This document shows positions 1-60,678 of a stretch of 60,678 bases of DNA, piece by piece (the first letter of the stretch is position 1; every line of letters starts with the position of its first letter). This DNA comes from a virus. The stretch lies in IMG/VR virus record IMGVR_UViG_3300032304_001472, positions 1-60,678 of that record; one strand, written 5' to 3'. The position numbers were made by a program, and so were the translations under genes. Under the pieces are notes generated by a model. It worked only from the letters and a program-made list of their open reading frames with translations. It was not told where the DNA came from and ran no database searches.

Positions 1-2
1 GA

Positions 3-818
3 AAAACATCATACAAAAAAATGTCTGATGGTAGTGAAGGATTTAGATTGAGAACAATCCGAATGCGTAATCAGGTGAGTCAGGGGTTAATATTACCAAT
101 AAGTGTTCTTCCAATTGATATGGAAATAACCGAAGGAGAAGATGTAACTGAAATGTTGGGTATAGTTAAATACGAACCCCCAATTCCTGCAGAACTTCAA
201 GGTAAAGTTAAAGGTATGTTTCCATCTTTTATAAGAAAAACAGATGAAGAACGTATCCAAAACTTATCAAGTGAATATGAAAATATCAGATTGTCTGGTA
301 AGGTATTTTATGTCACTGAGAAGTTGGATGGATCAAGTGCAACATTCTATTACAAGGATGGTGTATTTGGGGTGTGTTCAAGAAATCTTGAGTTATTGGA
401 GACTGAGGGTAACTCCTTTTGGAAAGTTGCAAGAGAATTGAATCTAGAGGAATCTTTATCTAAATTGGGTTATAACGTATGTGTTCAAGGTGAAATCATC
501 GGAGAAGGAATCCAGGGTAACCCATACAAAATAAAAGGTCAAACAGTTAAATTCTTCAACGCATTTAATATTGATGAACAAAAAAATATCCAATTTACTA
601 AATTCCTAATGTTAATGGAAGATTTGGGTTTAAAAACAGTTCCAATATTGGATTACGAATTTGTACTTCCAAAATCAATTGATGAATTATTGTTATTTGC
701 TGAAGATAAATCTCAACTTAATGGGAACTTTGATAGGGAAGGAGTTGTTATAAGAGCATATGATAGAAAAATATCATTCAAAGTTATATCAAACAAATTT
801 TTGTTAAACGAAAAATAA
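3..818 (+). CDS. RNA ligase, DRB0094/Rnl5-like, 5' end cut by the window
   Basis: ATP-dependent RNA ligase that would seal RNA breaks by lysine adenylation. Counting from the ATG at base 21, the nucleotidyltransferase motifs are visible: KLDG with the nucleophile Lys101, SRN at 120-122, EIIGEG at 158-163, FFNAFNI near 178-184, EGVVIR at 240-245 and FKVIS at 253-257. The reading frame stays open to the left edge of the window, and the segment GFRLRTIRMRNQVSQGLILP belongs inside the N-terminal domain of this ligase family. The true start therefore almost certainly lies before base 1 and the ATG at 21 is internal. In T4-like phages such ligases repair tRNA or other RNA cut by host defences; here that role is inferred. 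It is followed after 8 bases by a small unknown gene. Confidence 0.85.
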   Translation, partial: KTSYKKMSDGSEGFRLRTIRMRNQVSQGLILPISVLPIDMEITEGEDVTEMLGIVKYEPPIPAELQGKVKGMFPSFIRKTDEERIQNLSSEYENIRLSGKVFYVTEKLDGSSATFYYKDGVFGVCSRNLELLETEGNSFWKVARELNLEESLSKLGYNVCVQGEIIGEGIQGNPYKIKGQTVKFFNAFNIDEQKNIQFTKFLMLMEDLGLKTVPILDYEFVLPKSIDELLLFAEDKSQLNGNFDREGVVIRAYDRKISFKVISNKFLLNEK

Positions 819-826
819 ATAAAACT

Positions 827-1120
827 ATGGCTAAGAGACTTTCATATCAAGAAAAAAAGGAAAAATTGTTTGTTGACATCATAAATAAGATGTTTGAAAT
901 CGCTGGTCACAAGGCTACATTTGAGGATATCAAAGACCGTAAGGATGCTTGGTATGATGATTGGACTATCACTGAAGAACAATATGAAAAATGGAAAAAA
1001 TGGGGGGTTAAAGAATTCAAGAAAAAAATGAACCTTACTGATGTCTATGCTGACAGACAAATGTCAATGATTGCTGTATATTGGGGTTTGAAATTTGAAA
1101 AAGAAAAAAATGAACATTAA
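827..1120 (+). CDS. Hypothetical protein, 97 aa
   Basis: A short charged protein rich in Lys, Glu and aromatic residues, with no signal peptide or membrane segment. It contains Trp-rich stretches (DAWYDDWTI, EKWKKWGVKEF) and is probably helical. I do not recognise the family. It starts 8 bases after the RNA ligase stop and is probably co-transcribed with it. The frame has phage-like codon use and an ATG preceded by an A-rich leader, as is usual in this genome, so I consider it a real gene. Confidence 0.6.
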   Translation: MAKRLSYQEKKEKLFVDIINKMFEIAGHKATFEDIKDRKDAWYDDWTITEEQYEKWKKWGVKEFKKKMNLTDVYADRQMSMIAVYWGLKFEKEKNEH

Positions 1121-1212
1121 AATAATGTAAGTTTGTTGAACTTTTATACCTTGACTTTCGTTGTAACTGATAATAGAAAATTATTTTATTAAATTTAAAA
1201 AAAATTAAAAAT

Positions 1213-2016
1213 ATGAAAACATTTGTAGTGTTGTTGATTGTAGTTGCGATAACAATTTTTCAAGGTAGGGACACTAAATTTTATCAACCACAAATTAAGA
1301 TTAGTGTTGATAGTTTAGTTAAAATAGGTTATCCAACAAGAATAAGTGAAAAACTAAAAGTTGTAATTGAGAATCGAGAAAATAAGGGTAAACATTTTTT
1401 CATTGCGGATACCAAAGAAAATTTGATATATTTTTTTAATCCAAAAGGAAATTTCATCGCCAAATCACCAACAATAGATGGTGCTGAAAAACAAATCAAT
1501 AGTGGAATTCAAAAAGAGAAAGCTCTTAAATCTTTTTGGGAAACTGTAAATGATATGGGATTTAAACACGAAAATGGTAAATGGGTTGATTTTACAGGTA
1601 AAAATAGAACTTATACCCCTAGTCTATTTTATAGTTACATAGCCAATTCAAGAACTAGATTTTTCCCAAGTGGTACTTATAAAATAAGTAAGATTACAAC
1701 ACATACAAATTTTATTGGAGGTGAAGGTAATACTTTTTGTATAGTTGATTCAAATAATAAAGAAATAGCACTAGCAATACATGGTTTGTATCAGAGTCAA
1801 TATAGAATTGATAGAATGAATGAATTAACAAAATTAATCAAAACTAGTGTTGATTCTCCTAAAGTTCCAATTGAATATAGGAAACAAATATTAAACAATA
1901 TCAATAACACTTACTACAATAATTCATTTGGTTGTGTTAATGTTCCTAAATATTTTTTGGATAAAACTAAACATCTAGCTAAAGGTTCATTCTTATTTGT
2001 TATGGATGAGAATTAA
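1213..2016 (+). CDS. Secreted L,D-transpeptidase-like (YkuD-fold) protein
   Basis: It begins with a hydrophobic signal-peptide-like segment (MKTFVVLLIVVAITIFQG), so it is probably exported or membrane-anchored. The rest resembles a YkuD-type L,D-transpeptidase: an N-terminal strand block with FFIADTKENLIYFF, then AIHG and, about 60 residues later, SFGCVNV. In the family the HG and S-x-GC residues form the catalytic His/Cys site. Here the usual SHGC is SFGC, so activity is uncertain. It is paralogous to the C-terminal half of the next gene, which has no signal peptide. Possible roles are modifying host peptidoglycan crosslinks or acting in lysis; both are inferred. A strong terminator follows directly. 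Confidence 0.65.
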   Translation: MKTFVVLLIVVAITIFQGRDTKFYQPQIKISVDSLVKIGYPTRISEKLKVVIENRENKGKHFFIADTKENLIYFFNPKGNFIAKSPTIDGAEKQINSGIQKEKALKSFWETVNDMGFKHENGKWVDFTGKNRTYTPSLFYSYIANSRTRFFPSGTYKISKITTHTNFIGGEGNTFCIVDSNNKEIALAIHGLYQSQYRIDRMNELTKLIKTSVDSPKVPIEYRKQILNNINNTYYNNSFGCVNVPKYFLDKTKHLAKGSFLFVMDEN

Positions 2017-2020
2017 AAAA

Positions 2021-2047
2021 AAGACACATAATGTGTCTTTTTTTTTT
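2021..2047 (+). terminator. Rho-independent terminator
   Basis: Inverted repeat AAGACACAT/ATGTGTCTT followed by a run of ten T. It lies 4 bases after the stop of the L,D-transpeptidase-like gene. Confidence 0.85.
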
Positions 2048-2053
2048 GATTTG

Positions 2054-2061
2054 ATATTTAT
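2054..2061 (+). promoter_or_regulatory. Late-type promoter element ATATTTAT
   Basis: Exact ATATTTAT, 25 bases before the ATG at 2079 and directly after a terminator. It is one copy of a motif that recurs before many genes here and is the likely site for the gp55-like sigma factor (inference). Confidence 0.55.
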
Positions 2062-2078
2062 ATTATATATTAAATATT

Positions 2079-3917
2079 ATGAAAAATTTATTAAACAATT
2101 TATCACAATCTGAAAAAAATAGAATTTTAGAACAATACAATAATTCATTATTGGTTGATACTTCTAAATTCAAAAAACTATTGGAATCAAAACTTGGGGA
2201 TGTTAAACCATTACTGAATGAAGGAGGCCCGTCAAATAACCCAACAAAAGCACCATTTAAAAACAATGAAGAGGCTAATAAATTTAGACAATGGGTGAAT
2301 CAAAAATATAATCAGACTGCGAAAAATACTCTTGATTTAAATCCAACCGGAAATAAACCTGATTCATATTATAATTATTACATACAAAGGGCTTGGAATT
2401 ACATACCTGGTATTTTTGGTTACACTGGTGAAGGAGAGACTTTGGGACAAGAATATAGTAATCTATCTAAAACCACAAATCAAACAAGTTATATGGATTA
2501 CTGGGATGAATTATCTAATATTGGAAGTGAAACTAAAACCGAATCCAAACCCACTACAGTACCATTTAAAAACAATACTGAAGGTGATGAATTTAGAAAA
2601 TGGGTAAATGCGAATTATAAGGATATCGCCAAGTCTTTAGACTTGGATCCAATTGGAAAATATCCTGATTCGTATAATAATGCAACAATTCAAAAAGCTT
2701 TAAATCAGAAAGTTGGTAACTCTACATTAGGAGAGTTATTTATGATGAATAAAATGAAAAAAGATTTGGGTGTGGATTGGATGAATAAGATTTCCACTGA
2801 CCCCGTTTCTAAAAATACATATCAAGATTATGTGAAAAAATATAAAGGTTCTAATTGGTATGGTATTGACCCAGAAGCTACTAAACAATATTCTAAATTT
2901 TCAGAAGCTGAACCCGAAGATTATTATGGTACTAAAGGTTATCAAAAACGTTCAATTGAATTAAATCAAAATATAACTGGAGAATTTTCAGGTGAAGGTG
3001 AAAGAATAAATAAAGAAGTTTATTATATTAAACAAAATAACAAAAATAAGGGAAAACCATTTTTAGTTGTTGACCCAAGAATGAATATTGTTGCAGCATA
3101 TAGTTCAAATTATAAATTAATTGATTATTCACAGACAGTGAAAGGAAGAGACACAGAACTATTAGAACCTCATACATATTCTGATTGGTGTAAAGATAGT
3201 AAAGGTATACAATATAAGGGTAATTGTATTAAACCTGGTAAAGAAGCTGAATATGATAGAATTAAGAGTGTTAAAATGTCTGAATTGGCAAACTATAAAG
3301 GAGATTTGAAAAAAATGGAACAAATAGAACAAAAATACCAATCTGACTTAAGTAAGGTTAAAGCTTTAGATTATAATATCTTAATTGGTACTGCTGCAGC
3401 ATCACCAGGTGTTTTTGTAGGGACTAGTCCGAAATTATCCCAATATGGCACTCCAGTACCAGGTATACCAAATACAATATCTCTTTCAACATTAGGGGGT
3501 GAAGAGTTACCAACGGCAATACATGGATTAGCTGAACATGCAGTTGGAAGGAAAGAGTTTGATAATGAATTAAAAGCTTATTTAAAGAAAGAAAAACAAT
3601 TTGGAAATATTCCAAAAGAATATGAAGATTTAGTTGAAAAAATGGCGAATACTAAAAGATATGGGGTGAGTTCTGGATGTTTTAATGTAAGTAATACATT
3701 TATACAAAATCCTAAAGTAACAGAAGTACTAAATGTTAAACCATATATATTTGTAATGTCACAAGAAAAAGATTATTATCTAGTTCAAATGGATGCTAAT
3801 CAAGGTACTAAATTCTTTAATGAGTTAAAAGGAGATGGTGAATTTTGTAGAGATCCAACATCTATAGCAACTGAAGTTGGTGGGCGTCCAATGGATGTTA
3901 GAAGGGAAATGAGTTAA
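2079..3917 (+). CDS. Virion-type L,D-transpeptidase-like protein with N-terminal leader
   Basis: A 612 aa protein of three parts. Residues 1-48 form a leader (LSQSEKNRILEQY, then KPLLNE48 before GG) that resembles leaders of other proteins in this window and ends in a prohead-protease-like LxE site. Two tandem repeats follow, at about 58-105 and 155-200, each of the form PFKNN.E...FR.WVN..Y...AK..LDL.P.G..PDSY. The C-terminal half is YkuD-like: FLVVDPRMNIVAAY, then AIHG and SSGCFNVS, paralogous to the gene before it. The catalytic motif lacks the usual His in SHGC. The leader suggests packaging into the head and processing there; a role in penetrating the cell wall is inferred. Confidence 0.65.
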   Translation: MKNLLNNLSQSEKNRILEQYNNSLLVDTSKFKKLLESKLGDVKPLLNEGGPSNNPTKAPFKNNEEANKFRQWVNQKYNQTAKNTLDLNPTGNKPDSYYNYYIQRAWNYIPGIFGYTGEGETLGQEYSNLSKTTNQTSYMDYWDELSNIGSETKTESKPTTVPFKNNTEGDEFRKWVNANYKDIAKSLDLDPIGKYPDSYNNATIQKALNQKVGNSTLGELFMMNKMKKDLGVDWMNKISTDPVSKNTYQDYVKKYKGSNWYGIDPEATKQYSKFSEAEPEDYYGTKGYQKRSIELNQNITGEFSGEGERINKEVYYIKQNNKNKGKPFLVVDPRMNIVAAYSSNYKLIDYSQTVKGRDTELLEPHTYSDWCKDSKGIQYKGNCIKPGKEAEYDRIKSVKMSELANYKGDLKKMEQIEQKYQSDLSKVKALDYNILIGTAAASPGVFVGTSPKLSQYGTPVPGIPNTISLSTLGGEELPTAIHGLAEHAVGRKEFDNELKAYLKKEKQFGNIPKEYEDLVEKMANTKRYGVSSGCFNVSNTFIQNPKVTEVLNVKPYIFVMSQEKDYYLVQMDANQGTKFFNELKGDGEFCRDPTSIATEVGGRPMDVRREMS

Positions 3918-3943
3918 AGATTATGTTTATTTATAATAATATT

Positions 3944-3978
3944 AAAGTGTGGGAAATTATCTCACACTTTTTTTATTT
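3944..3978 (+). terminator. Rho-independent terminator
   Basis: Stem AAAGTGTG/CACACTTT with an 11-base loop followed by a T run, 27 bases after the stop of the 612 aa gene. Confidence 0.85.
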
Positions 3979-3984
3979 CTATTT

Positions 3985-3992
3985 ATATTTAT
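3985..3992 (+). promoter_or_regulatory. Late-type promoter element ATATTTAT
   Basis: Exact ATATTTAT, 20 bases before the ATG at 4005 and directly after a terminator. Confidence 0.55.
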
Positions 3993-4004
3993 AATAAAAA
4001 TCAT

Positions 4005-4562
4005 ATGAAAAAAATTAATCGTTCACAAACTAATGATATTATTTTTGATACGAATGCTAGTTATAATGATAATTTTGCTGATTGGTTAACGGAAATGTTT
4101 GACCATTGGGCTAAGAACTATACTGGATGTACATTTGAAATTAGACAAGTTGGAACTGAAGGGACACAAGTTGAGATTGAACCAAAAACAAAACAAAACA
4201 TAAATTTGAATTGTAGTGATAGTTTAAATACAGATTTAAGTAAAATTGATAAAATCACATATACAAAAAAAGCAACTGAATCTAAGACTTATTATATTGT
4301 AACTTGGAAAACTGAATCAAAGACAACCCCAAAAAAAGAAGATTCTCTATCCACAAAAAAATCTAAAGATAAAACAGAAAATGAGCCAGACAGATATGCT
4401 CAAATGTTTGGTGGTGTGGCGGCTAGTGTTGCTAATAAAATTATAGCAGGAGCTAAAGGTGATGTTGCGGACACTGATAACGAAGGACCAGAACTAAAGG
4501 AACATCAAATAAATAAAAGATTATTAGAAGAAATTGATAGAATTAGAGAATTATTAAAATAA
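4005..4562 (+). CDS. Hypothetical virion-type protein with C-terminal tag-like helix
   Basis: 185 aa with no recognised domain. The middle is rich in Thr, Lys and Glu and likely disordered. The last residues (HQINKRLLEEIDRIRELLK) closely resemble the N-terminal leader of the 479 aa protein at 34885 (KKLINEINRIHELL). This suggests that the capsid-targeting-like helix can also sit at the C terminus. That reading is an inference from similarity alone. It has its own late-type promoter element and is flanked by terminators, so it is a single-gene unit. Confidence 0.6.
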   Translation: MKKINRSQTNDIIFDTNASYNDNFADWLTEMFDHWAKNYTGCTFEIRQVGTEGTQVEIEPKTKQNINLNCSDSLNTDLSKIDKITYTKKATESKTYYIVTWKTESKTTPKKEDSLSTKKSKDKTENEPDRYAQMFGGVAASVANKIIAGAKGDVADTDNEGPELKEHQINKRLLEEIDRIRELLK

Positions 4563-4564
4563 AA

Positions 4565-4602
4565 AAAATCCCCATTCAATTAAGAGTGGGGATTTTAATT
4601 TT
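4565..4602. terminator. Bidirectional terminator between converging genes
   Basis: AAAATCCCCA/TGGGGATTTT hairpin with A-rich and T-rich flanks. It lies between the plus gene ending at 4562 and the minus gene ending at 4614. Confidence 0.85.
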
Positions 4603-4613
4603 TAACCTAAATA

Positions 4614-4829
4614 CTATTTTTTTCCTTCAGGTGTTTTACCTTCAGTAGTTTTACCTTCAGGTTTAACTTCTTCAACTTTTGCTGAATCAACAGATGGTGT
4701 TGTTACTGTAGTTACTTCAACCTTAGTAGAGTCTTCGGTTGGTTTAGCTTCTTCAGCTTTAGATTGTGAATCACAAGATGTGAAAATAGTACCAAGTACC
4801 AATGCAGTTCCAAAAATTACTTTTTTCAT
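4614..4829 (-). CDS. Small secreted lipoprotein
   Basis: 71 aa. The N terminus is a lipoprotein signal peptide: MKKVIFGTALVLGTIFTSC, with Cys19 as the lipidation site. FTSC is typical of Bacteroidota lipoboxes. The mature part is low complexity and rich in Glu, Lys, Thr, Val and Pro, ending in TTEGKTPEGKK. It would sit in a host membrane as a flexible tail. Phage lipoproteins of this kind often act in superinfection exclusion, but nothing here proves that. It stands alone on the minus strand with its own promoter, which suggests expression at a different time from its neighbours. Confidence 0.7.
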   Translation of the reverse strand: MKKVIFGTALVLGTIFTSCDSQSKAEEAKPTEDSTKVEVTTVTTPSVDSAKVEEVKPEGKTTEGKTPEGKK

Positions 4830-4881
4830 TTTTCGTTGTTTTTAAATGTTTTAAAATTGATTTGTTATTTTTTATAAACAA

Positions 4882-4910
4882 TAAATAGGCAATATTTTCA
4901 GAGAAGTCAA
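4882..4910 (-). promoter_or_regulatory. Sigma70-like promoter of the lipoprotein gene
   Basis: On the minus strand TTGACT (4905-4910), a 17-base spacer, then TATTTA (4882-4887). It lies 53 bases before the lipoprotein ATG. TTTG with a 20-base gap to TATTTATTG also approximates the Bacteroidota -33/-7 pattern. Confidence 0.45.
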
Positions 4911-4963
4911 ATGGTTTTAACATTTTTTTAAAAAAAATTATAATTATAAATAAAACATAATAT

Positions 4964-5317
4964 ATGAATTGGAAATACACCCTAATTATCGTTACATCAA
5001 TTTTGTTCTTAGGTATTATTCTTGGATATATGATGAATACAAATCATCAAGATAACAAGAAATTACAACAACAAATTATTGATGCAGAAAAGAAAGCCAT
5101 AGATTCTCTATATAAAAAATTGGACATAATGAAATCTGAGAGAGAAAAAATGGAATCCCAGTTGGATATCTTAACTACAAACATTCAAATGAGTGAAAGT
5201 AATCTAACATCAAAAATAAACCAATTAAAAATTCAAAACAATGTTAAGATTGACGCTATTGTTAATAGTTCTAATGACCAACTCCTGGATGGTTTACGCA
5301 CAAGGTTTAACCAATAA
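4964..5317 (+). CDS. Membrane-anchored coiled-coil protein, possible inner-membrane spanin
   Basis: 117 aa. One N-terminal transmembrane segment (YTLIIVTSILFLGIILGYM) is followed by a long heptad-rich coiled coil (about 35-100) and a C terminus DGLRTRFNQ. This is the layout of Rz-type inner-membrane spanins. The next gene overlaps it by 77 bases in another frame and has its own signal peptide, which is also a spanin-like arrangement. There is no sequence proof of function. A TATAAATA sequence, close to the T4 late promoter consensus, lies just before the start. Confidence 0.5.
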   Translation: MNWKYTLIIVTSILFLGIILGYMMNTNHQDNKKLQQQIIDAEKKAIDSLYKKLDIMKSEREKMESQLDILTTNIQMSESNLTSKINQLKIQNNVKIDAIVNSSNDQLLDGLRTRFNQ

Positions 5318-5732
5318 CACAGACACAATTAAACCCAAAATTGATTTAATAATTGTCAATGGTGATACTTCTTTTATTATCAATAGAAAATTTGCTGAGA
5401 AAATTGCCATTCAATATGATTCATTGAAAATTGTAGCGGCCAAACTATCTGAGTATAAAATTGTATTGGATGATTGTGTTAAAGTAAAAGACCAATATAA
5501 GGTAGCCTTTGATAAATCAATGGACATTACAGATATGTTAAAAAGAGAGGCTGAAACCAAAGACCAAATTGTTCAAGGATATAAGACAATTGAAGAGTCC
5601 CAAAAAAAGATTATTACCGATTTGAATACTGAATTCCGTAAAGTAAAAAATAGGAATAAATGGTTAACTGGATTAAGTATTGGTGGGGTAACATTTGGAT
5701 TTACATCATTTATCCTTTTACTTTTAAAGTAA
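5241..5732 (+). CDS. Secreted coiled-coil protein with C-terminal membrane segment, overlapping gene
   Basis: 163 aa. It starts inside the previous gene, in a different frame. The N terminus (MLRLTLLLIVLMTNSWMVYA) is a signal peptide with a possible cleavage site before QG. The middle is coiled-coil-like and the C terminus holds a second hydrophobic segment (WLTGLSIGGVTFGFTSFILL). Overlap with a membrane/coiled-coil gene suggests a two-component lysis or envelope unit, but there is no lipobox as in a classical outer spanin. An alternative is a pair of unrelated membrane proteins. Function is inferred from topology only. Confidence 0.5.
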   Translation: MLRLTLLLIVLMTNSWMVYAQGLTNNTDTIKPKIDLIIVNGDTSFIINRKFAEKIAIQYDSLKIVAAKLSEYKIVLDDCVKVKDQYKVAFDKSMDITDMLKREAETKDQIVQGYKTIEESQKKIITDLNTEFRKVKNRNKWLTGLSIGGVTFGFTSFILLLLK

Positions 5733-5786
5733 GTAATTTAAAATTATTATGTCTATATGACATAAAAAATTAAATAATTTATTATT

Positions 5787-6101
5787 ATGGGAATTACTTA
5801 TTTCGCTTTAGGTATGCTCTCGATGGTGGCTCTAGTATTTGTTGGAGTTATTGTTTGGGGTTTGGTTAAGGTACTAAGAATTGAAAGGCAGATTGTTGTC
5901 ATAAAAGAAAATCAAAGATTTGATGTTAATAGTGTCCAACGTCAATTTGATGATGTTTATAGAACTATTGGTGAACTTAAAGATAATTCATCTAGGGACT
6001 ATTCCGAATTGTTAACAATAGTTAACAACAAATTTGATGACTCAATACGTTATACTGATAAAAGAGTTGACAAATCACTAAATCAAAAAGAAATTCAGTA
6101 A
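5787..6101 (+). CDS. Small membrane protein with coiled coil
   Basis: 104 aa. Residues 4-30 form a strong transmembrane segment; the remainder is a charged helix with coiled-coil character (RQFDDVYRTIGELKDNSS). It follows two other membrane/coiled-coil genes and precedes a terminator, so the three may form one envelope or lysis unit. I do not recognise the family. Confidence 0.55.
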   Translation: MGITYFALGMLSMVALVFVGVIVWGLVKVLRIERQIVVIKENQRFDVNSVQRQFDDVYRTIGELKDNSSRDYSELLTIVNNKFDDSIRYTDKRVDKSLNQKEIQ

Positions 6102-6104
6102 AAC

Positions 6105-6136
6105 AAAAAACCCCTTCTTAACGGAGGGGTTTTTTA
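6105..6136 (+). terminator. Rho-independent terminator
   Basis: AAAAAACCCCTTC/GGAGGGGTTTTTT hairpin with loop TTAAC, right after the 104 aa membrane protein gene. Confidence 0.85.
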
Positions 6137-6138
6137 TT

Positions 6139-6168
6139 ACCTCCACGATTTTTTACGACCTCCACGAT
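6139..6168 (+). repeat. Direct repeat ACCTCCACGAT, twice
   Basis: ACCTCCACGAT occurs at 6139-6149 and 6158-6168. Its core TACCTCCAC also forms the 3' end of the tmRNA on the opposite strand (6748-6756). The HNH gene therefore sits between inverted copies of a 9-base sequence. Confidence 0.6.
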
Positions 6169-6174
6169 ATTTAT
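6167..6174 (+). promoter_or_regulatory. Late-type promoter element ATATTTAT
   Basis: It lies only 6 bases before an ATG at 6181 but 15 bases before the ATG at 6190. The spacing favours 6190 as the HNH gene start. Confidence 0.5.
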
Positions 6175-6189
6175 AATAAAATGAATATT

Positions 6190-6744
6190 ATGAAAAAAAG
6201 AGACAAAAGAAGAATGGGAAGCTGTACTTGTAGTAATTGTGGGGTTGAGTTTGAGAAAGCTTTAAGTGAGTTAAATCGTAATGAAAAATTGGGTAGAAAG
6301 AATTTCTGTTCAAGGAGTTGTACTGGATATTTTAATGCTGAAAGATTGTTAAATGTAAAAAATCGTTATGATATAAGTAAACATTCTGGTAATGTTAGAG
6401 ATAAATTCACAGGATTGAGAGATTTCTTAAAAAGAGTGAGAAACAGATTTAAGGAACACAATTTAGATTTGGATTATTTGAAAGAGTTGTGGGATAGTCA
6501 AAATGTTTGTGTTTATACTGGAGTTAAATTACAATTACCTAAAAATAAAGGTGTCAACAATCAAATATATACCGCATCATTAGATAGAATTGATTCTAGT
6601 ATCGGTTACATAAAAGGAAATGTTCAATTTATATCAATTGCCGCAAATCACGCAAAAAGTAATTTAAGTCACGATGAAATGATTCTATTTTGTAATCTAA
6701 TATATGAAAATAGAAAAATCCTTACCTATGGAGGTAAGGATTAA
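6190..6744 (+). CDS. HNH homing endonuclease with zinc finger
   Basis: Free-standing HNH-type endonuclease, 184 aa from the chosen start. A treble-clef-like zinc site is seen near the N terminus (CSNC, then CSRSC). The HNH core is in the C-terminal half: CVYTG, ASLDRIDSSIGYIKGNVQFI and NHAKSNL. Such proteins cut a specific DNA site and spread their own gene. The ATG at 6190 is preferred over 6181 because of promoter spacing. Its last codons overlap the terminator of the opposing tmRNA and its stop lies 4 bases from the tmRNA 3' end. This suggests it arrived beside, or is targeted to, the tmRNA locus (inference). Confidence 0.75.
   Translation: MKKRDKRRMGSCTCSNCGVEFEKALSELNRNEKLGRKNFCSRSCTGYFNAERLLNVKNRYDISKHSGNVRDKFTGLRDFLKRVRNRFKEHNLDLDYLKELWDSQNVCVYTGVKLQLPKNKGVNNQIYTASLDRIDSSIGYIKGNVQFISIAANHAKSNLSHDEMILFCNLIYENRKILTYGGKD
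6714..6742 (-). terminator. Terminator of the tmRNA, inside the HNH gene
   Basis: Perfect 11-bp stem AATCCTTACCT (6717-6727) / AGGTAAGGATT (6732-6742) with a 4-base loop. On the minus strand it is followed by TTTTTC. It ends tmRNA transcription and overlaps the C-terminal codons of the HNH gene. Confidence 0.8.
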
Positions 6745-6748
6745 TTTG

Positions 6749-7126
6749 TGGAGGTATAGGGAGTCGAACCCTTTCCTGTCCATCTTAACTATTAAGGACT
6801 ACATGTTTAGGACAACATTATTTGCAGTGTTCCGAGCTATTTGATTTTTATACACCCAAAATCAACAAAATCGGTCAATTCATTTTTAGGGATGAGAATT
6901 GATTAGACAACCCTATAGTGCTCCTGTTCCTGAGTTAACGCACCCCGACTCGAAAGTAATACCCTATTAACTAGGCTACTACTGCTTCTTCAGCACGGAT
7001 TAAACCTACTGCAGAAAGTTTGTTGATAACGTTGCCGTGTATCGTTTCAAACCAGTTTAACAGACTTAGTTTAGGTCTGACATGCCCCAAATAACTAACA
7101 ACGTCAGTCAATTCCAGATTACCCCC
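6749..7126 (-). ncRNA. ssrA: Phage-encoded tmRNA
   Basis: About 378 nt. On the minus strand the 5' end GGGGGTA (7126-7120) pairs with TACCTCC (6756-6750) to form a complete 7-bp tRNA-like acceptor stem with one G-U pair. The 5' part reads ATCTGGAATTGACTGACG, close to the conserved tmRNA 5' segment. The T arm is AGGG-TTCGACT-CCCT. CCA is not encoded. A plausible tag frame runs from GGC at 7036 to TAG at 6971: 21 residues, starting GNVINKLSAV and ending EEAVVA, with a hydrophobic degradation-type C terminus. Gly as first tag residue fits Bacteroidota tmRNAs. A shorter tag starting at a later Ala codon is possible. It would rescue stalled ribosomes. Confidence 0.88.
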
Positions 7127-7146
7127 TTTTGTAAAGTACTACAATA

Positions 7147-7154
7147 ATAAATAT
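7147..7154 (-). promoter_or_regulatory. Late-type promoter element before the tmRNA
   Basis: ATATTTAT on the minus strand, 20 bases before the tmRNA 5' end. It suggests that the tmRNA is transcribed with the same class of phage genes. Confidence 0.45.
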
Positions 7155-7181
7155 AATGATTGATAATTCCAAGTTTTGATT

Positions 7182-7189
7182 ATATTTAT
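7182..7189 (+). promoter_or_regulatory. Late-type promoter element ATATTTAT
   Basis: It lies 16 bases before the ATG at 7206 and divergent from the tmRNA element. It supports 7206, not 7176, as the start of the next gene. Confidence 0.5.
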
Positions 7190-7205
7190 TTTAATAAAAA
7201 AATGT

Positions 7206-8576
7206 ATGGATTATTCTAATAACGATATATTGTTTGAAAATGACAAATACTTGGCCATTAAATCTCCAAATATGGAAGAGGGTTTAAAAGTAGGTCCAGA
7301 ATTCTTAACAACAACAAGACATGGTAAAGATGCCTATAATAATAGAACAGTATACTTTTTCATTAATAAAGAAGAAAAAGATACTAGATATGGAATTATA
7401 ACTCTAACACTTGGACAGTATGGTACTGAGTTATATGATAATTATGGTTATGATGTTGAATTAAGGGATGCTTTCCATTATTTTCCAGATTTAGATAAAA
7501 CAATTACAGATATAGTCGGTAATGTTGATTTAATAACAACATTAGTCTTGATTGAGAATGGGAAAAAATTTAGTGAATATCAATTACAAAAAATAGATTC
7601 TAATATCAAATCTGTTCAATATACAAGAATACCAGATAATTGTAAAATTTATTTAGAATTTGATAGTGACGCAGGTATTTTGAGTTTAATGGATTTTGAT
7701 AGTAATGATCTTTACTATATTGAGGCTGTTTTAAATAGATATGGATATGGTTCTAATTTATGGGAATTAGATACAGATTACGATTGGGGTGAAGGTAACA
7801 TATTAGGTTATTTCAATGATGGAAGTAATGAGCTTTTGGATAAAATTGTTTCATACATTAAACCTGAATTTTTTAATTGGAGGGATGATTATAATATAAA
7901 AGGTGAATTATGTGAATTATTATATAAACAATTTGATGATGAAATACGTAGAATACTAGACGATTATAGTAATCATTTTGACAAAGCTGGATATGATGCA
8001 CTAAGAAAAGAATTATATGGTGATTTTTGTAGTCCATTTGAGGACTATAAAATATTTGTAGTTAAAAAAAATGAAACCCAGATATGTTTTTATGAATATC
8101 GTACTTGGGTTTCACAATTAAAAGATTTATTAATCAAGACTAATACTAGTACTATTGAAGAGTTGATAACAAAATTAACTGATTTCGTTGGTGGTGGTTT
8201 AAGAGCTGATATTTACGAGTATCCATATCGTGGTGAATTTGACACAGAATCTTTTAATAGAGAAGTTGAATACGAACTTGAAAATATAATTGATAAGATT
8301 GAAGAAAATCCTGAAAAATATTCCAAGAATCTTAGTGAGAGTTTAAAATTAATACAAATACTTAAAAAGTATCAATTGAATACCCTTGTCAAAATTGATG
8401 ATGAAAGAGGTTCATTTATTATCACAGGAATTAAAGATGGGAAACTTCTTGTAACACACATTAAAAAGAATGGTGAAAAAACAAACAAGAGTTTCAATTT
8501 TGAAGAATTTAATAATTTTATTGCGATGGGTGAATTATTTGAACATTTAGTTAGAAAATTAAAAAAAATGTTGTAA
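7206..8576 (+). CDS. Hypothetical acidic protein, 456 aa
   Basis: Large acidic protein rich in Asp, Glu, Tyr and Asn, with no signal peptide or membrane segment. The start at 7206 (MDYSNND) is chosen because the upstream frame would overlap the promoter element. The C terminus has a possible small beta domain (LVKIDDERGSFIITGI, then GKLLVTHIKKNGE). I do not recognise the family. It is followed closely by the peptidase gene and may be in one operon with it. Confidence 0.65.
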   Translation: MDYSNNDILFENDKYLAIKSPNMEEGLKVGPEFLTTTRHGKDAYNNRTVYFFINKEEKDTRYGIITLTLGQYGTELYDNYGYDVELRDAFHYFPDLDKTITDIVGNVDLITTLVLIENGKKFSEYQLQKIDSNIKSVQYTRIPDNCKIYLEFDSDAGILSLMDFDSNDLYYIEAVLNRYGYGSNLWELDTDYDWGEGNILGYFNDGSNELLDKIVSYIKPEFFNWRDDYNIKGELCELLYKQFDDEIRRILDDYSNHFDKAGYDALRKELYGDFCSPFEDYKIFVVKKNETQICFYEYRTWVSQLKDLLIKTNTSTIEELITKLTDFVGGGLRADIYEYPYRGEFDTESFNREVEYELENIIDKIEENPEKYSKNLSESLKLIQILKKYQLNTLVKIDDERGSFIITGIKDGKLLVTHIKKNGEKTNKSFNFEEFNNFIAMGELFEHLVRKLKKML

Positions 8577-8585
8577 TATTGTGTT

Positions 8586-9401
8586 ATGAAACACAATTAC
8601 GATTTACTCAAAAAGGTTTTGTCCATACCTACCAAGACATACAAAGAGGACTTAATGATTCAATTCCTAGGTGAATGGTTAACAGAAAACAACATCCCTT
8701 ATCAAGTTGATAAGATGGGTAATGTTTATGTAACCAAACAAACGGATGATATTGAATATTTTCCTTGTGTTGTTGCACATACCGACACAGTACACGAATT
8801 GGATACAATCAACATTAAAGAAATGATGTTACCCAATGACCAAAAAGAATTAAAACCAGCATTAAAAGCTTTTAATGATAAAGGAGAACCCACAGGTATT
8901 GGTGGGGATGACAAATGTGGTGTTTATGTATGTTTGGAATTATTAAAAAATTTACCAAATGTAAAAGCCGCATTTTTTGTTTCAGAAGAAACTGGTTGTC
9001 ATGGTTCAAAGAATGCTGATAAAGAATTTTTCTCAAATGTTGGTTATGCTATTCAATTTGATGCTCCAGGTAATTGGATGGTTAGTGAATATTGTATGGG
9101 AACAAAATTATTTGATAAGAAGTCTGAATTCTTCAACAAATGTGATAAGGTGTTAACTGAGGGATTTGATAACCGAAACAAATATCAATCACATCCTTAT
9201 ACTGATGTTTATGCACTTAAAAATCAATTTGATTTTTCTTGTATAAATTTTGCCGTAGGATATTATAACTACCACACAAAACACGAATATGTGATTGTCG
9301 AGGATGTTTTTAACACATTGGAGATTGCAAAGAAAATGATTAATGATTTGGGGAATGTGAAATATTTTGAGGAAGTTAAATCAAGTAAATTTTTACTATA
9401 A
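8586..9401 (+). CDS. M20-type zinc metallopeptidase
   Basis: 271 aa, about the length of a catalytic domain without a large dimerisation domain. Visible family motifs are AHTDTVHE with His65, GIGGDDKCGVY with Asp108/109, FVSEETGCHGS with Glu134/135, QFDAPG with Asp159 and a C-terminal HTKHEY. These match the zinc ligands and general base of M20/M28-like aminopeptidases and tripeptidases. It would hydrolyse small peptides in the cytoplasm. Such enzymes are uncommon in phages. It might recycle peptides from protein turnover, and a ClpC-like unfoldase gene converges on it just downstream, but a functional link is only inferred. Confidence 0.8.
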   Translation: MKHNYDLLKKVLSIPTKTYKEDLMIQFLGEWLTENNIPYQVDKMGNVYVTKQTDDIEYFPCVVAHTDTVHELDTINIKEMMLPNDQKELKPALKAFNDKGEPTGIGGDDKCGVYVCLELLKNLPNVKAAFFVSEETGCHGSKNADKEFFSNVGYAIQFDAPGNWMVSEYCMGTKLFDKKSEFFNKCDKVLTEGFDNRNKYQSHPYTDVYALKNQFDFSCINFAVGYYNYHTKHEYVIVEDVFNTLEIAKKMINDLGNVKYFEEVKSSKFLL

Positions 9402-9428
9402 AAAAAGGGACTATTCAGTCCCTTTTTT
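9401..9428. terminator. Bidirectional terminator
   Basis: AAAAAAGGGACT/AGTCCCTTTTTT hairpin with loop ATTC. It lies between the converging peptidase and ClpC-like genes and overlaps the ClpC stop codon. Confidence 0.85.
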
Positions 9429-11636
9429 CTTTTTTGATTTCTTAACTTCTTTTTCTTTAAACAATACATTGTTTTCATTGGTTGTGAGTTCATATTTTTC
9501 ATTCTCAACAACATTTCCGTTAAGTACTTCCTCTGATATGAAATCTTCAATTTTGTCTTGTATGGCTCGTTTTATTGGCCTTGCACCATACGTTTCATCA
9601 AATCCAACTTTTGATATTAAATCATAAACAGATTCATCACAAGTTATATTATAATTTAATCCATTTAATCTAGTGATTAATTTTTCAATTTCAAGTTTTA
9701 CAATTTGTTTAACTTCATCTTCTTTCAATGTATTGAATACAATAATCTCATCAATACGATTTAAGAACTCTGGAGCAAAAAACTTTTTAAGTTCTTTCTT
9801 AAGCATATCCCTTTTTTCTTCCTCCTCAATATAAGAATTTGAACTTGTTTTAAATCCAACACCAGTTCCAAATTCTTGGAATTTTTTAACCCCAAGATTG
9901 GAGGTCATAATTATGATACAATTTTTGAAATTGATTTTTCTCCCCAATCCATCAGTAAGATGTCCATCATCCAACACTTGAAGTAATGTTGAGAATACAT
10001 CTTTATTCGCTTTTTCAATTTCATCAAATAGAATAACCGAATATGGTTTATTTTTGACTTGTTCAGTTAATTGTCCACCTTCATCATAACCAACATAACC
10101 TGGGGGTGAACCAATCAATCTTGATATTGAATGTTTTTCTTGGTATTCTGACATATCAACTCGGATAAGATTTTCTTCACTACCAAAGATTTCTTTGGCC
10201 AATTGTTTTGCTAGATATGTTTTACCCCCACCCGTTGAGCCCAAGAAAATAAATGAACCTATAGGTTTACTTGGGTCTTTAATACCAAGTCTATTTCTAC
10301 GAATTGATTTGGCAATTTTTGATACCGCCTCAGATTGACCAATGACCTTAGATGAAAGATTGTTAGCCAATGATGAAAGTTTATTTGTTTCATCTGAGTT
10401 CATTTTTGATACAGGTATTTTGGTCATATTAGATACAACTTCATATACCAATTCAGATGAGATATCTTTCTTTTTGGTTAATAAATCGGACTCAAATTTT
10501 TTCTTTTCAGAATCCAATTTATCCAATATTTTTGTTTCTTTATCTCTTAAATCTGCTGCTTGTTCATAATTTTGACTTTTAACAACCTCAATCTTTTGTT
10601 GTTTGATTTCTTGAGCTTTTTGTTTCAAGTCTTCAATGATTTGTGGCATCTTAGTGTCAACTTGACTTCTTGCTCCAACCTCATCAATAATATCAAAACC
10701 CTTATCAGGGAATTCTCTATCTGTGATATATCTTTCTGCCAAATCAACACAAAGTTTTAGAATCTCATCACTATAACTTACTTTATGATAATTTTCATAT
10801 TTGTCTTTAACATTAATTAAAATCTGTAAGGTTTCTTCTTTTGTTGAGGGGTCAACAATTACTTTTTGGAAACGTCTTTCTAATGCCCCATCTTTTTCAA
10901 AATTCTTTCTATATTCATCTAAGGTTGTTGCGCCAATACATTGTATTTCACCTCTTGCCAAAGCTGGTTTAAAGATGTTTGACGCATCCAATGAACCTGA
11001 TGAATTCCCAGCACCAACTATTTGGTGTATTTCATCAATGAAGAGAATTATATTTGGGGCTAATTGTAGTTCTTCAATAATAACTTTCATTCTCTCCTCA
11101 AATTGTCCACGATATTTTGTTCCAGCAACAATTGATGTCATATCTAAAGACATAATTCTTTTATCCATTAGATTTCTTGGACATTCCCCATTCAATATTT
11201 TTAATGCTAAACCTTCTACAATTGCGGTTTTTCCACAATTGTGGGATACGATTCCATTTGAGATGTACTTATTTTCAGTATCTAATACTTCTAAATCAAA
11301 AGTGTTATGATTACCAATTTCTTCATATGAAATAACTTCAGATAATTCATTATTTTCACACCATATTAATTCCCCTTCTGTTATGTTTCCGAGATTTAAC
11401 CAATAAGAACCATTATCAAATTTAGTGAAAGGATTCAAACTATTATTCTCAACTTCAACTAAATGGTCAATTGAACCTTCTAATATTAGGCCATTTGATA
11501 ATGTAATTCTAATACATTCTTTATTATATTTTCTAAATAAATTACCAATCGGTTTAAAACCTGATGGCGTTTTAATGTTATATGTCCCACCATAATTTTC
11601 AATTATGTTGAAAAAATCCTTTATTTTAATTTTCAT
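9411..11636 (-). CDS. clpC: ClpC-like AAA+ unfoldase, C-terminal fragment with C-intein
   Basis: 741 aa. Residues 1-133 are the C-terminal half of a split intein: SIDH as block B, TFDLEVLDTENKYISNGIVSHN as blocks F/G, then Cys134 as first extein residue. The extein begins with CGKTAIVEGLALKIL, completing a Walker A whose first half GEPG ends the N-extein of the upstream gene. It continues with Walker B LFIDEIHQIVG, a UVR-like segment (NYEQAADLRDKE), the second Walker A GSTGGGKT, Walker B VILFDEIEKA, and arginine-finger and sensor regions. After splicing the protein would be about 676 aa, a ClpC without its N-terminal repeat domain. It would unfold proteins, perhaps for host ClpP or as a chaperone. 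Confidence 0.88.
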   Translation of the reverse strand: MKIKIKDFFNIIENYGGTYNIKTPSGFKPIGNLFRKYNKECIRITLSNGLILEGSIDHLVEVENNSLNPFTKFDNGSYWLNLGNITEGELIWCENNELSEVISYEEIGNHNTFDLEVLDTENKYISNGIVSHNCGKTAIVEGLALKILNGECPRNLMDKRIMSLDMTSIVAGTKYRGQFEERMKVIIEELQLAPNIILFIDEIHQIVGAGNSSGSLDASNIFKPALARGEIQCIGATTLDEYRKNFEKDGALERRFQKVIVDPSTKEETLQILINVKDKYENYHKVSYSDEILKLCVDLAERYITDREFPDKGFDIIDEVGARSQVDTKMPQIIEDLKQKAQEIKQQKIEVVKSQNYEQAADLRDKETKILDKLDSEKKKFESDLLTKKKDISSELVYEVVSNMTKIPVSKMNSDETNKLSSLANNLSSKVIGQSEAVSKIAKSIRRNRLGIKDPSKPIGSFIFLGSTGGGKTYLAKQLAKEIFGSEENLIRVDMSEYQEKHSISRLIGSPPGYVGYDEGGQLTEQVKNKPYSVILFDEIEKANKDVFSTLLQVLDDGHLTDGLGRKINFKNCIIIMTSNLGVKKFQEFGTGVGFKTSSNSYIEEEEKRDMLKKELKKFFAPEFLNRIDEIIVFNTLKEDEVKQIVKLEIEKLITRLNGLNYNITCDESVYDLISKVGFDETYGARPIKRAIQDKIEDFISEEVLNGNVVENEKYELTTNENNVLFKEKEVKKSKKKKGTE
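11238..11636 (-). other. C-intein of the ClpC-like protein
   Basis: 133-residue C-terminal intein half. It starts at its own ATG, carries block B His in SIDH and ends SHN before Cys. It pairs with the 24-residue N-intein encoded at 11711-11782. Confidence 0.85.
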
Positions 11637-11707
11637 TTATAATTAATTTTATTTTTTCTATTAGTTTATTTAAATTCACATCATATATTAAGTGAATTTT
11701 GTTAATA

Positions 11708-11986
11708 TTACATATCTACAATTTTGTGCGTTAAATCGTCAGATATTTTTTCTACCTCAATAAACATATCTTCTAAAATACAACCAGGTTCACCTATTAT
11801 GATTGGGTTATTCTTTTTTCTTCTTGATAATATTTGAGCGATTCTTGTTATTTCTCTGTCTCTACCTACCACGGGGTCTAATTTTCCTTCTTCGGCAAGT
11901 TTGATTAAATCCTTTGCGAAGTTATTTAATACTGGGGTATCACCTTTACCTTTTGTTGAGTAATCTCCATCTTTTGATTCTATCAT
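11708..11986 (-). CDS. clpC: ClpC-like AAA+ unfoldase, N-terminal fragment with N-intein
   Basis: 92 aa. Residues 1-68 read like the ClpC region just before the first ATPase domain ([20 protein letters not shown], then [14 protein letters not shown]). After GEPG the reading frame continues with Cys69 and 23 more residues ([17 protein letters not shown]...) and stops. This is a 24-residue N-intein with block A. The break falls inside Walker A, between GEPG and CGKT, so neither fragment is active without splicing. No endonuclease gene lies in the 71-base gap between fragments; that gap holds an 8-bp inverted repeat AAATTCAC/GTGAATTT. Start chosen at the only upstream ATG in frame. Confidence 0.85.
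11711..11782 (-). other. N-intein (24 aa) of the ClpC-like protein
   Basis: Begins with Cys directly after GEPG and ends at the stop. Its length is that of the atypically split class, as in the AceL-TerL intein, rather than the usual 90-100 residues. Confidence 0.8.
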
Positions 11987-12003
11987 ATTTTTGTTTTTAT
12001 TTA

Positions 12004-12031
12004 ATTATAATGTTTATTTTTACATTTTCAA
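12004..12031 (-). promoter_or_regulatory. Sigma70-like promoter of the ClpC-like operon
   Basis: On the minus strand TTGAAA (12026-12031), a 16-base spacer, then TATAAT (12004-12009), 18 bases before the ATG at 11986. Confidence 0.5.
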
Positions 12032-12070
12032 CTATGATAAACCAACAATTTGTTAGTATTATTTTTATTC

Positions 12071-12099
12071 TTGACTAGTTAATTTAATTGGTATATAAT
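12071..12099 (+). promoter_or_regulatory. Sigma70-like promoter of the UVR-motif gene
   Basis: TTGACT (12071-12076), a 17-base spacer, TATAAT (12094-12099), 43 bases before the ATG at 12142. It is divergent from the ClpC promoter, so the two genes may be co-regulated. Confidence 0.55.
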
Positions 12100-12141
12100 T
12101 GGATTATAAATAATGAAAATAAACTTAAAAAATACAATATT

Positions 12142-12576
12142 ATGAACAGCAAAGATTTTTATAAAAAATTTGAAGAGATTTTAAATGACATTTTTAATCA
12201 AGACAATCAGAAATTAAACACCCCTAGAGATGGATTTTTCAAAGGGTTAAAATCAGATGACATTTCAAAAGAAATAAAAAAATACAGAAATTCTGTTAAA
12301 GAATCTAGTGATGGGTTATTCACATCTATTAGTTTTATTTTTAGTAATCCACCATTTAGTGAAAAGAGTGAAGTTAATGAGTTGAAATTTAAATTAGAGG
12401 AATGTGTATCAAATCAAGATTTTGAGGAAGCCGCAAAATTAAGAGATAAAATCAAAGAACTTGAGAATAACACATCTAAGGTTAATGATTTGAAATCAGA
12501 GTTAGTTATTGCGATTAAAGAACAAAATTTTGAAAGGGCAATTGAAATCCGAGATGAATTAAAAAAAATAAACTAA
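12142..12576 (+). CDS. Protein with two UVR motifs, possible ClpC partner
   Basis: 144 aa from the ATG at 12142, chosen because it has the AATATT-ATG context common here. The C-terminal half holds two UVR-type helical hairpins in tandem: KFKLEECVSNQDFEEAAKLR with DKIKELE, and SELVIAIKEQNFERAIEIRD with ELKKI. UVR motifs occur in UvrB, UvrC, ClpC and McsA and mediate protein-protein contact. The N-terminal half has no recognised fold. Because it is divergent from a ClpC-like gene, itself with a UVR-like segment, it is plausibly an adaptor of that unfoldase. That link is inferred. A terminator follows. Confidence 0.7.
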   Translation: MNSKDFYKKFEEILNDIFNQDNQKLNTPRDGFFKGLKSDDISKEIKKYRNSVKESSDGLFTSISFIFSNPPFSEKSEVNELKFKLEECVSNQDFEEAAKLRDKIKELENNTSKVNDLKSELVIAIKEQNFERAIEIRDELKKIN

Positions 12577-12580
12577 TCAT

Positions 12581-12607
12581 AACCCCTCGTAATTGAGGGG
12601 TTTTTAA
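12581..12607 (+). terminator. Rho-independent terminator
   Basis: AACCCCTC/GAGGGGTT hairpin with loop GTAATT and a T run, 4 bases after the UVR-motif gene. Confidence 0.85.
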
Positions 12608-12618
12608 ATTTAAAAATT

Positions 12619-12861
12619 ATGGCAATATTAAGAGAAGAAATCAGAGGTACAAAAATTATTAATGAAATTCAGTCAAGTAATATTAGAAAGACAGAATTTG
12701 ATACAGAATCAAAAGAGTTAGTTGTGGAATTTAACAACGGACTCAGATATACCTATGAAAATGTCCCCCATCAAGTATATACCCAATTTAGGATGTCGGA
12801 ATCCCAAGGTAAGTTTTTCAATTCCAAAATAGCAAAATCATATCAATACAAAAGGTTGTGA
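12619..12861 (+). CDS. KTSC-domain protein
   Basis: 80 aa. The pattern SSNIRKTEFDTESKELVVEF, NGLRYTYENVPHQVYTQF, then SQGKFFN and YQYKRL matches the KTSC domain. This small domain is found alone in many bacteria and phages and sometimes fused to RNA-related proteins. Its biochemical role is not established. The protein is complete in length for the family. It lies between two transcription units. Confidence 0.75.
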   Translation: MAILREEIRGTKIINEIQSSNIRKTEFDTESKELVVEFNNGLRYTYENVPHQVYTQFRMSESQGKFFNSKIAKSYQYKRL

Positions 12862-12880
12862 TAATTATAGTGATACACTA

Positions 12881-12888
12881 ATATTTAT
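12881..12888 (+). promoter_or_regulatory. Late-type promoter element ATATTTAT
   Basis: Exact ATATTTAT, 5 bases before the ATG at 12894, leaving almost no leader. Confidence 0.45.
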
Positions 12889-12893
12889 CATTT

Positions 12894-13640
12894 ATGGAAA
12901 GTTTAAATAAAGTCATATCTAGTTTTAAATTAAATTCAACATTACAACCAAAAATTTGGGTTGATGGAGGTTCAAGAATGAATCCAAATGTTAGAAAAAA
13001 TTTATTAGAAATTGCATATCAATTCATTGATTCCTTTGGGGTGGATGTTGTAATTGATGATATTATTGTTAAAGGTTCAATTGCAAATTATAATTGGTCA
13101 GAATATTCGGATGTTGATTTACATATAATAGTAGATTACAAACAATTTTCAGATAAACTTAAAGATATGTATGTTGAGTATTTTGATTTAAAAAAAATAG
13201 TTTTTAATCAAAAAAGAAACATAAAAATTTTTGGTTATGATGTTGAAGCATATGTTGAGGGTACTGATGAAAAAGGTGTTAGTGGTGGTATTTATTCTAT
13301 TCTAAATGATGAATGGATTAAAAAACCAATCAAAGAAAAAATGAAAGCTAATAATGAAGATATTACAATTAACGTTAAAAAATGGATGCGAATTATTGAT
13401 AATTTAATTAAACATTTGGAAGGTGAAGATATTGAAACAATTCGTAATGGTGTAAAAGTGATTAAAGATAAATTAAAAAAATATAGAATAAGTGGTTTAG
13501 ATAAATCTGGTGAATTAGGGGTTGAAAATTTAGTCTTTAAAGTTTTGAGGCGTAATGGCTATATTGAGAAATTATATAATACACCAACAAAAGTTATTGA
13601 CAAAAAACTTTCTTTGGATGAAAAATTAAGAATTAAATAA
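12894..13640 (+). CDS. Nucleotidyltransferase, Pol-beta/MNT superfamily
   Basis: 248 aa. The catalytic signature of the Pol-beta-like nucleotidyltransferases is clear: KGSIANYNWSEYSDVDLHIIV, with GS followed by the DVD metal-binding pair; EAYVEG further on may supply the third acidic residue. The C-terminal part is helical and ends in a basic region. The target, whether protein, RNA or small molecule, cannot be read from the sequence. The gene opens the large plus-strand head block, so it may act during assembly or on the host. Confidence 0.7.
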   Translation: MESLNKVISSFKLNSTLQPKIWVDGGSRMNPNVRKNLLEIAYQFIDSFGVDVVIDDIIVKGSIANYNWSEYSDVDLHIIVDYKQFSDKLKDMYVEYFDLKKIVFNQKRNIKIFGYDVEAYVEGTDEKGVSGGIYSILNDEWIKKPIKEKMKANNEDITINVKKWMRIIDNLIKHLEGEDIETIRNGVKVIKDKLKKYRISGLDKSGELGVENLVFKVLRRNGYIEKLYNTPTKVIDKKLSLDEKLRIK

Positions 13641-13646
13641 TTCTGT

Positions 13647-13654
13647 ATATTTAT
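13647..13654 (+). promoter_or_regulatory. Late-type promoter element ATATTTAT
   Basis: Exact ATATTTAT, 20 bases before the ATG at 13675. Confidence 0.55.
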
Positions 13655-13674
13655 ATTATAAAAACAAAAAAATT

Positions 13675-14898
13675 ATGGGAAAACTAAAACCTATTGGAAG
13701 TGAAAAATTACAAGGTGTTGATATGATTAATCGTATCCTTGAAATATCAAATTATAAATTAAATATTCCAAAACCAATAAATGAAGACTCTTCGTTTGAA
13801 TATAAAAAAACTTTGGTTGATGGGTACGCATATCATATTGTTAGAGAAAAAAATGGATATGTTATTAAAAAAGGATTAAATGAATCAATGTCAGAATACA
13901 TTGAACCAATGAAAAATAGAAAGTTTTATCCATCGTATTCTCAAGCTTTAAAAAGATTGAATCTAATAACTAAAGAAGTTAATCATAATCAAGGTTTTGA
14001 TAAGAACATTTCATTATTTGAATCAGATGAAGATACACAATATGTTTTAAAAACTGGGGAACAAACCGAACAAGCTCAAACTCCAGCTCCCGCACCACAA
14101 CCGGCTCCGCCAGCACCCGCACCCGCTCCACCAGCACCTATGCCTGGTGAAGAAGGTCAAATGCCAGAACCTGAAATGGAAATGCCGGAACCTAATATGG
14201 AAATGGATGAACCTGATATGGGCGGTGAAGAAGATGAAGAAGAACAAGTCACTTTTAAAACAATACAAAAATTAACTGGTAAATTGGGTCAAAAAATTAG
14301 AACATTTTTATCTGATGAAGAAAATGAAATGTCATCTAAAGATATGAAATATGTTATTAATTCTGTTTTGTCAGCATTGAACTTAGATTCTTTGGAAGAG
14401 GAAGATAAAGAAGAAATTATTGGTAAGTTTGAAGGTGGTGATGAAGGTATGATGGGTGATGAAGAAATGCCAATGGGTGATGAAGGTATGATGGGTGATG
14501 AAGATATGATGGGTGACGAAGGTATGATGGGTGACGAAGGTATGATGGGTGATGAAGAAATGCCACAACCTGAAGTTCAAGAAACTTATCATAATGGTTC
14601 TATGAGAGATAGACAACACGCAAAAAGAATGGATAATATGTTTGAAGATATTTCGGAGTCTAAAATTGACAAGGTATTAATGAGATATTTTCAACCAAAC
14701 GTTGAAAAAAATAACATTAGTAAAATGTTAAGACAAATTGAAAACATATCAGAAACTCATATTCAAGAAAGTTCTGCTAGGAAAATAATTAAAAATTATC
14801 CTAAAATTAAATTACTTGGTAAAAATTCAAAAAGTCATTTAGTATTTGAAATTAATGAAGAAAGAATTAGTGTAACACCAAAAGGAAATATTTTATGA
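13675..14898 (+). CDS. Virion-type protein with Pro/Ala linker and Met-Gly-Asp-Glu repeats
   Basis: 407 aa with no recognised enzyme domain. Residues 1-37 end in KPINE37 before DSS, a prohead-protease-like IxE site. Residues about 137-155 are a Pro/Ala-rich linker (PAPAPQPAPPAPAPAPPAP), followed by Glu/Met-rich repeats and a run of MMGDEG units near 258-300. The C-terminal 100 residues are a normal folded-looking region. The acidic, low-complexity centre resembles a prohead core or internal protein. The next gene overlaps its stop by 4 bases (ATGA), suggesting translational coupling. Confidence 0.6.
   Translation: MGKLKPIGSEKLQGVDMINRILEISNYKLNIPKPINEDSSFEYKKTLVDGYAYHIVREKNGYVIKKGLNESMSEYIEPMKNRKFYPSYSQALKRLNLITKEVNHNQGFDKNISLFESDEDTQYVLKTGEQTEQAQTPAPAPQPAPPAPAPAPPAPMPGEEGQMPEPEMEMPEPNMEMDEPDMGGEEDEEEQVTFKTIQKLTGKLGQKIRTFLSDEENEMSSKDMKYVINSVLSALNLDSLEEEDKEEIIGKFEGGDEGMMGDEEMPMGDEGMMGDEDMMGDEGMMGDEGMMGDEEMPQPEVQETYHNGSMRDRQHAKRMDNMFEDISESKIDKVLMRYFQPNVEKNNISKMLRQIENISETHIQESSARKIIKNYPKIKLLGKNSKSHLVFEINEERISVTPKGNIL
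14440..14565 (+). repeat. Tandem coding repeat, MMGDEG-type
   Basis: Imperfect repeats of GATGAAGGTATGATGGGT encoding DEGMMG/DEEMPM units within the 407 aa protein. It is a coding low-complexity repeat, not a CRISPR. Confidence 0.75.
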
Positions 14899-15302
14899 GT
14901 TATTTGATATATGTCAATAAATTAGGTCAAAATTATAAAGGAGAAAATTTATATGAATTTATTTTCTCAGATAGTTTGGAAAATATGTGGGGAGAATCTT
15001 GGGAAAGTAAACCAGCTAATGGATATCCATCACCACCTAATATTGAATTTATTACAAAAGTAGGGGTGTTAAAAAATACTTTAGATTTGGAAGTACTACA
15101 AAATTCTGATATATTTTCAATGATTGATGGAATGGATGATGTAATTGCTTTGGCGTGGGAAAACGAATCTGAAAATGTTAATTTTGATATGAAAAAACGA
15201 TTGGTTTTTAGATTTGGAGAAAACATTGAAATAATAAAAAATAAATTATACGAAAGAGACATCGTATTAGAATTTGAAAGAAAAGTACAATATGAATCTT
15301 AA
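14895..15302 (+). CDS. Hypothetical protein, 135 aa
   Basis: Globular-looking protein with an alternating beta pattern and no membrane segment. It contains FIFSDSLENMWGESWESKPA and an acidic centre. Its start overlaps the stop of the 407 aa gene by 4 bases, and the next gene probably starts inside its own end, so the three are translationally coupled. The position at the head of the packaging block suggests a virion or assembly role, which is inferred. Family not recognised. Confidence 0.6.
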   Translation: MSYLIYVNKLGQNYKGENLYEFIFSDSLENMWGESWESKPANGYPSPPNIEFITKVGVLKNTLDLEVLQNSDIFSMIDGMDDVIALAWENESENVNFDMKKRLVFRFGENIEIIKNKLYERDIVLEFERKVQYES

Positions 15303-16560
15303 TAAAAAAATTGGTATGTTGTTAGATAATGGGTTTAAACCTGAGTTTATTTCATCATTGACTGAAAGTAAAATTAATTTTCTTTTTGAGAAAATGTCAA
15401 AGAGAAAAGAGACGAAAGAACAAGCGGCATCTACTAATGTACAAAAAGTAACTATACCAGCGACAACTGCTTATAAAATACCTACTGGGGGTGAAGTAGA
15501 CATCAATAATGTAAAAGTTACTAATCAAGGTGGTGTTGCGACAGTTACACCAACAAGTGGGAAACCTGTAACAGAAACTGAAGAACTTGATGAAAAATTT
15601 GAATCTAAAGCTCAACAAGGACTATTTTGGGCACGTTGTAACAAATGTAAAGATAAAGATTGTAAGTGGTGTAAAATGGCAAATGAATTTTCAAAGAGTA
15701 CATCAAAAAAACAATATGAAAAAATGCCAGAAAAAAAACATCCTGAAAAAACTGTAAAATATAAAAAAGAAACTAAAGAAGGTTATTTAGATAATGTTGG
15801 TAAAAAAGTTACTGACACATATGCTAAAAAATTAACATCATTTAAACCTGGTTTAGCCTGGGGTGGATTAAAAGAAGATTATAATAAAATTATTGAAAAA
15901 TATACACAACCAACAATGAAAAAGAGAGACTTATTAAAACTTATTGAATCTGAAATTAAATATAAAAAAAATTTGAATGAAGATTTTTATTACAATGATG
16001 AATTAGGGGAATCATCATATGGTGAACCAATGACATTAGACCCTATGACAACATTTGATACTGAAACTGACTTTGAAACCAAAAGAGAGTTATCAAAAGT
16101 TGCTGAGGTAGAAGATTGTGAAACTGGTCAAACATTTTATATTAAACCAAAAAAATCTACTAGTCCTAGTGACATTTATATGATTAGTGATGGTGGAAGT
16201 AACTATTGTGTTCAAGTTATCAAAATGGTTAGAAAAGAACCTAGTGATTTTAGAATAATTGAAACATATAGCGAATGTAATGATTGTATAATAGATTTAA
16301 AACTTAATAAAAAAGAAGGAGGTGGTAAATCACAATTTGGGGTAGAGACATCTTATGGTACAGATACTAGTAGTGATAGTGGACCTAGAATAAAAAAATT
16401 TGGCCAATTTAAACCAGATGTTGACAAACATAGTACTATTGATCCAGACACATTAAGGTTACCAAAAGCTGGTCGTGAAAATACATCAAAATTTACGGCA
16501 AGTTTTAGAAGAAACTTGGATAAAATAAATGAAATTTTAAACAGAAGAAATAATATTTAG
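15292..16560 (+). CDS. Virion-type protein with Cys-rich DUF3008-like segment
   Basis: 422 aa from the ATG at 15292 (MNLNKKIGMLLDNG); an upstream ATG at 15274 is possible. The N terminus holds ISSLTE before SKIN, an LxE site. Near residues 100-150 is AQQGLFWARCNKCKDKDCKW, followed by EFSKSTSKKQYEKMPEKKHP, a Cys-rich stretch that may bind zinc and resembles DUF3008-type small phage proteins. The last residues (RRNLDKINEILNRR) resemble the leader helices of other proteins here. It is probably an internal or head-associated protein; no enzyme motif is seen. Confidence 0.6.
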   Translation: MNLNKKIGMLLDNGFKPEFISSLTESKINFLFEKMSKRKETKEQAASTNVQKVTIPATTAYKIPTGGEVDINNVKVTNQGGVATVTPTSGKPVTETEELDEKFESKAQQGLFWARCNKCKDKDCKWCKMANEFSKSTSKKQYEKMPEKKHPEKTVKYKKETKEGYLDNVGKKVTDTYAKKLTSFKPGLAWGGLKEDYNKIIEKYTQPTMKKRDLLKLIESEIKYKKNLNEDFYYNDELGESSYGEPMTLDPMTTFDTETDFETKRELSKVAEVEDCETGQTFYIKPKKSTSPSDIYMISDGGSNYCVQVIKMVRKEPSDFRIIETYSECNDCIIDLKLNKKEGGGKSQFGVETSYGTDTSSDSGPRIKKFGQFKPDVDKHSTIDPDTLRLPKAGRENTSKFTASFRRNLDKINEILNRRNNI

Positions 16561-16578
16561 TTATTTAAATTATATAAA

Positions 16579-17877
16579 ATGAAAAGAATTTTGTATGAAG
16601 CCCCAATTGATGATTTTATCAATAAAGAATCAATGGAAAAAATAAACGCGGCTCAAATTAGAAAATATAATACCAACAAAACTGAAGGTGGTAGTAGTGA
16701 TGAAATGATAAATTTAATGTATGGGTTACCAAATCAGGAAGCCCCATATAAAAGACAATTAGTCCAATTGGCCATTGATAAATTTTTAGAAAATTTTTAT
16801 GAGATTAAAGAAAAGATAGATGAGGGATTAGTTTCGTTAGATGTTCAAATTTCAACAACATTAACCGCTAGAGGACCTCAAAAAAAGGTTACACCTGAAG
16901 AAATAGAACAAGCACAAAAAAAAGACCCATTATTTAATGAACGAATAAAAGGAAGAAATTTTCAAAATGCTATAACACAAGGTAATAGTTGGAATCGTGG
17001 TTTTGATTTTGAAAATGATAAAGAATTTTTAGATGATATTGAAAATATAGATTCAGAATTAGTTGAAAAATATAAAAAATTTGGTAAATCTGCAACAGTT
17101 TTTTATAATGATAATTTAGCTCAATTGGAGAGAATGGCAAAAAATGCGTCAGGCGTTGCTGCGTATTGTGAAATTGTTGATGACCCAACGAATCCTAAAG
17201 CTTATATATTAGTAGTTAGAGCCCCTAACTTTCCTTTATTAATGCACGAATTAGAAAAAGTTGGTGAAGATTTCCTAACTTATCTTTATATGTCAAAAGA
17301 TAAATTTGTAAAAGATGCTCTTGTAAAAACAACTGATGTTCATGACCATGAAATAAGAAATATGCTTACAGGTAAACAAATAAGTTTAGGACTTAATTAT
17401 CATATTAAACCTCACATTGATACGGCAATTAATCAATTTATAAAAGAAAAAAGATTACCAACCAATGAAAAAGGAGAAGTAATTGAATCAACTATAAAAA
17501 AATATGAAAGGTGGTTATATAATATCATAATCAAAAATTTCAACAAATTGGCAAACGATGAAATATTAATGTATAATATGATTATGTATGATGGTATTAT
17601 TGATGGAAAGAATAAAGTTAAATTTGGAGGTGAAATGGTAAATCCAATGGAATATTTTGATGAATTTATTGAAATGATTATATATGGTGGAGATGGAAAT
17701 AAAGGTGCTGTTGATGTTTTACCAATAATTCAAACAACAACGAGAACAACAACGACAACAACAACTCAAAAATATGAACCTCCAACTTATGATTTTGATG
17801 ACGAAGATGATGATGAAGAATCTCCAACAGATGATGATGATGATTTAAGTTGGTTAGATGATGAAGATGAAGATTAA
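16579..17877 (+). CDS. Virion-type protein with acidic C-terminal tail
   Basis: 432 aa. It starts MKRILYE7 then APIDD, which fits an [L/I]xE|A processing site only seven residues in. The main part is globular, with FPLLMHELEKVGEDFLTYLY and YHIKPHIDTAINQF. The C terminus has a Thr run (TTTRTTTTTTTQ) followed by an Asp/Glu-rich tail ending SWLDDEDED. I do not recognise the fold. Its place before the terminase, the possible leader site and the charged tail suggest a head or head-tail assembly protein (inference). Confidence 0.6.
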   Translation: MKRILYEAPIDDFINKESMEKINAAQIRKYNTNKTEGGSSDEMINLMYGLPNQEAPYKRQLVQLAIDKFLENFYEIKEKIDEGLVSLDVQISTTLTARGPQKKVTPEEIEQAQKKDPLFNERIKGRNFQNAITQGNSWNRGFDFENDKEFLDDIENIDSELVEKYKKFGKSATVFYNDNLAQLERMAKNASGVAAYCEIVDDPTNPKAYILVVRAPNFPLLMHELEKVGEDFLTYLYMSKDKFVKDALVKTTDVHDHEIRNMLTGKQISLGLNYHIKPHIDTAINQFIKEKRLPTNEKGEVIESTIKKYERWLYNIIIKNFNKLANDEILMYNMIMYDGIIDGKNKVKFGGEMVNPMEYFDEFIEMIIYGGDGNKGAVDVLPIIQTTTRTTTTTTTQKYEPPTYDFDDEDDDEESPTDDDDDLSWLDDEDED

Positions 17878-17880
17878 AAT

Positions 17881-17914
17881 AAAAACCCTCATTTAGAAAT
17901 AAGTGGGGTTTTTT
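17881..17914 (+). terminator. Rho-independent terminator
   Basis: AAAAACCCTCATT/AAGTGGGGTTTTT hairpin with an internal mismatch and a T run, just after the 432 aa gene. Confidence 0.75.
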
Positions 17915-17922
17915 ATATTTAT
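17915..17922 (+). promoter_or_regulatory. Late-type promoter element ATATTTAT
   Basis: Exact ATATTTAT, 13 bases before the terminase ATG at 17936. Confidence 0.55.
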
Positions 17923-17935
17923 ATAAAAAGATTAT

Positions 17936-18946
17936 ATGAGTTTAACAAAAGAACAAGTAATGATTGAATATGTTAAGTGTATGAAAGATACCCCATACGC
18001 GTTAAGAACATATTTGGAGACCTATGACAATACTGTATCAAAATATGTCCCATTAGAGTTATTTCCAGACCAAATATCATTATTAAAAGATTATGAAGAT
18101 TACAATGAAAACATAGCATTAAAGTACAGACAAGCTGGAGTAACTACCGTTACCGCAGCTTGGGTATCGTTAAAAATTGCTTTTGCCAAAAAGACAAAAC
18201 CTGAAAAGATTCTAATCATTGCCAACAAATTAGATACATCGCAAGAGATGGCAAATAAGATAAGAATGTTTATTAGTCAATGGCCAAGTTGGGTCGGAAT
18301 TGATTTTTCTGTTGATAAAAATTCACAAAAACATTATAAGACAAACAATGGATGTGAAGTGAAAGCTGTGGCGACCTCAAAGGATGCTCTACGTGGTTTT
18401 ACACCAACAATCCTAGTATTTGACGAGGCGGCATTTATTGACGCGGATTCAGACTTTTGGGCAGCTTGTATGGCCTCACTATCAACTGGGGGTAAAGTTA
18501 TTGTAGTGTCAACTCCAAATGGATATGACCCAATTTATTATGAGATTTATAACCAAGCAAATAGAGGAATGAATGATTTCAAAATTTCTGAAATGTATTG
18601 GTTTAGAGACCCAAGATATACAAAAGATTTATATTTAGTTAAAACCAAAGACATTATTCATTATCTATTAAATAAAACTGAATATCAAAAAGAGGATATT
18701 GTCAGTTGGGAAAATATATCATTTGAGGATAGAAATTATGATGAACTTAAATTAATAATGGATTCAGGGTACAAACCTTGCTCATCTTGGTTTGAGAGAA
18801 TGGTAAAGAAACTTAAATACGATAAACGAAAAGTTTCACAAGAATTAGAGTGTGTTGATTATAATACAATGGTAACACTTCGAGACAAAAATACAAATGA
18901 AATCTTTGATGTTAAAATTGGTGATTTATATGAAAATCTATTGTAG
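17936..18946 (+). CDS. terL: Terminase large subunit, N-terminal ATPase fragment with N-intein
   Basis: 336 aa. Residues 1-305 are the T4 gp17-like packaging ATPase: KYRQAGVTTVTAAW is the Walker A-like loop, in which the usual GKT is GVT as in many terminases; TILVFDEAAFID is Walker B plus catalytic Glu; VVSTPNG is the coupling motif. At residue 306, after VSQELE, the frame enters an intein: CVDYNTMVTLRD, 31 residues in all, then a stop. The C-terminal nuclease half is encoded at 20166, with an endonuclease gene between. Trans-splicing would give a protein of about 589 aa, normal for TerL. Confidence 0.9.
   Translation: MSLTKEQVMIEYVKCMKDTPYALRTYLETYDNTVSKYVPLELFPDQISLLKDYEDYNENIALKYRQAGVTTVTAAWVSLKIAFAKKTKPEKILIIANKLDTSQEMANKIRMFISQWPSWVGIDFSVDKNSQKHYKTNNGCEVKAVATSKDALRGFTPTILVFDEAAFIDADSDFWAACMASLSTGGKVIVVSTPNGYDPIYYEIYNQANRGMNDFKISEMYWFRDPRYTKDLYLVKTKDIIHYLLNKTEYQKEDIVSWENISFEDRNYDELKLIMDSGYKPCSSWFERMVKKLKYDKRKVSQELECVDYNTMVTLRDKNTNEIFDVKIGDLYENLL
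18851..18943 (+). other. N-intein (31 aa) of TerL
   Basis: Starts with Cys after QELE and carries block A (CVDYNTMVTL), ending GDLYENLL at the stop. Short N-intein of the AceL-TerL type. Confidence 0.85.
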
Positions 18947-18982
18947 ATTATAGTTCTTGAGTTACTTTTCATTAAAATTGTG

Positions 18983-18990
18983 ATATTTAT
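18983..18990 (+). promoter_or_regulatory. Late-type promoter element before the endonuclease gene
   Basis: Exact ATATTTAT, 4 bases before the ATG at 18995, located between the two TerL fragments. It gives the inserted gene its own promoter. Confidence 0.45.
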
Positions 18991-18994
18991 TTAT

Positions 18995-20176
18995 ATGGAA
19001 CTTGAAGACCTCAAATTAAAAATAGAAGAAACTGGATATATTGACAATGTTAAAATTGGAAATTATTTCCATATGAAATACCCCTCAATTTATTCTGAAG
19101 TTATAAAAATAACATCTTGTTTAGAAAATTCATATTGCGATAACAAACTTTTCAGGGCTAGGATTATTTTTATTTTAAAATACAATTTAGATGTTAATAA
19201 AATTAAAAACAACAAAGGATGGTTTCGTTTTAGTAGAAAAAAAGATGATTTTTTTGAAAAAAATATTGATTATGTGAAAAAGGGTTGGGAAACAAGTAAG
19301 TATAAATCAACTAATGACTTTTTAGGTTTAGATGAAACTATTAAAATACTTAGAACAGAAGATTACTATAAAAATTACTTAGGGAGGTCAAAAAATAGAA
19401 CTTTAATTAAAGAAAATATCAAATTATATGATTCTATTTACCACCACACAAAATTTATGGATTTGTTTAATAAAAATAGTAACAAATTCTCCATGAGAAT
19501 TTTATTTTTAGTTAATAAGAATGGTGACATAAATCAAATAAAATGTAAAAGTTGTAACGTAAATTTTACTTCATTTAATTATTCAATAGGTGATTATAAT
19601 GAAAATTGTATAAATTGTTTTCATAATAGTATTAATCATTATCCGACAATTGGTTATTTTAAAAAAAAATATGGTGACGAATATCAAAAATTTTATGATG
19701 AAGATAGAAAAAGGGTTTCTAATTTAAAAGTTAATAGTAAGCAATGGTTTATTATGAAATACGGTGAAAACAATGGGGGTAAGAAATACGAAGAATATTT
19801 ATCAAACAGAATTGAGATTCTTGAGGGTATTAAATCAAAAAAATTTTCAAAAATATCTCAAAAACTTTTTTGGTTAATATATGAAAAATTAAATGAAGAG
19901 GAGAAAACAAATTGCTGGTTTAAAGAATTAAATAAAGAGGTATTAGTTAAAGTAAGTGAAACCAAATTTTATTTTCCTGATTTTTTGATGGGTAAAAAAA
20001 TAATTGAATATGATGGTAAATATTGGCATCAACAAGATGATGATAATATAAGAAATTCATTATATAAAAAAAATGGATATGATATAATGATAATTAATGA
20101 GGATGATTTTAGTAGAGTCCATATAAGTGATAATATAATTAATAATTGTGTAAATTTTTTAAGAAATGAAATATAA
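18995..20176 (+). CDS. Vsr-like homing endonuclease inside the split TerL locus
   Basis: 393 aa from the ATG at 18995; an upstream GTG at 18980 would overlap the promoter element. A zinc-finger-like CKSCNV and CINCF pair lies in the middle. The C-terminal domain (FYFPDFLMGKKIIEYDGKYW followed by HQQ, then KKNGYDIMIINEDDF) matches the PD-(D/E)xK/Vsr-like endonuclease family known from phage fractured genes. It is free-standing, lying between the N-intein stop and the C-intein start, and overlaps the TerL C-part by 11 bases. It would cut terminase genes lacking the insertion and spread the cassette. Confidence 0.8.
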   Translation: MELEDLKLKIEETGYIDNVKIGNYFHMKYPSIYSEVIKITSCLENSYCDNKLFRARIIFILKYNLDVNKIKNNKGWFRFSRKKDDFFEKNIDYVKKGWETSKYKSTNDFLGLDETIKILRTEDYYKNYLGRSKNRTLIKENIKLYDSIYHHTKFMDLFNKNSNKFSMRILFLVNKNGDINQIKCKSCNVNFTSFNYSIGDYNENCINCFHNSINHYPTIGYFKKKYGDEYQKFYDEDRKRVSNLKVNSKQWFIMKYGENNGGKKYEEYLSNRIEILEGIKSKKFSKISQKLFWLIYEKLNEEEKTNCWFKELNKEVLVKVSETKFYFPDFLMGKKIIEYDGKYWHQQDDDNIRNSLYKKNGYDIMIINEDDFSRVHISDNIINNCVNFLRNEI

Positions 20177-20492
20177 TAACGGTAAATATGAAATATCTAG
20201 TCCAGAAGGATTTGTTGATTTTTTAGGGGTTCAAAAACTACAAAGAAAAACCATTGAAATCTCATTTTCAAAAAATTTAACTCTACGTGGATCTTTAAAT
20301 CATACTATTTTTGATTTTGATAATCATCCAATTAAACTTTCAAATATTAAAATTGGGGATTCTATTAAATCTTTTGATGGTAACTTAGTTGTTATTAATG
20401 TACTAAACTATGAGGATGAAACTGATGTGTATGATATAATTGATTCAGGTAAATTACATTTATATTACACTAATAAGATTATTTCACATAAT
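20166..20492 (+). other. C-intein (109 aa) of TerL
   Basis: Starts at its own ATG and ends ISHN before Cys110. It pairs with the N-intein at 18851-18943. Confidence 0.85.
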
Positions 20493-21347
20493 TGTAATTT
20501 TCTTGGGTCAGGTGATAATGTATTTGATTCTCTTTTAATGCAGAGAGTTAAAGAAAATATGATTAAAGAACCCCAAAATAAAATGATGGGTAATTCTTTA
20601 TGGATATGGAAAGAACCTGTAATGGGACACAAGTATGTTATGGGTGTGGATGTCAGTAGAGGGGATAGTGAAGACTTTAGTTCTTTCCAAATTATTGATT
20701 TTGACACAAGAGAACAAGTTGCAGAATATGTTGGGAAATTACCTCCAGATACAATGGCTGAAATATGTTATAAGTGGGGTAATATGTATAATTGTTTTAT
20801 TGTAATAGATATAACTGGTGGTATGGGAGTTTCAACATCAAGAAAATTACAAGAGTTGGGTTATAAGAATTTATATGTGGATGGGGTTGATTTAGCTAAC
20901 AAATGGAAGTATGACCCTAAGGCATTGGATAAAATCCCTGGATTAAATTTCAATAACAAACGAGTTCAAATTATTGCTTCTTTTGAGGAAGCAATGAGAC
21001 ATGAATTTAAGATATATAGTTCAAGGTTATTTGATGAGATGAACACCTTTGTATATGTCAATGGAAGACCTGACCATCAAAAAGGACAACACGATGACTT
21101 AATAATGTCAATTGCAATGGCGACTTATGTTGCGGAATCATCATTTAGTAGTTTGGAAAAAGTTACAGAACAGACAAAAGCAATGTTAGAATCTTGGGCG
21201 GTATCCAACAATGAAAATATGGGAAAACAATTGGACTTTAATCCAGTAATTCCATTTGGACACGATAGGTTACAACAAAGAAATCAAAATGTATCAAAGG
21301 AAGATTATATTAAATACTCTTGGTTATTTGGAAACCAAAGGAGATAA
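20166..21347 (+). CDS. terL: Terminase large subunit, C-terminal nuclease fragment with C-intein
   Basis: 393 aa. Residues 1-109 are the C-intein: block B SLNH, then VYDIIDSGKLHLYYTNKIIS and HN. Cys110 starts the extein (CNFLGSGDNVFDS). The nuclease domain has the RNase H-fold acidic residues in VMGVDVSRGDSEDFSSF, IVIDITGG and GQHDDLIMSIAM, as in T4 gp17. It cuts concatemeric DNA during packaging. The C-intein closely resembles the described AceL-TerL C-intein, including the SP.GF start and the ...CxFLGS junction (established from that family; comparison made from memory). The ATG overlaps the endonuclease gene end. Confidence 0.9.
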   Translation: MKYNNGKYEISSPEGFVDFLGVQKLQRKTIEISFSKNLTLRGSLNHTIFDFDNHPIKLSNIKIGDSIKSFDGNLVVINVLNYEDETDVYDIIDSGKLHLYYTNKIISHNCNFLGSGDNVFDSLLMQRVKENMIKEPQNKMMGNSLWIWKEPVMGHKYVMGVDVSRGDSEDFSSFQIIDFDTREQVAEYVGKLPPDTMAEICYKWGNMYNCFIVIDITGGMGVSTSRKLQELGYKNLYVDGVDLANKWKYDPKALDKIPGLNFNNKRVQIIASFEEAMRHEFKIYSSRLFDEMNTFVYVNGRPDHQKGQHDDLIMSIAMATYVAESSFSSLEKVTEQTKAMLESWAVSNNENMGKQLDFNPVIPFGHDRLQQRNQNVSKEDYIKYSWLFGNQRR

Positions 21348-21354
21348 TATTTAT
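21347..21354 (+). promoter_or_regulatory. Late-type promoter element ATATTTAT
   Basis: Exact ATATTTAT, 14 bases before the ATG of a 53-codon gene at 21369. Confidence 0.5.
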
Positions 21355-21368
21355 AAAATAAAACAAGT

Positions 21369-21530
21369 ATGGGTTTAATAGATAGAAAAAAATCAGGTAA
21401 AAAATTTGATGGTTCAAAATTAATTGTGGAAGGACAAGGAATATTAACAAAAATAATTAGTCCCCCTAATAAAATTCCATTTGGAAAAAAAACAACCTCA
21501 AGTTCTAATCAAAATCCGAATAATCAATAG
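21369..21530 (+). CDS. Small basic protein, 53 aa
   Basis: Too short for routine ORF calling but probably real. It starts MGLIDRKKSGKKFDGSKLIV, contains a Pro-rich ISPPNKIPFGKK stretch and ends in an Asn/Gln-rich tail. It has a late-type promoter element at the usual distance and fills the gap between terminase and portal, where T4 carries the tail sheath and tube genes. Function unknown; a small virion protein is possible. Confidence 0.55.
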   Translation: MGLIDRKKSGKKFDGSKLIVEGQGILTKIISPPNKIPFGKKTTSSSNQNPNNQ

Positions 21531-21573
21531 TTTAAACTATTTAATTATTGATTTTAATTTTTAAAATTAATGT

Positions 21574-23379
21574 ATGGAAAATAACGAAAAAAATATGACA
21601 GTATGGCAGAGGTTATCACAAGCCTTTGGCCCAAACGCCCTCTTAAATCAAGATTACCCAACGTATAAATTTGATAAAAAAGAACTTTTAAGGACTACAT
21701 CAAAACAAGAATACGAAAAAGAATTATTACAAGCACAACAATCTTATTATTTAGGTAATCAATGGACAAAAATTGAGAGTAATCTTTATACTCAAGCAGT
21801 GTATTATGAACCAACAAGAATAGCATCATTTTATGATTACGAATCTATGGAATTTACTCCAGAAATATCAACAGCTTTGGACATTTATGGTGAAGAGTCA
21901 ACGACAGTTGACCATAATGGTTATATGTTACAAATATATTCCGAATCAAAACGTATTAAAGGAATATTGGCTGACTTATTTAATAATAGTTTAGACATTA
22001 ATACCAATCTTCCTATGTGGACAAGAAACACTTGTAAGTATGGGGATAACTTCGTTTACTTGAAATTAGACCCAGAGAAAGGTGTTGTTGGTTGTATGCA
22101 ATTACCAAATATTGAAATTGAACGTTTTGAAAGAGGTATGACAGTTCATGGAGGTAGACAGAGTGTTGAAGAACCCGTAGACCAAAAAGGTTTGAGATTC
22201 AAATGGAAAGTTAAAGATATGGAGTTTAATTCTTGGGAAATCGCTCACTTCCGTTTATTAGGTGATGATAGAAAACTTCCTTATGGTACGTCAATGTTAG
22301 AAAAGGCTAGACGTATTTGGAAACAATTATTATTGTCTGAAGATGCAATGTTAATATATAGAACATCAAGAGCACCTGAAAGAAGGGTGTTTAAAGTATT
22401 TGTTGGTAATATGGATGATAAAGATGTTGAACCATATGTACAACGTGTTGCTAATAAGTTTAAACGTAGTCAAGTCGTTGATTCTCAAACAGGTAATGTA
22501 GATATGAGATTCAATCAAATGGCGGTTGACCAAGATTATTTTATCCCAGTAAGAGATGTTACCGCGGCAAATCCTATTGATACATTACCTGGAGGTACAA
22601 ACTTGGGTGAGATTGCCGATATTGAATATATCCAAAAGAAATTATTAACGGCTCTTCGTGTACCTAAAGCTTTCTTGGGGTTTGAAGAACCTGTAGGTTC
22701 TGGCAAGAATCTTTCATTGATTGACATAAGATTTGCCAGAACAATAAATAGAATTCAGAAATCTATGATTGCAGAATTAAATAAAATCGCAATTATACAT
22801 TTATTCTTATTAGGTTTTGAAGACGAATTAAATAATTTTACATTAGGATTAACAAATCCATCAAGTCAAGCTGATTTACTTAAAATTGATGTTTGGAAAG
22901 AAAAATTTTCAGTTTATACACAAGCAACAACAGCTGACCAAATTGGTTTTATGCCAACCTCAATTAGTTGGGCTAAAAAACATATCTTAGGATTCTCTGA
23001 TGAAGAAATAAGGATTGATTTACAACAACAACGTATTGAACGTGCAGTTGGTGCTGAATTAACTAATACCGCAACAATTATAACTAAAACAGGTGTATTT
23101 GATAATATAGATAAATTATATGATACTATAACTGGTGAGACTCAAGGTGGAGCTCCACCACCTCCTCCTGGTGGAGGAGAAGGGGGAATGCCACCACCAC
23201 CACCTCCTCCTGGAGGGGAAGGTCCTGAATTGGCTCCAGAATCATTCAAAAAGGATAACTTGAATATTTTATTAGAAAATGAATCATTGATTGACACTGA
23301 CCAATTTATTGATTTATCTAGAGCAAGAAATTATTTGGGTGAAATGGAAAATCAACTAAAAAAACTTCTTAATGATTGA
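21574..23379 (+). CDS. 20: Portal protein, T4 gp20-like
   Basis: 601 aa. It forms the dodecameric ring at the capsid vertex through which DNA enters. T4-type portal features are visible: EYENEL-like N-terminal helices (NQDYPTYKF), PEISTALDIYGEESTTVD, NTCKYGDNFVYLKL, EIAHFRLLGDDRKLPYGTS, RRIWKQLLLSEDAMLIYR, SRAPERRVFKVFVGN and ALRVPKAFLGFEEPVGSGK. The C terminus is extended by Pro/Gly-rich blocks (near residues 527-550) and ends in a helix QLKKLLND. Its position between terminase and protease is as in T4. The Pro/Gly extension is longer than expected and may be disordered inside the head. Confidence 0.93.
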   Translation: MENNEKNMTVWQRLSQAFGPNALLNQDYPTYKFDKKELLRTTSKQEYEKELLQAQQSYYLGNQWTKIESNLYTQAVYYEPTRIASFYDYESMEFTPEISTALDIYGEESTTVDHNGYMLQIYSESKRIKGILADLFNNSLDINTNLPMWTRNTCKYGDNFVYLKLDPEKGVVGCMQLPNIEIERFERGMTVHGGRQSVEEPVDQKGLRFKWKVKDMEFNSWEIAHFRLLGDDRKLPYGTSMLEKARRIWKQLLLSEDAMLIYRTSRAPERRVFKVFVGNMDDKDVEPYVQRVANKFKRSQVVDSQTGNVDMRFNQMAVDQDYFIPVRDVTAANPIDTLPGGTNLGEIADIEYIQKKLLTALRVPKAFLGFEEPVGSGKNLSLIDIRFARTINRIQKSMIAELNKIAIIHLFLLGFEDELNNFTLGLTNPSSQADLLKIDVWKEKFSVYTQATTADQIGFMPTSISWAKKHILGFSDEEIRIDLQQQRIERAVGAELTNTATIITKTGVFDNIDKLYDTITGETQGGAPPPPPGGGEGGMPPPPPPPGGEGPELAPESFKKDNLNILLENESLIDTDQFIDLSRARNYLGEMENQLKKLLND

Positions 23380-23386
23380 TATTTAT
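23379..23386 (+). promoter_or_regulatory. Late-type promoter element with TATAAATA
   Basis: ATATTTATAAATAAAA begins at 23379, partly within the portal stop codon, 12 bases before the ATG at 23399. Confidence 0.55.
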
Positions 23387-23398
23387 AAATAAAAAAAT

Positions 23399-24112
23399 AT
23401 GAAATTTGGAATTATAAAATCAAAAATAGAAAAATTACTAACCGAATCTTATTCAACTAATAAGTTTAAATCTGAAATGAAGACATTTAAAATCTTGGTT
23501 TTAGAAAATAAAAACATAAATAAATTATTTTATTTATATGATGAGTTGAATAATAACAAAGGAATGAATGAAAATATTGTTAATGATTATATTAATGAAT
23601 GTATAACAATATATGAAAACACAATTAACAAAATATCTAAAAAAGATATAAGTTTATTAAAAACGTGGATTTCTGACGTTAAGTCTGAAAATACATACGA
23701 AAAAATTGATAGTTTGTTTGATTCAAATATATTAACTATTGAGAATAAAATTACAAATAGAAAATTAATCGCTGAGTCGTTGAGTAAGTCCCAACCAAAA
23801 TCTAACGATATCATTAATTTACCGATTAGTTCAATGGTAAATTTAGCAAATAAAACAATTAATAATTATATTGAAAATTTAAACGAATCGGACAAACAAG
23901 AGTTAGTCAATTTTTTAAAAACAGATGAAAAAGATATGGAAAATTCATATCAAGAAATTAAAGAAAATGTTTTGAAAAAATTAAATAATATGTCAATTGA
24001 TTCTGATTTAGAAACTAAACAAAAAATTGAAGAGTCAATAAATAAAATTAAAGTTGAAAAATTCGATAAGTTAAATTTTTTCAGACTTAAATCATTAAAC
24101 GAAAATATTTAA
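23399..24112 (+). CDS. Putative prohead core/internal protein
   Basis: 237 aa, helical and charged, mostly Lys, Asn, Glu, Ile and Leu. The N terminus (MKFGIIKSKIEKLLTE16 before SYST) fits the leader-plus-LxE pattern. The position between portal and protease corresponds to T4 genes 67/68, small prohead core proteins that are cleaved by gp21. The sequence itself is not recognisably homologous. The role in the prohead core is inferred from position and composition. Its stop overlaps by 4 bases the stop region of the antisense bS21 gene. Confidence 0.6.
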   Translation: MKFGIIKSKIEKLLTESYSTNKFKSEMKTFKILVLENKNINKLFYLYDELNNNKGMNENIVNDYINECITIYENTINKISKKDISLLKTWISDVKSENTYEKIDSLFDSNILTIENKITNRKLIAESLSKSQPKSNDIINLPISSMVNLANKTINNYIENLNESDKQELVNFLKTDEKDMENSYQEIKENVLKKLNNMSIDSDLETKQKIEESINKIKVEKFDKLNFFRLKSLNENI

Positions 24113-24300
24113 TTAAATTTACCTTTATTTCTTTCAGTATAAATCGCTTTGTTAATTACATTTCGTTTAATAACCGATGGTTTAGAAAATTCTTTTTTAT
24201 TTCTTAATTCAGACATCAATTTAGTTTTTATTACCTTGCTCTTAAATAATTTAAGAGCTTTTTCTATTGGTGTCTTATTATCTACGTGTACAATTAACAT
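24109..24300 (-). CDS. rpsU: Ribosomal protein bS21
   Basis: 63 aa, the normal length of bS21. The sequence follows the family closely: MLIVHVDN, PIEKALKLFKSKVIKTK, MSELRNKKEFSKPSVIKR and KAIYTERNK, with the ELR.+.EF.KPS core typical of the Bacteroidota version. bS21 sits near the 3' end of 16S rRNA and influences initiation; in Bacteroidota it helps to hide the anti-Shine-Dalgarno sequence. Phage-encoded bS21 is known in some large phages and could replace the host protein to favour phage mRNAs (inference). It is on the minus strand inside the plus-strand head block, so it is probably expressed at another time. Confidence 0.87.
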   Translation of the reverse strand: MLIVHVDNKTPIEKALKLFKSKVIKTKLMSELRNKKEFSKPSVIKRNVINKAIYTERNKGKFN

Positions 24301-24396
24301 AATCTTTAATTTTATTTTGTTTTATTATTATTTTTGACTTATTTAATAAATTTAATTACCTTTTTTTTAAATAAACAGAAATTAAATTTTTTTTTA

Positions 24397-24846
24397 ATGA
24401 AAAAGGGTAAAACCTCAAAGATTATAGGATTCAAAAACACTAAAGTTACTTATGGTACAGTTGATTCATTTGAATTGAAATCAATTTACTTAAATATCCA
24501 AACTTGGGCTGAACCCCATAAAGATTCAGATAATTGGAACAGAGTGGTTTTAAATCAATCTAGGTCAATAAAACATACAATATTACGTTCAATAAACCAC
24601 AATTTATTCAAAGAAAATTTTATAGTAGATTTAGACCTAAGACATAGTGGTATTAGTCTAGGGAAAAAATCATTTTTGAATCTTGAAATTAATTTATTCA
24701 CAAATGTTGATAATCTTGACTTTAAAGATAATTCAATAAAAGAGTCTTTAAAGGAGTTAACAAAAAATATAATTAGTTCAAATTTTAACAAAAATGATTA
24801 TTTTGAATTCTCAATAACCAAAAAGACTAAGTCCTCAAATGTATAA
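24397..24846 (+). CDS. Hypothetical protein in head block
   Basis: 149 aa from the ATG at 24397; the frame extends upstream to 24334 but without a good start context. It is a beta/alpha-looking protein with SIYLNIQTWAEP, NWNRVVLNQSRSIKHTILRS, IVDLDLRHSGISLGKKSFLN and a Lys-rich C terminus. It is compact and well structured, not low complexity. It lies directly before the prohead protease, so a role in head assembly is plausible. Family not recognised. Confidence 0.6.
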   Translation: MKKGKTSKIIGFKNTKVTYGTVDSFELKSIYLNIQTWAEPHKDSDNWNRVVLNQSRSIKHTILRSINHNLFKENFIVDLDLRHSGISLGKKSFLNLEINLFTNVDNLDFKDNSIKESLKELTKNIISSNFNKNDYFEFSITKKTKSSNV

Positions 24847-24860
24847 ATATCAAATTTATG

Positions 24861-24868
24861 ATATTTAT
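24861..24868 (+). promoter_or_regulatory. Late-type promoter element ATATTTAT
   Basis: Exact ATATTTAT, 14 bases before the protease ATG at 24883. Confidence 0.55.
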
Positions 24869-24882
24869 GTTAAAAAACACAT

Positions 24883-25599
24883 ATGGACTTAAAAATAATT
24901 AAACCTGGAGAAATTGGTAAGGGAATTTTAATTGAAAATGACGGATGGATATCTCCAAGAACTGAACATAATTCATTTATATTAGAACAAAAATCTTATT
25001 TAGATTACTCTAAACCATTTGAATTTTTTGCTGTATTACAAAAATACAATACTCCAAATAGAAATGGTAGAATTTATCCAGAAAAGATATTAAAAAGAGA
25101 AGCTGAGAATTATAAAAAGATGATTCAAAAAGGAACATCTTTATCTGAATTAAATCACCCAGAATCATCTCTAATTGATTTAGATAGAGTAGCTCATATC
25201 ATAAATGAAGTTTGGTGGGAAGGTCCTGTATTAATGGGTAAACTCAAATTATTAACATCCCCAGGATTTCACGAGAGAGGTATAGTATCAACAAAAGGTG
25301 ATATGGCGGCAAACTATCTAAGGCAAGGTGTTACTCTAGGTATATCTTCTCGTGGTGTTGGGTCACTTAAAAAAGTTGGAGAACAAAATGAAGTTCAAGA
25401 TGATTTTGAATTAATTTGTTTTGACCTAGTTTCTTCACCATCAACACCTGGTGCTTATCTTTTCTTAAATAAAGAAGATAGAGCTAGTTTAGATGAGAAT
25501 TTAGATGATGATAAAAAAATGTCAATTGAAAGGAATGTAGGGGATAACGGAAACAAAGCACTTGATTTAATGAAAAAATTGTCTAAACTTGGGTATTAG
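24883..25599 (+). CDS. 21: Prohead protease, T4 gp21-like
   Basis: 238 aa serine protease that matures the prohead by cleaving scaffold, capsid and internal proteins, usually after [L/I]xE. Family features are PNRNGRIYP near residue 58, catalytic His92 in SELNHPES, the serine in GISSRG (Ser155/156) and the following DLVSSPSTPGAY. The C-terminal tail (SIERNVGDNGNKALDLMKKL) is charged. Position before scaffold and capsid genes is as in T4. The likely substrates in this window are described in the findings. Confidence 0.92.
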   Translation: MDLKIIKPGEIGKGILIENDGWISPRTEHNSFILEQKSYLDYSKPFEFFAVLQKYNTPNRNGRIYPEKILKREAENYKKMIQKGTSLSELNHPESSLIDLDRVAHIINEVWWEGPVLMGKLKLLTSPGFHERGIVSTKGDMAANYLRQGVTLGISSRGVGSLKKVGEQNEVQDDFELICFDLVSSPSTPGAYLFLNKEDRASLDENLDDDKKMSIERNVGDNGNKALDLMKKLSKLGY

Positions 25600-25622
25600 T
25601 TAATCAAAAAAAATATATCAAT

Positions 25623-25838
25623 ATGGAAGATGGACAAAAATATTTTGTAGCGAAAATCTCAGAAGAGTTTACTGACGAAGAAACTGGAAAGAAAAAAAAG
25701 GTAAAATTGGAAAAATTGGTTATGGGGGTTTCACCAACAGATGTGGAAGCTAAAGTAACCAAAATTTACGAACACTATACCTTTGATTGGAGAATTACCG
25801 CAATAGTAGAAAGTAAAATTGATGAGGTGATTGAATAA
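25623..25838 (+). CDS. Small DUF4494-like protein
   Basis: 71 aa. The pattern KYFVAKISEEFTDEETGKKK, KLEKLVMGVSPTDVEAKVTK then TFDWRITAIVESKIDEVIE resembles DUF4494, a family common in Bacteroidota and their phages (resemblance judged from memory). Compact alpha/beta protein with no membrane segment. It lies between the prohead protease and scaffold genes and ends the protease transcript before a terminator. Function unknown. Confidence 0.6.
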   Translation: MEDGQKYFVAKISEEFTDEETGKKKKVKLEKLVMGVSPTDVEAKVTKIYEHYTFDWRITAIVESKIDEVIE

Positions 25839-25855
25839 AATTCACAAATTATTAT

Positions 25856-25886
25856 GGGGAGACATTATGTCTCCCCTTTTTTTTTT
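25856..25886 (+). terminator. Rho-independent terminator
   Basis: GGGGAGACA/TGTCTCCCC stem with loop TTA and a run of ten T, before the scaffold promoters. Confidence 0.9.
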
Positions 25887-25898
25887 GCCATTATTCAA

Positions 25899-25971
25899 AT
25901 ATTTATAATTGTTAAAAATATTTGGTTAAAAATCCATTTAACTAACTTTTTTTAACATCGTATATATTTAT
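25899..25971 (+). promoter_or_regulatory. Tandem late-type promoter elements
   Basis: Two exact ATATTTAT copies, at 25899-25906 and 25964-25971. The second is 28 bases before the scaffold ATG. Two elements may serve the high expression needed for scaffold and capsid. Confidence 0.5.
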
Positions 25972-25999
25972 ATAATAAAATAAACAAAAAACCAAGAAA

Positions 26000-27466
26000 A
26001 TGGCTAAAGAAAATAATATTTTAGAAGAAGCAATCATTCAAATGAAAAATTTGGAAGAAGCGGTTGCTCAAAACGCAAAAGGAATACTTGCTTCAACTAT
26101 GAAACAAGAAATCAAAGAATTGGTAAAAGAATCTCTTAACGAACAAGATGACGAAGAAGAAATCGAGGACGAAGAAGAGATGGATATGGAAGATTCAGAT
26201 GTTACTGATGTTGAATTCCCTGAAGACGAAGAAGAGGAAGATACTGAAGAATATTCTGATGATGAATCAATGATGGATTATTCTGACGAAGAAGATGAAA
26301 CATTGGATTTGACAAATATGGACACAGATTCAGTTGTTAAAATCTTTGGTTTGTTAGATGACTCGGCCGATATTGAAGTCGTTCCTGACCAACAAAAAGG
26401 TAATGTACATTTTAAAGATAATCGTACTAGTAAAGAATATATTGTTGTAACGGAAAGTGATGTAGATATGGGTGATGTATATTCTGAAGAAGATATGGAT
26501 ATGATGGAAATGGATTCAAATGAAATGGACATGATGGAAATGGATTTCGATAATGAAGAAAACGAAATTATGTACGAAATTGAAATGGATGATATGGACA
26601 TGATGGAAATGGATGATATGGACATGATGGAAATGGATTTCGATAATGAAGAAAACGAAATTATGTACGAAATTGAAATGGATGAAGAAGAAGAAGAAGA
26701 AGAAGATGAGTTTGTAACTGAAGCTAAAAAATCAACTAAACCAAAAGGAATGGGTATGGGTTCAGCTTCTAAATTCAAATATGGTTCAAAACCAAATATG
26801 TCTGGTGGTTTTAAAGAAAAAATGAAACAAGGTCCTAAAGGTGTAGGTATGGGTTCTGCTAAAAAAGTAAATGTATACAAAGAAACACCAATTAAAGGTG
26901 ACTTTAAAATCAAACCACACAAATCAAAAGAAACAAAAGAAGGTATGATGATGAAGCCTAAGAAAATGGAAACAAAAGAGGCAGCACGTACTTTAGGAAA
27001 CGGAAAATATTGGGGAAGAGAAGGTCTACCAAAACCAAAAGCAGCACCTCGTCACATTAGAAAAGAATCTATTGACAATTCTGAACTTCAAATCCTTAGA
27101 GAAAAAAATGAAGAGTACAGAAAAGCATTAAATGTTTTTAGAACTAAATTAAATGAAGTCGCAATATTCAATTCTAATTTGGCGTACGCAACTAGATTAT
27201 TTACTGAACATTCAACTTCAAAACAAGAAAAAATTAACATTCTACAAAGATTTGATGGTGTTGAAACTCTTAAAGAATCTAAAAATTTGTATAAAAGTAT
27301 TAAAGACGAACTTACGACAACTAAGACTAGTCAAATTACAGAATCAATTGAAAGAACAATCGAAAAAACACCTTCAACAGGTTCGGCAGTTAATTTAATT
27401 GAATCTAAAACATATGAAAATCCACAATTCTTAAGAATGAAGGATTTAATGTCAAAATTAAAATAA
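26000..27466 (+). CDS. 22: Prohead core scaffold, T4 gp22-like
   Basis: 488 aa. The N terminus is helical and contains KESLNE48 before QDD, an LxE site. Residues about 50-235 are extremely acidic and rich in Met and Asp, with a 31-residue duplication (MDFDNEENEIMYEIEMD). A basic Gly/Lys/Met-rich middle follows. The C-terminal 130 residues (LREKNEEYRKALNVFRTKLN, then LFTEHSTSKQEKINILQRF) match the gp22-type core. Scaffold forms the inner prohead and is degraded by the protease. Position between protease and capsid supports this. The acidic repeats make it longer than T4 gp22. Confidence 0.85.
   Translation: MAKENNILEEAIIQMKNLEEAVAQNAKGILASTMKQEIKELVKESLNEQDDEEEIEDEEEMDMEDSDVTDVEFPEDEEEEDTEEYSDDESMMDYSDEEDETLDLTNMDTDSVVKIFGLLDDSADIEVVPDQQKGNVHFKDNRTSKEYIVVTESDVDMGDVYSEEDMDMMEMDSNEMDMMEMDFDNEENEIMYEIEMDDMDMMEMDDMDMMEMDFDNEENEIMYEIEMDEEEEEEEDEFVTEAKKSTKPKGMGMGSASKFKYGSKPNMSGGFKEKMKQGPKGVGMGSAKKVNVYKETPIKGDFKIKPHKSKETKEGMMMKPKKMETKEAARTLGNGKYWGREGLPKPKAAPRHIRKESIDNSELQILREKNEEYRKALNVFRTKLNEVAIFNSNLAYATRLFTEHSTSKQEKINILQRFDGVETLKESKNLYKSIKDELTTTKTSQITESIERTIEKTPSTGSAVNLIESKTYENPQFLRMKDLMSKLK
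26525..26690 (+). repeat. 93-base coding repeat in the scaffold gene
   Basis: ATGGACATGATGGAAATGG starts at 26525 and 26618, each followed by the same segment encoding DFDNEENEIMYEIEMD. The nucleotide identity is near complete, so the duplication is recent. Shorter GATATGGACATGATGGAAATG units lie between. Confidence 0.8.
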
Positions 27467-27496
27467 ACAATAAAACTAAAACAAAACAAATACAAA

Positions 27497-29368
27497 ATGG
27501 GAGCATTATTAGAAAGCGGTCTTGTTGGTAATATTGGTTTAAAACACCTTAAAGTTATCAAAGAAGATACTATTAACAAATGGGATAGATTAGGATTCCT
27601 TGATGGCCTTAGAGGTCACCTAAAAGAAAATGTTGCACAATTATATGAAAACCAAGCATCATTCTTAATCAACGAAGCAACATCTGATGGAAGTTCTGGT
27701 TCATTCGAAACAGTTGTATTTCCAATCGTTAGACGTGTATTCTCTAAATTATTAGCAAATGATATCGTATCTGTACAAGCTATGAACTTACCTATCGGTA
27801 AATTGTTCTACTTCGTACCTAAAATCCAAGGTTATAATGGTGGTATTGATGGAAATCCAAGTAATACTTATTCAGGTGAACACTTTGCACCAATTGGTTC
27901 TCCAGGTAATTATGGTACTTCTGCTGCGGCTCAAAATTCTGGTTACACAGGACCTTACGCATACCAAAAAAATCTTTATGATTTGTTCTATGAAGGTGCT
28001 GAACCTGGTTTAAATCCTGCTGGTCTTTTTGATTATTCAAAAGGTCGTTGGTCTGCTATCACAGCTACTTCACAAGTACAAACTTGGTCTAATGGTACAC
28101 TTATTTCAGCAACTACCCAATTTACGGCAAGTACTACAATTAGAAAAGTAATTGTTAAAATGTGTGGTTTTGCTGATGCTGGTGTTGGTAAACTTATCGC
28201 ACCTGATGGTAATGAAATTGATACTGAATCATTTTTATCTGACCTTAAATTAATCGCGGCAACAAATAAATCTGAAAGTAGTGCATTGAGTGGTGACTCT
28301 TGTGGTTCAATTTTCAACGCGGATGGTACACCTAAATCATTGTTATTTAGAGTTGTTACTCAACAATATGGTAAAGGTATTGTTTCTCCTACATCAAATC
28401 AAAGAGGTACAACTTGGCCTTCAAATGGTGGTGGTAGTTATAACGACATTTGTGGTGTTGATGGTTGTATCTACTTAGAAATTGACCTTTCTTGTCCAGT
28501 GTGTGTTACTTGCGATAACTCAGATTCAATTGATGGTTATACTGGTACTACATTAAATGGTACTCTTTCAGGTAACGCGTTTACTGCTGTATTCAGAAGA
28601 TACGAAGAACTTGAATTTGAAGATAAAATTGGTGAAGTTTCTTTCGACCTTGAATCAGTAACTGTTTCTGTAACTGAAAGAAAACTTAGAGCTCAATGGT
28701 CTCCTGAACTTGCTCAAGACGTTGCAGCATTCCATAACATTGATGCTGAGGCTGAATTAACTGCCCTTCTTTCTGAACAAGTTGCAGCTGAAATCGATAG
28801 AGAAATCCTTCGTGACCTTAGAAAAGGTGCTGCTTGGAACTTGAGATGGGATTACAACGGATGGAGAAGATTACAACAAGTAACTTCTTACACTCAAAAA
28901 GACTGGAACCAAACTCTTATCACAGCTATTAACCAACTTTCAGCTCAAATCCACAAATCAACTCTAAGAGGTGGTGCTAACTGGATTGTTGTTTCTTCTG
29001 AGGTTTCTGCAATCTTTGATGACTTGGAATACTTCCACGTATCAAATGCTTCACCTGAGCAAGACCAATACAATATGGGTATTGAAAGAGTAGGTACATT
29101 AGCTGGTAGATACCAAGTATATCGTGACCCTTACTTCCCACCTAACCAAGTGTTAATCGGACATAAAGGTACTTCACTTCTTGATACTGGTTACATCTAC
29201 GCTCCGTATGTTCCACTTCAATTAACTCCAACAATGTATAATCCATTCAACTTTACTCCTATCAAGGGTATTATGACTAGATACGCGAAAAAAATGGTGA
29301 ACAACCGCTTTTATGCGAGAATTACAGTTGATGGTGTTAGAACATTTGACTTACAAGAATTGAGATAG
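27497..29368 (+). CDS. 23: Major capsid protein, T4 gp23-like
   Basis: 623 aa. It forms the hexamers of the head. The N terminus ends in ENQASFLINE60 then ATSDG, corresponding to the T4 gp23 processing site. FPIVRRVFSKLLANDIVSVQ, then AMNLPIGKLFYF, is the conserved region after it. The C-terminal part has ALLSEQVAAEIDREILRDLR and the strand-rich end with TRYAKKMVNNRFYARI. A middle segment (about residues 250-370) contains extra Cys residues (SCGSIF, ICGVDGC, SCPVCVTC), probably a surface insertion domain. The codon usage is richer in C-ending codons, as in highly expressed genes. A strong terminator follows. Confidence 0.94.
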   Translation: MGALLESGLVGNIGLKHLKVIKEDTINKWDRLGFLDGLRGHLKENVAQLYENQASFLINEATSDGSSGSFETVVFPIVRRVFSKLLANDIVSVQAMNLPIGKLFYFVPKIQGYNGGIDGNPSNTYSGEHFAPIGSPGNYGTSAAAQNSGYTGPYAYQKNLYDLFYEGAEPGLNPAGLFDYSKGRWSAITATSQVQTWSNGTLISATTQFTASTTIRKVIVKMCGFADAGVGKLIAPDGNEIDTESFLSDLKLIAATNKSESSALSGDSCGSIFNADGTPKSLLFRVVTQQYGKGIVSPTSNQRGTTWPSNGGGSYNDICGVDGCIYLEIDLSCPVCVTCDNSDSIDGYTGTTLNGTLSGNAFTAVFRRYEELEFEDKIGEVSFDLESVTVSVTERKLRAQWSPELAQDVAAFHNIDAEAELTALLSEQVAAEIDREILRDLRKGAAWNLRWDYNGWRRLQQVTSYTQKDWNQTLITAINQLSAQIHKSTLRGGANWIVVSSEVSAIFDDLEYFHVSNASPEQDQYNMGIERVGTLAGRYQVYRDPYFPPNQVLIGHKGTSLLDTGYIYAPYVPLQLTPTMYNPFNFTPIKGIMTRYAKKMVNNRFYARITVDGVRTFDLQELR

Positions 29369-29391
29369 TAAATCTTAATAAAAAATGACGA

Positions 29392-29421
29392 GAGGGACAA
29401 GTTTTTGTCCCTCTTTTTTTT
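29392..29421 (+). terminator. Rho-independent terminator after the capsid gene
   Basis: GAGGGACAA/TTGTCCCTC stem, loop GTTT, followed by eight T. Confidence 0.92.
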
Positions 29422-29438
29422 ATTTTAAATTTAAATAA

Positions 29439-29466
29439 TTGACTTTATGTTTGTATTATTTATATT
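29439..29466 (+). promoter_or_regulatory. Promoter of the HNH gene
   Basis: TTGACT (29439-29444), a 16-base spacer, TATATT (29461-29466); TATTTAT lies at 29457. The ATG at 29475 is 8 bases further on. Confidence 0.4.
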
Positions 29467-29474
29467 TAAAATAT

Positions 29475-30155
29475 ATGAAACGAATAGAATTAGATAACGG
29501 AACGATTAATGAAATCATTAGATTATACAACGATGAAATGTTGGGTAGTCCATCTATTTCTGATAAATTAGGTATAAAAAGACATATTGTTTTACGTGTA
29601 TTAAAAGAAAACAATGTTAAAGTTGGAGTGTCTGGTCAAAAATTTAAAGGAGGTAAAAAAAATGCAAATAAAAAATACCTTATTAAAAATAAAGAAAGAT
29701 TGACTGAGTACCATAAAGAATGGTCAAAAGAAAATAGAGACCGACTCAATGAATACCACAAAGAATGGAGGGAGAAGAACATTGACAAACATAGGGAAGT
29801 AAAACGTACCTATCAAAAGAACAAAAGACATACTGACCCAATTTACAAACTTATATCAAATTTTAGAACTGCGATATACACTGTATTAAAGGAACATAAT
29901 TTGGGTAAATACACCAATTATTTTAAAATGGTAGGTTATTTACCACAGGATTTAAGAACTCATTTAGAGAAACAATTTACTAATGGAATGAGTTGGGAAA
30001 ATTATGGTAAATGGCATGTTGATCATATTAAACCAATATCTTCATTTACATTTAATAGTAGTGAAGATGAAGAATTTAAAGAATGTTGGTCTTTAGATAA
30101 TCTTCAGCCAATGTGGGGAATTGAAAATATTAAAAAAAGTAATAAAATATTATGA
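29475..30155 (+). CDS. HNH homing endonuclease with helix-turn-helix
   Basis: 226 aa from the ATG at 29475. The N terminus (TINEIIRLYNDEMLGSPSIS, then DKLGIKRHIVLRVLKENNV) is a helix-turn-helix for DNA binding. A repeated linker EYHKEW(S/R) follows. The HNH core is at the C terminus: WENYGKWHVDHIKPISSF, then WSLDNLQPMWGIENIKKSNK. Free-standing mobile endonuclease gene directly after the major capsid gene, a favoured location near conserved phage genes. It probably targets a related phage's capsid region (inference). Confidence 0.85.
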   Translation: MKRIELDNGTINEIIRLYNDEMLGSPSISDKLGIKRHIVLRVLKENNVKVGVSGQKFKGGKKNANKKYLIKNKERLTEYHKEWSKENRDRLNEYHKEWREKNIDKHREVKRTYQKNKRHTDPIYKLISNFRTAIYTVLKEHNLGKYTNYFKMVGYLPQDLRTHLEKQFTNGMSWENYGKWHVDHIKPISSFTFNSSEDEEFKECWSLDNLQPMWGIENIKKSNKIL

Positions 30156-30188
30156 AAAAAGGGGTAAGTTTTTAACCCCTTTTTTTTA
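30155..30188 (+). terminator. Rho-independent terminator
   Basis: AAAAAAGGGGT/ACCCCTTTTTT hairpin with a T run, starting at the stop of the HNH gene. Confidence 0.85.
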
Positions 30189-30210
30189 TTTAGGGTTAAA
30201 ATTAAATGGA

Positions 30211-30238
30211 TTGACTTAGATATTTATTATAGTATAAT
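30211..30238 (+). promoter_or_regulatory. Composite promoter: TTGACT-16-TATAAT overlapping ATATTTAT
   Basis: TTGACT at 30211-30216 and TATAAT at 30233-30238 flank ATATTTAT at 30220-30227, 13-30 bases before the ATG at 30251. The gene may be read by both polymerase forms. Confidence 0.45.
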
Positions 30239-30250
30239 TAAATAAAAACT

Positions 30251-31957
30251 ATGTCATTAACATTATCACAAATACAAAATATAATTCAGTTATACATAAA
30301 TGAGGGTCACTCAACCCACAAACTAGCTGAACAATTTAAGGTAGGACATAAGAAGATTAGTCAAATCCTTAAGGACAATAATGTTGAAATTAAAAAGAGG
30401 GGTGGACAAATTAAGATTGGTAATAGTAGTGAATTAGAAAAATCCAAGATAAATAAATACATTTCTGAGGATAAGGAACTTACTGCTAAGTGTAAACAAA
30501 CAAATATCATAATTAATGACCCCAACAATTTATCAGGAAAACTAACAAGACATATAATTGATTTATATGGGGATATTAATATTCCAACAAACACATATCA
30601 AAGAAAGAAATATGAACAAATCAATGGTAAAAAATGGTTTGAGGCATATTTTGATATAATAGAAATTGATAAAGATATAAAAAGAAAATGTGGGTTATGT
30701 GAATGGGAAACAACTGATATTAATAACAAATCTGGTTGTTTTACAAATCATATACAAGATGTACATAATATATCTCTTGATGACTATTTGATTCAATTCC
30801 CTAATGATATACAATATCACCAAAATTACATTAAAAAGACAGATAGAGATAAAGAATTATTATTACAAGAAAATTTCGTTATATGTCAATTGTGTAATGA
30901 AAAAATGAAATCTATTACTAATTCACATTTATTGAATAAACACAATATCACTGTTGAGGAGTACAAACTTAAATTTCCAAATTCAAAAATTGTATCAGAA
31001 TCAACATCAAATGTTTTAAGTGAACTTATTAAAGAAACAAATATAAATTTTCAACCAACTTGGACATCAAAAGGTGAAACTGAAATTAAAGAGTTTATTG
31101 AAGGTTTGGGATTTGAAATTTATAAGGGGAAAAATAGAAAATTATTGGAGGGTAAGGAAATTGATTTGATTATACCAAAACTTAAAATAGCTATTGAATA
31201 TAATGGATTATATTTTCATACTGAAGAAATGGGTAAAAATTCAATATACCATTTGAATAAAACATTGGCTTGTAATCAATTGGGGTTTAAACTAATTCAC
31301 GTTTTTGAAGATGAGTGGATGACAAATAGAGAATTGGTTAAATCAAAACTAAAACATATTCTTGGCGTTAGTGATGGAATTAAAGTTGGCGCAAGAAAAA
31401 CAATTATTAAAGAAATCATTAAAGAAGATAAGTCATATTTTTTAGATGAGTTTCATATTCAAGGAAATGATAAATCAGATATTTTTTATGGTGCTTATTA
31501 TGATAATATTTTGGTTGGGGTTATGACATTCAATAGTCAAAGAAATATGACAAAAAATAATGATGGGGAATATGAATTAAGTAGATTTTCAACAAGACAA
31601 GGATACGTTATAAGTGGATTGGGTTCTAAAATGATGAAACAATTTATAACTGATTATTCTCCTAAAAGTATAATAAGTTTTGCTGATAGAAGATGGACTA
31701 CAGATGGGAACAATAATATGTATATAAGTTTGGGATTTGAACTTGTATCAATATTAAAACCTACTTATTTCTATTATAGTTCAAAGATTAATCGATATAA
31801 GAGGTATCATAAGTTTTCTTTTGGTAAAAACAATTTAAAAAAGAAATATACTAATTTGGATTTTAATAAAAGTGAATCTGAGTTAACCAAAGAATTGGGA
31901 TTTTCCAAAATATGGGATTGTGGTTTGTTTAAATATAAGATTAATTTTTTTGTATGA
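30251..31957 (+). CDS. Large Vsr-like homing endonuclease
   Basis: 568 aa. Domain order: helix-turn-helix at about 5-45 (STHKLAEQFKVGHKKISQIL); two zinc-finger-like modules with CGLCEW...H..DVH and CQLCNEKMKSI...HLLNKH (MucR-like, followed by TVEEYKLKFPNSK); a Vsr-like nuclease (KEIDLIIPKLKIAIEYNGLY, then FHTEE and FKLIHVFEDEW); and a C-terminal domain (FYGAYYDNILVGVMTF, ELSRFSTRQGYVISGLG) also seen in other phage homing enzymes. It is free-standing and follows the HNH gene, so the two form a mobile island between capsid and internal-protein genes. Confidence 0.82.
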   Translation: MSLTLSQIQNIIQLYINEGHSTHKLAEQFKVGHKKISQILKDNNVEIKKRGGQIKIGNSSELEKSKINKYISEDKELTAKCKQTNIIINDPNNLSGKLTRHIIDLYGDINIPTNTYQRKKYEQINGKKWFEAYFDIIEIDKDIKRKCGLCEWETTDINNKSGCFTNHIQDVHNISLDDYLIQFPNDIQYHQNYIKKTDRDKELLLQENFVICQLCNEKMKSITNSHLLNKHNITVEEYKLKFPNSKIVSESTSNVLSELIKETNINFQPTWTSKGETEIKEFIEGLGFEIYKGKNRKLLEGKEIDLIIPKLKIAIEYNGLYFHTEEMGKNSIYHLNKTLACNQLGFKLIHVFEDEWMTNRELVKSKLKHILGVSDGIKVGARKTIIKEIIKEDKSYFLDEFHIQGNDKSDIFYGAYYDNILVGVMTFNSQRNMTKNNDGEYELSRFSTRQGYVISGLGSKMMKQFITDYSPKSIISFADRRWTTDGNNNMYISLGFELVSILKPTYFYYSSKINRYKRYHKFSFGKNNLKKKYTNLDFNKSESELTKELGFSKIWDCGLFKYKINFFV

Positions 31958-31962
31958 TAGTG

Positions 31963-31970
31963 ATATTTAT
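31963..31970 (+). promoter_or_regulatory. Late-type promoter element with TATAAATA
   Basis: ATATTTATAAATAAAA begins at 31963, 17 bases before the ATG at 31988. Confidence 0.55.
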
Positions 31971-31987
31971 AAATAAAAATTAATATT

Positions 31988-32701
31988 ATGAATAAAAGTT
32001 ATTCAAAAATAAAACATATACTGAATGCCAATCTTCTTTTAGAAAATAGATTATTGAGTGAACAAACGTATGGTGGTATTTCACAAGAGGCATTAAATGC
32101 AATACTTGCAGTAAGTGAAAAAAATAAGAAGGGATTTAGTGGTAGTTATCTTTTCCCAGCACAACAAACAGAAATTGATAATAAATTTGGGGAAGGAACT
32201 TATTCAAAGTTTTATAGAAATGGGGGTGAAACTTTATTGAAAACAGGAAAAAGTACATTTCCAAATATTTATAATACCGCAAAATCATTCGTTTTTGATT
32301 GGTCACAATATCCTTGTGTGAGTCAATCAAAAAATGTTGTACCAGTTACATTAAGTGATGGTACTATTGCTTATAAAGGTGGGGGATTTTATTATTATGG
32401 TAATAAAAGAAAAAGAAATATAGAAACAGGAGAAATGAGTGATTGGCATTGTGATCCAAGTAATACGTGGAAAATTAATGCTGGAGTTGACGCTAATACT
32501 CAAACTAGTACAACTAATGCTGCGGCTACAACACAAACTGGTGGAAATGTTTCATCAGGTATGGGTATGGTATTAATTACACCCCAACAAGTAGCTACAT
32601 TAAGAACGAATGCGGGTTTAACAGGAACAGGAAGTTCATTAACTCAAAAAGATATAAATGATTTATATTCGATGTTTTTTCATCAATTACAAAAAAAATA
32701 A
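31988..32701 (+). CDS. Leader-carrying virion-type protein with Cys-bounded domain
   Basis: 237 aa. The leader (KIKHILNANLLLENRLLSE25 before QTYGG) ends in an LxE site. A central domain starts and ends with Cys: YPCVSQSKNVVPVTLSDGTI, AYKGGGFYYYGN and SDWHCDP. The same layout is found in the 235 aa protein at 36328. A Thr/Asn-rich linker and a C-terminal helix (LTQKDINDLYSMFFHQLQKK) similar to the end of the 479 aa protein follow. First of five neighbouring genes of this type, likely packaged cargo (inference). No enzyme motif is recognised. Confidence 0.6.
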   Translation: MNKSYSKIKHILNANLLLENRLLSEQTYGGISQEALNAILAVSEKNKKGFSGSYLFPAQQTEIDNKFGEGTYSKFYRNGGETLLKTGKSTFPNIYNTAKSFVFDWSQYPCVSQSKNVVPVTLSDGTIAYKGGGFYYYGNKRKRNIETGEMSDWHCDPSNTWKINAGVDANTQTSTTNAAATTQTGGNVSSGMGMVLITPQQVATLRTNAGLTGTGSSLTQKDINDLYSMFFHQLQKK

Positions 32702-32711
32702 CTAAATTAAT

Positions 32712-33233
32712 ATGAAAAGATTTAATATAACTGAGTCTGAAAAGAATAAAATTTTAGATTTATATAAAAATAGAATGTTGTCTGAACAAACAACTACACC
32801 ATCTAATACCGGAAAATCAGTTCCTATTGCTAATGTTCAGATGGTAGATGGTAAAACAGTATCGAACGCACCCGCAGCCCAAACTCAAAATTATACTATA
32901 GCACAATTACAAGATTTATTAAGAGAAAGAGGATATAATGTTGGTATTTCTGATAGTAAATTAGGTACTAATACTTTGGCTCAGATTGAATCCGCTATTG
33001 CTTCTGTAAAAGGTTTTCAAGGTAAAGTAGACCAAGAAAGGCAAAAACAAGGTCAAATAACAACAACGACAACAACAAAAACACCATCAGTAAACATACC
33101 AGAACCTGAAAGACAAAAATCAAATGAACCTGAAATTACAATGAATAAATCTAATGATGGTTTACAAGGTAAAGCAAATAGCGGTATTAGTCCACTACCA
33201 AATTTACCAGTTAATAGGTATCAGAACAAATAA
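32712..33233 (+). CDS. Leader-carrying protein with peptidoglycan-binding-like motif
   Basis: 173 aa. The leader MKRFNITESEKNKILDLYKN with MLSE25 before QTTT fits the ITE.E+..IL..Y pattern and an LxE site. Residues about 60-100 (YTIAQLQDLLRERGYNVGIS, then DSKLGTNTLAQIESAI) resemble a PG_binding_1 repeat, which binds peptidoglycan. The C-terminal part is Pro/Asn/Gln-rich and likely disordered. Probably an internal virion protein released during infection; this is inferred from leader and domain. A terminator follows. Confidence 0.6.
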   Translation: MKRFNITESEKNKILDLYKNRMLSEQTTTPSNTGKSVPIANVQMVDGKTVSNAPAAQTQNYTIAQLQDLLRERGYNVGISDSKLGTNTLAQIESAIASVKGFQGKVDQERQKQGQITTTTTTKTPSVNIPEPERQKSNEPEITMNKSNDGLQGKANSGISPLPNLPVNRYQNK

Positions 33234-33274
33234 TAAAAGAATATTAGGTGAAAATATTAAGTTGATAGATTGAT

Positions 33275-33303
33275 GGGGAATTATTAATTCCCCTATTTTT
33301 TTT
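33275..33303 (+). terminator. Rho-independent terminator
   Basis: GGGGAATTA/TAATTCCCC palindrome around one T, followed by a run of T, 41 bases after the 173 aa gene. Confidence 0.8.
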
Positions 33304-33315
33304 TATAACTTATAG

Positions 33316-33323
33316 ATATTTAT
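33316..33323 (+). promoter_or_regulatory. Late-type promoter element with TATAAATA
   Basis: ATATTTATAAATAAAA begins at 33316, 15 bases before the ATG at 33339. Confidence 0.55.
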
Positions 33324-33338
33324 AAATAAAACTTTTAT

Positions 33339-34844
33339 ATGCAAAATAAATTATATTTCCTAGATGAAAATGAAAGAAGTAGGATACTTAATTTACATGA
33401 AAATAGGACTAATAAAAAATACTTAGTTAATGATGTAATATCTGAAATTGAATCCTTTATTTGGGGTGTATCAAAAGATGAAAAAATTTTATTTACAAAA
33501 ACTAAAATATTTTTTATGGAGGGAGAAACTCCAAAATCGTTGGAATATAACCTAGAATCACTTCCACATCTTTTAAATGTATTAAAAAAAGAGTACGATA
33601 AAAAATTAACCGAAGGTAATATTAATTTGGTTAAATATTTTTCAATCCCTAGAAAATTTTTATCCGAGATTACAAAATCTTTAGATTCTGATATTCATAA
33701 AAAAATATTAAAAGAATGGGATGACAAATTTAATAATAACTTCCGATTACTTAATGAGAATGTTGAACTAATTACTGAGAGTTTAAAGACCAAAGAATTG
33801 TGGGATGAAGTTATTGTTTTAAGTGAACAATTTTGGGATTACCTTGGCAGAGGAGCTAAAGCTTTAGGTAACGCAGTTTGGAGTGGTGCAAAAGCTGTAG
33901 GTGGGGCGATTGTAAAAGGAGCTAAAGCTGTAGGTGGGGCGATTTTGAGTGGTATTAGTAGTGCGGCTAAAAGTATCATACTTCCAATTTTAAAACAAGG
34001 GGTATTACCTTTTTTAAGATGGATTAGAAGAAATCTTAATACATATATGGGGATGATTGTTGATGTTGTAGCGTCTTTGTTTCCTACTGTGGTTGTATTA
34101 AGAATAATTTGGGGTTTAATTGTAATGATGGATATATATGAAATCACATTTAATGATTACGACCCTAAAGACCCTGAGAGAAGTCAAGCACCATTTATGT
34201 TTTTAATTACTGATATAATTTCTTTAATATTTACTTCAGCTGTTGGTATGACAGCAAAGGTTGGATTGAAAGCGGCAATGAAAACTGGTGTAGCTAGTGG
34301 GCCAACTAAAAAAATATTAGCAAAATTAATTGATAGTTTACCGAAACTAAGAGGTTTTTTGGATAATGCAAAGGCATTTATAGTTAAAGTTTTTGGTCAA
34401 AACGCTGGGAAATTTATGTCTTCAGTATTTAATGGAATTGATACTATCATATCAAAATTGGTTAAATTCATTGAAACAACATTTAATTTTAAAGCTGGCG
34501 TTCAGGCTATAAAACAAACAGGAAAAGAACTTGTAACTAAACAAGGTGTAAAAAAATTAGTTGGTGGTGCTGTTGGTGGTTATTTATTGGCTGACCTTGC
34601 GAATTATCTAACATCAGGAAAGACACTTAAAAGAGGGGCGAAAGGGGATTTGGTTAAAAGTGTTCAGAGTGCTTTAATTGAGGTAACCAAAGATTACCCT
34701 CAAGTTAATTTTAATGGTCCTATTGATGGGGATTTTGGTGAAAATACTGAAATGGCAGTTAAAAAAGTACAAGAATTAATAAAAATTCCAGTGACTGGAG
34801 TTGTTGATTCGCAATTATCTTTACCTTTGAACTTGAATATATAA
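33339..34844 (+). CDS. Membrane-active protein with peptidoglycan-binding domain
   Basis: 501 aa. The N-terminal leader (FLDENERSRILNLHENR) belongs to the same family as its neighbours but has no LxE site within the first 25 residues; LLNE and LITE occur near 143-152. At 172-204 three 11-residue repeats (GAKALGNAVWS, GAKAVGGAIVK, GAKAVGGAILS) form a Gly/Ala/Lys amphipathic stretch, followed by hydrophobic segments (MGMIVDVVASLFPTVVVLRI; DIISLIFTSAVGM). The C terminus is a clear PG_binding_1 domain: LKRGAKGDLVKSVQSAL, GPIDGDFGENTEMAVKKVQ. The layout fits a protein that inserts into membranes and binds cell wall during DNA entry (inference). Confidence 0.7.
   Translation: MQNKLYFLDENERSRILNLHENRTNKKYLVNDVISEIESFIWGVSKDEKILFTKTKIFFMEGETPKSLEYNLESLPHLLNVLKKEYDKKLTEGNINLVKYFSIPRKFLSEITKSLDSDIHKKILKEWDDKFNNNFRLLNENVELITESLKTKELWDEVIVLSEQFWDYLGRGAKALGNAVWSGAKAVGGAIVKGAKAVGGAILSGISSAAKSIILPILKQGVLPFLRWIRRNLNTYMGMIVDVVASLFPTVVVLRIIWGLIVMMDIYEITFNDYDPKDPERSQAPFMFLITDIISLIFTSAVGMTAKVGLKAAMKTGVASGPTKKILAKLIDSLPKLRGFLDNAKAFIVKVFGQNAGKFMSSVFNGIDTIISKLVKFIETTFNFKAGVQAIKQTGKELVTKQGVKKLVGGAVGGYLLADLANYLTSGKTLKRGAKGDLVKSVQSALIEVTKDYPQVNFNGPIDGDFGENTEMAVKKVQELIKIPVTGVVDSQLSLPLNLNI
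33852..33950 (+). repeat. 33-base coding repeat, three units
   Basis: AAAGCTGTAGGTGGGGCGAT occurs at 33891 and 33924; a third, diverged unit precedes it at 33858. It encodes the 11-residue GAKAVGGAI repeats. Confidence 0.75.
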
Positions 34845-34884
34845 AATATATAGTAAAAAATAAATTAACATTAATATAATAAAA

Positions 34885-36324
34885 ATGAATAAGAAGTTAA
34901 TAAACGAAATTAATAGGATTCATGAACTTTTATTTCAAAAACAACAATTGAATGAAGCTATTGGACAACTTACAACTGCAGCCGTAAGAACTGCGATTAA
35001 AAATACAATTAAAGGTGTTTTGAAAAACATATTTAAGAATAATATAGATGCTGTTTTAAAAAAATCACCAAAATCTTTAGAACAATTGATGTCAATGGAT
35101 GATTTGTTTAAAACAAGTAAAGATGAAATAATCGCTGCCTTAAAACAAGCTGACCCCAAAATCGCAAAAATGGATCCTGTTCAATTAGGTATGGCAGCTC
35201 GAACTCATTTTAAGGATTTAGTTAAGGACGAAAGTTCTGTTATTGCTAAAGAATTAGTTGATGATTTAGGCAAGGCTGGAGTTCCTGTTAAAAGTGGAAC
35301 ATTAGTATCTAAAACAGGTGGGGCATTAGTTAAATCCGCACCACCGATTAAAATACCTGGTCCGGGTGATTTTATATCGAGTGCACAATTTTCTGATGAT
35401 ATCATTGATTGGACTAAAGTCACAAATGGTAAAAGTATGGCAGAGTACAATAAGGTAATATCAGATGCAATTAGAAGAAGTGATTATAGCCTTATTTCTA
35501 AAGGAGGATTTGAAAAATATGGAATTCCTAATTTTAGAGAATTTTTGGAAAAAGGTATAAATAATGAAAAGAGGATGATGATTGACCCTATAAAGGGTTG
35601 GTCTTTTGACTTAAAAAAAGAGTTACCAAGCGGATTAATATCTACATCAACTAGTTCATTGAAAAAAGAATTACCTAATCAATTATCATTAACATCTAGT
35701 AATGTATTAAAAAAATTAATAGGAAAAGATACTAGTGATTTTACAAAAATATTTGGTAAAGATGAAATAATCCCTAAAGAAACTATTGAATTAATTTTAA
35801 AAAATGGGGATGATGTAAAAAAAGTGATACAAAATGTAACTCCTGATAGTGCAGTAGTAGTTAAAAATGTTGTGCAAGAATTGGGTGACCCTAGTAAAGC
35901 TAAATCGTTGAAAAGCGGGTTAATGGGGAAGGCTAATTTTTTATTCAAGAAGTCAGAACTTATTAATAGTTTAAAATCTTGGGGAGTACTTAATGCCGCT
36001 GGAAAAATGACAAATGTCGGTTGGTTGTCATTAATTGTGTTAGGTCTTGGTTCAGTTGCAATGTATGGTGCCTTACAAGAAACAGGTGTTGATATGACAG
36101 GGATTCCGAATCCTGTTGACCCAACATTACCAACAGACCCTACTGGTGGAGAAACTGGTGGAGGAGGAGGTTATAGTGGTGAAAGAAAATGGAGGTCAAT
36201 GGGTCGTAATTATGATTCTCAAATTTTAACAGCCCTTGGAAAAACTGGTAGTGATACATTGACTGATGATGATATTAAAGATATTTATAATAAACTAAAA
36301 GCAGCTGGAAAAATTAAAGGATAG
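34885..36324 (+). CDS. Leader-carrying virion-type protein, 479 aa
   Basis: The leader MNKKLINEINRIHELLFQKQ with QLNE24 before AIGQ gives the canonical [L/I]xE|A site. The main part is helical with Lys-rich and hydrophobic stretches; one clear hydrophobic segment (VGWLSLIVLGLGSVAMYGAL) lies near residue 385, followed by a Pro/Gly linker and a C-terminal helix LTDDDIKDIYNKLKAAGKIK similar to the end of the 237 aa protein. No enzyme domain is recognised. It is likely processed and packaged in the head and may interact with membranes on release; both points are inferred. Confidence 0.6.
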   Translation: MNKKLINEINRIHELLFQKQQLNEAIGQLTTAAVRTAIKNTIKGVLKNIFKNNIDAVLKKSPKSLEQLMSMDDLFKTSKDEIIAALKQADPKIAKMDPVQLGMAARTHFKDLVKDESSVIAKELVDDLGKAGVPVKSGTLVSKTGGALVKSAPPIKIPGPGDFISSAQFSDDIIDWTKVTNGKSMAEYNKVISDAIRRSDYSLISKGGFEKYGIPNFREFLEKGINNEKRMMIDPIKGWSFDLKKELPSGLISTSTSSLKKELPNQLSLTSSNVLKKLIGKDTSDFTKIFGKDEIIPKETIELILKNGDDVKKVIQNVTPDSAVVVKNVVQELGDPSKAKSLKSGLMGKANFLFKKSELINSLKSWGVLNAAGKMTNVGWLSLIVLGLGSVAMYGALQETGVDMTGIPNPVDPTLPTDPTGGETGGGGGYSGERKWRSMGRNYDSQILTALGKTGSDTLTDDDIKDIYNKLKAAGKIKG

Positions 36325-36327
36325 ATT

Positions 36328-37035
36328 ATGAAAAGATTTATAATAACAGAAAACGAAAGAAAAAACATATTAAAAATTTATGGTATTCTAAAAGAACAAG
36401 ATGAAACTTCTTTAGATGCAACCGCAATGTTGGATAAAATTCAAAGTTCATTGGGTACTAATAATGATGTGATAATAGGACCAAGTACAACTAAATTAAT
36501 TGTTTCAGCTTTACAAGGTACTAGTTCTACATCTGATTTTTCATGTGTTAAAAATCATCCTAATGTTGAAGTGATTGAAAGAAATGATGGTACAAATGAG
36601 TATCAAATTGGCGATTTACTTTTCCAAAGAAATGGAACTTATTATGATTTAAATGAACCAAATAAACCATTAACATATAAATGTAATGGTAATATTATCC
36701 AAACAAGTAATCATAAAGACATTACAAGTGAAACTAAAAAAGATAATACTGAAGAAATTAAAAAAATGATTGCACGATTACGTGATGAACGAGAAGCGAC
36801 CGATGAACAATTAAAAAGTGCTTTATTAAAAAAATATTCTAAAGAAGACATAATAAAAGCAGACCCAAGTTTAGAACCATTATTTAATACTACTAGTACT
36901 GAAACAAAACCAGAAGCTAAGGTTGAAACCAAACCACAAATGTCAAATGGTGAAATGCTTGGAGATGAGGATAATGTTTTTAGTCCAATTTTAGATAAAT
37001 TTGGACCTAAACCCAATATTACACCTGGTAAATAA
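36328..37035 (+). CDS. Leader-carrying protein with Cys-bounded domain, 235 aa
   Basis: The leader MKRFIITENERKNILKIYGI with LKE23 before QDET is nearly identical in layout to that at 32712. A short peptidoglycan-binding-like motif follows (AMLDKIQSSLGTNNDVIIGP). Then FSCVKNHPNVEVIERNDGTN and LTYKCNG delimit the same Cys-bounded domain as in the 237 aa protein. The C-terminal half is Glu/Lys-rich and probably flexible. It starts 3 bases after the previous stop and so is translationally coupled. Last of the five-gene cargo-type run. Function unknown. Confidence 0.6.
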   Translation: MKRFIITENERKNILKIYGILKEQDETSLDATAMLDKIQSSLGTNNDVIIGPSTTKLIVSALQGTSSTSDFSCVKNHPNVEVIERNDGTNEYQIGDLLFQRNGTYYDLNEPNKPLTYKCNGNIIQTSNHKDITSETKKDNTEEIKKMIARLRDEREATDEQLKSALLKKYSKEDIIKADPSLEPLFNTTSTETKPEAKVETKPQMSNGEMLGDEDNVFSPILDKFGPKPNITPGK

Positions 37036-37225
37036 CCCTAATACATTTTGAAATGACTTCAGCTTCACCGATACTATAGATTCCAGAATGGTAAGCGTGT
37101 TTGACAGCTTGAATTAAAAGGTGTATTGATTGCTCTTTATCCAAAGTTTCTAATAATGTTTCTAAATGGGTTTCGGTAAGTAAAGGAACTGAATTAAATA
37201 ATTTACCATAGATATTTTCTTCCAT
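37019..37225 (-). CDS. Hypothetical protein, 68 aa
   Basis: Small helical protein (MEENIYGKLFNSVPLLTETH, then HLLIQAVKHAYHSGIYSIGE) with no signal peptide. It lies on the minus strand between two plus genes and overlaps the end of the 235 aa gene by 17 bases. The composition is that of a folded protein rather than a frame shadow: hydrophobic residues are regularly spaced and the start lies in an A-rich context. Function unknown. Confidence 0.5.
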   Translation of the reverse strand: MEENIYGKLFNSVPLLTETHLETLLETLDKEQSIHLLIQAVKHAYHSGIYSIGEAEVISKCIRVIYQV

Positions 37226-37239
37226 ATTTTTTTTATAAA

Positions 37240-38133
37240 ATGATAAACAAAATAAAAAGTATAGTCAAACAAATATTAAAAGAGGCAACTAGTGATGCTA
37301 GTGGTAGTAGAGGTTCATTTATTACTCCTCTAAGAATGGGAAAGAGAATATTTAAAAAATCGGAATTAGGACCATATAGTGAATCTGTATCAAAATATTA
37401 TAGTCAAGAATTAGCAACTGATAGTTATGATGGTAAAATGGATACATCCAAGAAGGACATCAAAAAAATTGAATCTAAGGCAAAAAAAACTTCAATCTAT
37501 GCCAAGAATCATCCAATACAGAATGATGATGATGGTGAAGTAATTAACCCCTATCCAAAGGGTAAATCAAAAAAAATAAATGAGGCGACATTTGGATATG
37601 GTGGTGAATATAATGCACCGATTGAGATTGGGATGAAAAAATGGAAGAATCCTGAATTACAACCATTTTCAGATTTTGTTGATACTGAAGTAAATAAAAT
37701 TAAAGTTAAATCAACAACCAAAAACAATATAAGAAGAACTGTTGGAATGTGGGAGAAAGGGAAGGATGGTAGTTATAAAATTGATAAACATTATGTCCAT
37801 ACCATTAATGAGTGGGATTATGAAGAAGCTCCAATATTAACTGAAGATTTGGCTGTATGGTTTGGAACAAAGAAAAAACCCAAGGGGTCATCACAACCTA
37901 AAGGGCCTTGGGTTAATATCTGTAGAAAAGTTGATGGTAAACATCCCCCTTGTGGGAGAAGTGAGGCTGATACCAAGAGTTACCCTAAATGCAGGGCGGC
38001 AGGTGTTGCGGGTAAGATGTCGGACTCTGAGAAGAAATCGGCTTGTGCTCAAAAACGTAGAGCTGAAAAGAAAGACCCTAAAATTGGTACTGGTAACAAA
38101 CCAACTATGACTTCTTACAAACCTAAGAAATAA
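37240..38133 (+). CDS. Three-module virion-type protein with repeated processing sites
   Basis: 297 aa. The leader MINKIKSIVKQILKE15 before ATSD ends in LxE|A. Two related modules follow: GSRGSFITPLRMGKRIFKKS, ELGPYS, and GGEYNAPIEIGMKKWKNPEL, QPFS. The second is itself preceded by KINE115|ATFG. A third part starts after ILTE202|D and is a basic Cys-containing domain (GPWVNICRKVDGKHPPCGRS, SYPKCRAAGVAGKMSDSEKK), like the DUF6321-type domain seen in many phages. The spacing suggests the protein is cut into three pieces in the prohead. The final piece, very basic, may bind DNA. Confidence 0.65.
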   Translation: MINKIKSIVKQILKEATSDASGSRGSFITPLRMGKRIFKKSELGPYSESVSKYYSQELATDSYDGKMDTSKKDIKKIESKAKKTSIYAKNHPIQNDDDGEVINPYPKGKSKKINEATFGYGGEYNAPIEIGMKKWKNPELQPFSDFVDTEVNKIKVKSTTKNNIRRTVGMWEKGKDGSYKIDKHYVHTINEWDYEEAPILTEDLAVWFGTKKKPKGSSQPKGPWVNICRKVDGKHPPCGRSEADTKSYPKCRAAGVAGKMSDSEKKSACAQKRRAEKKDPKIGTGNKPTMTSYKPKK

Positions 38134-38433
38134 TTATTGTCTTATTTTATTAAGTATTACGTCCAAGGAGTGAACAATTTGTGACATAATTTCATCCTCA
38201 TCTTTTTGACGTATTGTTTCAACTTTTTCATCGTACATTTTTGTAAACCTATCATAATTTCTATCACTTATAACTATATCATGATGATGAACGTGGTTTG
38301 TTATGCTTAATAATCTTCCATCCAATATTAAAAATAACCCCAAAGTTTTATTTATGATATATCTTTTTTTGCTTAAAAAAGTAAGTCGGAAACTAGAATC
38401 TGGATGTAGAATCAATAATCTTGCAATTGACAT
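38134..38433 (-). CDS. Hypothetical protein, 99 aa
   Basis: Contains LLILHPDSSFRLTFLSKKRY and HVHHHDIVISDRNYDRF, followed by a charged helix. No signal peptide or known motif. It is convergent with the 297 aa gene, the stops touching. It follows a 32-codon gene on the same strand, and both may be read from the host-like promoter at 38572. Function unknown. Confidence 0.5.
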   Translation of the reverse strand: MSIARLLILHPDSSFRLTFLSKKRYIINKTLGLFLILDGRLLSITNHVHHHDIVISDRNYDRFTKMYDEKVETIRQKDEDEIMSQIVHSLDVILNKIRQ

Positions 38434-38448
38434 ACATTTTTTTTGAGT

Positions 38449-38547
38449 CTAGGAGACTTTGTCATAATCTGGGTTATTCATTTTTCTATTGAAAAGAACC
38501 CATTTAACGTAACTACGTTTTAAAAACCTTTTTATAAATTTTTTCAT
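38449..38547 (-). CDS. Small basic peptide, 32 aa
   Basis: ATG at 38547 gives MKKFIKRFLKRSYVKWVLFN and ends NNPDYDKVS. It is strongly basic and amphipathic. It lies 25 bases downstream of the only exact Bacteroidota-type promoter seen here, which is why I list it although it is very short. It could be a host-directed early peptide or a leader. Confidence is limited by its size. Confidence 0.4.
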   Translation of the reverse strand: MKKFIKRFLKRSYVKWVLFNRKMNNPDYDKVS

Positions 38548-38571
38548 AAGATATTATTTTTTGATTCATCA

Positions 38572-38603
38572 CAAAGATAAAAAGGTTTTCATTATAAAAC
38601 AAA
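38572..38603 (-). promoter_or_regulatory. Bacteroidota-type promoter TTTG-N20-TATCTTTG
   Basis: On the minus strand TTTG (38600-38603), 20 bases, then TATCTTTG (38572-38579), an exact match to the -33/-7 pattern TTTG-N19-21-TAnnTTTG. It would be read by the host polymerase, so the genes behind it are probably early. Confidence 0.6.
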
Positions 38604-38632
38604 AAAAGGTAGAATATTTTTCTACCTTTTTT
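38604..38632. terminator. Bidirectional terminator
   Basis: AAAAGGTAGAA/TTCTACCTTTT hairpin with A and T runs on both sides. It ends the minus transcript from 39106. Confidence 0.85.
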
Positions 38633-38650
38633 ATATGAAAAAAATAGTAA

Positions 38651-39106
38651 TTAACAATAAGGTGGTGAACATTTCTTTTTACCATCTAATCCCTTGAATC
38701 TACCCTGACACACTTGTACGGCAAACGCATTAGAATAAGCTGAGGGATAGACTTTATATTTAGCTTTCGCTGCTTTATATCCTCTTGCACATAGTTTTGT
38801 TCCAGTTTTCTTTTTTCCTTCATTCATAACCATATCTTCTTCATCAGAATGTTTGGTTTCATTCATCATAAAGTCAAATACTTGGTCAAGATTTTCTTTG
38901 GCTACTGTAATATGGTCATCGGCCCAATCGTGACCATCTTGGAGAATTTGTTCTACTTGCATTGGGTCTAATTCTAATAACAATTGTGCTTGTCTTATCA
39001 TTTGTTCAAGATTACTGAAAAACATATAGTTTTGTACTTTTCCATAATCTTTTTCGTTAACTATTTTTTTAACTAGATTGTTAAGCTGTGATTCTGTAAT
39101 TCTCAT
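38651..39106 (-). CDS. Virion-type protein with Cys-containing C-terminal domain
   Basis: 151 aa. The N terminus MRITESQLNNLVKKIVNEKD resembles the leaders of other proteins here, although the residue before xNE is Val, not Leu or Ile. The centre is acidic and helical. The C terminus (KLCARGYKAAKAKYKVYPSA, NAFAVQVCQGRFKGLDGKKK, CSPPYC) is a short basic Cys domain seen in many T4-like phages. Further NE sites (MMNE, VMNE before GKKK) precede it, so the basic domain could be released by cleavage (inference). Function unknown, possibly DNA binding inside the head. Confidence 0.6.
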   Translation of the reverse strand: MRITESQLNNLVKKIVNEKDYGKVQNYMFFSNLEQMIRQAQLLLELDPMQVEQILQDGHDWADDHITVAKENLDQVFDFMMNETKHSDEEDMVMNEGKKKTGTKLCARGYKAAKAKYKVYPSAYSNAFAVQVCQGRFKGLDGKKKCSPPYC

Positions 39107-39111
39107 ATAAT

Positions 39112-39294
39112 TTAATTGTTTAAACCATTAATTCCACCCAATGTGATTGCATTTAGTTGAATAACAACATTATTTTGTCCATCAGTCCAAATTGGGTGTG
39201 GAGGAATGATTTCTTGAGTTGTACCACTACAAATTTCACATATAATAACTTCTGTATTTGCACTAGTACCTGTTGGATAAAAATAATTTGACAT
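39112..39294 (-). CDS. Small protein, 60 aa
   Basis: Contains VIICEICSGTTQEIIPPHPI, WTDGQNNVVIQLNAITLGGI. The CEIC pair could bind metal. It has its own late-type promoter element 12 bases upstream and precedes the 151 aa gene. The beta-like, Gly/Asn-rich C terminus suggests a small virion component. Family not recognised. Confidence 0.5.
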   Translation of the reverse strand: MSNYFYPTGTSANTEVIICEICSGTTQEIIPPHPIWTDGQNNVVIQLNAITLGGINGLNN

Positions 39295-39306
39295 AATGTT
39301 TTATTT

Positions 39307-39314
39307 ATAAATAT
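39307..39314 (-). promoter_or_regulatory. Late-type promoter element ATATTTAT
   Basis: On the minus strand ATATTTATAAATAAAA begins at 39314, 12 bases before the ATG of the 60 aa gene at 39294. Confidence 0.55.
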
Positions 39315-39321
39315 TTACTTT

Positions 39322-40788
39322 TTATTTATAGTTCACAATTTGGAACTTTATTTGTCGTTTATATGTATTAACTTCCCCACTACTTTCAACTTTAATATCA
39401 ATATAATATTCATTTGGAATTTTATCTCTTGTGTCAAAGATGAAATAGTATTCATTAGGAGTTCTATTAATTTGAGTCCAATCTTGAACTTGAACTTCGG
39501 TTTGTCCTTCTCTAACATACACACGATAATAAGTACTTACTTTTGGTAATAATTTATTCGTTGTATAAGCTTGTTTAATAATAACTCCAACTTTTCTTAT
39601 GTTGGTATTGAATATCTTTTCATCTTGTTTAATACCATAATAATCAAAACCATATATTTTGGGGTCTTGAGAACTTGTACCAATTGTAAATCCATTCTTA
39701 AATGGTTGTAATGTAAAATCATTAAGTACATTAGGTAATGGGAATCCATTGTAAGTTAATCCAGTCCACTTGTCTGAGAATGTGCAAGGTGTTTTATAAC
39801 CAATAAGTGGTGGTATTGTAATTTCATAAACACCTTGAGTTTTTTGACAACTTGTTAATGCGGATAAACTTGGTATAACATTTCCTGTGTTATCAAGAAT
39901 TGCGACATTTGGTGGGGTATCTAAATTTATTGGTTTACCATCTTCGTATAAATAAAGATATAATTTATTAACTCTCCCTAATGTAAAATTATTTCTATCG
40001 TCATCAATTAAGTCATCATATGATGTCTCTAAATATGGTTCATAAAATGTTTGTGTATGTCTTGTAAAGAATTGAACTTCATATGTTTCACTTAACCCGC
40101 CTAATAATTCAACTTGTGGTTTAAAGGCTATTCCCCACCCTGTGACACCAGTTAGACTACCATTTAAGATATTATTGATTTCATTGGACATATCAAAAGA
40201 AATATCTTCGTTCCCAAATTCAAAATGTTGTTCATCAACAATTGTTAAAGAGGAATAAGGAGTTGAACCTGTATTTATATTTGAATAAATACCTGATTGT
40301 TCCCAAGTCCCCAAAGTTGTAGTTTCATACCAATTAGAAGGTCTTGTTGAATAATTTCTATCAATCCCACTAATATCATATTGTAAATCCGCATAATCAT
40401 AACCAACACCTTCATCCCAATATTGGGGTTGATTTGGGTCATTGTTAATAAAAGGTATTCTAAATAATATTAAGTCAAATGATGTTGCACGTCTTCTACC
40501 TTGTGAGGTAAAAGTATTAATTAATTCTAAATCAAATGTTGATGTATTTGTTATTCTAAGGGTGTGTACTAAATTATTAGTACAACCTGTTGATATGATT
40601 TGATTTAAAATTTTTTCTTTTAGTAGAGTCAAATTTAAATCAAATATAAATCGGCTATAACCAATTGGATATTGTGATGTTGGTAAATTACCATAGAATA
40701 GTTCAGTTACAGGATTTCTTCCAGTATTTGTAAAACTATTAAATATTATTGTATTATTCCTTTTGAAATAAGAATTATTAATTGACAT
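39322..40788 (-). CDS. Structural protein, probably tail or baseplate
   Basis: 488 aa, rich in Thr, Asn, Tyr and beta-strand patterns, typical of phage tail surface proteins. Segments include FDLNLTLLKEKILNQIISTG, SFDLILFRIPFINNDPNQPQ and a C-terminal immunoglobulin-like part (YYRVYVREGQTEVQVQDWTQ, YYFIFDTRDKIPNEYYIDIK). No enzyme motif. It follows the baseplate hub-like gene on the same strand, which supports a baseplate or fibre role (inference). A late-type promoter element lies 16 bases upstream. Confidence 0.6.
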   Translation of the reverse strand: MSINNSYFKRNNTIIFNSFTNTGRNPVTELFYGNLPTSQYPIGYSRFIFDLNLTLLKEKILNQIISTGCTNNLVHTLRITNTSTFDLELINTFTSQGRRRATSFDLILFRIPFINNDPNQPQYWDEGVGYDYADLQYDISGIDRNYSTRPSNWYETTTLGTWEQSGIYSNINTGSTPYSSLTIVDEQHFEFGNEDISFDMSNEINNILNGSLTGVTGWGIAFKPQVELLGGLSETYEVQFFTRHTQTFYEPYLETSYDDLIDDDRNNFTLGRVNKLYLYLYEDGKPINLDTPPNVAILDNTGNVIPSLSALTSCQKTQGVYEITIPPLIGYKTPCTFSDKWTGLTYNGFPLPNVLNDFTLQPFKNGFTIGTSSQDPKIYGFDYYGIKQDEKIFNTNIRKVGVIIKQAYTTNKLLPKVSTYYRVYVREGQTEVQVQDWTQINRTPNEYYFIFDTRDKIPNEYYIDIKVESSGEVNTYKRQIKFQIVNYK

Positions 40789-40804
40789 GTATATGTTTTA
40801 TTAC

Positions 40805-40812
40805 ATAAATAT
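40805..40812 (-). promoter_or_regulatory. Late-type promoter element ATATTTAT
   Basis: Minus-strand ATATTTAT, 16 bases before the ATG at 40788 and overlapping the stop of the upstream gene. Confidence 0.5.
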
Positions 40813-42389
40813 CAATTAATTCGAATATTTTGATTTAATATAGTATTTCTTGCATTAGATAACAACTGACCAATTTCAGCAATTGATTGTTTATTTTTGG
40901 CAGCAATAGGTACTGGTCTCATACCATGAAAAGGATGTACGTGCCCTTCAATAAAGTCATAAATTTTATCTAATAATTTTATTAATTCTTCACCTCTGAC
41001 AGTTGCATAAGTTTGGGATTCAATACTAGTTGTAGGGTCACCAACAAACTTATCTTGTGGTATTCCATACAATGTATCTTTTAATGATATTTTTTTACCA
41101 ACAGGATTTGCGGAATCTTGAGATAACAAAAATATTTTTTGTGCACCCATAACACCATAACTTATTGGTTTATCAATAAATGTAATGGGCTGAACTTTTT
41201 CAACGACTGGGGAAAATTGTTGACCAATTAAAGGAGCGTCATTGTTACCTTTACCTGAAACCAAAAATGACCCTGGTACTCCATTACCCTCAACTATTTT
41301 AATTTTATTTTTAAAACTTAAATAATTATTTGTTTCAGTTATTTCAGTTATAGTACCTCCAGTTGAAAACCTTTCACCTATCTCGTAAGTTTGTTTAGAT
41401 GGTGTTACGAAAAATGGAATTGTATTTTTAAAATTTGTTTGGTTAAAAGTATAACCTACAATTATAATCTCTTGTTGATAAACACCTTTAATAAATGAAT
41501 TTATTAAATAAACTGCATCATCTAGTGTTTTTGAAGTAAATGTTAATGTATCTAAAGCAGTACCAAAATTAGTTCCAACTGATAGTTTAGTTATACTTTC
41601 ACCATTAAGATTAGCGGTGTTAACTTCTAACGATGGGATTGTGTTATGAATACTTACAGAACCATTAAAATTGTTAAATTGTGTGTCTAAGTTATCAATA
41701 TTCCAAATTATAATTTTTTTTGCTATTTGTACATTTTCTCTGAATGTAATTCTAGTTTCTTCGTCACCTATAACTTTATCTTGAGTAAAGTTTGATAGTT
41801 GAATAAAAGCTCTAAATTCATTAGGTGTAGGTAATGTTTCAGGACTTAAATTATTTGATTTTCCCGCACGAATTAAAACTTCATTATCTTTTAATACTAA
41901 ATCTGAACTACCTCTACTTAATAAAGCATTATCCCCAGGTTTTGGGAATATACCCTCAACACCCAATTTATAACTACCATCTAATGGATTTCTAAGACTT
42001 AATGTTTCTTGATATCTTACGCCAGTTGCTAAATATTTTTTCGCACCTTCAAAGTATTCCAAATTGGAACTTAATGGTGACGAAAATGGTCCTTGGATAT
42101 AAAACTTATTTTCTTTATCAAATTTTTTATTTTGATAAATTATATGAACATATTCTTGTTTCTTAGGTATTTGACTTAAAAAGAATGGTAGTAGTGGTAA
42201 GAATAAGATTGGGTCACGACTAGTCCATTTGTCAGTTTCTTCGTTCCAATTTTCAACGGAAGCGAGTAGAGCACTATAATCTTCAGTCTCAGGTATAACT
42301 CGTAATCTACCCAACATCATTGGGTCATCATTATCGTATACTATACCTGGGAATATAATTTGATGTTCATTTTCAGGTCTTATATTCAT
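40812..42389 (-). CDS. Baseplate hub protein, gp5/VgrG-like OB-fold
   Basis: 525 aa. The N terminus (IIFPGIVYDNDDPMMLGRLR, V) matches the OB-fold start of gp5/VgrG-like baseplate hub proteins, where G.V.D..DP..LGR.RV is the usual form. WTSRDPILFLPLLPFFLSQI and GVRYQETLSLRNPLDGSYK follow, then a long beta-rich region. The C terminus contains EGHVHPFHGMRPVPIAAK, a His-rich segment seen at the ends of some hub proteins. It would form the central hub under the tail tube. No lysozyme domain is visible. Start overlaps the preceding coiled-coil gene by 4 bases. Confidence 0.7.
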   Translation of the reverse strand: MNIRPENEHQIIFPGIVYDNDDPMMLGRLRVIPETEDYSALLASVENWNEETDKWTSRDPILFLPLLPFFLSQIPKKQEYVHIIYQNKKFDKENKFYIQGPFSSPLSSNLEYFEGAKKYLATGVRYQETLSLRNPLDGSYKLGVEGIFPKPGDNALLSRGSSDLVLKDNEVLIRAGKSNNLSPETLPTPNEFRAFIQLSNFTQDKVIGDEETRITFRENVQIAKKIIIWNIDNLDTQFNNFNGSVSIHNTIPSLEVNTANLNGESITKLSVGTNFGTALDTLTFTSKTLDDAVYLINSFIKGVYQQEIIIVGYTFNQTNFKNTIPFFVTPSKQTYEIGERFSTGGTITEITETNNYLSFKNKIKIVEGNGVPGSFLVSGKGNNDAPLIGQQFSPVVEKVQPITFIDKPISYGVMGAQKIFLLSQDSANPVGKKISLKDTLYGIPQDKFVGDPTTSIESQTYATVRGEELIKLLDKIYDFIEGHVHPFHGMRPVPIAAKNKQSIAEIGQLLSNARNTILNQNIRIN

Positions 42390-42598
42390 TTCTTAATTCT
42401 ATTTTCGTATTCCTTTAGTATTGTATTATAAGTTAACTCCAACTTATCCAAATGGGTTGTTAATTTGATTAATGTTTCTTTTGTGTTTTCAAAATCTTCT
42501 GAAATAAAATCTAAGGCAAACATCAAATCTTTATTTGAATGTGATTTATAATCTTTGACTATCTTTAATACTTTTTCAGCACTTTCTTTCTTATCCAT
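42386..42598 (-). CDS. Small coiled-coil protein, 70 aa
   Basis: Entirely helical and charged (ESAEKVLKIVKDYKSHSNKD, FENTKETLIKLTTHLDKLEL). It overlaps the hub gene by 4 bases (ATGA) and follows the 633 aa gene by one base, so the three are coupled. It may be a baseplate assembly factor or chaperone; this is inferred from position. Confidence 0.55.
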   Translation of the reverse strand: MDKKESAEKVLKIVKDYKSHSNKDLMFALDFISEDFENTKETLIKLTTHLDKLELTYNTILKEYENRIKK

Positions 42599-42599
42599 A

Positions 42600-44501
42600 T
42601 TATAAAGATTTACCGAATGCGTTTGATGGTAATGATATACCAGCAGGAGTAATTGTCAATGGTGGAATAGCTACTTGTAATTTTCCATTTTCAGCGGTTT
42701 CATTTGCCGCGGCTTTTAATTGACTAAAAATACTAAGTATACCTAAATTTGGACTTCCATCAGGTAAAGCTCCTGTTGGAATACCTATTTTTTGAAGTCC
42801 TTCAATTGTTCCAATAAATGCTCTAGTTTCAGAAAAACCATCCAATAAACGAGTACCAAATAATAATGGTAATGGTATTTCGTTACCAAAACCTGTTGTT
42901 GCAATCTTTAATAACCATAATAATTCATCAATTACACTTTTGCATTTTCTCCAATCACTAATAAATTCTGCAACAACAATTAAAATTTGTATTAATTTTA
43001 GAATCATAATTAAACGTTTATCAGCTTTCTCTTTAGCTAAGTCTAAAATTATTTGTTGGATTAGATTTTTGATATCTTTTTTAATTAACTCAAAAAGTTC
43101 TTGAACAAATATAGCTCCTATTTTTGAAACTATATTAATAAAGAATTTCTTAAATTGTTTAACGAAATCAACATAATTGTTAATTTCATCAAGAAGGGTC
43201 TGTCCTATAGCTTTTAACATTGTAAAGATTGGTAAAAGTACTTTAGGTGATAATAATGCAGTTACAAGTCCTTGTGCGATTAATTTAATAAAATTAAAAT
43301 CAACCGCAACTTGAATATTTCCAGTTATAGCTAAACCTTGCCATTGTGGATTATTTGTTAACGTGGTTGTTATAGAATCGGCAGCATTTATTAAATCGTT
43401 ATCAGGTACTAATCTTAAATTTTCTAACGCCTCTAAAACAGCTACAGAATCAACTGGTAGTTTAACATAATCACAATTTTCATATTCCACAACACCATTT
43501 AGTATGTTGTCAACATTTTGTTGTATATTCCTTAAATCTAAATCAGTAAATTCAAAAAATGATTCATCAATACCATCCAATTCAGCTACTTTAGCAACAC
43601 CACTAACATCAATTTCTTGTCTATTATCAAAACAAAGTCCTAAAACTCTTTGTAAAAAAATTCCAAATTTTGTAGCATTCTCAACTTGAGTTATTCCAAG
43701 TGATGCTTGTATTGATATTGCCCCAGTTAATGCTTCTAATATTGCTGGAATTATTGTTTCAAATTCAATCACTTTAATTGTTCTATAATAGTCAGTTAAG
43801 AATTCACCAACTTTGTTAGCCCCCGTTAATCTATTTGATAAGTTAATCTTAAACCATCCACCAGGTTGTCCAAGATATTGGGGTTCAAATTGGATGTTAA
43901 ATAAATCTTGACCAGATTCTCCTTTATATAATTGTCCGTTATCGACTGAATATGGTTGTGTACTTTGAATCCTTTGATATAATTCCCTATTCATTGAGAA
44001 TGGGGTTGTTTGAACTTGGATTGGTAGTTTCTCATAGAGAACTTTACCAGGACTTTCATTGGGGTCTAATTTTAATAAATTAGCAATATCAATTGACCCA
44101 ACTTTAATCCAAATTTCACTAGGGTCAAATGTTTGTTGTTGGTCACAACCAATAGCATTAAGAGCTTCTTCATTTAATATTTCAGATATTTTGGGTTCAA
44201 TATTTTTAATTGTTTGAAGAAGGAGTCTTTTAATGTACCTAGTTGAGTTACTTCCTTTTCCCCCAGTTATGTTATTAATATCTAATAATTGTTCAAATTG
44301 ATTTTTTAAATCTCTTTGATATTTTTTTTTAGTTTCTTTTAATTTGTCAATAGTTTCAGTAACACCAACTTTGGATTCTTCAAAGGAATCTCCAGCGGAT
44401 TTTTGAATCCCGTCATAATCTTTTTTTAATTCTTTGTAAGCTTTTGTTGCCTCAATTTTATCCTTAACTTTTTTGTAATCAAATTTTAAATCTAATGACA
44501 T
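42600..44501 (-). CDS. Large structural protein with long helical hydrophobic region
   Basis: 633 aa. The N terminus is coiled-coil (KLKETKKKYQRDLKNQFEQL). The centre is mixed alpha/beta. Residues about 400-560 are a continuous run of hydrophobic and amphipathic helices (FIKLIAQGLVTALLSPKVLL, KKFFINIVSKIGAIFVQELF, LIMILKLIQILIVVAEFISD). The C terminus is Pro/Gly-rich. It lies in the baseplate operon beside the hub gene, so it is likely a tail or baseplate component that may touch the host membrane. Family not recognised. Confidence 0.55.
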   Translation of the reverse strand: MSLDLKFDYKKVKDKIEATKAYKELKKDYDGIQKSAGDSFEESKVGVTETIDKLKETKKKYQRDLKNQFEQLLDINNITGGKGSNSTRYIKRLLLQTIKNIEPKISEILNEEALNAIGCDQQQTFDPSEIWIKVGSIDIANLLKLDPNESPGKVLYEKLPIQVQTTPFSMNRELYQRIQSTQPYSVDNGQLYKGESGQDLFNIQFEPQYLGQPGGWFKINLSNRLTGANKVGEFLTDYYRTIKVIEFETIIPAILEALTGAISIQASLGITQVENATKFGIFLQRVLGLCFDNRQEIDVSGVAKVAELDGIDESFFEFTDLDLRNIQQNVDNILNGVVEYENCDYVKLPVDSVAVLEALENLRLVPDNDLINAADSITTTLTNNPQWQGLAITGNIQVAVDFNFIKLIAQGLVTALLSPKVLLPIFTMLKAIGQTLLDEINNYVDFVKQFKKFFINIVSKIGAIFVQELFELIKKDIKNLIQQIILDLAKEKADKRLIMILKLIQILIVVAEFISDWRKCKSVIDELLWLLKIATTGFGNEIPLPLLFGTRLLDGFSETRAFIGTIEGLQKIGIPTGALPDGSPNLGILSIFSQLKAAANETAENGKLQVAIPPLTITPAGISLPSNAFGKSL

Positions 44502-44876
44502 CTATTTTTTCATTTTGTAAGTATTATCAGTTTTTGAAATATCTCTTTCCATTAAATCCTTGATTATATCATCATTAACATCTATATCTGAAATAGAAAA
44601 TGATTCTTTAGTATTGTTTGTTTTTTCCCAAACTGATGATTGTAACTTAGACAAGGTCAATTTTTTCTCAACACAATCATTGATTATCTTTTGTTGTTTT
44701 TCAATAACAGGACCTATAAGAGTCATGTCTTCAGGTTCTTTCATCATTGTTAACATTTTATTTTGAATTCTAATTGCGGTATTTCTTTGTTCAACCAATT
44801 CATTATAAATCTCTTGCATCAATGAAAGAATGGATTCTTTTGAGAGATTAATTTCTTTATTTTGTGGTCTAGGCAT
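44502..44876 (-). CDS. Coiled-coil protein, 124 aa
   Basis: Helical throughout: ILSLMQEIYNELVEQRNTAI, KMLTMMKEPEDMTLIGPVIE, then a charged tail ending TYKMKK. It directly precedes the 633 aa structural gene with no gap and follows the late sigma gene. Probably a virion or assembly protein. No family recognised. Confidence 0.55.
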   Translation of the reverse strand: MPRPQNKEINLSKESILSLMQEIYNELVEQRNTAIRIQNKMLTMMKEPEDMTLIGPVIEKQQKIINDCVEKKLTLSKLQSSVWEKTNNTKESFSISDIDVNDDIIKDLMERDISKTDNTYKMKK

Positions 44877-44881
44877 ATTTT

Positions 44882-45631
44882 TTATTCTTTAATCATTTTA
44901 TCTATCATATCTACATAAATAGTTTTAAATTTTTTTATTGAACTTCGAATTTCTTTGGTAGATAAATTAGTCATTTCTCTTAATGAAAGAAGAATAATAT
45001 TTTTATTAAATTTGTTATTGGATGTCCCAACAAATATTTTATCATAATTTAAGAAAATTTCATATAACGCTTCACCTAGTTTTTTTTCACTTTCATTCAA
45101 ATTTTCTTTTTGTAAAAAACATTCTAATGATAATAGAAAATTTTTAATAATATCCATAGAATCAATATTATCATTATCAATTGAATACGAATAGTCTGAA
45201 TTGTTTTCCAAGTCAGTTGAAATATCTTCATAAGATATTTTTTTGTTCATATCTTTTTGGTCTTTAATAATTTGACCCATAAGATAGTTTTTACAAATTG
45301 TACCAAAATAAGAATAAGCCTTTTTTTCTTTGGAAGGCTTAAACTTATCTATTTTGGTCATTAAAAAAGAATGTGTGTCGGTGTGTAGTTCGTTAAACTC
45401 CATATCCTTTCTGTATAATTTATATCTTCGTATTATTGAAGATATCATTTTATCTAAAGGATGTCTTAAAAAATCATTGTAAATTTTGTTTTTTTCTTCA
45501 AATGTTGTTGCGTTTAAATAATTAACAACTGCAATTTCTTCTTCAACATCAAAATAATTTTTTTGTTTTGACTTTCTTTTCTTTTTTAATTCTAAATTTG
45601 TTTCACTAGGTAATACTATAGATTCAGACAT
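44882..45631 (-). CDS. 55: Late sigma factor, T4 gp55-like
   Basis: 249 aa. The centre matches sigma region 2 as in T4 gp55: ELHTDTHSFLMTKIDKFKPS, KEKKAYSYFGTICKNYLMGQ, IIKDQKD. The C-terminal part (LLSLREMTNLSTKEIRSSIK) resembles a weak helix-turn-helix. gp55 directs host RNA polymerase to late promoters that have only a -10-like element. The window contains such an element (ATATTTAT) before many structural genes, which fits. It lies upstream of the baseplate genes on the same strand, overlapping the preceding glycosyltransferase gene by one base. Confidence 0.78.
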   Translation of the reverse strand: MSESIVLPSETNLELKKKRKSKQKNYFDVEEEIAVVNYLNATTFEEKNKIYNDFLRHPLDKMISSIIRRYKLYRKDMEFNELHTDTHSFLMTKIDKFKPSKEKKAYSYFGTICKNYLMGQIIKDQKDMNKKISYEDISTDLENNSDYSYSIDNDNIDSMDIIKNFLLSLECFLQKENLNESEKKLGEALYEIFLNYDKIFVGTSNNKFNKNIILLSLREMTNLSTKEIRSSIKKFKTIYVDMIDKMIKE

Positions 45632-46434
45632 TAATTGGGTTGTGATTCAAAATTTATTTTTCTGTCTTTAATGAAGTAATATTCTTTCTTAGCGGAATCC
45701 AACCAAAATTTAACTTCATCTTGACTTAATTGATTGTCACCATTTTTATAGTTCCAAAATATTGATCCATCTCTTAAGTTAGTATGTTTGTAACCAATTT
45801 TAGGAATTGACATTATTTTTAAAGAGTTATGTGTTAATCTTAAAAACATCTCATATCCAAAAGTTAATTTAAAGGATGGTTTTAATCCACCATAATCCTC
45901 AAATGATGATTTTTTAATTACCATACCTGATAGTTGAAAATTTTGGAAATCTTGGAGTACTTCATTGTTTAATATTCCCATTTCATTAGTAATATTCAAT
46001 GCAAATGTCGCTTCATTAGTGAATCCTACAAATTTCCCCATTTGGTCAGTATCAACCACAATAGGTAAAAATGCACCAACTTCAAGATAAAACTCAGAGT
46101 ATTTTTTGACATTTTTAAACCAGATGTTTGAATATTCATCATCAAATTCATAGAAAGAAACCCATTTAGAATTTGCAATACTTACACCATAGTTTATTTG
46201 TTCTGAGAAATTACATGGTTTAGTCCAAACAGATTTAACAACGTTTAATGTTGAAAAATCATACAAATCCAAAAATTCAACTAGAGTAGTTTCATCCGAG
46301 TGAACAATAATCAACTCATTAATTTGAGTTTTTTGTTCAGTTAAAGATTTTATTGCTTTTTCAAAATATTCAGAAAAGTTTTGAGCTTTTGCTGACTTAA
46401 TTGGTAAAATTACCGATACATCAAATTTTTCCAT
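45631..46434 (-). CDS. GT2-type glycosyltransferase
   Basis: 267 aa GT-A fold enzyme. It begins DVSVILPIKSAKAQNFSEYF, then QINELIIVHSDE and NYGVSIANSKWVSFYEFDDE, where the DDE is the DxD-type metal site. LSGMVIKKSSFEDYGGLKPS followed by FGYEMFLRLT corresponds to the acceptor-side region. It would transfer a sugar from a nucleotide-sugar donor to a phage or host target. First of several glycosyltransferases in this island. The acceptor cannot be told. Confidence 0.75.
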   Translation of the reverse strand: MEKFDVSVILPIKSAKAQNFSEYFEKAIKSLTEQKTQINELIIVHSDETTLVEFLDLYDFSTLNVVKSVWTKPCNFSEQINYGVSIANSKWVSFYEFDDEYSNIWFKNVKKYSEFYLEVGAFLPIVVDTDQMGKFVGFTNEATFALNITNEMGILNNEVLQDFQNFQLSGMVIKKSSFEDYGGLKPSFKLTFGYEMFLRLTHNSLKIMSIPKIGYKHTNLRDGSIFWNYKNGDNQLSQDEVKFWLDSAKKEYYFIKDRKINFESQPN

Positions 46435-46438
46435 ATTT

Positions 46439-47497
46439 TTATTCTGTTTCTTGAAATTTATTTAATTGTTCTTCAAATGAAGAAACTCTTTTTGAGACAT
46501 AACCACTAAAAGTCTCAACAACTAAAGATTGGAATTCTTCTTTAGTTTTTTCTTCTCTAATTGTTTTTTTTATACCCTCGTACATTTCATCACTGATATT
46601 ATCTTCTAACCAATTTTGTAAGAAGTCAGCAACAAAATCTACTATTTGGATTTTATTATTAACCCAAATTCCATTTTCTTCATTCATCCAATGTGGTACT
46701 AAATTTGGTGCTAAACCTAATACAGGCACACCTACTTTCATAGATTCTAATGGGAATGTACCATAACCACTTGTATCGTCAATCCAAACAGATAAGAAAC
46801 AATCTTGAAGAGTCTTTCCGAAATCAGCTTCACTTAGACCTCTCATATCTTTAAATGTAATCCATCTATATTGAGGAAACTTAATATAAAAACTTTTGAT
46901 TAGATTTAATGTATCTCTTTGGTCCCTAGAATGAACCGCGATAATTGGTTTTGCTGGGAATTTTTGAGGTTCAAAACTATCAGAAATGTATGGTGGAATT
47001 ACATCAATTGATGTTCCTCTCATAACATTACTAATAAATTCTTTTTGGAATTCAGATGTTGTTATACATTTATGAAACCCATATTGTCCCCAAGTTGCAC
47101 CTGGTTGTAATGTTTCTAACATATGGTCATATGCTTGACATAAAACAATTTTACCGCAAGGTAAATTTTTTATTTGTTCCATAACAAAACCATAAAGTTC
47201 TGGTATAATAATAAAATCTTCAGGTGAAATCTCAAGATTTTGACCCTCAATTGATTTATGCGGTAATGTTGAGTATTCATCCCCTAACCAAAGAGAAACT
47301 CCCATATAGTCACTTTTCTCGTGTAACATAATGGAATTATACCCCACGTCCAATAATGTTTTTGCCATTCTATAAATGTATGCAACAGACGCTTTAGCAT
47401 TACCTTTAGTATCTTGTACTAGAAAATAAATTCTTGATTTTTTGTTTTTTAAATTTTCAATAGATTTTTCTAATTTTACTAATTTTTCTTGTTCCAT
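46439..47497 (-). CDS. GT4-type glycosyltransferase
   Basis: 352 aa GT-B fold enzyme. The N-terminal half begins KSRIYFLVQDTKGNAKASVA, YIYRMAKTLLDVGYNSIML. The C-terminal half has IIAVHSRDQRDTLNLIKSFY, DCFLSVWIDDTSGYGTFPLE, SMKVGVPVLGLAPNLVPHWM; the E in FPLES is the usual donor-binding Glu. The C terminus is a charged helix. It lies 4 bases from the GT2 gene and is part of the same operon. Confidence 0.72.
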   Translation of the reverse strand: MEQEKLVKLEKSIENLKNKKSRIYFLVQDTKGNAKASVAYIYRMAKTLLDVGYNSIMLHEKSDYMGVSLWLGDEYSTLPHKSIEGQNLEISPEDFIIIPELYGFVMEQIKNLPCGKIVLCQAYDHMLETLQPGATWGQYGFHKCITTSEFQKEFISNVMRGTSIDVIPPYISDSFEPQKFPAKPIIAVHSRDQRDTLNLIKSFYIKFPQYRWITFKDMRGLSEADFGKTLQDCFLSVWIDDTSGYGTFPLESMKVGVPVLGLAPNLVPHWMNEENGIWVNNKIQIVDFVADFLQNWLEDNISDEMYEGIKKTIREEKTKEEFQSLVVETFSGYVSKRVSSFEEQLNKFQETE

Positions 47498-47499
47498 AT

Positions 47500-47769
47500 T
47501 TAAATTTTATTGATTAATTTTTTATACAGTAATGAATTGAAAGCTAATCTAAATGGCATTGATAATTCAGTGCTTTTCATACCTAATGCTTCATCAGCTT
47601 CTTCATTTTCAACAATAAGTGTTTCTGTCATCATTTTAACCATTTCATATTTAACAACACTTATATGATTCTGTGGTACACCGGTATAGTCGGTTGGGGG
47701 TTCTACATTGATATATTTTTCAATCGCGTCAATATCAAAGTAATAATTTTCACCTAATATTTTTAACAT
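47500..47769 (-). CDS. Hypothetical protein, 89 aa
   Basis: Acidic helical protein (YYFDIDAIEKYINVEPPTDY, YEMVKMMTETLIVENEEADE). It lies 2 bases from the GT4 gene and overlaps the HAD-like gene by 7 bases, so it is co-translated in the glycosylation operon. No motif recognised. Confidence 0.55.
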   Translation of the reverse strand: MLKILGENYYFDIDAIEKYINVEPPTDYTGVPQNHISVVKYEMVKMMTETLIVENEEADEALGMKSTELSMPFRLAFNSLLYKKLINKI

Positions 47770-48413
47770 TCTATTATTTGTTTTAAAATTCCTTTTAAAT
47801 CTTTAATTGATTTAATGGAAAAATCTTTATTTATATCCATATTATAATCTGTTTCAAATTTTATTATAATTTTATCTTTTGGATGATGTAATAATAAGTT
47901 AGGATTTGCTGTAAGTAAAACATCAAATTCATTCCAAATTGAATTTATTGTGAAATTGGAATAAAAAAATACTTTTTCTAATTCACAACCAAATTTGGAT
48001 AAAAAGAAAAGTGTTGCTGGTTTGGATTTCCCAATCTCATCTGATAATATCATAAAATCCCATTGTCTCCTATTCTCAACATATACATCATTTAAATCAT
48101 TAAATGTTGTCATTTCAGTTGATGGTGCATGTCCAAATAACTCCATACAATATTCTTCATACATAAATGAATAATACTCTTCCTCACTTTGGAAAGCAAA
48201 ATGATTTTGTAAATCTAATGTTGTTGTTGGGGATAATATTTTATATTCAAATGGTTCTGAGATTGTCTCCAACTCAGTATTTCCAGACAAGTCAATTGTG
48301 TAAGTTTGAGATGGGAATTCTTGATAACCATCTATTAAGTGTTTTTCATATAAATGTTTGAATTTACCAATGGTGTCTCTTAATACACCATTTACATCAA
48401 TAGCAATTCTCAT
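47763..48413 (-). CDS. HAD-like hydrolase
   Basis: 216 aa. It begins MRIAIDVNGVLRDTIGKFKH, which resembles HAD motif I, although the second Asp of DxD is Asn (DVNG). WDFMILSDEIGKSKPATLFF has the motif II Ser and motif III Lys, and KVFFYSN with FDVLLTANPNLL the later region. HAD enzymes are usually phosphatases; the DxN change may reduce phosphatase activity. Within the glycosyltransferase island it may act on sugar phosphates or nucleotides (inference). Confidence 0.55.
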   Translation of the reverse strand: MRIAIDVNGVLRDTIGKFKHLYEKHLIDGYQEFPSQTYTIDLSGNTELETISEPFEYKILSPTTTLDLQNHFAFQSEEEYYSFMYEEYCMELFGHAPSTEMTTFNDLNDVYVENRRQWDFMILSDEIGKSKPATLFFLSKFGCELEKVFFYSNFTINSIWNEFDVLLTANPNLLLHHPKDKIIIKFETDYNMDINKDFSIKSIKDLKGILKQIIEC

Positions 48414-48423
48414 AATTTCTTGT

Positions 48424-49146
48424 TTAATATCTTTCTAAAATCTTAGTTATCAAAGGATTTCTTACAACATCATTTAAAGTAAATTTAAATATTCCTATAT
48501 CATCTAAATCAGTTAATCTATGTATGGCGTCATATAATCCAGATTTTTCAACTTGTTTAAACTTATCAGTTTGATCAATATCCCCACTAATAAAAAATTT
48601 ACTATTGAATCCAATTCTTGTTAAAATTGTTTTCATTTCATTTGGGGTTGTATTTTGAAATTCTTCTCCAACTAATATTGCATTGTCAATATTAAGACCT
48701 CTAATAAATGAAATTGCCATAACTTCGATAACACCAATTTCTTCAAGTTTTTTTGTCGCTTCTTGACCTATTATTTTTTTCAATAAATAAAAAGAGGCGT
48801 AAACATATGGGTCCATTTTTTCTCTAACGTCACCAGGTAACAATCCAATAGTTGAATCACTACTTTCTACTGCAGGTCTTAATATGATTATTTTTTCATA
48901 TGGTGCATTTAGGTCAGATATTAAATCAACCGCAGCTTTTAATGAAATATAACTTTTACCTGTACCAGCGGGACCTGAGCAAATCGTTATTTGATTTTTT
49001 TTCAACAAATCATAATATATTTTTTGATTGTCAGATAAGAACTTTTCTTTGGATTTCTTTTTGATTATTTCACAAATAATCTCCTTTCTTGTTTTTTTTG
49101 TTTCCTCGGTATTTTGAGGTTGTGTTGGTTTTTTTCTTGTTGCCAT
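48424..49146 (-). CDS. phoH: PhoH-like ATPase
   Basis: 240 aa. The PhoH P-loop is clear: ITICSGPAGTGKSYISLKAA, followed by IIILRPAVESSDSTIGLLPG, EKMDPYVYASFYLL, AISFIRGLNIDNAILVGEEF and MKTILTRIGFNSKFFISGDI. PhoH-like proteins are NTPases with RNA-related activity and are very common in T4-like phages. The N-terminal Lys/Glu-rich extension is not part of the domain. It is complete in length. Confidence 0.9.
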   Translation of the reverse strand: MATRKKPTQPQNTEETKKTRKEIICEIIKKKSKEKFLSDNQKIYYDLLKKNQITICSGPAGTGKSYISLKAAVDLISDLNAPYEKIIILRPAVESSDSTIGLLPGDVREKMDPYVYASFYLLKKIIGQEATKKLEEIGVIEVMAISFIRGLNIDNAILVGEEFQNTTPNEMKTILTRIGFNSKFFISGDIDQTDKFKQVEKSGLYDAIHRLTDLDDIGIFKFTLNDVVRNPLITKILERY

Positions 49147-49156
49147 TTATCGTTAA

Positions 49157-49876
49157 TTAAACTAATTTATTATAAAAAAAATTATAAGCAAATAAATCTT
49201 CAATTTCATTTTTATTATGTTGGGCAAAATCACTAATATCCCTAAACGTTCCAGTGTCAGCTCTGCCTCTATCACGTTTTTTAACAAATTCATCTTTTGT
49301 TTTACAAAAATAATGATTAATTTGGGCGACATCGATTGGGCCATTATGATTAAAAGGTGAATTGTCAATTCTTTTAAAATTAGTATCCACGCTTTTTCCA
49401 TTTGGGTTATGTACGTGCATGTAACCAACTTTTTTTAAATTAACAATACTCTTAATGTGTTCATTAGGTATTGTGCCTCTTTTAGTAAATCTTTTTATTA
49501 CACTAAATTCTTCCGAACTTGTTAAACCATTATCACCAAATAACACCCAATTAATCCCAATTGCATCTTCATTTTTGTAATCTGAAATGAAGTTAGAAAT
49601 TGTTTTGTGTTTTTTTAAAACTAAAAATTCATCAACATCTAAAAAAGCCGCCCAATCATAATCATTTCTATATTGTCTTATAAAATTATTATATGCTGGT
49701 AATTGTTGTACCACTCCAGGTGTTGGAACAGTTACAACATTTTCATTTTTTATTTTTGATTCCCAATCGTTTTCATATATGAATATTTTATGAAATCCTA
49801 ATTTAATGTGATAATCCACCCATTCTTGAATATAAGGGTCTTCGTTTTTTGCAATACAAACTAATGCTATTTTCAT
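49157..49876 (-). CDS. GT92-like glycosyltransferase
   Basis: 239 aa. MKIALVCIAKNEDPYIQEWV, DYHIKLGFHKIFIYEND is the typical start of the GT92/Glyco_tranf_2_4 group, and WAAFLDVDEFLVLK carries the DxD metal site. The C-terminal part (INHYFCKTKDEFVKKRDRGR) follows the family. Second GT-A enzyme of the island. The substrate is unknown. Confidence 0.8.
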   Translation of the reverse strand: MKIALVCIAKNEDPYIQEWVDYHIKLGFHKIFIYENDWESKIKNENVVTVPTPGVVQQLPAYNNFIRQYRNDYDWAAFLDVDEFLVLKKHKTISNFISDYKNEDAIGINWVLFGDNGLTSSEEFSVIKRFTKRGTIPNEHIKSIVNLKKVGYMHVHNPNGKSVDTNFKRIDNSPFNHNGPIDVAQINHYFCKTKDEFVKKRDRGRADTGTFRDISDFAQHNKNEIEDLFAYNFFYNKLV

Positions 49877-49878
49877 AT

Positions 49879-50427
49879 TTAAATTTTAATCCACCATTGT
49901 TGATGACCTATAGTGTTTATGTTTTCTTCACCAAAAATTTCGTTAACTGCTTTTATTACTCCAGGCCAACCTAAAACATAATCATCACCACAAATAATAC
50001 CACTTTTTTTTAATTTAGGTAACCAAGAAATGATATCCAACTTAACTGACTCATATTCGTGTGATGCGTCAATATATATAACATCAAAAAATTCATTAGG
50101 ATAATTCTTAGATTCATCCACCGATTCATTTTTAATCAGATTTATTTTGTCTAAAATTGGTTGTAAATTTTCTCTACAGATATTATAGTAATCTATAGTT
50201 TTATCGTGTTCTAATGACCCTAAAAAATGGTCAACTGCATAATATTCATAATTAATATTTTCATTTGTTAATATAACATTCCACATCGCAGTGCAACGAC
50301 CTTTAAAAACCCCAATTTCTATTATCTTAAGTTTTTCAAAATTGTTATTCAGTAATATACTTTTTAATAATTTACCTTGATCGGTTTCAGTTGAGTACCC
50401 ATCAATTTTTTGATAAAAATGTTTCAT
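49879..50427 (-). CDS. SAM-dependent methyltransferase
   Basis: 182 aa from the ATG at 50427, which lies one base after the previous stop; an ATG at 50463 would overlap that gene. Class I methyltransferase pattern: LKIIEIGVFKGRCTAMW (SAM-binding loop), YYAVDHFLGS, FFDVIYIDASHEYESVKLDI, ISWLPKLKKSGIICGDDY. It resembles Methyltransf_24/TylF-type enzymes that act on sugars or small molecules. It is a tandem paralogue of the next gene. Likely modifies glycans made by the neighbouring glycosyltransferases (inference). Confidence 0.75.
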   Translation of the reverse strand: MKHFYQKIDGYSTETDQGKLLKSILLNNNFEKLKIIEIGVFKGRCTAMWNVILTNENINYEYYAVDHFLGSLEHDKTIDYYNICRENLQPILDKINLIKNESVDESKNYPNEFFDVIYIDASHEYESVKLDIISWLPKLKKSGIICGDDYVLGWPGVIKAVNEIFGEENINTIGHQQWWIKI

Positions 50428-50428
50428 A

Positions 50429-50974
50429 TTATATAATTGTTTTAAACCAAGAACCATCCCCATATGTTTTATATGGTGAACCTAATAACTCATTAACCGC
50501 TATTTTTACTCCAGCAATATGTGGATGTTTTTTTATGAATTCATCAGTATTATAATCGTGTCCTGAAATTATTTTTTTGGTTAGTGGTAACCAATGTTTA
50601 ATATCAGCAATAACACATTCGTATTTGTGACAAGCATCAATATAAACCATATCGCATTCAATTGAATAATCTGTAGAATAACCTTTAATTTTTTGAATAT
50701 TATCTACCAATTTTAATCTTAAATCAAATTGTTCTTCTACATCAATATAATCAGCCATACTAGCTGAATCTCGATTATCATACCCGCCTTCCCAAGAATC
50801 AATACATATTATCTTACCTTTAGGAAATTCTTGAGCGAAAATTAAACTACTTTCACCCATATATGAACCTAGTTCAACAATTGTTGGGGATTCACCTAAA
50901 ATTTCTTTTATATCATTACAAAATAATCTTAATTCTTTTTCAGAATCAAAATCTCTCATAATAGTTTTTAACAT
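50429..50974 (-). CDS. SAM-dependent methyltransferase, tandem paralogue
   Basis: 181 aa. Motifs: SPTIVELGSYMGESSLIFAQ, GKIICIDSWEG, CDMVYIDACHKYECVIADIK, HWLPLTKKIISGHDYN. The C terminus AGVKIAVNELLGSPYKTYGD matches the downstream paralogue's GVIKAVNEIFG. The two arose by duplication. Same probable role in glycan modification. Confidence 0.75.
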   Translation of the reverse strand: MLKTIMRDFDSEKELRLFCNDIKEILGESPTIVELGSYMGESSLIFAQEFPKGKIICIDSWEGGYDNRDSASMADYIDVEEQFDLRLKLVDNIQKIKGYSTDYSIECDMVYIDACHKYECVIADIKHWLPLTKKIISGHDYNTDEFIKKHPHIAGVKIAVNELLGSPYKTYGDGSWFKTII

Positions 50975-50976
50975 AT

Positions 50977-52488
50977 TTATAACATTTTAAATTTAGGACT
51001 AAGTTTATTTAAATTTTTAATTACAAAAGGTAATAAATTATGTTTATAATCTTTTTGTAATTTATCTAATTTTTCAGAATCTTCATTTCTTGTCTGACTT
51101 TCATAATGATAAGCAACACAATCGGAACATAAATAGTTTTCCAATCCCAACGTAACACATTTAAAATTTAATTCAACATCCTCAAAACAAGAGATATAAT
51201 TCTCATTAAACATACCACACTTATCAAATGTAAATTTACGTATCATAACCAAAGCCCCAGTATTGCCAACAACTGAAATTGTTTTATCTGAGAAATTATA
51301 ATATGAACTTAAATTTTTGTGTGTAATACCAAATACATTATTTACTTTATTGATAATGCCAAGCATCCCATCATGTTGAATTGTATTATCCCCAAAATGT
51401 AGTCTAGCACCAACAGTCCCAACTCTTGGTTGAGTTTTGAATACAGACAACATTCCACTTATAACATCATTTAATAATTTGACATCATTATTACAAAACA
51501 ATAAAAATTCATACTCTTTCCCAATATGATTCTTGACAACATCATTATTTATCTTTGCAAAATTATAATAATCATATTTGATTAATTTAATATTCCCAAC
51601 ACTATTAACCAACTCTTCAATTGATTTTATTTCTTCCTCAGTTGACCCAGTGTCAGCAATAAAAATATCAAATAAATTCTTATCACAATGTTCATAGAAT
51701 GATTCAATACATTGGAATAATAAATCAAGTTTTCCTTTTGTAGGAATAATTACAGCAACCTTACCATTAATTTTAACATTATTAAATTTAACATTTGGAA
51801 CATAAACCTCACTTGGTTTTAAATCCAATGGTAATTTATCACCATATTTTTCAACAAACTTTATTTTACTATCAAAGAATTCCTGATTAGGTTGTCCAAC
51901 AGATTCGTGAGTTATTTCAAATGAAGATGTTACACCAATTTTAACACCATCCAAATAATTTGGAACACAAAATCCGTGGTCATAAAAATGGAACTTACCA
52001 ATCGTCTTATCAAATTTATGTTTAATTTTTGTCTTGTCAAAAGATATAAATAATCCATCAATAGTAACAACAGGAATTATAAATGGAAGCTTTGGTGAAT
52101 AGTTATTAATCCACTTCTTTTGACCACTAGGATGATGCCAAACTTGTCCAACCATAGTTTGATTCATCCTCTCCCAATAAATTCCTGATTTGGGAAAATA
52201 ACAAGAACCAGCCTTCCCAATTACCCCAAATTCGGGGTAATTGGAATAGTCCTCCAATAATTTTTTACCCCAATCTTTTTCAAGTTTAATATCGTTATGA
52301 CAACAAACAACGATGTCATATATTGATTCCGTTATTCCACTATTGTAAACTTCGGCCAAAGAATATTGATTATTGTTTTGATATTCCAATATCTGAACGT
52401 CATTAAGACCCACACTAGTTTGAAGGTGGGTCTTAAATTTTTCGTTATATTCTTTATCTTTATGCGTTGAATAAATTATTGTTATCAT
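50977..52488 (-). CDS. Two-domain glycosyltransferase
   Basis: 503 aa. The N-terminal domain (ITIIYSTHKDKEYNEKFKTH, YDIVVCCHNDIKLEKDWGKK) and the C-terminal GT2 domain (KVAVIIPTKGKLDLLFQCIE, DIFIADTGSTEEEIKSIEEL, EFLLFCNNDVKLLND, GNTGALVMIRKFTFDKCGMF, FEDVELNFK) are both GT-A-like. The C-terminal domain resembles rhamnosyltransferase-type enzymes. A fusion of two transferases could add two successive sugars. It overlaps the dUTPase C fragment by 4 bases. Confidence 0.78.
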   Translation of the reverse strand: MITIIYSTHKDKEYNEKFKTHLQTSVGLNDVQILEYQNNNQYSLAEVYNSGITESIYDIVVCCHNDIKLEKDWGKKLLEDYSNYPEFGVIGKAGSCYFPKSGIYWERMNQTMVGQVWHHPSGQKKWINNYSPKLPFIIPVVTIDGLFISFDKTKIKHKFDKTIGKFHFYDHGFCVPNYLDGVKIGVTSSFEITHESVGQPNQEFFDSKIKFVEKYGDKLPLDLKPSEVYVPNVKFNNVKINGKVAVIIPTKGKLDLLFQCIESFYEHCDKNLFDIFIADTGSTEEEIKSIEELVNSVGNIKLIKYDYYNFAKINNDVVKNHIGKEYEFLLFCNNDVKLLNDVISGMLSVFKTQPRVGTVGARLHFGDNTIQHDGMLGIINKVNNVFGITHKNLSSYYNFSDKTISVVGNTGALVMIRKFTFDKCGMFNENYISCFEDVELNFKCVTLGLENYLCSDCVAYHYESQTRNEDSEKLDKLQKDYKHNLLPFVIKNLNKLSPKFKML

Positions 52489-52787
52489 ATTCCAGTCGAG
52501 CCAAAACCTTTATCCGCTCTATCAGTTTTATTTATGTCTTTTTTCTTAACTAAATTAACCCATTTCCCATTAACTACGGAAGTTAATACAGCCTGGGCAA
52601 TCTTCATTCCTTTATTAACCACAAATTCGTGATTGTTAACATTGAAAAGAATAACCTTCACTTCACCAGTATAACTACAATTGTGAATTAAATGTCCATT
52701 ACAAAAAAAATTATGATTATTCTTAATTGTAATATCAAATGTTTGTTTTTTTTCTGTCGTAATTTTTTTAATCTTCGTTGTTTTCAT
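52485..52787 (-). CDS. dut: dUTPase, C-terminal fragment with C-intein
   Basis: 100 aa. Residues 1-36 are a C-intein: QTFDITIKNNHNFFCNGHLI, HN, then Cys37. The extein CSYTGEVKVILFNVNN continues dUTPase motif 3 and includes motif 4 (KGMKIAQAVL) and motif 5 (RADKGFGSTG). Together with the N fragment at 53695 all five dUTPase motifs are present; the spliced protein would be about 199 aa. It would hydrolyse dUTP to dUMP and keep uracil out of phage DNA. The ATG lies inside the end of the endonuclease gene. Confidence 0.88.
   Translation of the reverse strand: MKTTKIKKITTEKKQTFDITIKNNHNFFCNGHLIHNCSYTGEVKVILFNVNNHEFVVNKGMKIAQAVLTSVVNGKWVNLVKKKDINKTDRADKGFGSTGI
52680..52787 (-). other. C-intein (36 aa) of dUTPase
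   Basis: Blocks F and G only, ending LIHN before Cys. This is the length of a canonical split-intein C half. Confidence 0.85.
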
Positions 52788-53661
52788 AAATAAATTTTTT
52801 TAAATCCTCTACTGAATAGAATAATTTGTAATTTGGATATTCCTTTAATGTAAATTGTTGTTTTATTAAAACTTCTTCTGTTTCCCAACCTTTCATCTCA
52901 ATTATGAATATTTTATTATTAGTTAGCTCAACATAAAAATCTGGAACATAATTTCTATTTAATCCATTAAAGTAATATTTTATTCTTATCCTATGTTTAT
53001 TTGTCCATTTTTTTATAAAAGGAATTGAGTCAAAAAAAATCATACTTTGAAGTTCATATGACGATGAATAAAAGAAGGTTTCATTATTTTTTGAGACGTA
53101 TGTACCAGTTTTATATTTATTAGAATTATTAGTTATTTTACCTAAGCTGTATAATTCTGAAATAATTTTTGACATTTTTTCTCTGAATTCTAATTTTTTA
53201 TTACACCTACCATCATTTAATATTGTTTTAATAGATTTAATTGTTTTTTTTCTATATTCTTCATTTTCCCACCTTTCTTTTGATGTTTTTGAAATTTTTT
53301 TTATTCTATCTTCAGATTTAACCCAATCTTTAAATTTTTCACTTTTACTCCAATTTGTAAATCCAGAATATACTTCAGGTATTTCAATATGTCTCTTTTT
53401 TAAAATATTAGACATTTTTTCTTTGAACTCAGGTTTATTATGAGTTATTTGTCTGGATTCTGACATTTTTTGTTTATATTCTTTGTCACTCCATTTTATT
53501 TTTTGTTGTTCTGAATTCATTTTTGAGTATTCATTTGATTTAACTCTTGCGTTAGGATATAGTTCTTTATATTGTTTTGAACTTAACTTATGTTCAAATT
53601 TTAAATGTTCAACAATTGAATATTGTTTTTCAAAATTACATATATTACATTTTACCGACAT
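52768..53661 (-). CDS. Homing endonuclease inside the split dUTPase locus
   Basis: 297 aa. The N terminus is a zinc-finger/MucR-like module (CNICNFEKQYSIVEHLKFEH, KQYKELYPNARVKS), followed by repeated NUMOD3-like segments (KEYKQKMSESRQI, EFKEKMSNILKKR, EFREKMSKIISEL) for DNA contact. The nuclease domain is PD-(D/E)xK-like: SSYELQSMIFFDS, RNYVPDFYVELTNNKIFIIE, MKG. It is free-standing, with its own late-type element upstream, and lies between the two dUTPase fragments, overlapping the C fragment by 20 bases. Confidence 0.75.
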   Translation of the reverse strand: MSVKCNICNFEKQYSIVEHLKFEHKLSSKQYKELYPNARVKSNEYSKMNSEQQKIKWSDKEYKQKMSESRQITHNKPEFKEKMSNILKKRHIEIPEVYSGFTNWSKSEKFKDWVKSEDRIKKISKTSKERWENEEYRKKTIKSIKTILNDGRCNKKLEFREKMSKIISELYSLGKITNNSNKYKTGTYVSKNNETFFYSSSYELQSMIFFDSIPFIKKWTNKHRIRIKYYFNGLNRNYVPDFYVELTNNKIFIIEMKGWETEEVLIKQQFTLKEYPNYKLFYSVEDLKKFIYENNED

Positions 53662-53678
53662 ACTTAATATCTTTATTG

Positions 53679-53686
53679 ATAAATAG
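53679..53686 (-). promoter_or_regulatory. Late-type promoter element, variant CTATTTAT
   Basis: CTATTTAT on the minus strand, 17 bases before the endonuclease ATG at 53661, between the dUTPase fragments. Confidence 0.4.
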
Positions 53687-53694
53687 TACGTTGG

Positions 53695-54378
53695 TCAATA
53701 AAATACAATTATTTCATCATTTTTTTGTAAATCTTTTGCTAAAACAATACCTCGATTTGTGTAAATTTCAGTATTTGAGGTCACCTCAAGAATACCATCT
53801 TCAGTTTCTATTTTCAATATATCTTGTATGTCAGTATCAAATATTTTAACAATAGTATCTTTTTCAATCTCCAAACTTTCTTCATTTAGTGAAAAAACAA
53901 CATCATTAATTTTTAAATCTTTGATATATTTTTCACCATCAATAGTTAATATTTTCATATCTTCGGAAAAACAATCTACAGTTCCGGGTGAGTTTAACAC
54001 CATAAGGCCTTGTTTCAATACCAAACCACTCTTTGACCTAACTTGAATTTCAAAACCATCCTTTATTTCAAAAGCCAAACCAGTGGAAACTAATGCTCTT
54101 CCAAATGGGGGTAGAACAACTTCTTCAGTTGAATACAAATCAAACCCTGAATCACCATCATAATTATAAGATGGGTCAATCGCATTAGGATTTAATTTTA
54201 CAAACCCAAGGTCTAATTTAGTACTGAAATTCAACATATCCTCTTCCAATTTTTTTATGTCCAAACCATATTCTTCGTAAATTAAATTATAGTCAATTTC
54301 TTCTGAATTTTGATTCAGATATTCTTGGATTCTTTTTGATTGTTCTAACAAATCATTAATATTATTTTCTTCTAACAT
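53695..54378 (-). CDS. dut: dUTPase, N-terminal fragment with N-intein
   Basis: 227 aa. The first 50 residues are an extra helical extension. Residues about 55-135 carry dUTPase motif 1 (GDSGFDLYS), motif 2 (VRSKSGLVLKQGL) and the start of motif 3 (VLNSPGTVD). At residue 136 the intein starts: CFSEDMKILTIDGEKYIKDL, 92 residues to the stop. Block B is GILEVTSNTEIYT, where the usual TxxH His is replaced by Thr (TSNT). That residue normally helps the first splicing step, so splicing may be slow or depend on another residue. Confidence 0.88.
   Translation of the reverse strand: MLEENNINDLLEQSKRIQEYLNQNSEEIDYNLIYEEYGLDIKKLEEDMLNFSTKLDLGFVKLNPNAIDPSYNYDGDSGFDLYSTEEVVLPPFGRALVSTGLAFEIKDGFEIQVRSKSGLVLKQGLMVLNSPGTVDCFSEDMKILTIDGEKYIKDLKINDVVFSLNEESLEIEKDTIVKIFDTDIQDILKIETEDGILEVTSNTEIYTNRGIVLAKDLQKNDEIIVFY
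53698..53973 (-). other. N-intein (92 aa) of dUTPase
   Basis: Blocks A and B in the usual order and length. Block B lacks the conserved His. It pairs with the C-intein at 52680-52787. Confidence 0.82.
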
Positions 54379-55088
54379 TATTTTAATTCCTTTAATTTTT
54401 TGATTATTTCTATTAATACATTCACATCCTTTTCACAATATTCTTTTATCCCTTCCAAGTTTTGTTTTTCCCAATATTCATTATGAACATTCTGACCAAT
54501 TACTTCACCATTCTTTGGTGTCTCAACTCCAATATTTGAACATAATAAATCCAAAGAACCAATTGAGGTATAAGCGCCATATTGCCAAATCTCTTTGGTG
54601 TCAATGGCTTTTATTTCCCAAGGTTTGGTATCATAAGAAGGTAATATTGATGGTGGCATTAAACCATTTATAATCATTCGTTTTGCCAACATTGGAATGT
54701 CAAAATTTTTAAGATTATGCCCACACAACCAAAAATCAAGTTTCCCACATTTAATTAATAATTTTTGAACATCTAACAAAAGTTTATGTTCGTCATTACC
54801 ATAAAATGTTTGTTTTCTAACTGACCCATCATCTAGTACAAATGCAAAACTTATACAGATAATTTTAGCAAACTCAGGTACAAGTCCAGTTCTTGTTCTA
54901 AAGACATCATTTTTTTTGTCGTATTGAATATGAACATCTTCAGGAAATCTTTTTAAGAACCAATCAAAATACTTATCAAATTGGTCAGCAACAGATGGGT
55001 TCAATGTTGAACATACATCATAGTTTGGACAACACCCAACGGTTTCAATGTCCATAAAAAGAATCTTGGTTATTGGTTGTTTAATCAT
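54378..55088 (-). CDS. 3'-5' exonuclease, PolB-type DnaQ-like
   Basis: 236 aa. The three exonuclease motifs are present: FMDIETVG (DxE), CGHNLKNFDIPMLAKRM (HNxxxFD) and EYCEKDVNVLIEI (YxxxD). TRTGLVPEFAKIICISFAFV and PSYDTKPWEIKAIDTKEIWQ fit the PolB exonuclease-like group of stand-alone proteins. It would degrade or proofread DNA or RNA 3' ends. It overlaps the dUTPase gene by one base, suggesting a shared nucleotide and DNA metabolism operon. Confidence 0.82.
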   Translation of the reverse strand: MIKQPITKILFMDIETVGCCPNYDVCSTLNPSVADQFDKYFDWFLKRFPEDVHIQYDKKNDVFRTRTGLVPEFAKIICISFAFVLDDGSVRKQTFYGNDEHKLLLDVQKLLIKCGKLDFWLCGHNLKNFDIPMLAKRMIINGLMPPSILPSYDTKPWEIKAIDTKEIWQYGAYTSIGSLDLLCSNIGVETPKNGEVIGQNVHNEYWEKQNLEGIKEYCEKDVNVLIEIIKKLKELK

Positions 55089-55092
55089 AATT

Positions 55093-56349
55093 TTATTTTA
55101 TTAATGATTTGTAAAAAGAAGCTCTTGTTTTTGTTACGTTTCTTAAATCATACTTGTCTTTAACACTTTCGTACAATCTTTCCCCAAGGTCGGTAATATA
55201 ATTGGGATTATAAACTAAAGTCTTAATATATTTTGCCCAATCACTATGATTTCTATTCTCGTGAACCAAAAGAGCATTACCATCTCCAAAAATACCATTT
55301 TTCATTGTGTGATTCAAATCAATTGTATAAGGACCTACCTCAGAAGCAATTAAAGCTTTTTTATAAAACCCAGCCTCAATAACTTTTAATTGTGACTTTA
55401 CCCTATTAAAAATATGATTTTTAATTGGTGCCATTGAAATATCAAACTTGGAATAATTTGTTGCGTAAGTATTAATATGTTTTGTCCAAACACGTCTATA
55501 AGGTAATGTTGTTGGATTTGGATATTCTTCATCTTTAAATTGATTTAAAAAGTTTTTATAACCTTCGTCAATAATTGAATAATTGTTTGTAAAAATTTCT
55601 TCATATCTAACCCATACGGTTTCTTCAGGTTTAATAGGCCTTTGTTTTCTTTCACCAGTAGTTTGGTTTATTTCAGTAACCGAACCTCTAGTATCAAATC
55701 CGCATAAGACATATTGAACCTTATCTTTCAAACTCATATTCTTGCCAACAAATCCCTCCAATAGTTTTAAATCGTGAAGGTGTGAAGAACCACCCAACCA
55801 TCCAACTCTAACTCTCTCAGATTCTTCTGTTGGTTGATTAAATTGTGACTCAGTAGGATTAATCGCATTAGGTAATATCACAACATTCCTATTTAATTTT
55901 CTTATCTCATCCGCAAAGATATTTGTTGTTGTTGTAACATAACTTGCGACTTTTAAATTCGCAACAATCTTTTCATGTATCTTATCTTGAACAATCAATG
56001 AATGTATTGGGTGTTCTTTTCCAGGTAACCAATAGTCATCCAAATCTACAATAACAACGATACCAAGTGATTTTAAAAAATTAATTAAGGTTGGTGTTTG
56101 TTCATAAGTGTGTCCAATATTTCTGTGGATGTGAACAATTTGATATTGTTTCCAATAATTAACATTATTAATCTGTGGTTGATAATCTATATCCACATGA
56201 AAGTCATCTGGATACATATTTTGTAACATTACATGGGGGTCTACGCTTCGGAATTTACCTCAGCCAACCCCGGTAGAATCGGAGGGCAGTACGAGTACTC
56301 GTATCTTTTCTCTGTGATCCAACCGGGGTTGATTATCATTTTGAATCAT
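55093..56349 (-). CDS. GT-B glycosyltransferase interrupted by an in-frame TGA
   Basis: The frame from ATG 56349 reads MIQNDNQPRLDHREKIRVLV, LPSDSTGVG, then TGA at 56262-56260 (codon 30), then GKFRSVDPHV and on to residue 419. KIRVLVLPSDSTGVG is a textbook GT-B N terminus, and GVG..R is the family's usual loop, so both sides belong to one protein. Without the six bases TGAGGT the text would read GVGKFRS. Restart at ATG 56229 would drop the N-terminal strand. C-terminal parts include RVRVGWLGGSSHLHDLKLLE and KVIEAGFYKKALIASEVGPY. The first 40 codons are unusually GC-rich. It may be a pseudogene, a readthrough gene or recoded by a short ribosomal hop. Confidence 0.7.
56265..56331 (-). other. 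Long hairpin just before the in-frame TGA
   Basis: A 10-bp perfect stem, CAACCCCGGT (56331-56322 on the minus strand) with ACCGGGGTTG (56274-56265), and a 47-base loop that contains the palindrome TACGAGTACTCGTA (56290-56303). The stem ends at the first base of the GGC codon before TGA. Confidence 0.75.
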
Positions 56350-57241
56350 ATTTTTTAATTATAGTTAATAATTTATCGTTATTTAATTTGAGTTCACTTT
56401 CCCAAATTACCTCTAAATTATAACCATAACTTTTTATTAATTCAAGTTTGGATTCATCATATTTCCAAATTTCTTTAGCTGTTAGATTTTTTTTAACATT
56501 AATATAATCAGCGTCATATTTCATTGGGTTACAATGCCAATAATCACCAAAATATTCAATAATTAAATTAAGTTTTGGGATATATATGTCACAAATTTTA
56601 GTGTCAACTCTTAATGAGGGAATTATAGTATACCCCATTTTTTTAATCATATTACAAATCTCATTTTCTTTTTTTGATTTATTAACTGATTTTATTTTAC
56701 CTTGTCTTCTTGTCTTTTTTAATACTTCAGACATTTTTTTTCTAGTTTCTTCAAGTTTACCACTTTCCCAACTTTTTTTTAATGACTCCGAAAGTTTTTT
56801 TCTATGTTCTATTTTAGCCATAGGATTATTTAAACCCATATTCTTTCCTTTTCTACTCTGTGACATATTTTTTTTTGCTTGTTCAGTATGTTTTTTTCCA
56901 AAGAATGAATTACCCTCGCCTTGTTGTAGGATTAAACTACATTTTTTACAATTTGATTTTTTACTAATAGTGTTGTAATAATTTCTACATGCTGTAGTTT
57001 TATTTTTAGTTGTGACAAATCCAATAGTTCCACACATTGGGCATTTTTTTTCTATTTTAAACGTATCGTCTTCTTGTATAATAGATAATTTTGAACATCT
57101 GTCTCTTTTCCTTGTAAGATTTTGTTCTTTTACTATTTTTAAAACTTTTTGTTTAGACACTCGTAGTTTTTTAGAAATGGTAGTAGACCCTACCCCATTT
57201 CTATATTCCTCAATTATTTTTTTTATTAGTTGTTCATCCAT
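56336..57241 (-). CDS. Vsr-like homing endonuclease with HTH and NUMOD3 repeats
   Basis: 301 aa. Order: helix-turn-helix (IIEEYRNGVGSTTISKKLRV, SKQKVLKIVKEQN), a zinc-ribbon-like pair (CPMCGTIGF, CKKC), NUMOD3-type motifs (GEGNSFFGKKHTEQAKKNMS, NNPMAKIEHRKKLSESLKKS) and a C-terminal Vsr-like nuclease (KICDIYIPKLNLIIEYFGDY, WHCNP, YGYNLEVIWESE). It is free-standing. Its stop overlaps by 14 bases the true start of the glycosyltransferase gene, and a late-type promoter element lies 14 bases upstream. Confidence 0.82.
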   Translation of the reverse strand: MDEQLIKKIIEEYRNGVGSTTISKKLRVSKQKVLKIVKEQNLTRKRDRCSKLSIIQEDDTFKIEKKCPMCGTIGFVTTKNKTTACRNYYNTISKKSNCKKCSLILQQGEGNSFFGKKHTEQAKKNMSQSRKGKNMGLNNPMAKIEHRKKLSESLKKSWESGKLEETRKKMSEVLKKTRRQGKIKSVNKSKKENEICNMIKKMGYTIIPSLRVDTKICDIYIPKLNLIIEYFGDYWHCNPMKYDADYINVKKNLTAKEIWKYDESKLELIKSYGYNLEVIWESELKLNNDKLLTIIKKYDSK

Positions 57242-57255
57242 ATTATTGTTTAATT

Positions 57256-57263
57256 ATAAATAT
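57256..57263 (-). promoter_or_regulatory. Late-type promoter element ATATTTAT
   Basis: Minus-strand ATATTTATAATTAAA, 14 bases before the endonuclease ATG at 57241. Confidence 0.5.
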
Positions 57264-57302
57264 ACCCAAGTCCTGTTTTATCTAAAGGACTGATGATAAA
57301 AT

Positions 57303-57348
57303 AAAAAAACGAAACCCCACACTTTGAATTTCTTCAGGGAATGTGGGG
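57303..57348 (-). terminator. Rho-independent terminator
   Basis: CCCCACA/TGTGGGG stem with a 20-base loop, then TTTCGTTTTTTT on the minus strand, after the 200 aa gene. Confidence 0.8.
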
Positions 57349-57373
57349 AATAAGAATTATAAATTTATAAAAT

Positions 57374-57976
57374 CTATTTGACTTTTTTGATACGAGTTAC
57401 TTTACCTTCAAATATATGACTACCTACTCTAAATTGGAACACATCATTTGATTTACTTGTACTTTCAACTAGTAACCCATTTTCACCTAACACTTCCTCA
57501 ATAGTTTCTCTAATCATATCTTTCAATGTATTCTTATCAACATTTAAACCAGTATTTTGAGACGTTGAATATTCTTGACTTGGTTGTTTTTGTTTTTTAA
57601 ATGGGTCAACATTATTAGCAACATCATTTTTCATTAACCTTGATGCTTTTTCAATTAAATCATTACTTAAAACTGAAGAACTTCCCATACTACTTGGTTG
57701 CGCAATTGGGTGTTCAATCATTAGTCGTTTAATTTCATCAGGTAATTTTGATGACATTATTCTATCTTTAACTGGAACTTCATTAGTTTGTCTAATTGGT
57801 TGTTGTAATTCCATCATTACCTCTTGAGGTATGTTGTATTTTGCATTAGGAACATTAAATTCATCCAAGGTTGGATTTATATTTCCTTGTATTTGACCTC
57901 TTGGTACATTATTATGTATATCCATTATTTTTTTGGATAACATTAATTTTTGCATTAATTCATTTTCGTTTTGCAT
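57374..57976 (-). CDS. Hypothetical virion-type protein, 200 aa
   Basis: N-terminal helix (MQNENELMQKLMLSKKIMDI), a Pro/Gln/Asn-rich flexible middle and a small C-terminal beta domain (DVFQFRVGSHIFEGKVTRIK). A helix DMIRETIEEVLGENGLLVES precedes it, with an LLVE site. It is in an operon of four to five genes on the minus strand that all look like virion or assembly factors. Family not recognised. Confidence 0.55.
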   Translation of the reverse strand: MQNENELMQKLMLSKKIMDIHNNVPRGQIQGNINPTLDEFNVPNAKYNIPQEVMMELQQPIRQTNEVPVKDRIMSSKLPDEIKRLMIEHPIAQPSSMGSSSVLSNDLIEKASRLMKNDVANNVDPFKKQKQPSQEYSTSQNTGLNVDKNTLKDMIRETIEEVLGENGLLVESTSKSNDVFQFRVGSHIFEGKVTRIKKVK

Positions 57977-57978
57977 AA

Positions 57979-58368
57979 TTATTCAATATCAAATTTTGCG
58001 TTAATAATAACTTTAGTCATTCCTTTATCACCTTTTGGATTGAAATTTGGTCTAGGTGTATCAAAATATTCTCCAGTTGGTTTAAACGACAATATTTTAT
58101 CACTTCTAAATAATCTCCAACTTGGTAATGGTTTTAAACCCAAATATCCTCTATGAGAAGAACCTTCTAAGTCCCACGCTCTAAGAACTAGATTACCGGC
58201 TTTACTATAACCAAAACAAACGGGTTCAATTTCTCTAAGTCCTTTACCTCCAGGTTCATCACCATCATAATAAATTATCATTCTCTTTCTTTTACTAATA
58301 GAGTCAATGATTGATTCAATAGAAGCTACTTCTAAAATAAGAGATTTAGTGATATTGTAAAGTTTCAT
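57979..58368 (-). CDS. WYL-like domain protein with leader
   Basis: 129 aa. The N terminus MKLYNITKSLILE13 before VAS fits the leader-plus-[L/I]xE pattern. The rest (MIIYYDGDEPGGKGLREIEP, VCFGYSKAGNLVLRAWDLEG, LPSWRLFRSDKI) resembles a WYL domain, a ligand- or nucleic-acid-sensing beta-barrel usually found in regulators. Here it stands alone without a DNA-binding domain. If the leader is real it would be carried in the virion. The WYL assignment is from pattern only. Confidence 0.6.
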   Translation of the reverse strand: MKLYNITKSLILEVASIESIIDSISKRKRMIIYYDGDEPGGKGLREIEPVCFGYSKAGNLVLRAWDLEGSSHRGYLGLKPLPSWRLFRSDKILSFKPTGEYFDTPRPNFNPKGDKGMTKVIINAKFDIE

Positions 58369-58661
58369 TAGGCACTTGGTGTTGTGTATGGTTTGTTTGG
58401 TTGATATTCATTAACAACTGTTAATGTTTTTCTTTCTACGATATCTTGGATTGCTCCGGCTCCTTGATTATAAACATCTAAGTAAGCCCCTGTACCTTTA
58501 CCTTGTTCGTCTCCGTTGGCAATTGCATCTGGATGAACTGATGAATAAAAATTTTTATCGTAGAAATCATTCTTTCCTAATAGTTTTCTTCTTTCCGCTT
58601 CAGCGATAGAAGTTAATTCATTTGATGGTTGTGAAAAAACCAATGGTTCTAATGATGGCAT
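58368..58661 (-). CDS. Hypothetical protein, 97 aa
   Basis: Contains ELTSIAEAERRKLLGKNDFY, NGDEQGKGTGAYLDVYNQGA and a Pro-rich C terminus. No membrane segment. It touches the WYL-like gene by one base and is part of the same operon. Likely a virion or assembly protein by context; not recognised. Confidence 0.55.
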   Translation of the reverse strand: MPSLEPLVFSQPSNELTSIAEAERRKLLGKNDFYDKNFYSSVHPDAIANGDEQGKGTGAYLDVYNQGAGAIQDIVERKTLTVVNEYQPNKPYTTPSA

Positions 58662-58662
58662 A

Positions 58663-59133
58663 TTAAATTATTTTTTTTATTAAATCGTTTATCCTTTTTA
58701 AACTTTCAGTAACCGCTAAATCGTATTTACCAATTGTGTTACTATGTTGTTCACTAGGTCTATTCATAGTTCTAACATCACCTTTTTCGTGACTTTGAAT
58801 ATATTGATTGGGTAAAGCTATAGATTTTATTTCTTTCCCTAACTCAATATCATCTCTAAGAGATTTTAATTTTTGATTAACCCAATTTTTAACATAATGT
58901 CCACCATTCAATATGAATGGTAAATCATTGTTTTCACCATTAAAGTTATCAAAAAAATTTTTCATTCTTTTTAATTGTTGATATGTGACATGTCCACTAT
59001 CTCTTAATTCTTTATTTCTTCTATATCCTTCGGTTTTATCATCACTACCAACAGCGGCATCGTTGCATTGTTTTAAATAAACAACAACTTCTTCAGGTAA
59101 CTCAAATTTTTTTCCGTATAAATCTTTATTCAC
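58663..59133 (-). CDS. Hypothetical protein with C-terminal tag-like helix, 156 aa
   Basis: The main part is charged and helical (ELPEEVVVYLKQCNDAAVGS, YQQLKRMKNFFDNFNGENND, KNWVNQKLKSLRDDIELGKE). The last residues (LAVTESLKRINDLIKKII) contain VTE before SLKRIN and resemble leader helices such as NEINRIHELL, so this may be a C-terminal form of the same tag. It overlaps the next gene by 8 bases. Function unknown. Confidence 0.55.
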   Translation of the reverse strand: MNKDLYGKKFELPEEVVVYLKQCNDAAVGSDDKTEGYRRNKELRDSGHVTYQQLKRMKNFFDNFNGENNDLPFILNGGHYVKNWVNQKLKSLRDDIELGKEIKSIALPNQYIQSHEKGDVRTMNRPSEQHSNTIGKYDLAVTESLKRINDLIKKII

Positions 59134-59947
59134 TTTTTTTTAATATATTAATTAATTTATTAATACTTATTCCTTCTTTATCTGCTAATCGTTTAATTGA
59201 TTCTAAATTCTTTACTAATAATTTGCTGATTGGACTATCTTTTGGAATGACATCGGATTCACCTTTTTCTTTTTTAGATAGGATATCTTCCACCATTTTT
59301 ATCATTTTTTGTTTTTTGATTTCATCCAAAGTTTCTTTTTCAAAAAGATTTAGATTTTTAATAATTGTTTGACCTTTTTTATTTTTAACTACTTTGGTAT
59401 CATTTCTTTTACCAAATTTTCTAGCTCTCTCTAATTTATTAATTGGGTCTTTTATACCCATTTTATCTAATATTTTTTTAGTATCTTTTAAGTCTTTAAA
59501 TTCAGTTTCTTTGTAACCAAAATTATCAATCATATCTGATTCATCTAATACATCATCTTCATTTTGAATGTTTTCACCATACATTCTACGCATACCTGTT
59601 GGAAACATATATCCAGGTGTTCTTGTTGCGTTAATTGTTTGATCCATTGTTTTTTTAGGATGTAGTGTCATATCTAAAAAGGGTACTTTAGATGATAACA
59701 TTGTCCCATCACCATCAACAAGTTCGTCAATTTCACTTTTGGTTGTCTTTTTATTTTTCTTTAAAAAATTTTGTATTTTTTTTTCAATGTTTTTTAAATT
59801 TTCTTTCTTTATTCTTTTTTTACCTTTAGAGTCTTTTGACTCTGAAATTACATTATATAACGAGTAATTTAAAAAAATATCGTTCCCATTACTCTCCAAA
59901 AGAAAATAACAATAATCATTAAAGTATTCTTTTTTATAATTGTTCAT
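59126..59947 (-). CDS. Virion-type basic protein with leader-like N terminus, 273 aa
   Basis: Lys/Glu-rich protein. The N terminus (MNNYKKEYFNDYCYFLLE18 before SNGND) ends in an LxE site. KKNKKTTKSEIDELVDGDGT, RTPGYMFPTGMRRMYGEN and a C-terminal helical part follow. The first gene of the operon, with a late-type element 15 bases upstream, divergent from the gene at 60002. Probably an internal or assembly protein; not recognised. Confidence 0.55.
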   Translation of the reverse strand: MNNYKKEYFNDYCYFLLESNGNDIFLNYSLYNVISESKDSKGKKRIKKENLKNIEKKIQNFLKKNKKTTKSEIDELVDGDGTMLSSKVPFLDMTLHPKKTMDQTINATRTPGYMFPTGMRRMYGENIQNEDDVLDESDMIDNFGYKETEFKDLKDTKKILDKMGIKDPINKLERARKFGKRNDTKVVKNKKGQTIIKNLNLFEKETLDEIKKQKMIKMVEDILSKKEKGESDVIPKDSPISKLLVKNLESIKRLADKEGISINKLINILKKSE

Positions 59948-59962
59948 TAATAATTTTTCTTA

Positions 59963-59989
59963 ATAAATACTTCGGTTTAGAGTATTTAT
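59963..59989. promoter_or_regulatory. Divergent late-type promoter elements, variant GTATTTAT
   Basis: GTATTTAT on the minus strand (59963-59970, 15 bases before the ATG at 59947) and on the plus strand (59982-59989, 12 bases before the ATG at 60002). Confidence 0.45.
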
Positions 59990-60001
59990 CATAAAAAAAG
60001 A

Positions 60002-60678
60002 ATGTCCTATCAAAATATAAGACAATTTGTACCAAGAAATGATTTTCCAATATTATCATTGGAAATATTCGATATGTCATTGACATCAGATGAAATTGAT
60101 TTCAATCAAGAGGTCGTGTTTTCCCCATATTTAATTGCTCAAACGTATGGTAATAAGTTACCATTTTACTTTGATATCAATAATAATGAGTCGGTTCAAA
60201 ATTTGAATTTAACCTATAAAAACTATAATAGGAATAATATTTTTGTGTCTCAAAATTATTACAATCCAAAAGAATTGGATTTAAGTTGTTTTTCATCGTC
60301 AACATCTTGTGACATAGGTTTAACTGGAATTGATAATGGATTGGTTACTAGTATGACAGGACAAACAATTTTATTTACAAATGGATTGTTACCAACCTTA
60401 TTAAAATTTGACAGATTAAGTTTTGATAGACGATTAAAGTTATTTCAAATAACGGGTAACACAACAACACAAAGTAGATTTTCAGGGTTTAATAAAACCG
60501 TTTTATATGAAGTTGTAAGTAAGACTAGTCCTTTTGAAGGTAGATATCACGAACTATATGGTGGATTTTACCAAGGGTTCTATAAGTTATTTGGATATGA
60601 TTATGAAATTTTCCCTGAAAGGATGAATAAGGGTTGGTCAGTTGAAATGGTTTTAAAACCAAGATTGATTAATGAATA
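60002..60678 (+). CDS. Structural protein, 3' end cut by the window
   Basis: Open frame of 225 codons that runs off the right edge. It begins MSYQNIRQFVPRNDFPILSL and is beta-rich, with Asn/Thr/Tyr-rich segments and ELYGGFYQGFYKLFGYDYEI, FPERMNKGWSVEMVLKPRLI, a pattern seen in large tail or virion surface proteins of big phages. It has its own late-type promoter element. The total length and C-terminal domains cannot be seen. Role in the tail is inferred. Confidence 0.6.
   Translation, partial: MSYQNIRQFVPRNDFPILSLEIFDMSLTSDEIDFNQEVVFSPYLIAQTYGNKLPFYFDINNNESVQNLNLTYKNYNRNNIFVSQNYYNPKELDLSCFSSSTSCDIGLTGIDNGLVTSMTGQTILFTNGLLPTLLKFDRLSFDRRLKLFQITGNTTTQSRFSGFNKTVLYEVVSKTSPFEGRYHELYGGFYQGFYKLFGYDYEIFPERMNKGWSVEMVLKPRLINE

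Follow-up and report, generated by a model that had tools for sequence, protein, structure and literature searches.

A glycosyltransferase gene of a T4-like phage is in all likelihood translated by programmed ribosomal bypassing of the T4 gene 60 kind, in which the ribosome would make a short hop over a stop codon; from the sequence comparisons given below, we put the probability of this reading at about 0.9. The gene lies in the window, i.e., the whole 60,678-nt stretch of the virus record IMGVR_UViG_3300032304_001472, which belongs to a T4-like phage according to its portal (phrog_213) and major head protein (phrog_138). It covers 55093..56349 on the minus strand (PHROG 7162 glycosyltransferase, E 3.6e-45), and translation of 56349-55093 reads MIQNDNQPRLDHREKIRVLVLPSDSTGVG, a stop, and GKFRSVDPHVMLQ..., confirming the GGC-TGA-GGT within an otherwise normal N terminus that the initial annotation had described. 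On this strand, ORF1 of 29 codons (56349-56263) ends with the putative take-off codon GGC (Gly, 56265-56263), directly 3′ of which the stop codon TGA (56262-56260) makes up the whole 3-nt coding gap. It is followed by the landing codon GGT (Gly, 56259-56257), whose codon match is kept in relatives, and by the resumed coding sequence until the stop at 55093. TGA is, as had been claimed, a real stop elsewhere: the portal ORF (21574-23379) ends with TGA, likewise 7/49 long ORFs, and the window phage uses the standard code. The suggestion of a minimal 6-nt hop linked to the neighboring endonuclease is now strongly supported by 46 related loci and by the failure of the simpler alternatives.

In the proposed mechanism, the ribosome would pause at the stop codon located directly after the take-off codon. 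When the mRNA leaves the ribosome, a hairpin 5′ of the take-off codon may refold and pull the mRNA, a motor role assigned to it by analogy with the 5′ stem-loop of T4. The peptidyl-tRNA would lose its codon and re-pair at the nearest downstream codon that matches, at a distance of 5-13 nt (6 nt in the window). Decoding would resume at the landing codon, with AAA (56256-56254) as the proposed point of resumption after landing in the window, to give exactly the uninterrupted protein (GVG-KFRS). The element and the homing endonuclease gene upstream would spread jointly.

Among 80 viral relatives of the glycosyltransferase, most have an uninterrupted N terminus, M(S)KIKVLVLPSDxTGVGKFRS, and several divergent ones have a stop at exactly the same N-terminal site; frame-changing versions turned up in further DNA pattern scans. 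A systematic table of all fetched loci, from which the L154 row was excluded as a chance match, contains 46 distinct interrupted and 57 uninterrupted glycosyltransferase genes. The loci of this main family are metagenomic virus contigs without a cultured host, and the evidence is comparative throughout. The stop stands directly 3′ of the take-off codon in 46/46 loci. The gaps between the matched codons are 2, 3, 4, 5, 6, 8, 9, or 10 nt long, and the commonest gap sequences are TGA (16), TAA (14), TA (3), and TG (2), accompanied by rarer ones, TGAA, TAATT, TGACA, TGACTA, TAACTAAA (3), TAAATCAA, TAACAAAAC, TAACCAACA, and TGAATTTAAA. Coding stays in frame after the gap in 33/46 loci, and the frame is changed in 13/46 (gaps of 2, 4, 5, 8, and 10 nt). 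Judged by the recurrence of the same arrangement in 46 distinct loci, the interruption in the window is not a random nonsense or private mutation.

The take-off and landing codons agree in their first two bases in 45/46 loci: 40 pairs are Gly-Gly (GGY to GGN), five are Ser-Ser (AGY to AGC), and one is an exception. Thus, the codons match at the tRNA level; if a peptidyl-tRNA re-pairs, both codons are expected to change together, as they do from Gly to Ser in distant relatives. Because the take-off codon in the relatives is always GGC/GGT or AGC/AGT and so ends with C or T, a tRNA with G34 may be needed; with tRNA-Gly(GCC) carrying G34 as the hopping tRNA, landing at GGA, the landing codon in seven loci, would need relaxed third-base pairing. 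The sole unmatched locus, L197 (3931), has AGT for take-off and GGC for landing, and would need a G-U pair at the first codon position. The GGA landings and the L197 mismatch are points against bypassing, as are the absence of a recognizable long nascent-peptide signal of the T4 type and the restriction of another candidate gene, L306 (see below), to a single contig.

The predicted hopped product always equals the protein of the 57 uninterrupted relatives (pattern GV[GS][KRSYFH][FY]RS), and the earlier statement that a skip from GGC to GGT yields the normal GVGKFRS form agrees with what these relatives encode. Values of pN/pS are 0.30 in the ten codons before the gap, 0.25 in the ten codons after it, and 0.42 in the gene body, indicating that both gap-flanking segments are translated and under purifying selection. 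The take-off codon is codon 26-29 while the homologous position in the uninterrupted genes is codon 17-20, and the N terminus of the interrupted genes is longer by about ten codons, which form the hairpin. No cultured phage with the interrupted gene was found; the best phage matches have less than 33% identity, and the stop-hop motif is absent from the N termini of two of them that were checked. Neither the glycosyltransferase nor the endonuclease has a relative in the genome collection.

In the window, the take-off-proximal hairpin is made of a 5′ arm, UCAACCCCGGU (56322..56332, minus strand), and a 3′ arm, ACCGGGGUUGG (56264..56274, minus strand), the latter ending inside the take-off codon. 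A hairpin ending at GGC had been noticed before, and this is now confirmed, with the 3′ arm covering the first two bases of GGC. Its 11 pairs, including a terminal U-G, give -33.9 kcal/mol and a dinucleotide-shuffle z of -5.75, and equally stable structures were found in 0/200 shuffles. By single-sequence folding, the 5′ hairpin is formed in all of the testable distinct loci (41/41), with compensatory changes that conserve the pairing. The four bases of the GGRG core in the 3′ arm (GGCG in two loci) are all paired upstream in 41/41 distinct loci, and the base preceding the core pairs as A-U, U-A, C-G, G-C, G-U, or U-G. At the synonymous third position of the hairpin Gly codon, the pair is G-C in 34, A-U in five, and C-G in two loci; this codon is GGG in 37/45 interrupted versus 4/57 uninterrupted genes. 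Mean z in synonymous-codon shuffles is -5.75 for 31 interrupted loci versus +0.22 for 40 uninterrupted relatives. When the whole MAFFT alignment was folded by RNAalifold, no consensus structure emerged, since subgroups are shifted by one base against each other, and the hairpin was assessed instead by single-sequence folding and in two in-register subgroups. In these, where the structures were drawn from the same sequences, 91 and 94% of the cells are paired, and pairing and covariation are higher than in every slid version and in all, or nearly all, of the shuffles.

Furthermore, GGGGUU (56271-56266) has a possible alternative partner, GACCCC (56236..56241, minus strand), with which it could form a take-off-type stem-loop enclosing the stop and landing codons. 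For this alternative stem, z averages -1.8 across all loci; with 3-nt gaps it is mostly about -3, and with longer gaps near 0, so that the T4 take-off stem-loop, which holds the take-off and stop codons, would have a counterpart in only part of this family. The arrangement is reminiscent of T4 gene 60 with its pair of competing stem-loops (PMC5009743, PMC11194080).

The ORF directly upstream (57241-56336, minus strand) overlaps the glycosyltransferase start by 14 nt and encodes a free-standing homing endonuclease (NUMOD3; PHROG 3339 and 559), as the initial annotation had stated; from its conserved C terminus (IIEYFGDYWHCNP...), we take it to be of the EDxHD/Vsr-like type. Among bypass loci that were found without the endonuclease as bait and have enough upstream sequence, 27/30 carry an upstream endonuclease of the same family, intact or decayed. 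The uninterrupted relatives mostly have an ordinary gene end there instead. On the glycosyltransferase tree, the bypass trait needs 24 changes in the best tree and at least 14 on well-supported branches. In 14 independent pairs, which include loci fetched with the endonuclease as bait and so favor co-occurrence, the endonuclease changes in the same way in 6-8 and in the opposite way in 0-1. Three changes of the trait are required on the endonuclease tree. At least 14 changes on the one tree versus three on the other indicate that the element and the endonuclease move together; by this co-inheritance, the supposed link of the element to the adjacent endonuclease is established, and the two form a mobile cassette, as with T4 gene 60 and mobA.

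In L001, the relative closest to the window, the stop is missing, the downstream protein is 99% identical, and an exact 31-bp remnant of the endonuclease 3′ end is kept. There are elements outlasting endonuclease loss (L056, L108, and L111) and endonucleases without the element (L207, L257, L261, and others). Probably, the insertion keeps the cassette's own endonuclease from cutting the gene, and the hop would preserve gene function; this self-protection is the likely reason for the association, as suggested for T4 (PMC5009743). A clade of mostly shorter endonucleases located at the same place has no bypass element (L207, L214, L218, L225, L230, L255, L259, L260, and L261), and must therefore avoid self-cutting in another way.

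Elsewhere in the window, a second homing endonuclease of 568 aa (PHROG 3339) is encoded between structural genes at 30251-31957 on the plus strand. Also, the dUTPase gene (52485-54378, minus strand) is split inside its coding sequence into an N half with a HINT (intein N) domain at 54378-53695, a separate 297-aa ORF at 53661-52768, and an intein C end with the dUTPase C half at 52787-52485. This has the look of a split or fractured intein whose parts are separated by a free-standing ORF; L001 is without the dUTPase insertion.

Readthrough by a near-cognate tRNA at TGA or TAA, the element that the initial annotation had offered as an alternative to the hop, would produce GVG-X-GKFRS, two residues longer, and would suit the 33 in-frame loci including the window. 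It fails because the gaps of 13/46 loci (2, 4, 5, 8, and 10 nt) would leave the rest of the gene out of frame. Moreover, the TRR-pattern scans, which permitted the Trp codon TGG at the stop position, matched only TGA and TAA, so that a sense Trp codon is found at the interruption in no locus, and readthrough would leave the matched take-off and landing codons and their joint change to Ser-Ser unexplained. We regard it as very unlikely. Equally improbable is a plain nonsense allele or a phase-variable OFF state, in which the gene is broken, or is reactivated by a 6-nt DNA deletion between short direct repeats. Nearly identical uninterrupted alleles do exist, L001 being 99% identical to the window protein, but L001 differs by its whole 5′ region with the 31-bp endonuclease scar, and the presumed repeats match at the tRNA level (GGC/GGA, AGT/AGC) rather than being identical. 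The nonsense mutation, once the simpler alternative, fails because the stop, the matched codons, and an elaborate, covarying hairpin are kept across divergent lineages and because both sides of the gap are under purifying selection, more constrained than the gene body.

Two separate proteins, namely a short peptide terminated by the stop and a truncated glycosyltransferase initiated anew farther downstream, are even harder to reconcile with the family. The candidate restart site in the window, ATG at 56227..56229 on the minus strand, has an in-frame equivalent nine codons after the landing codon in 20/46 loci; however, 26/46 have no Met at that place, many have none within 50-80 codons, and the codons between the gap and the ATG are under strong purifying selection (pN/pS 0.25). 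Because the ATG is thus missing in more than half of the interrupted relatives, the restart at 56229 that had been considered was given up. The least credible explanation is removal of the gap at the RNA level, by splicing or editing with the hairpin as a recognition element. It would account for the same protein whatever the gap length, but requires neither in-frame flanking codons nor a stop directly after the first of them, the latter being present in 46/46 loci, and we know of no system that excises 5-13 nt beside a hairpin in bacterial mRNA.

The architecture expected for bypassing is also found in other genes. A generic scan covering 2.48 Mb of sequence returned mostly chance matches in GC-rich contigs, plus L217/L219 and L306. 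L217 and L219, both on the minus strand, carry a more distant glycosyltransferase paralogue with GGT-TGAATAAA-GGT, where the gap measures 8 nt and a stem of 11 bp ends at take-off; in the reverse complement of L217, the stop occupies 4082-4084. L306 contains a glycosyltransferase gene of another kind, which reads (4044-4049) ...SDDLR-[TAA]-(CGA) LTSGIATVSR with CGA as both take-off and landing codons. A long stem ends right before take-off (z -4.8; as stable in 0/1000 synonymous shuffles). Its uninterrupted relatives read SDDLR(L/M)..SGIAT, and the interruption is found in L306 only; seen in one contig, it is provisionally taken as a candidate second bypass gene. An intein that has its own endonuclease appears to lie in the neighboring IMP dehydrogenase gene of L306. 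The glycosyltransferase of Microcystis phage Mel-JY01 (L400, 1459-2950), annotated as two genes, is not a bypass case but an ordinary split, since the break is in mid-gene and no matched codons or hairpin were noticed.

On balance, we lean to the wider view that a compact module, consisting of a hairpin, a codon, a stop, 2-10 nt, and the same codon, suffices for Gly, Ser, and Arg hops, that it arose or inserted in more than one phage gene and was spread by endonucleases which it shields from self-cutting, and that stop-hopping is common in T4-like phages, where it would be misread as broken genes. Since gene callers would place the start of such genes too late or treat them as broken, others like them have probably been overlooked. 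To our knowledge, T4 gene 60 has essentially been the only proven case of bypassing in bacteria and their phages. To this known type, the present loci would add natural short stop-hops that are widespread, with variable gaps and Ser-Ser versions. With dozens of natural variants in gap lengths, take-off codons, and hairpins, the family would be a ready-made mutational series for the mechanism, and would provide, after T4, another and widespread case in which a homing endonuclease is coupled to ribosome bypass. Short stop-hops in nature had been foreseen without being found. A review in 2010 hoped for bypass cases in other T4-related phages (PMC3014915), and according to another from 2016, in-frame stop hops were not known to occur naturally (PMC5009743). 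In the open-licence literature, we found no description of stop-hops in natural genes.

Several known systems share parts of this architecture. Another gene with a proposed short bypass is likewise of phage origin, but this bypass depends on a UUA codon in Streptomyces and has no homing endonuclease family behind it. The byps of Magnusiomyces capitatus mitochondria are also short non-coding inserts, spread in coding genes, that are skipped by ribosomes, whereas they are mitochondrial and independent of mRNA context, and their codons are not always matched (PMC5009743). Synthetic stop hops in Escherichia coli (Weiss et al., 1987, as cited in PMC5009743) take place between matched codons flanking a stop, as proposed here, with 9 nt decoded as one amino acid (+6), and also as +5. 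Those are reporter constructs, while a conserved hairpin and other gap lengths are found here.

The fullest likeness is to T4 gene 60. There, a stop codon occupies the A site at take-off, and the mRNA is believed to be pulled by the refolding 5′ stem-loop (PMC5009743); roughly half of the ribosomes arrive at the landing site (PMC11194080). Common to both are matched Gly take-off and landing codons, the stop directly after take-off, the 5′ stem-loop, a T4-like phage, an adjacent homing endonuclease (mobA in T4), and a product identical to that of uninterrupted relatives. A T4-type nascent-peptide signal about 30 residues before take-off has no counterpart here, and none would fit upstream of a take-off at codon 26-29; the first ORF is short and without a recognized peptide signal of the KKYK type, unlike in gene 60. 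The host gene encodes a glycosyltransferase instead of a topoisomerase, and the endonuclease is of the EDxHD/Vsr type instead of HNH. The gap is 2-10 nt versus 47-50 in gene 60, and the hairpin ends right at the take-off codon, unlike in T4. Finally, Ser and Arg versions exist here besides Gly, and the family is widespread whereas T4 gene 60 is unique.
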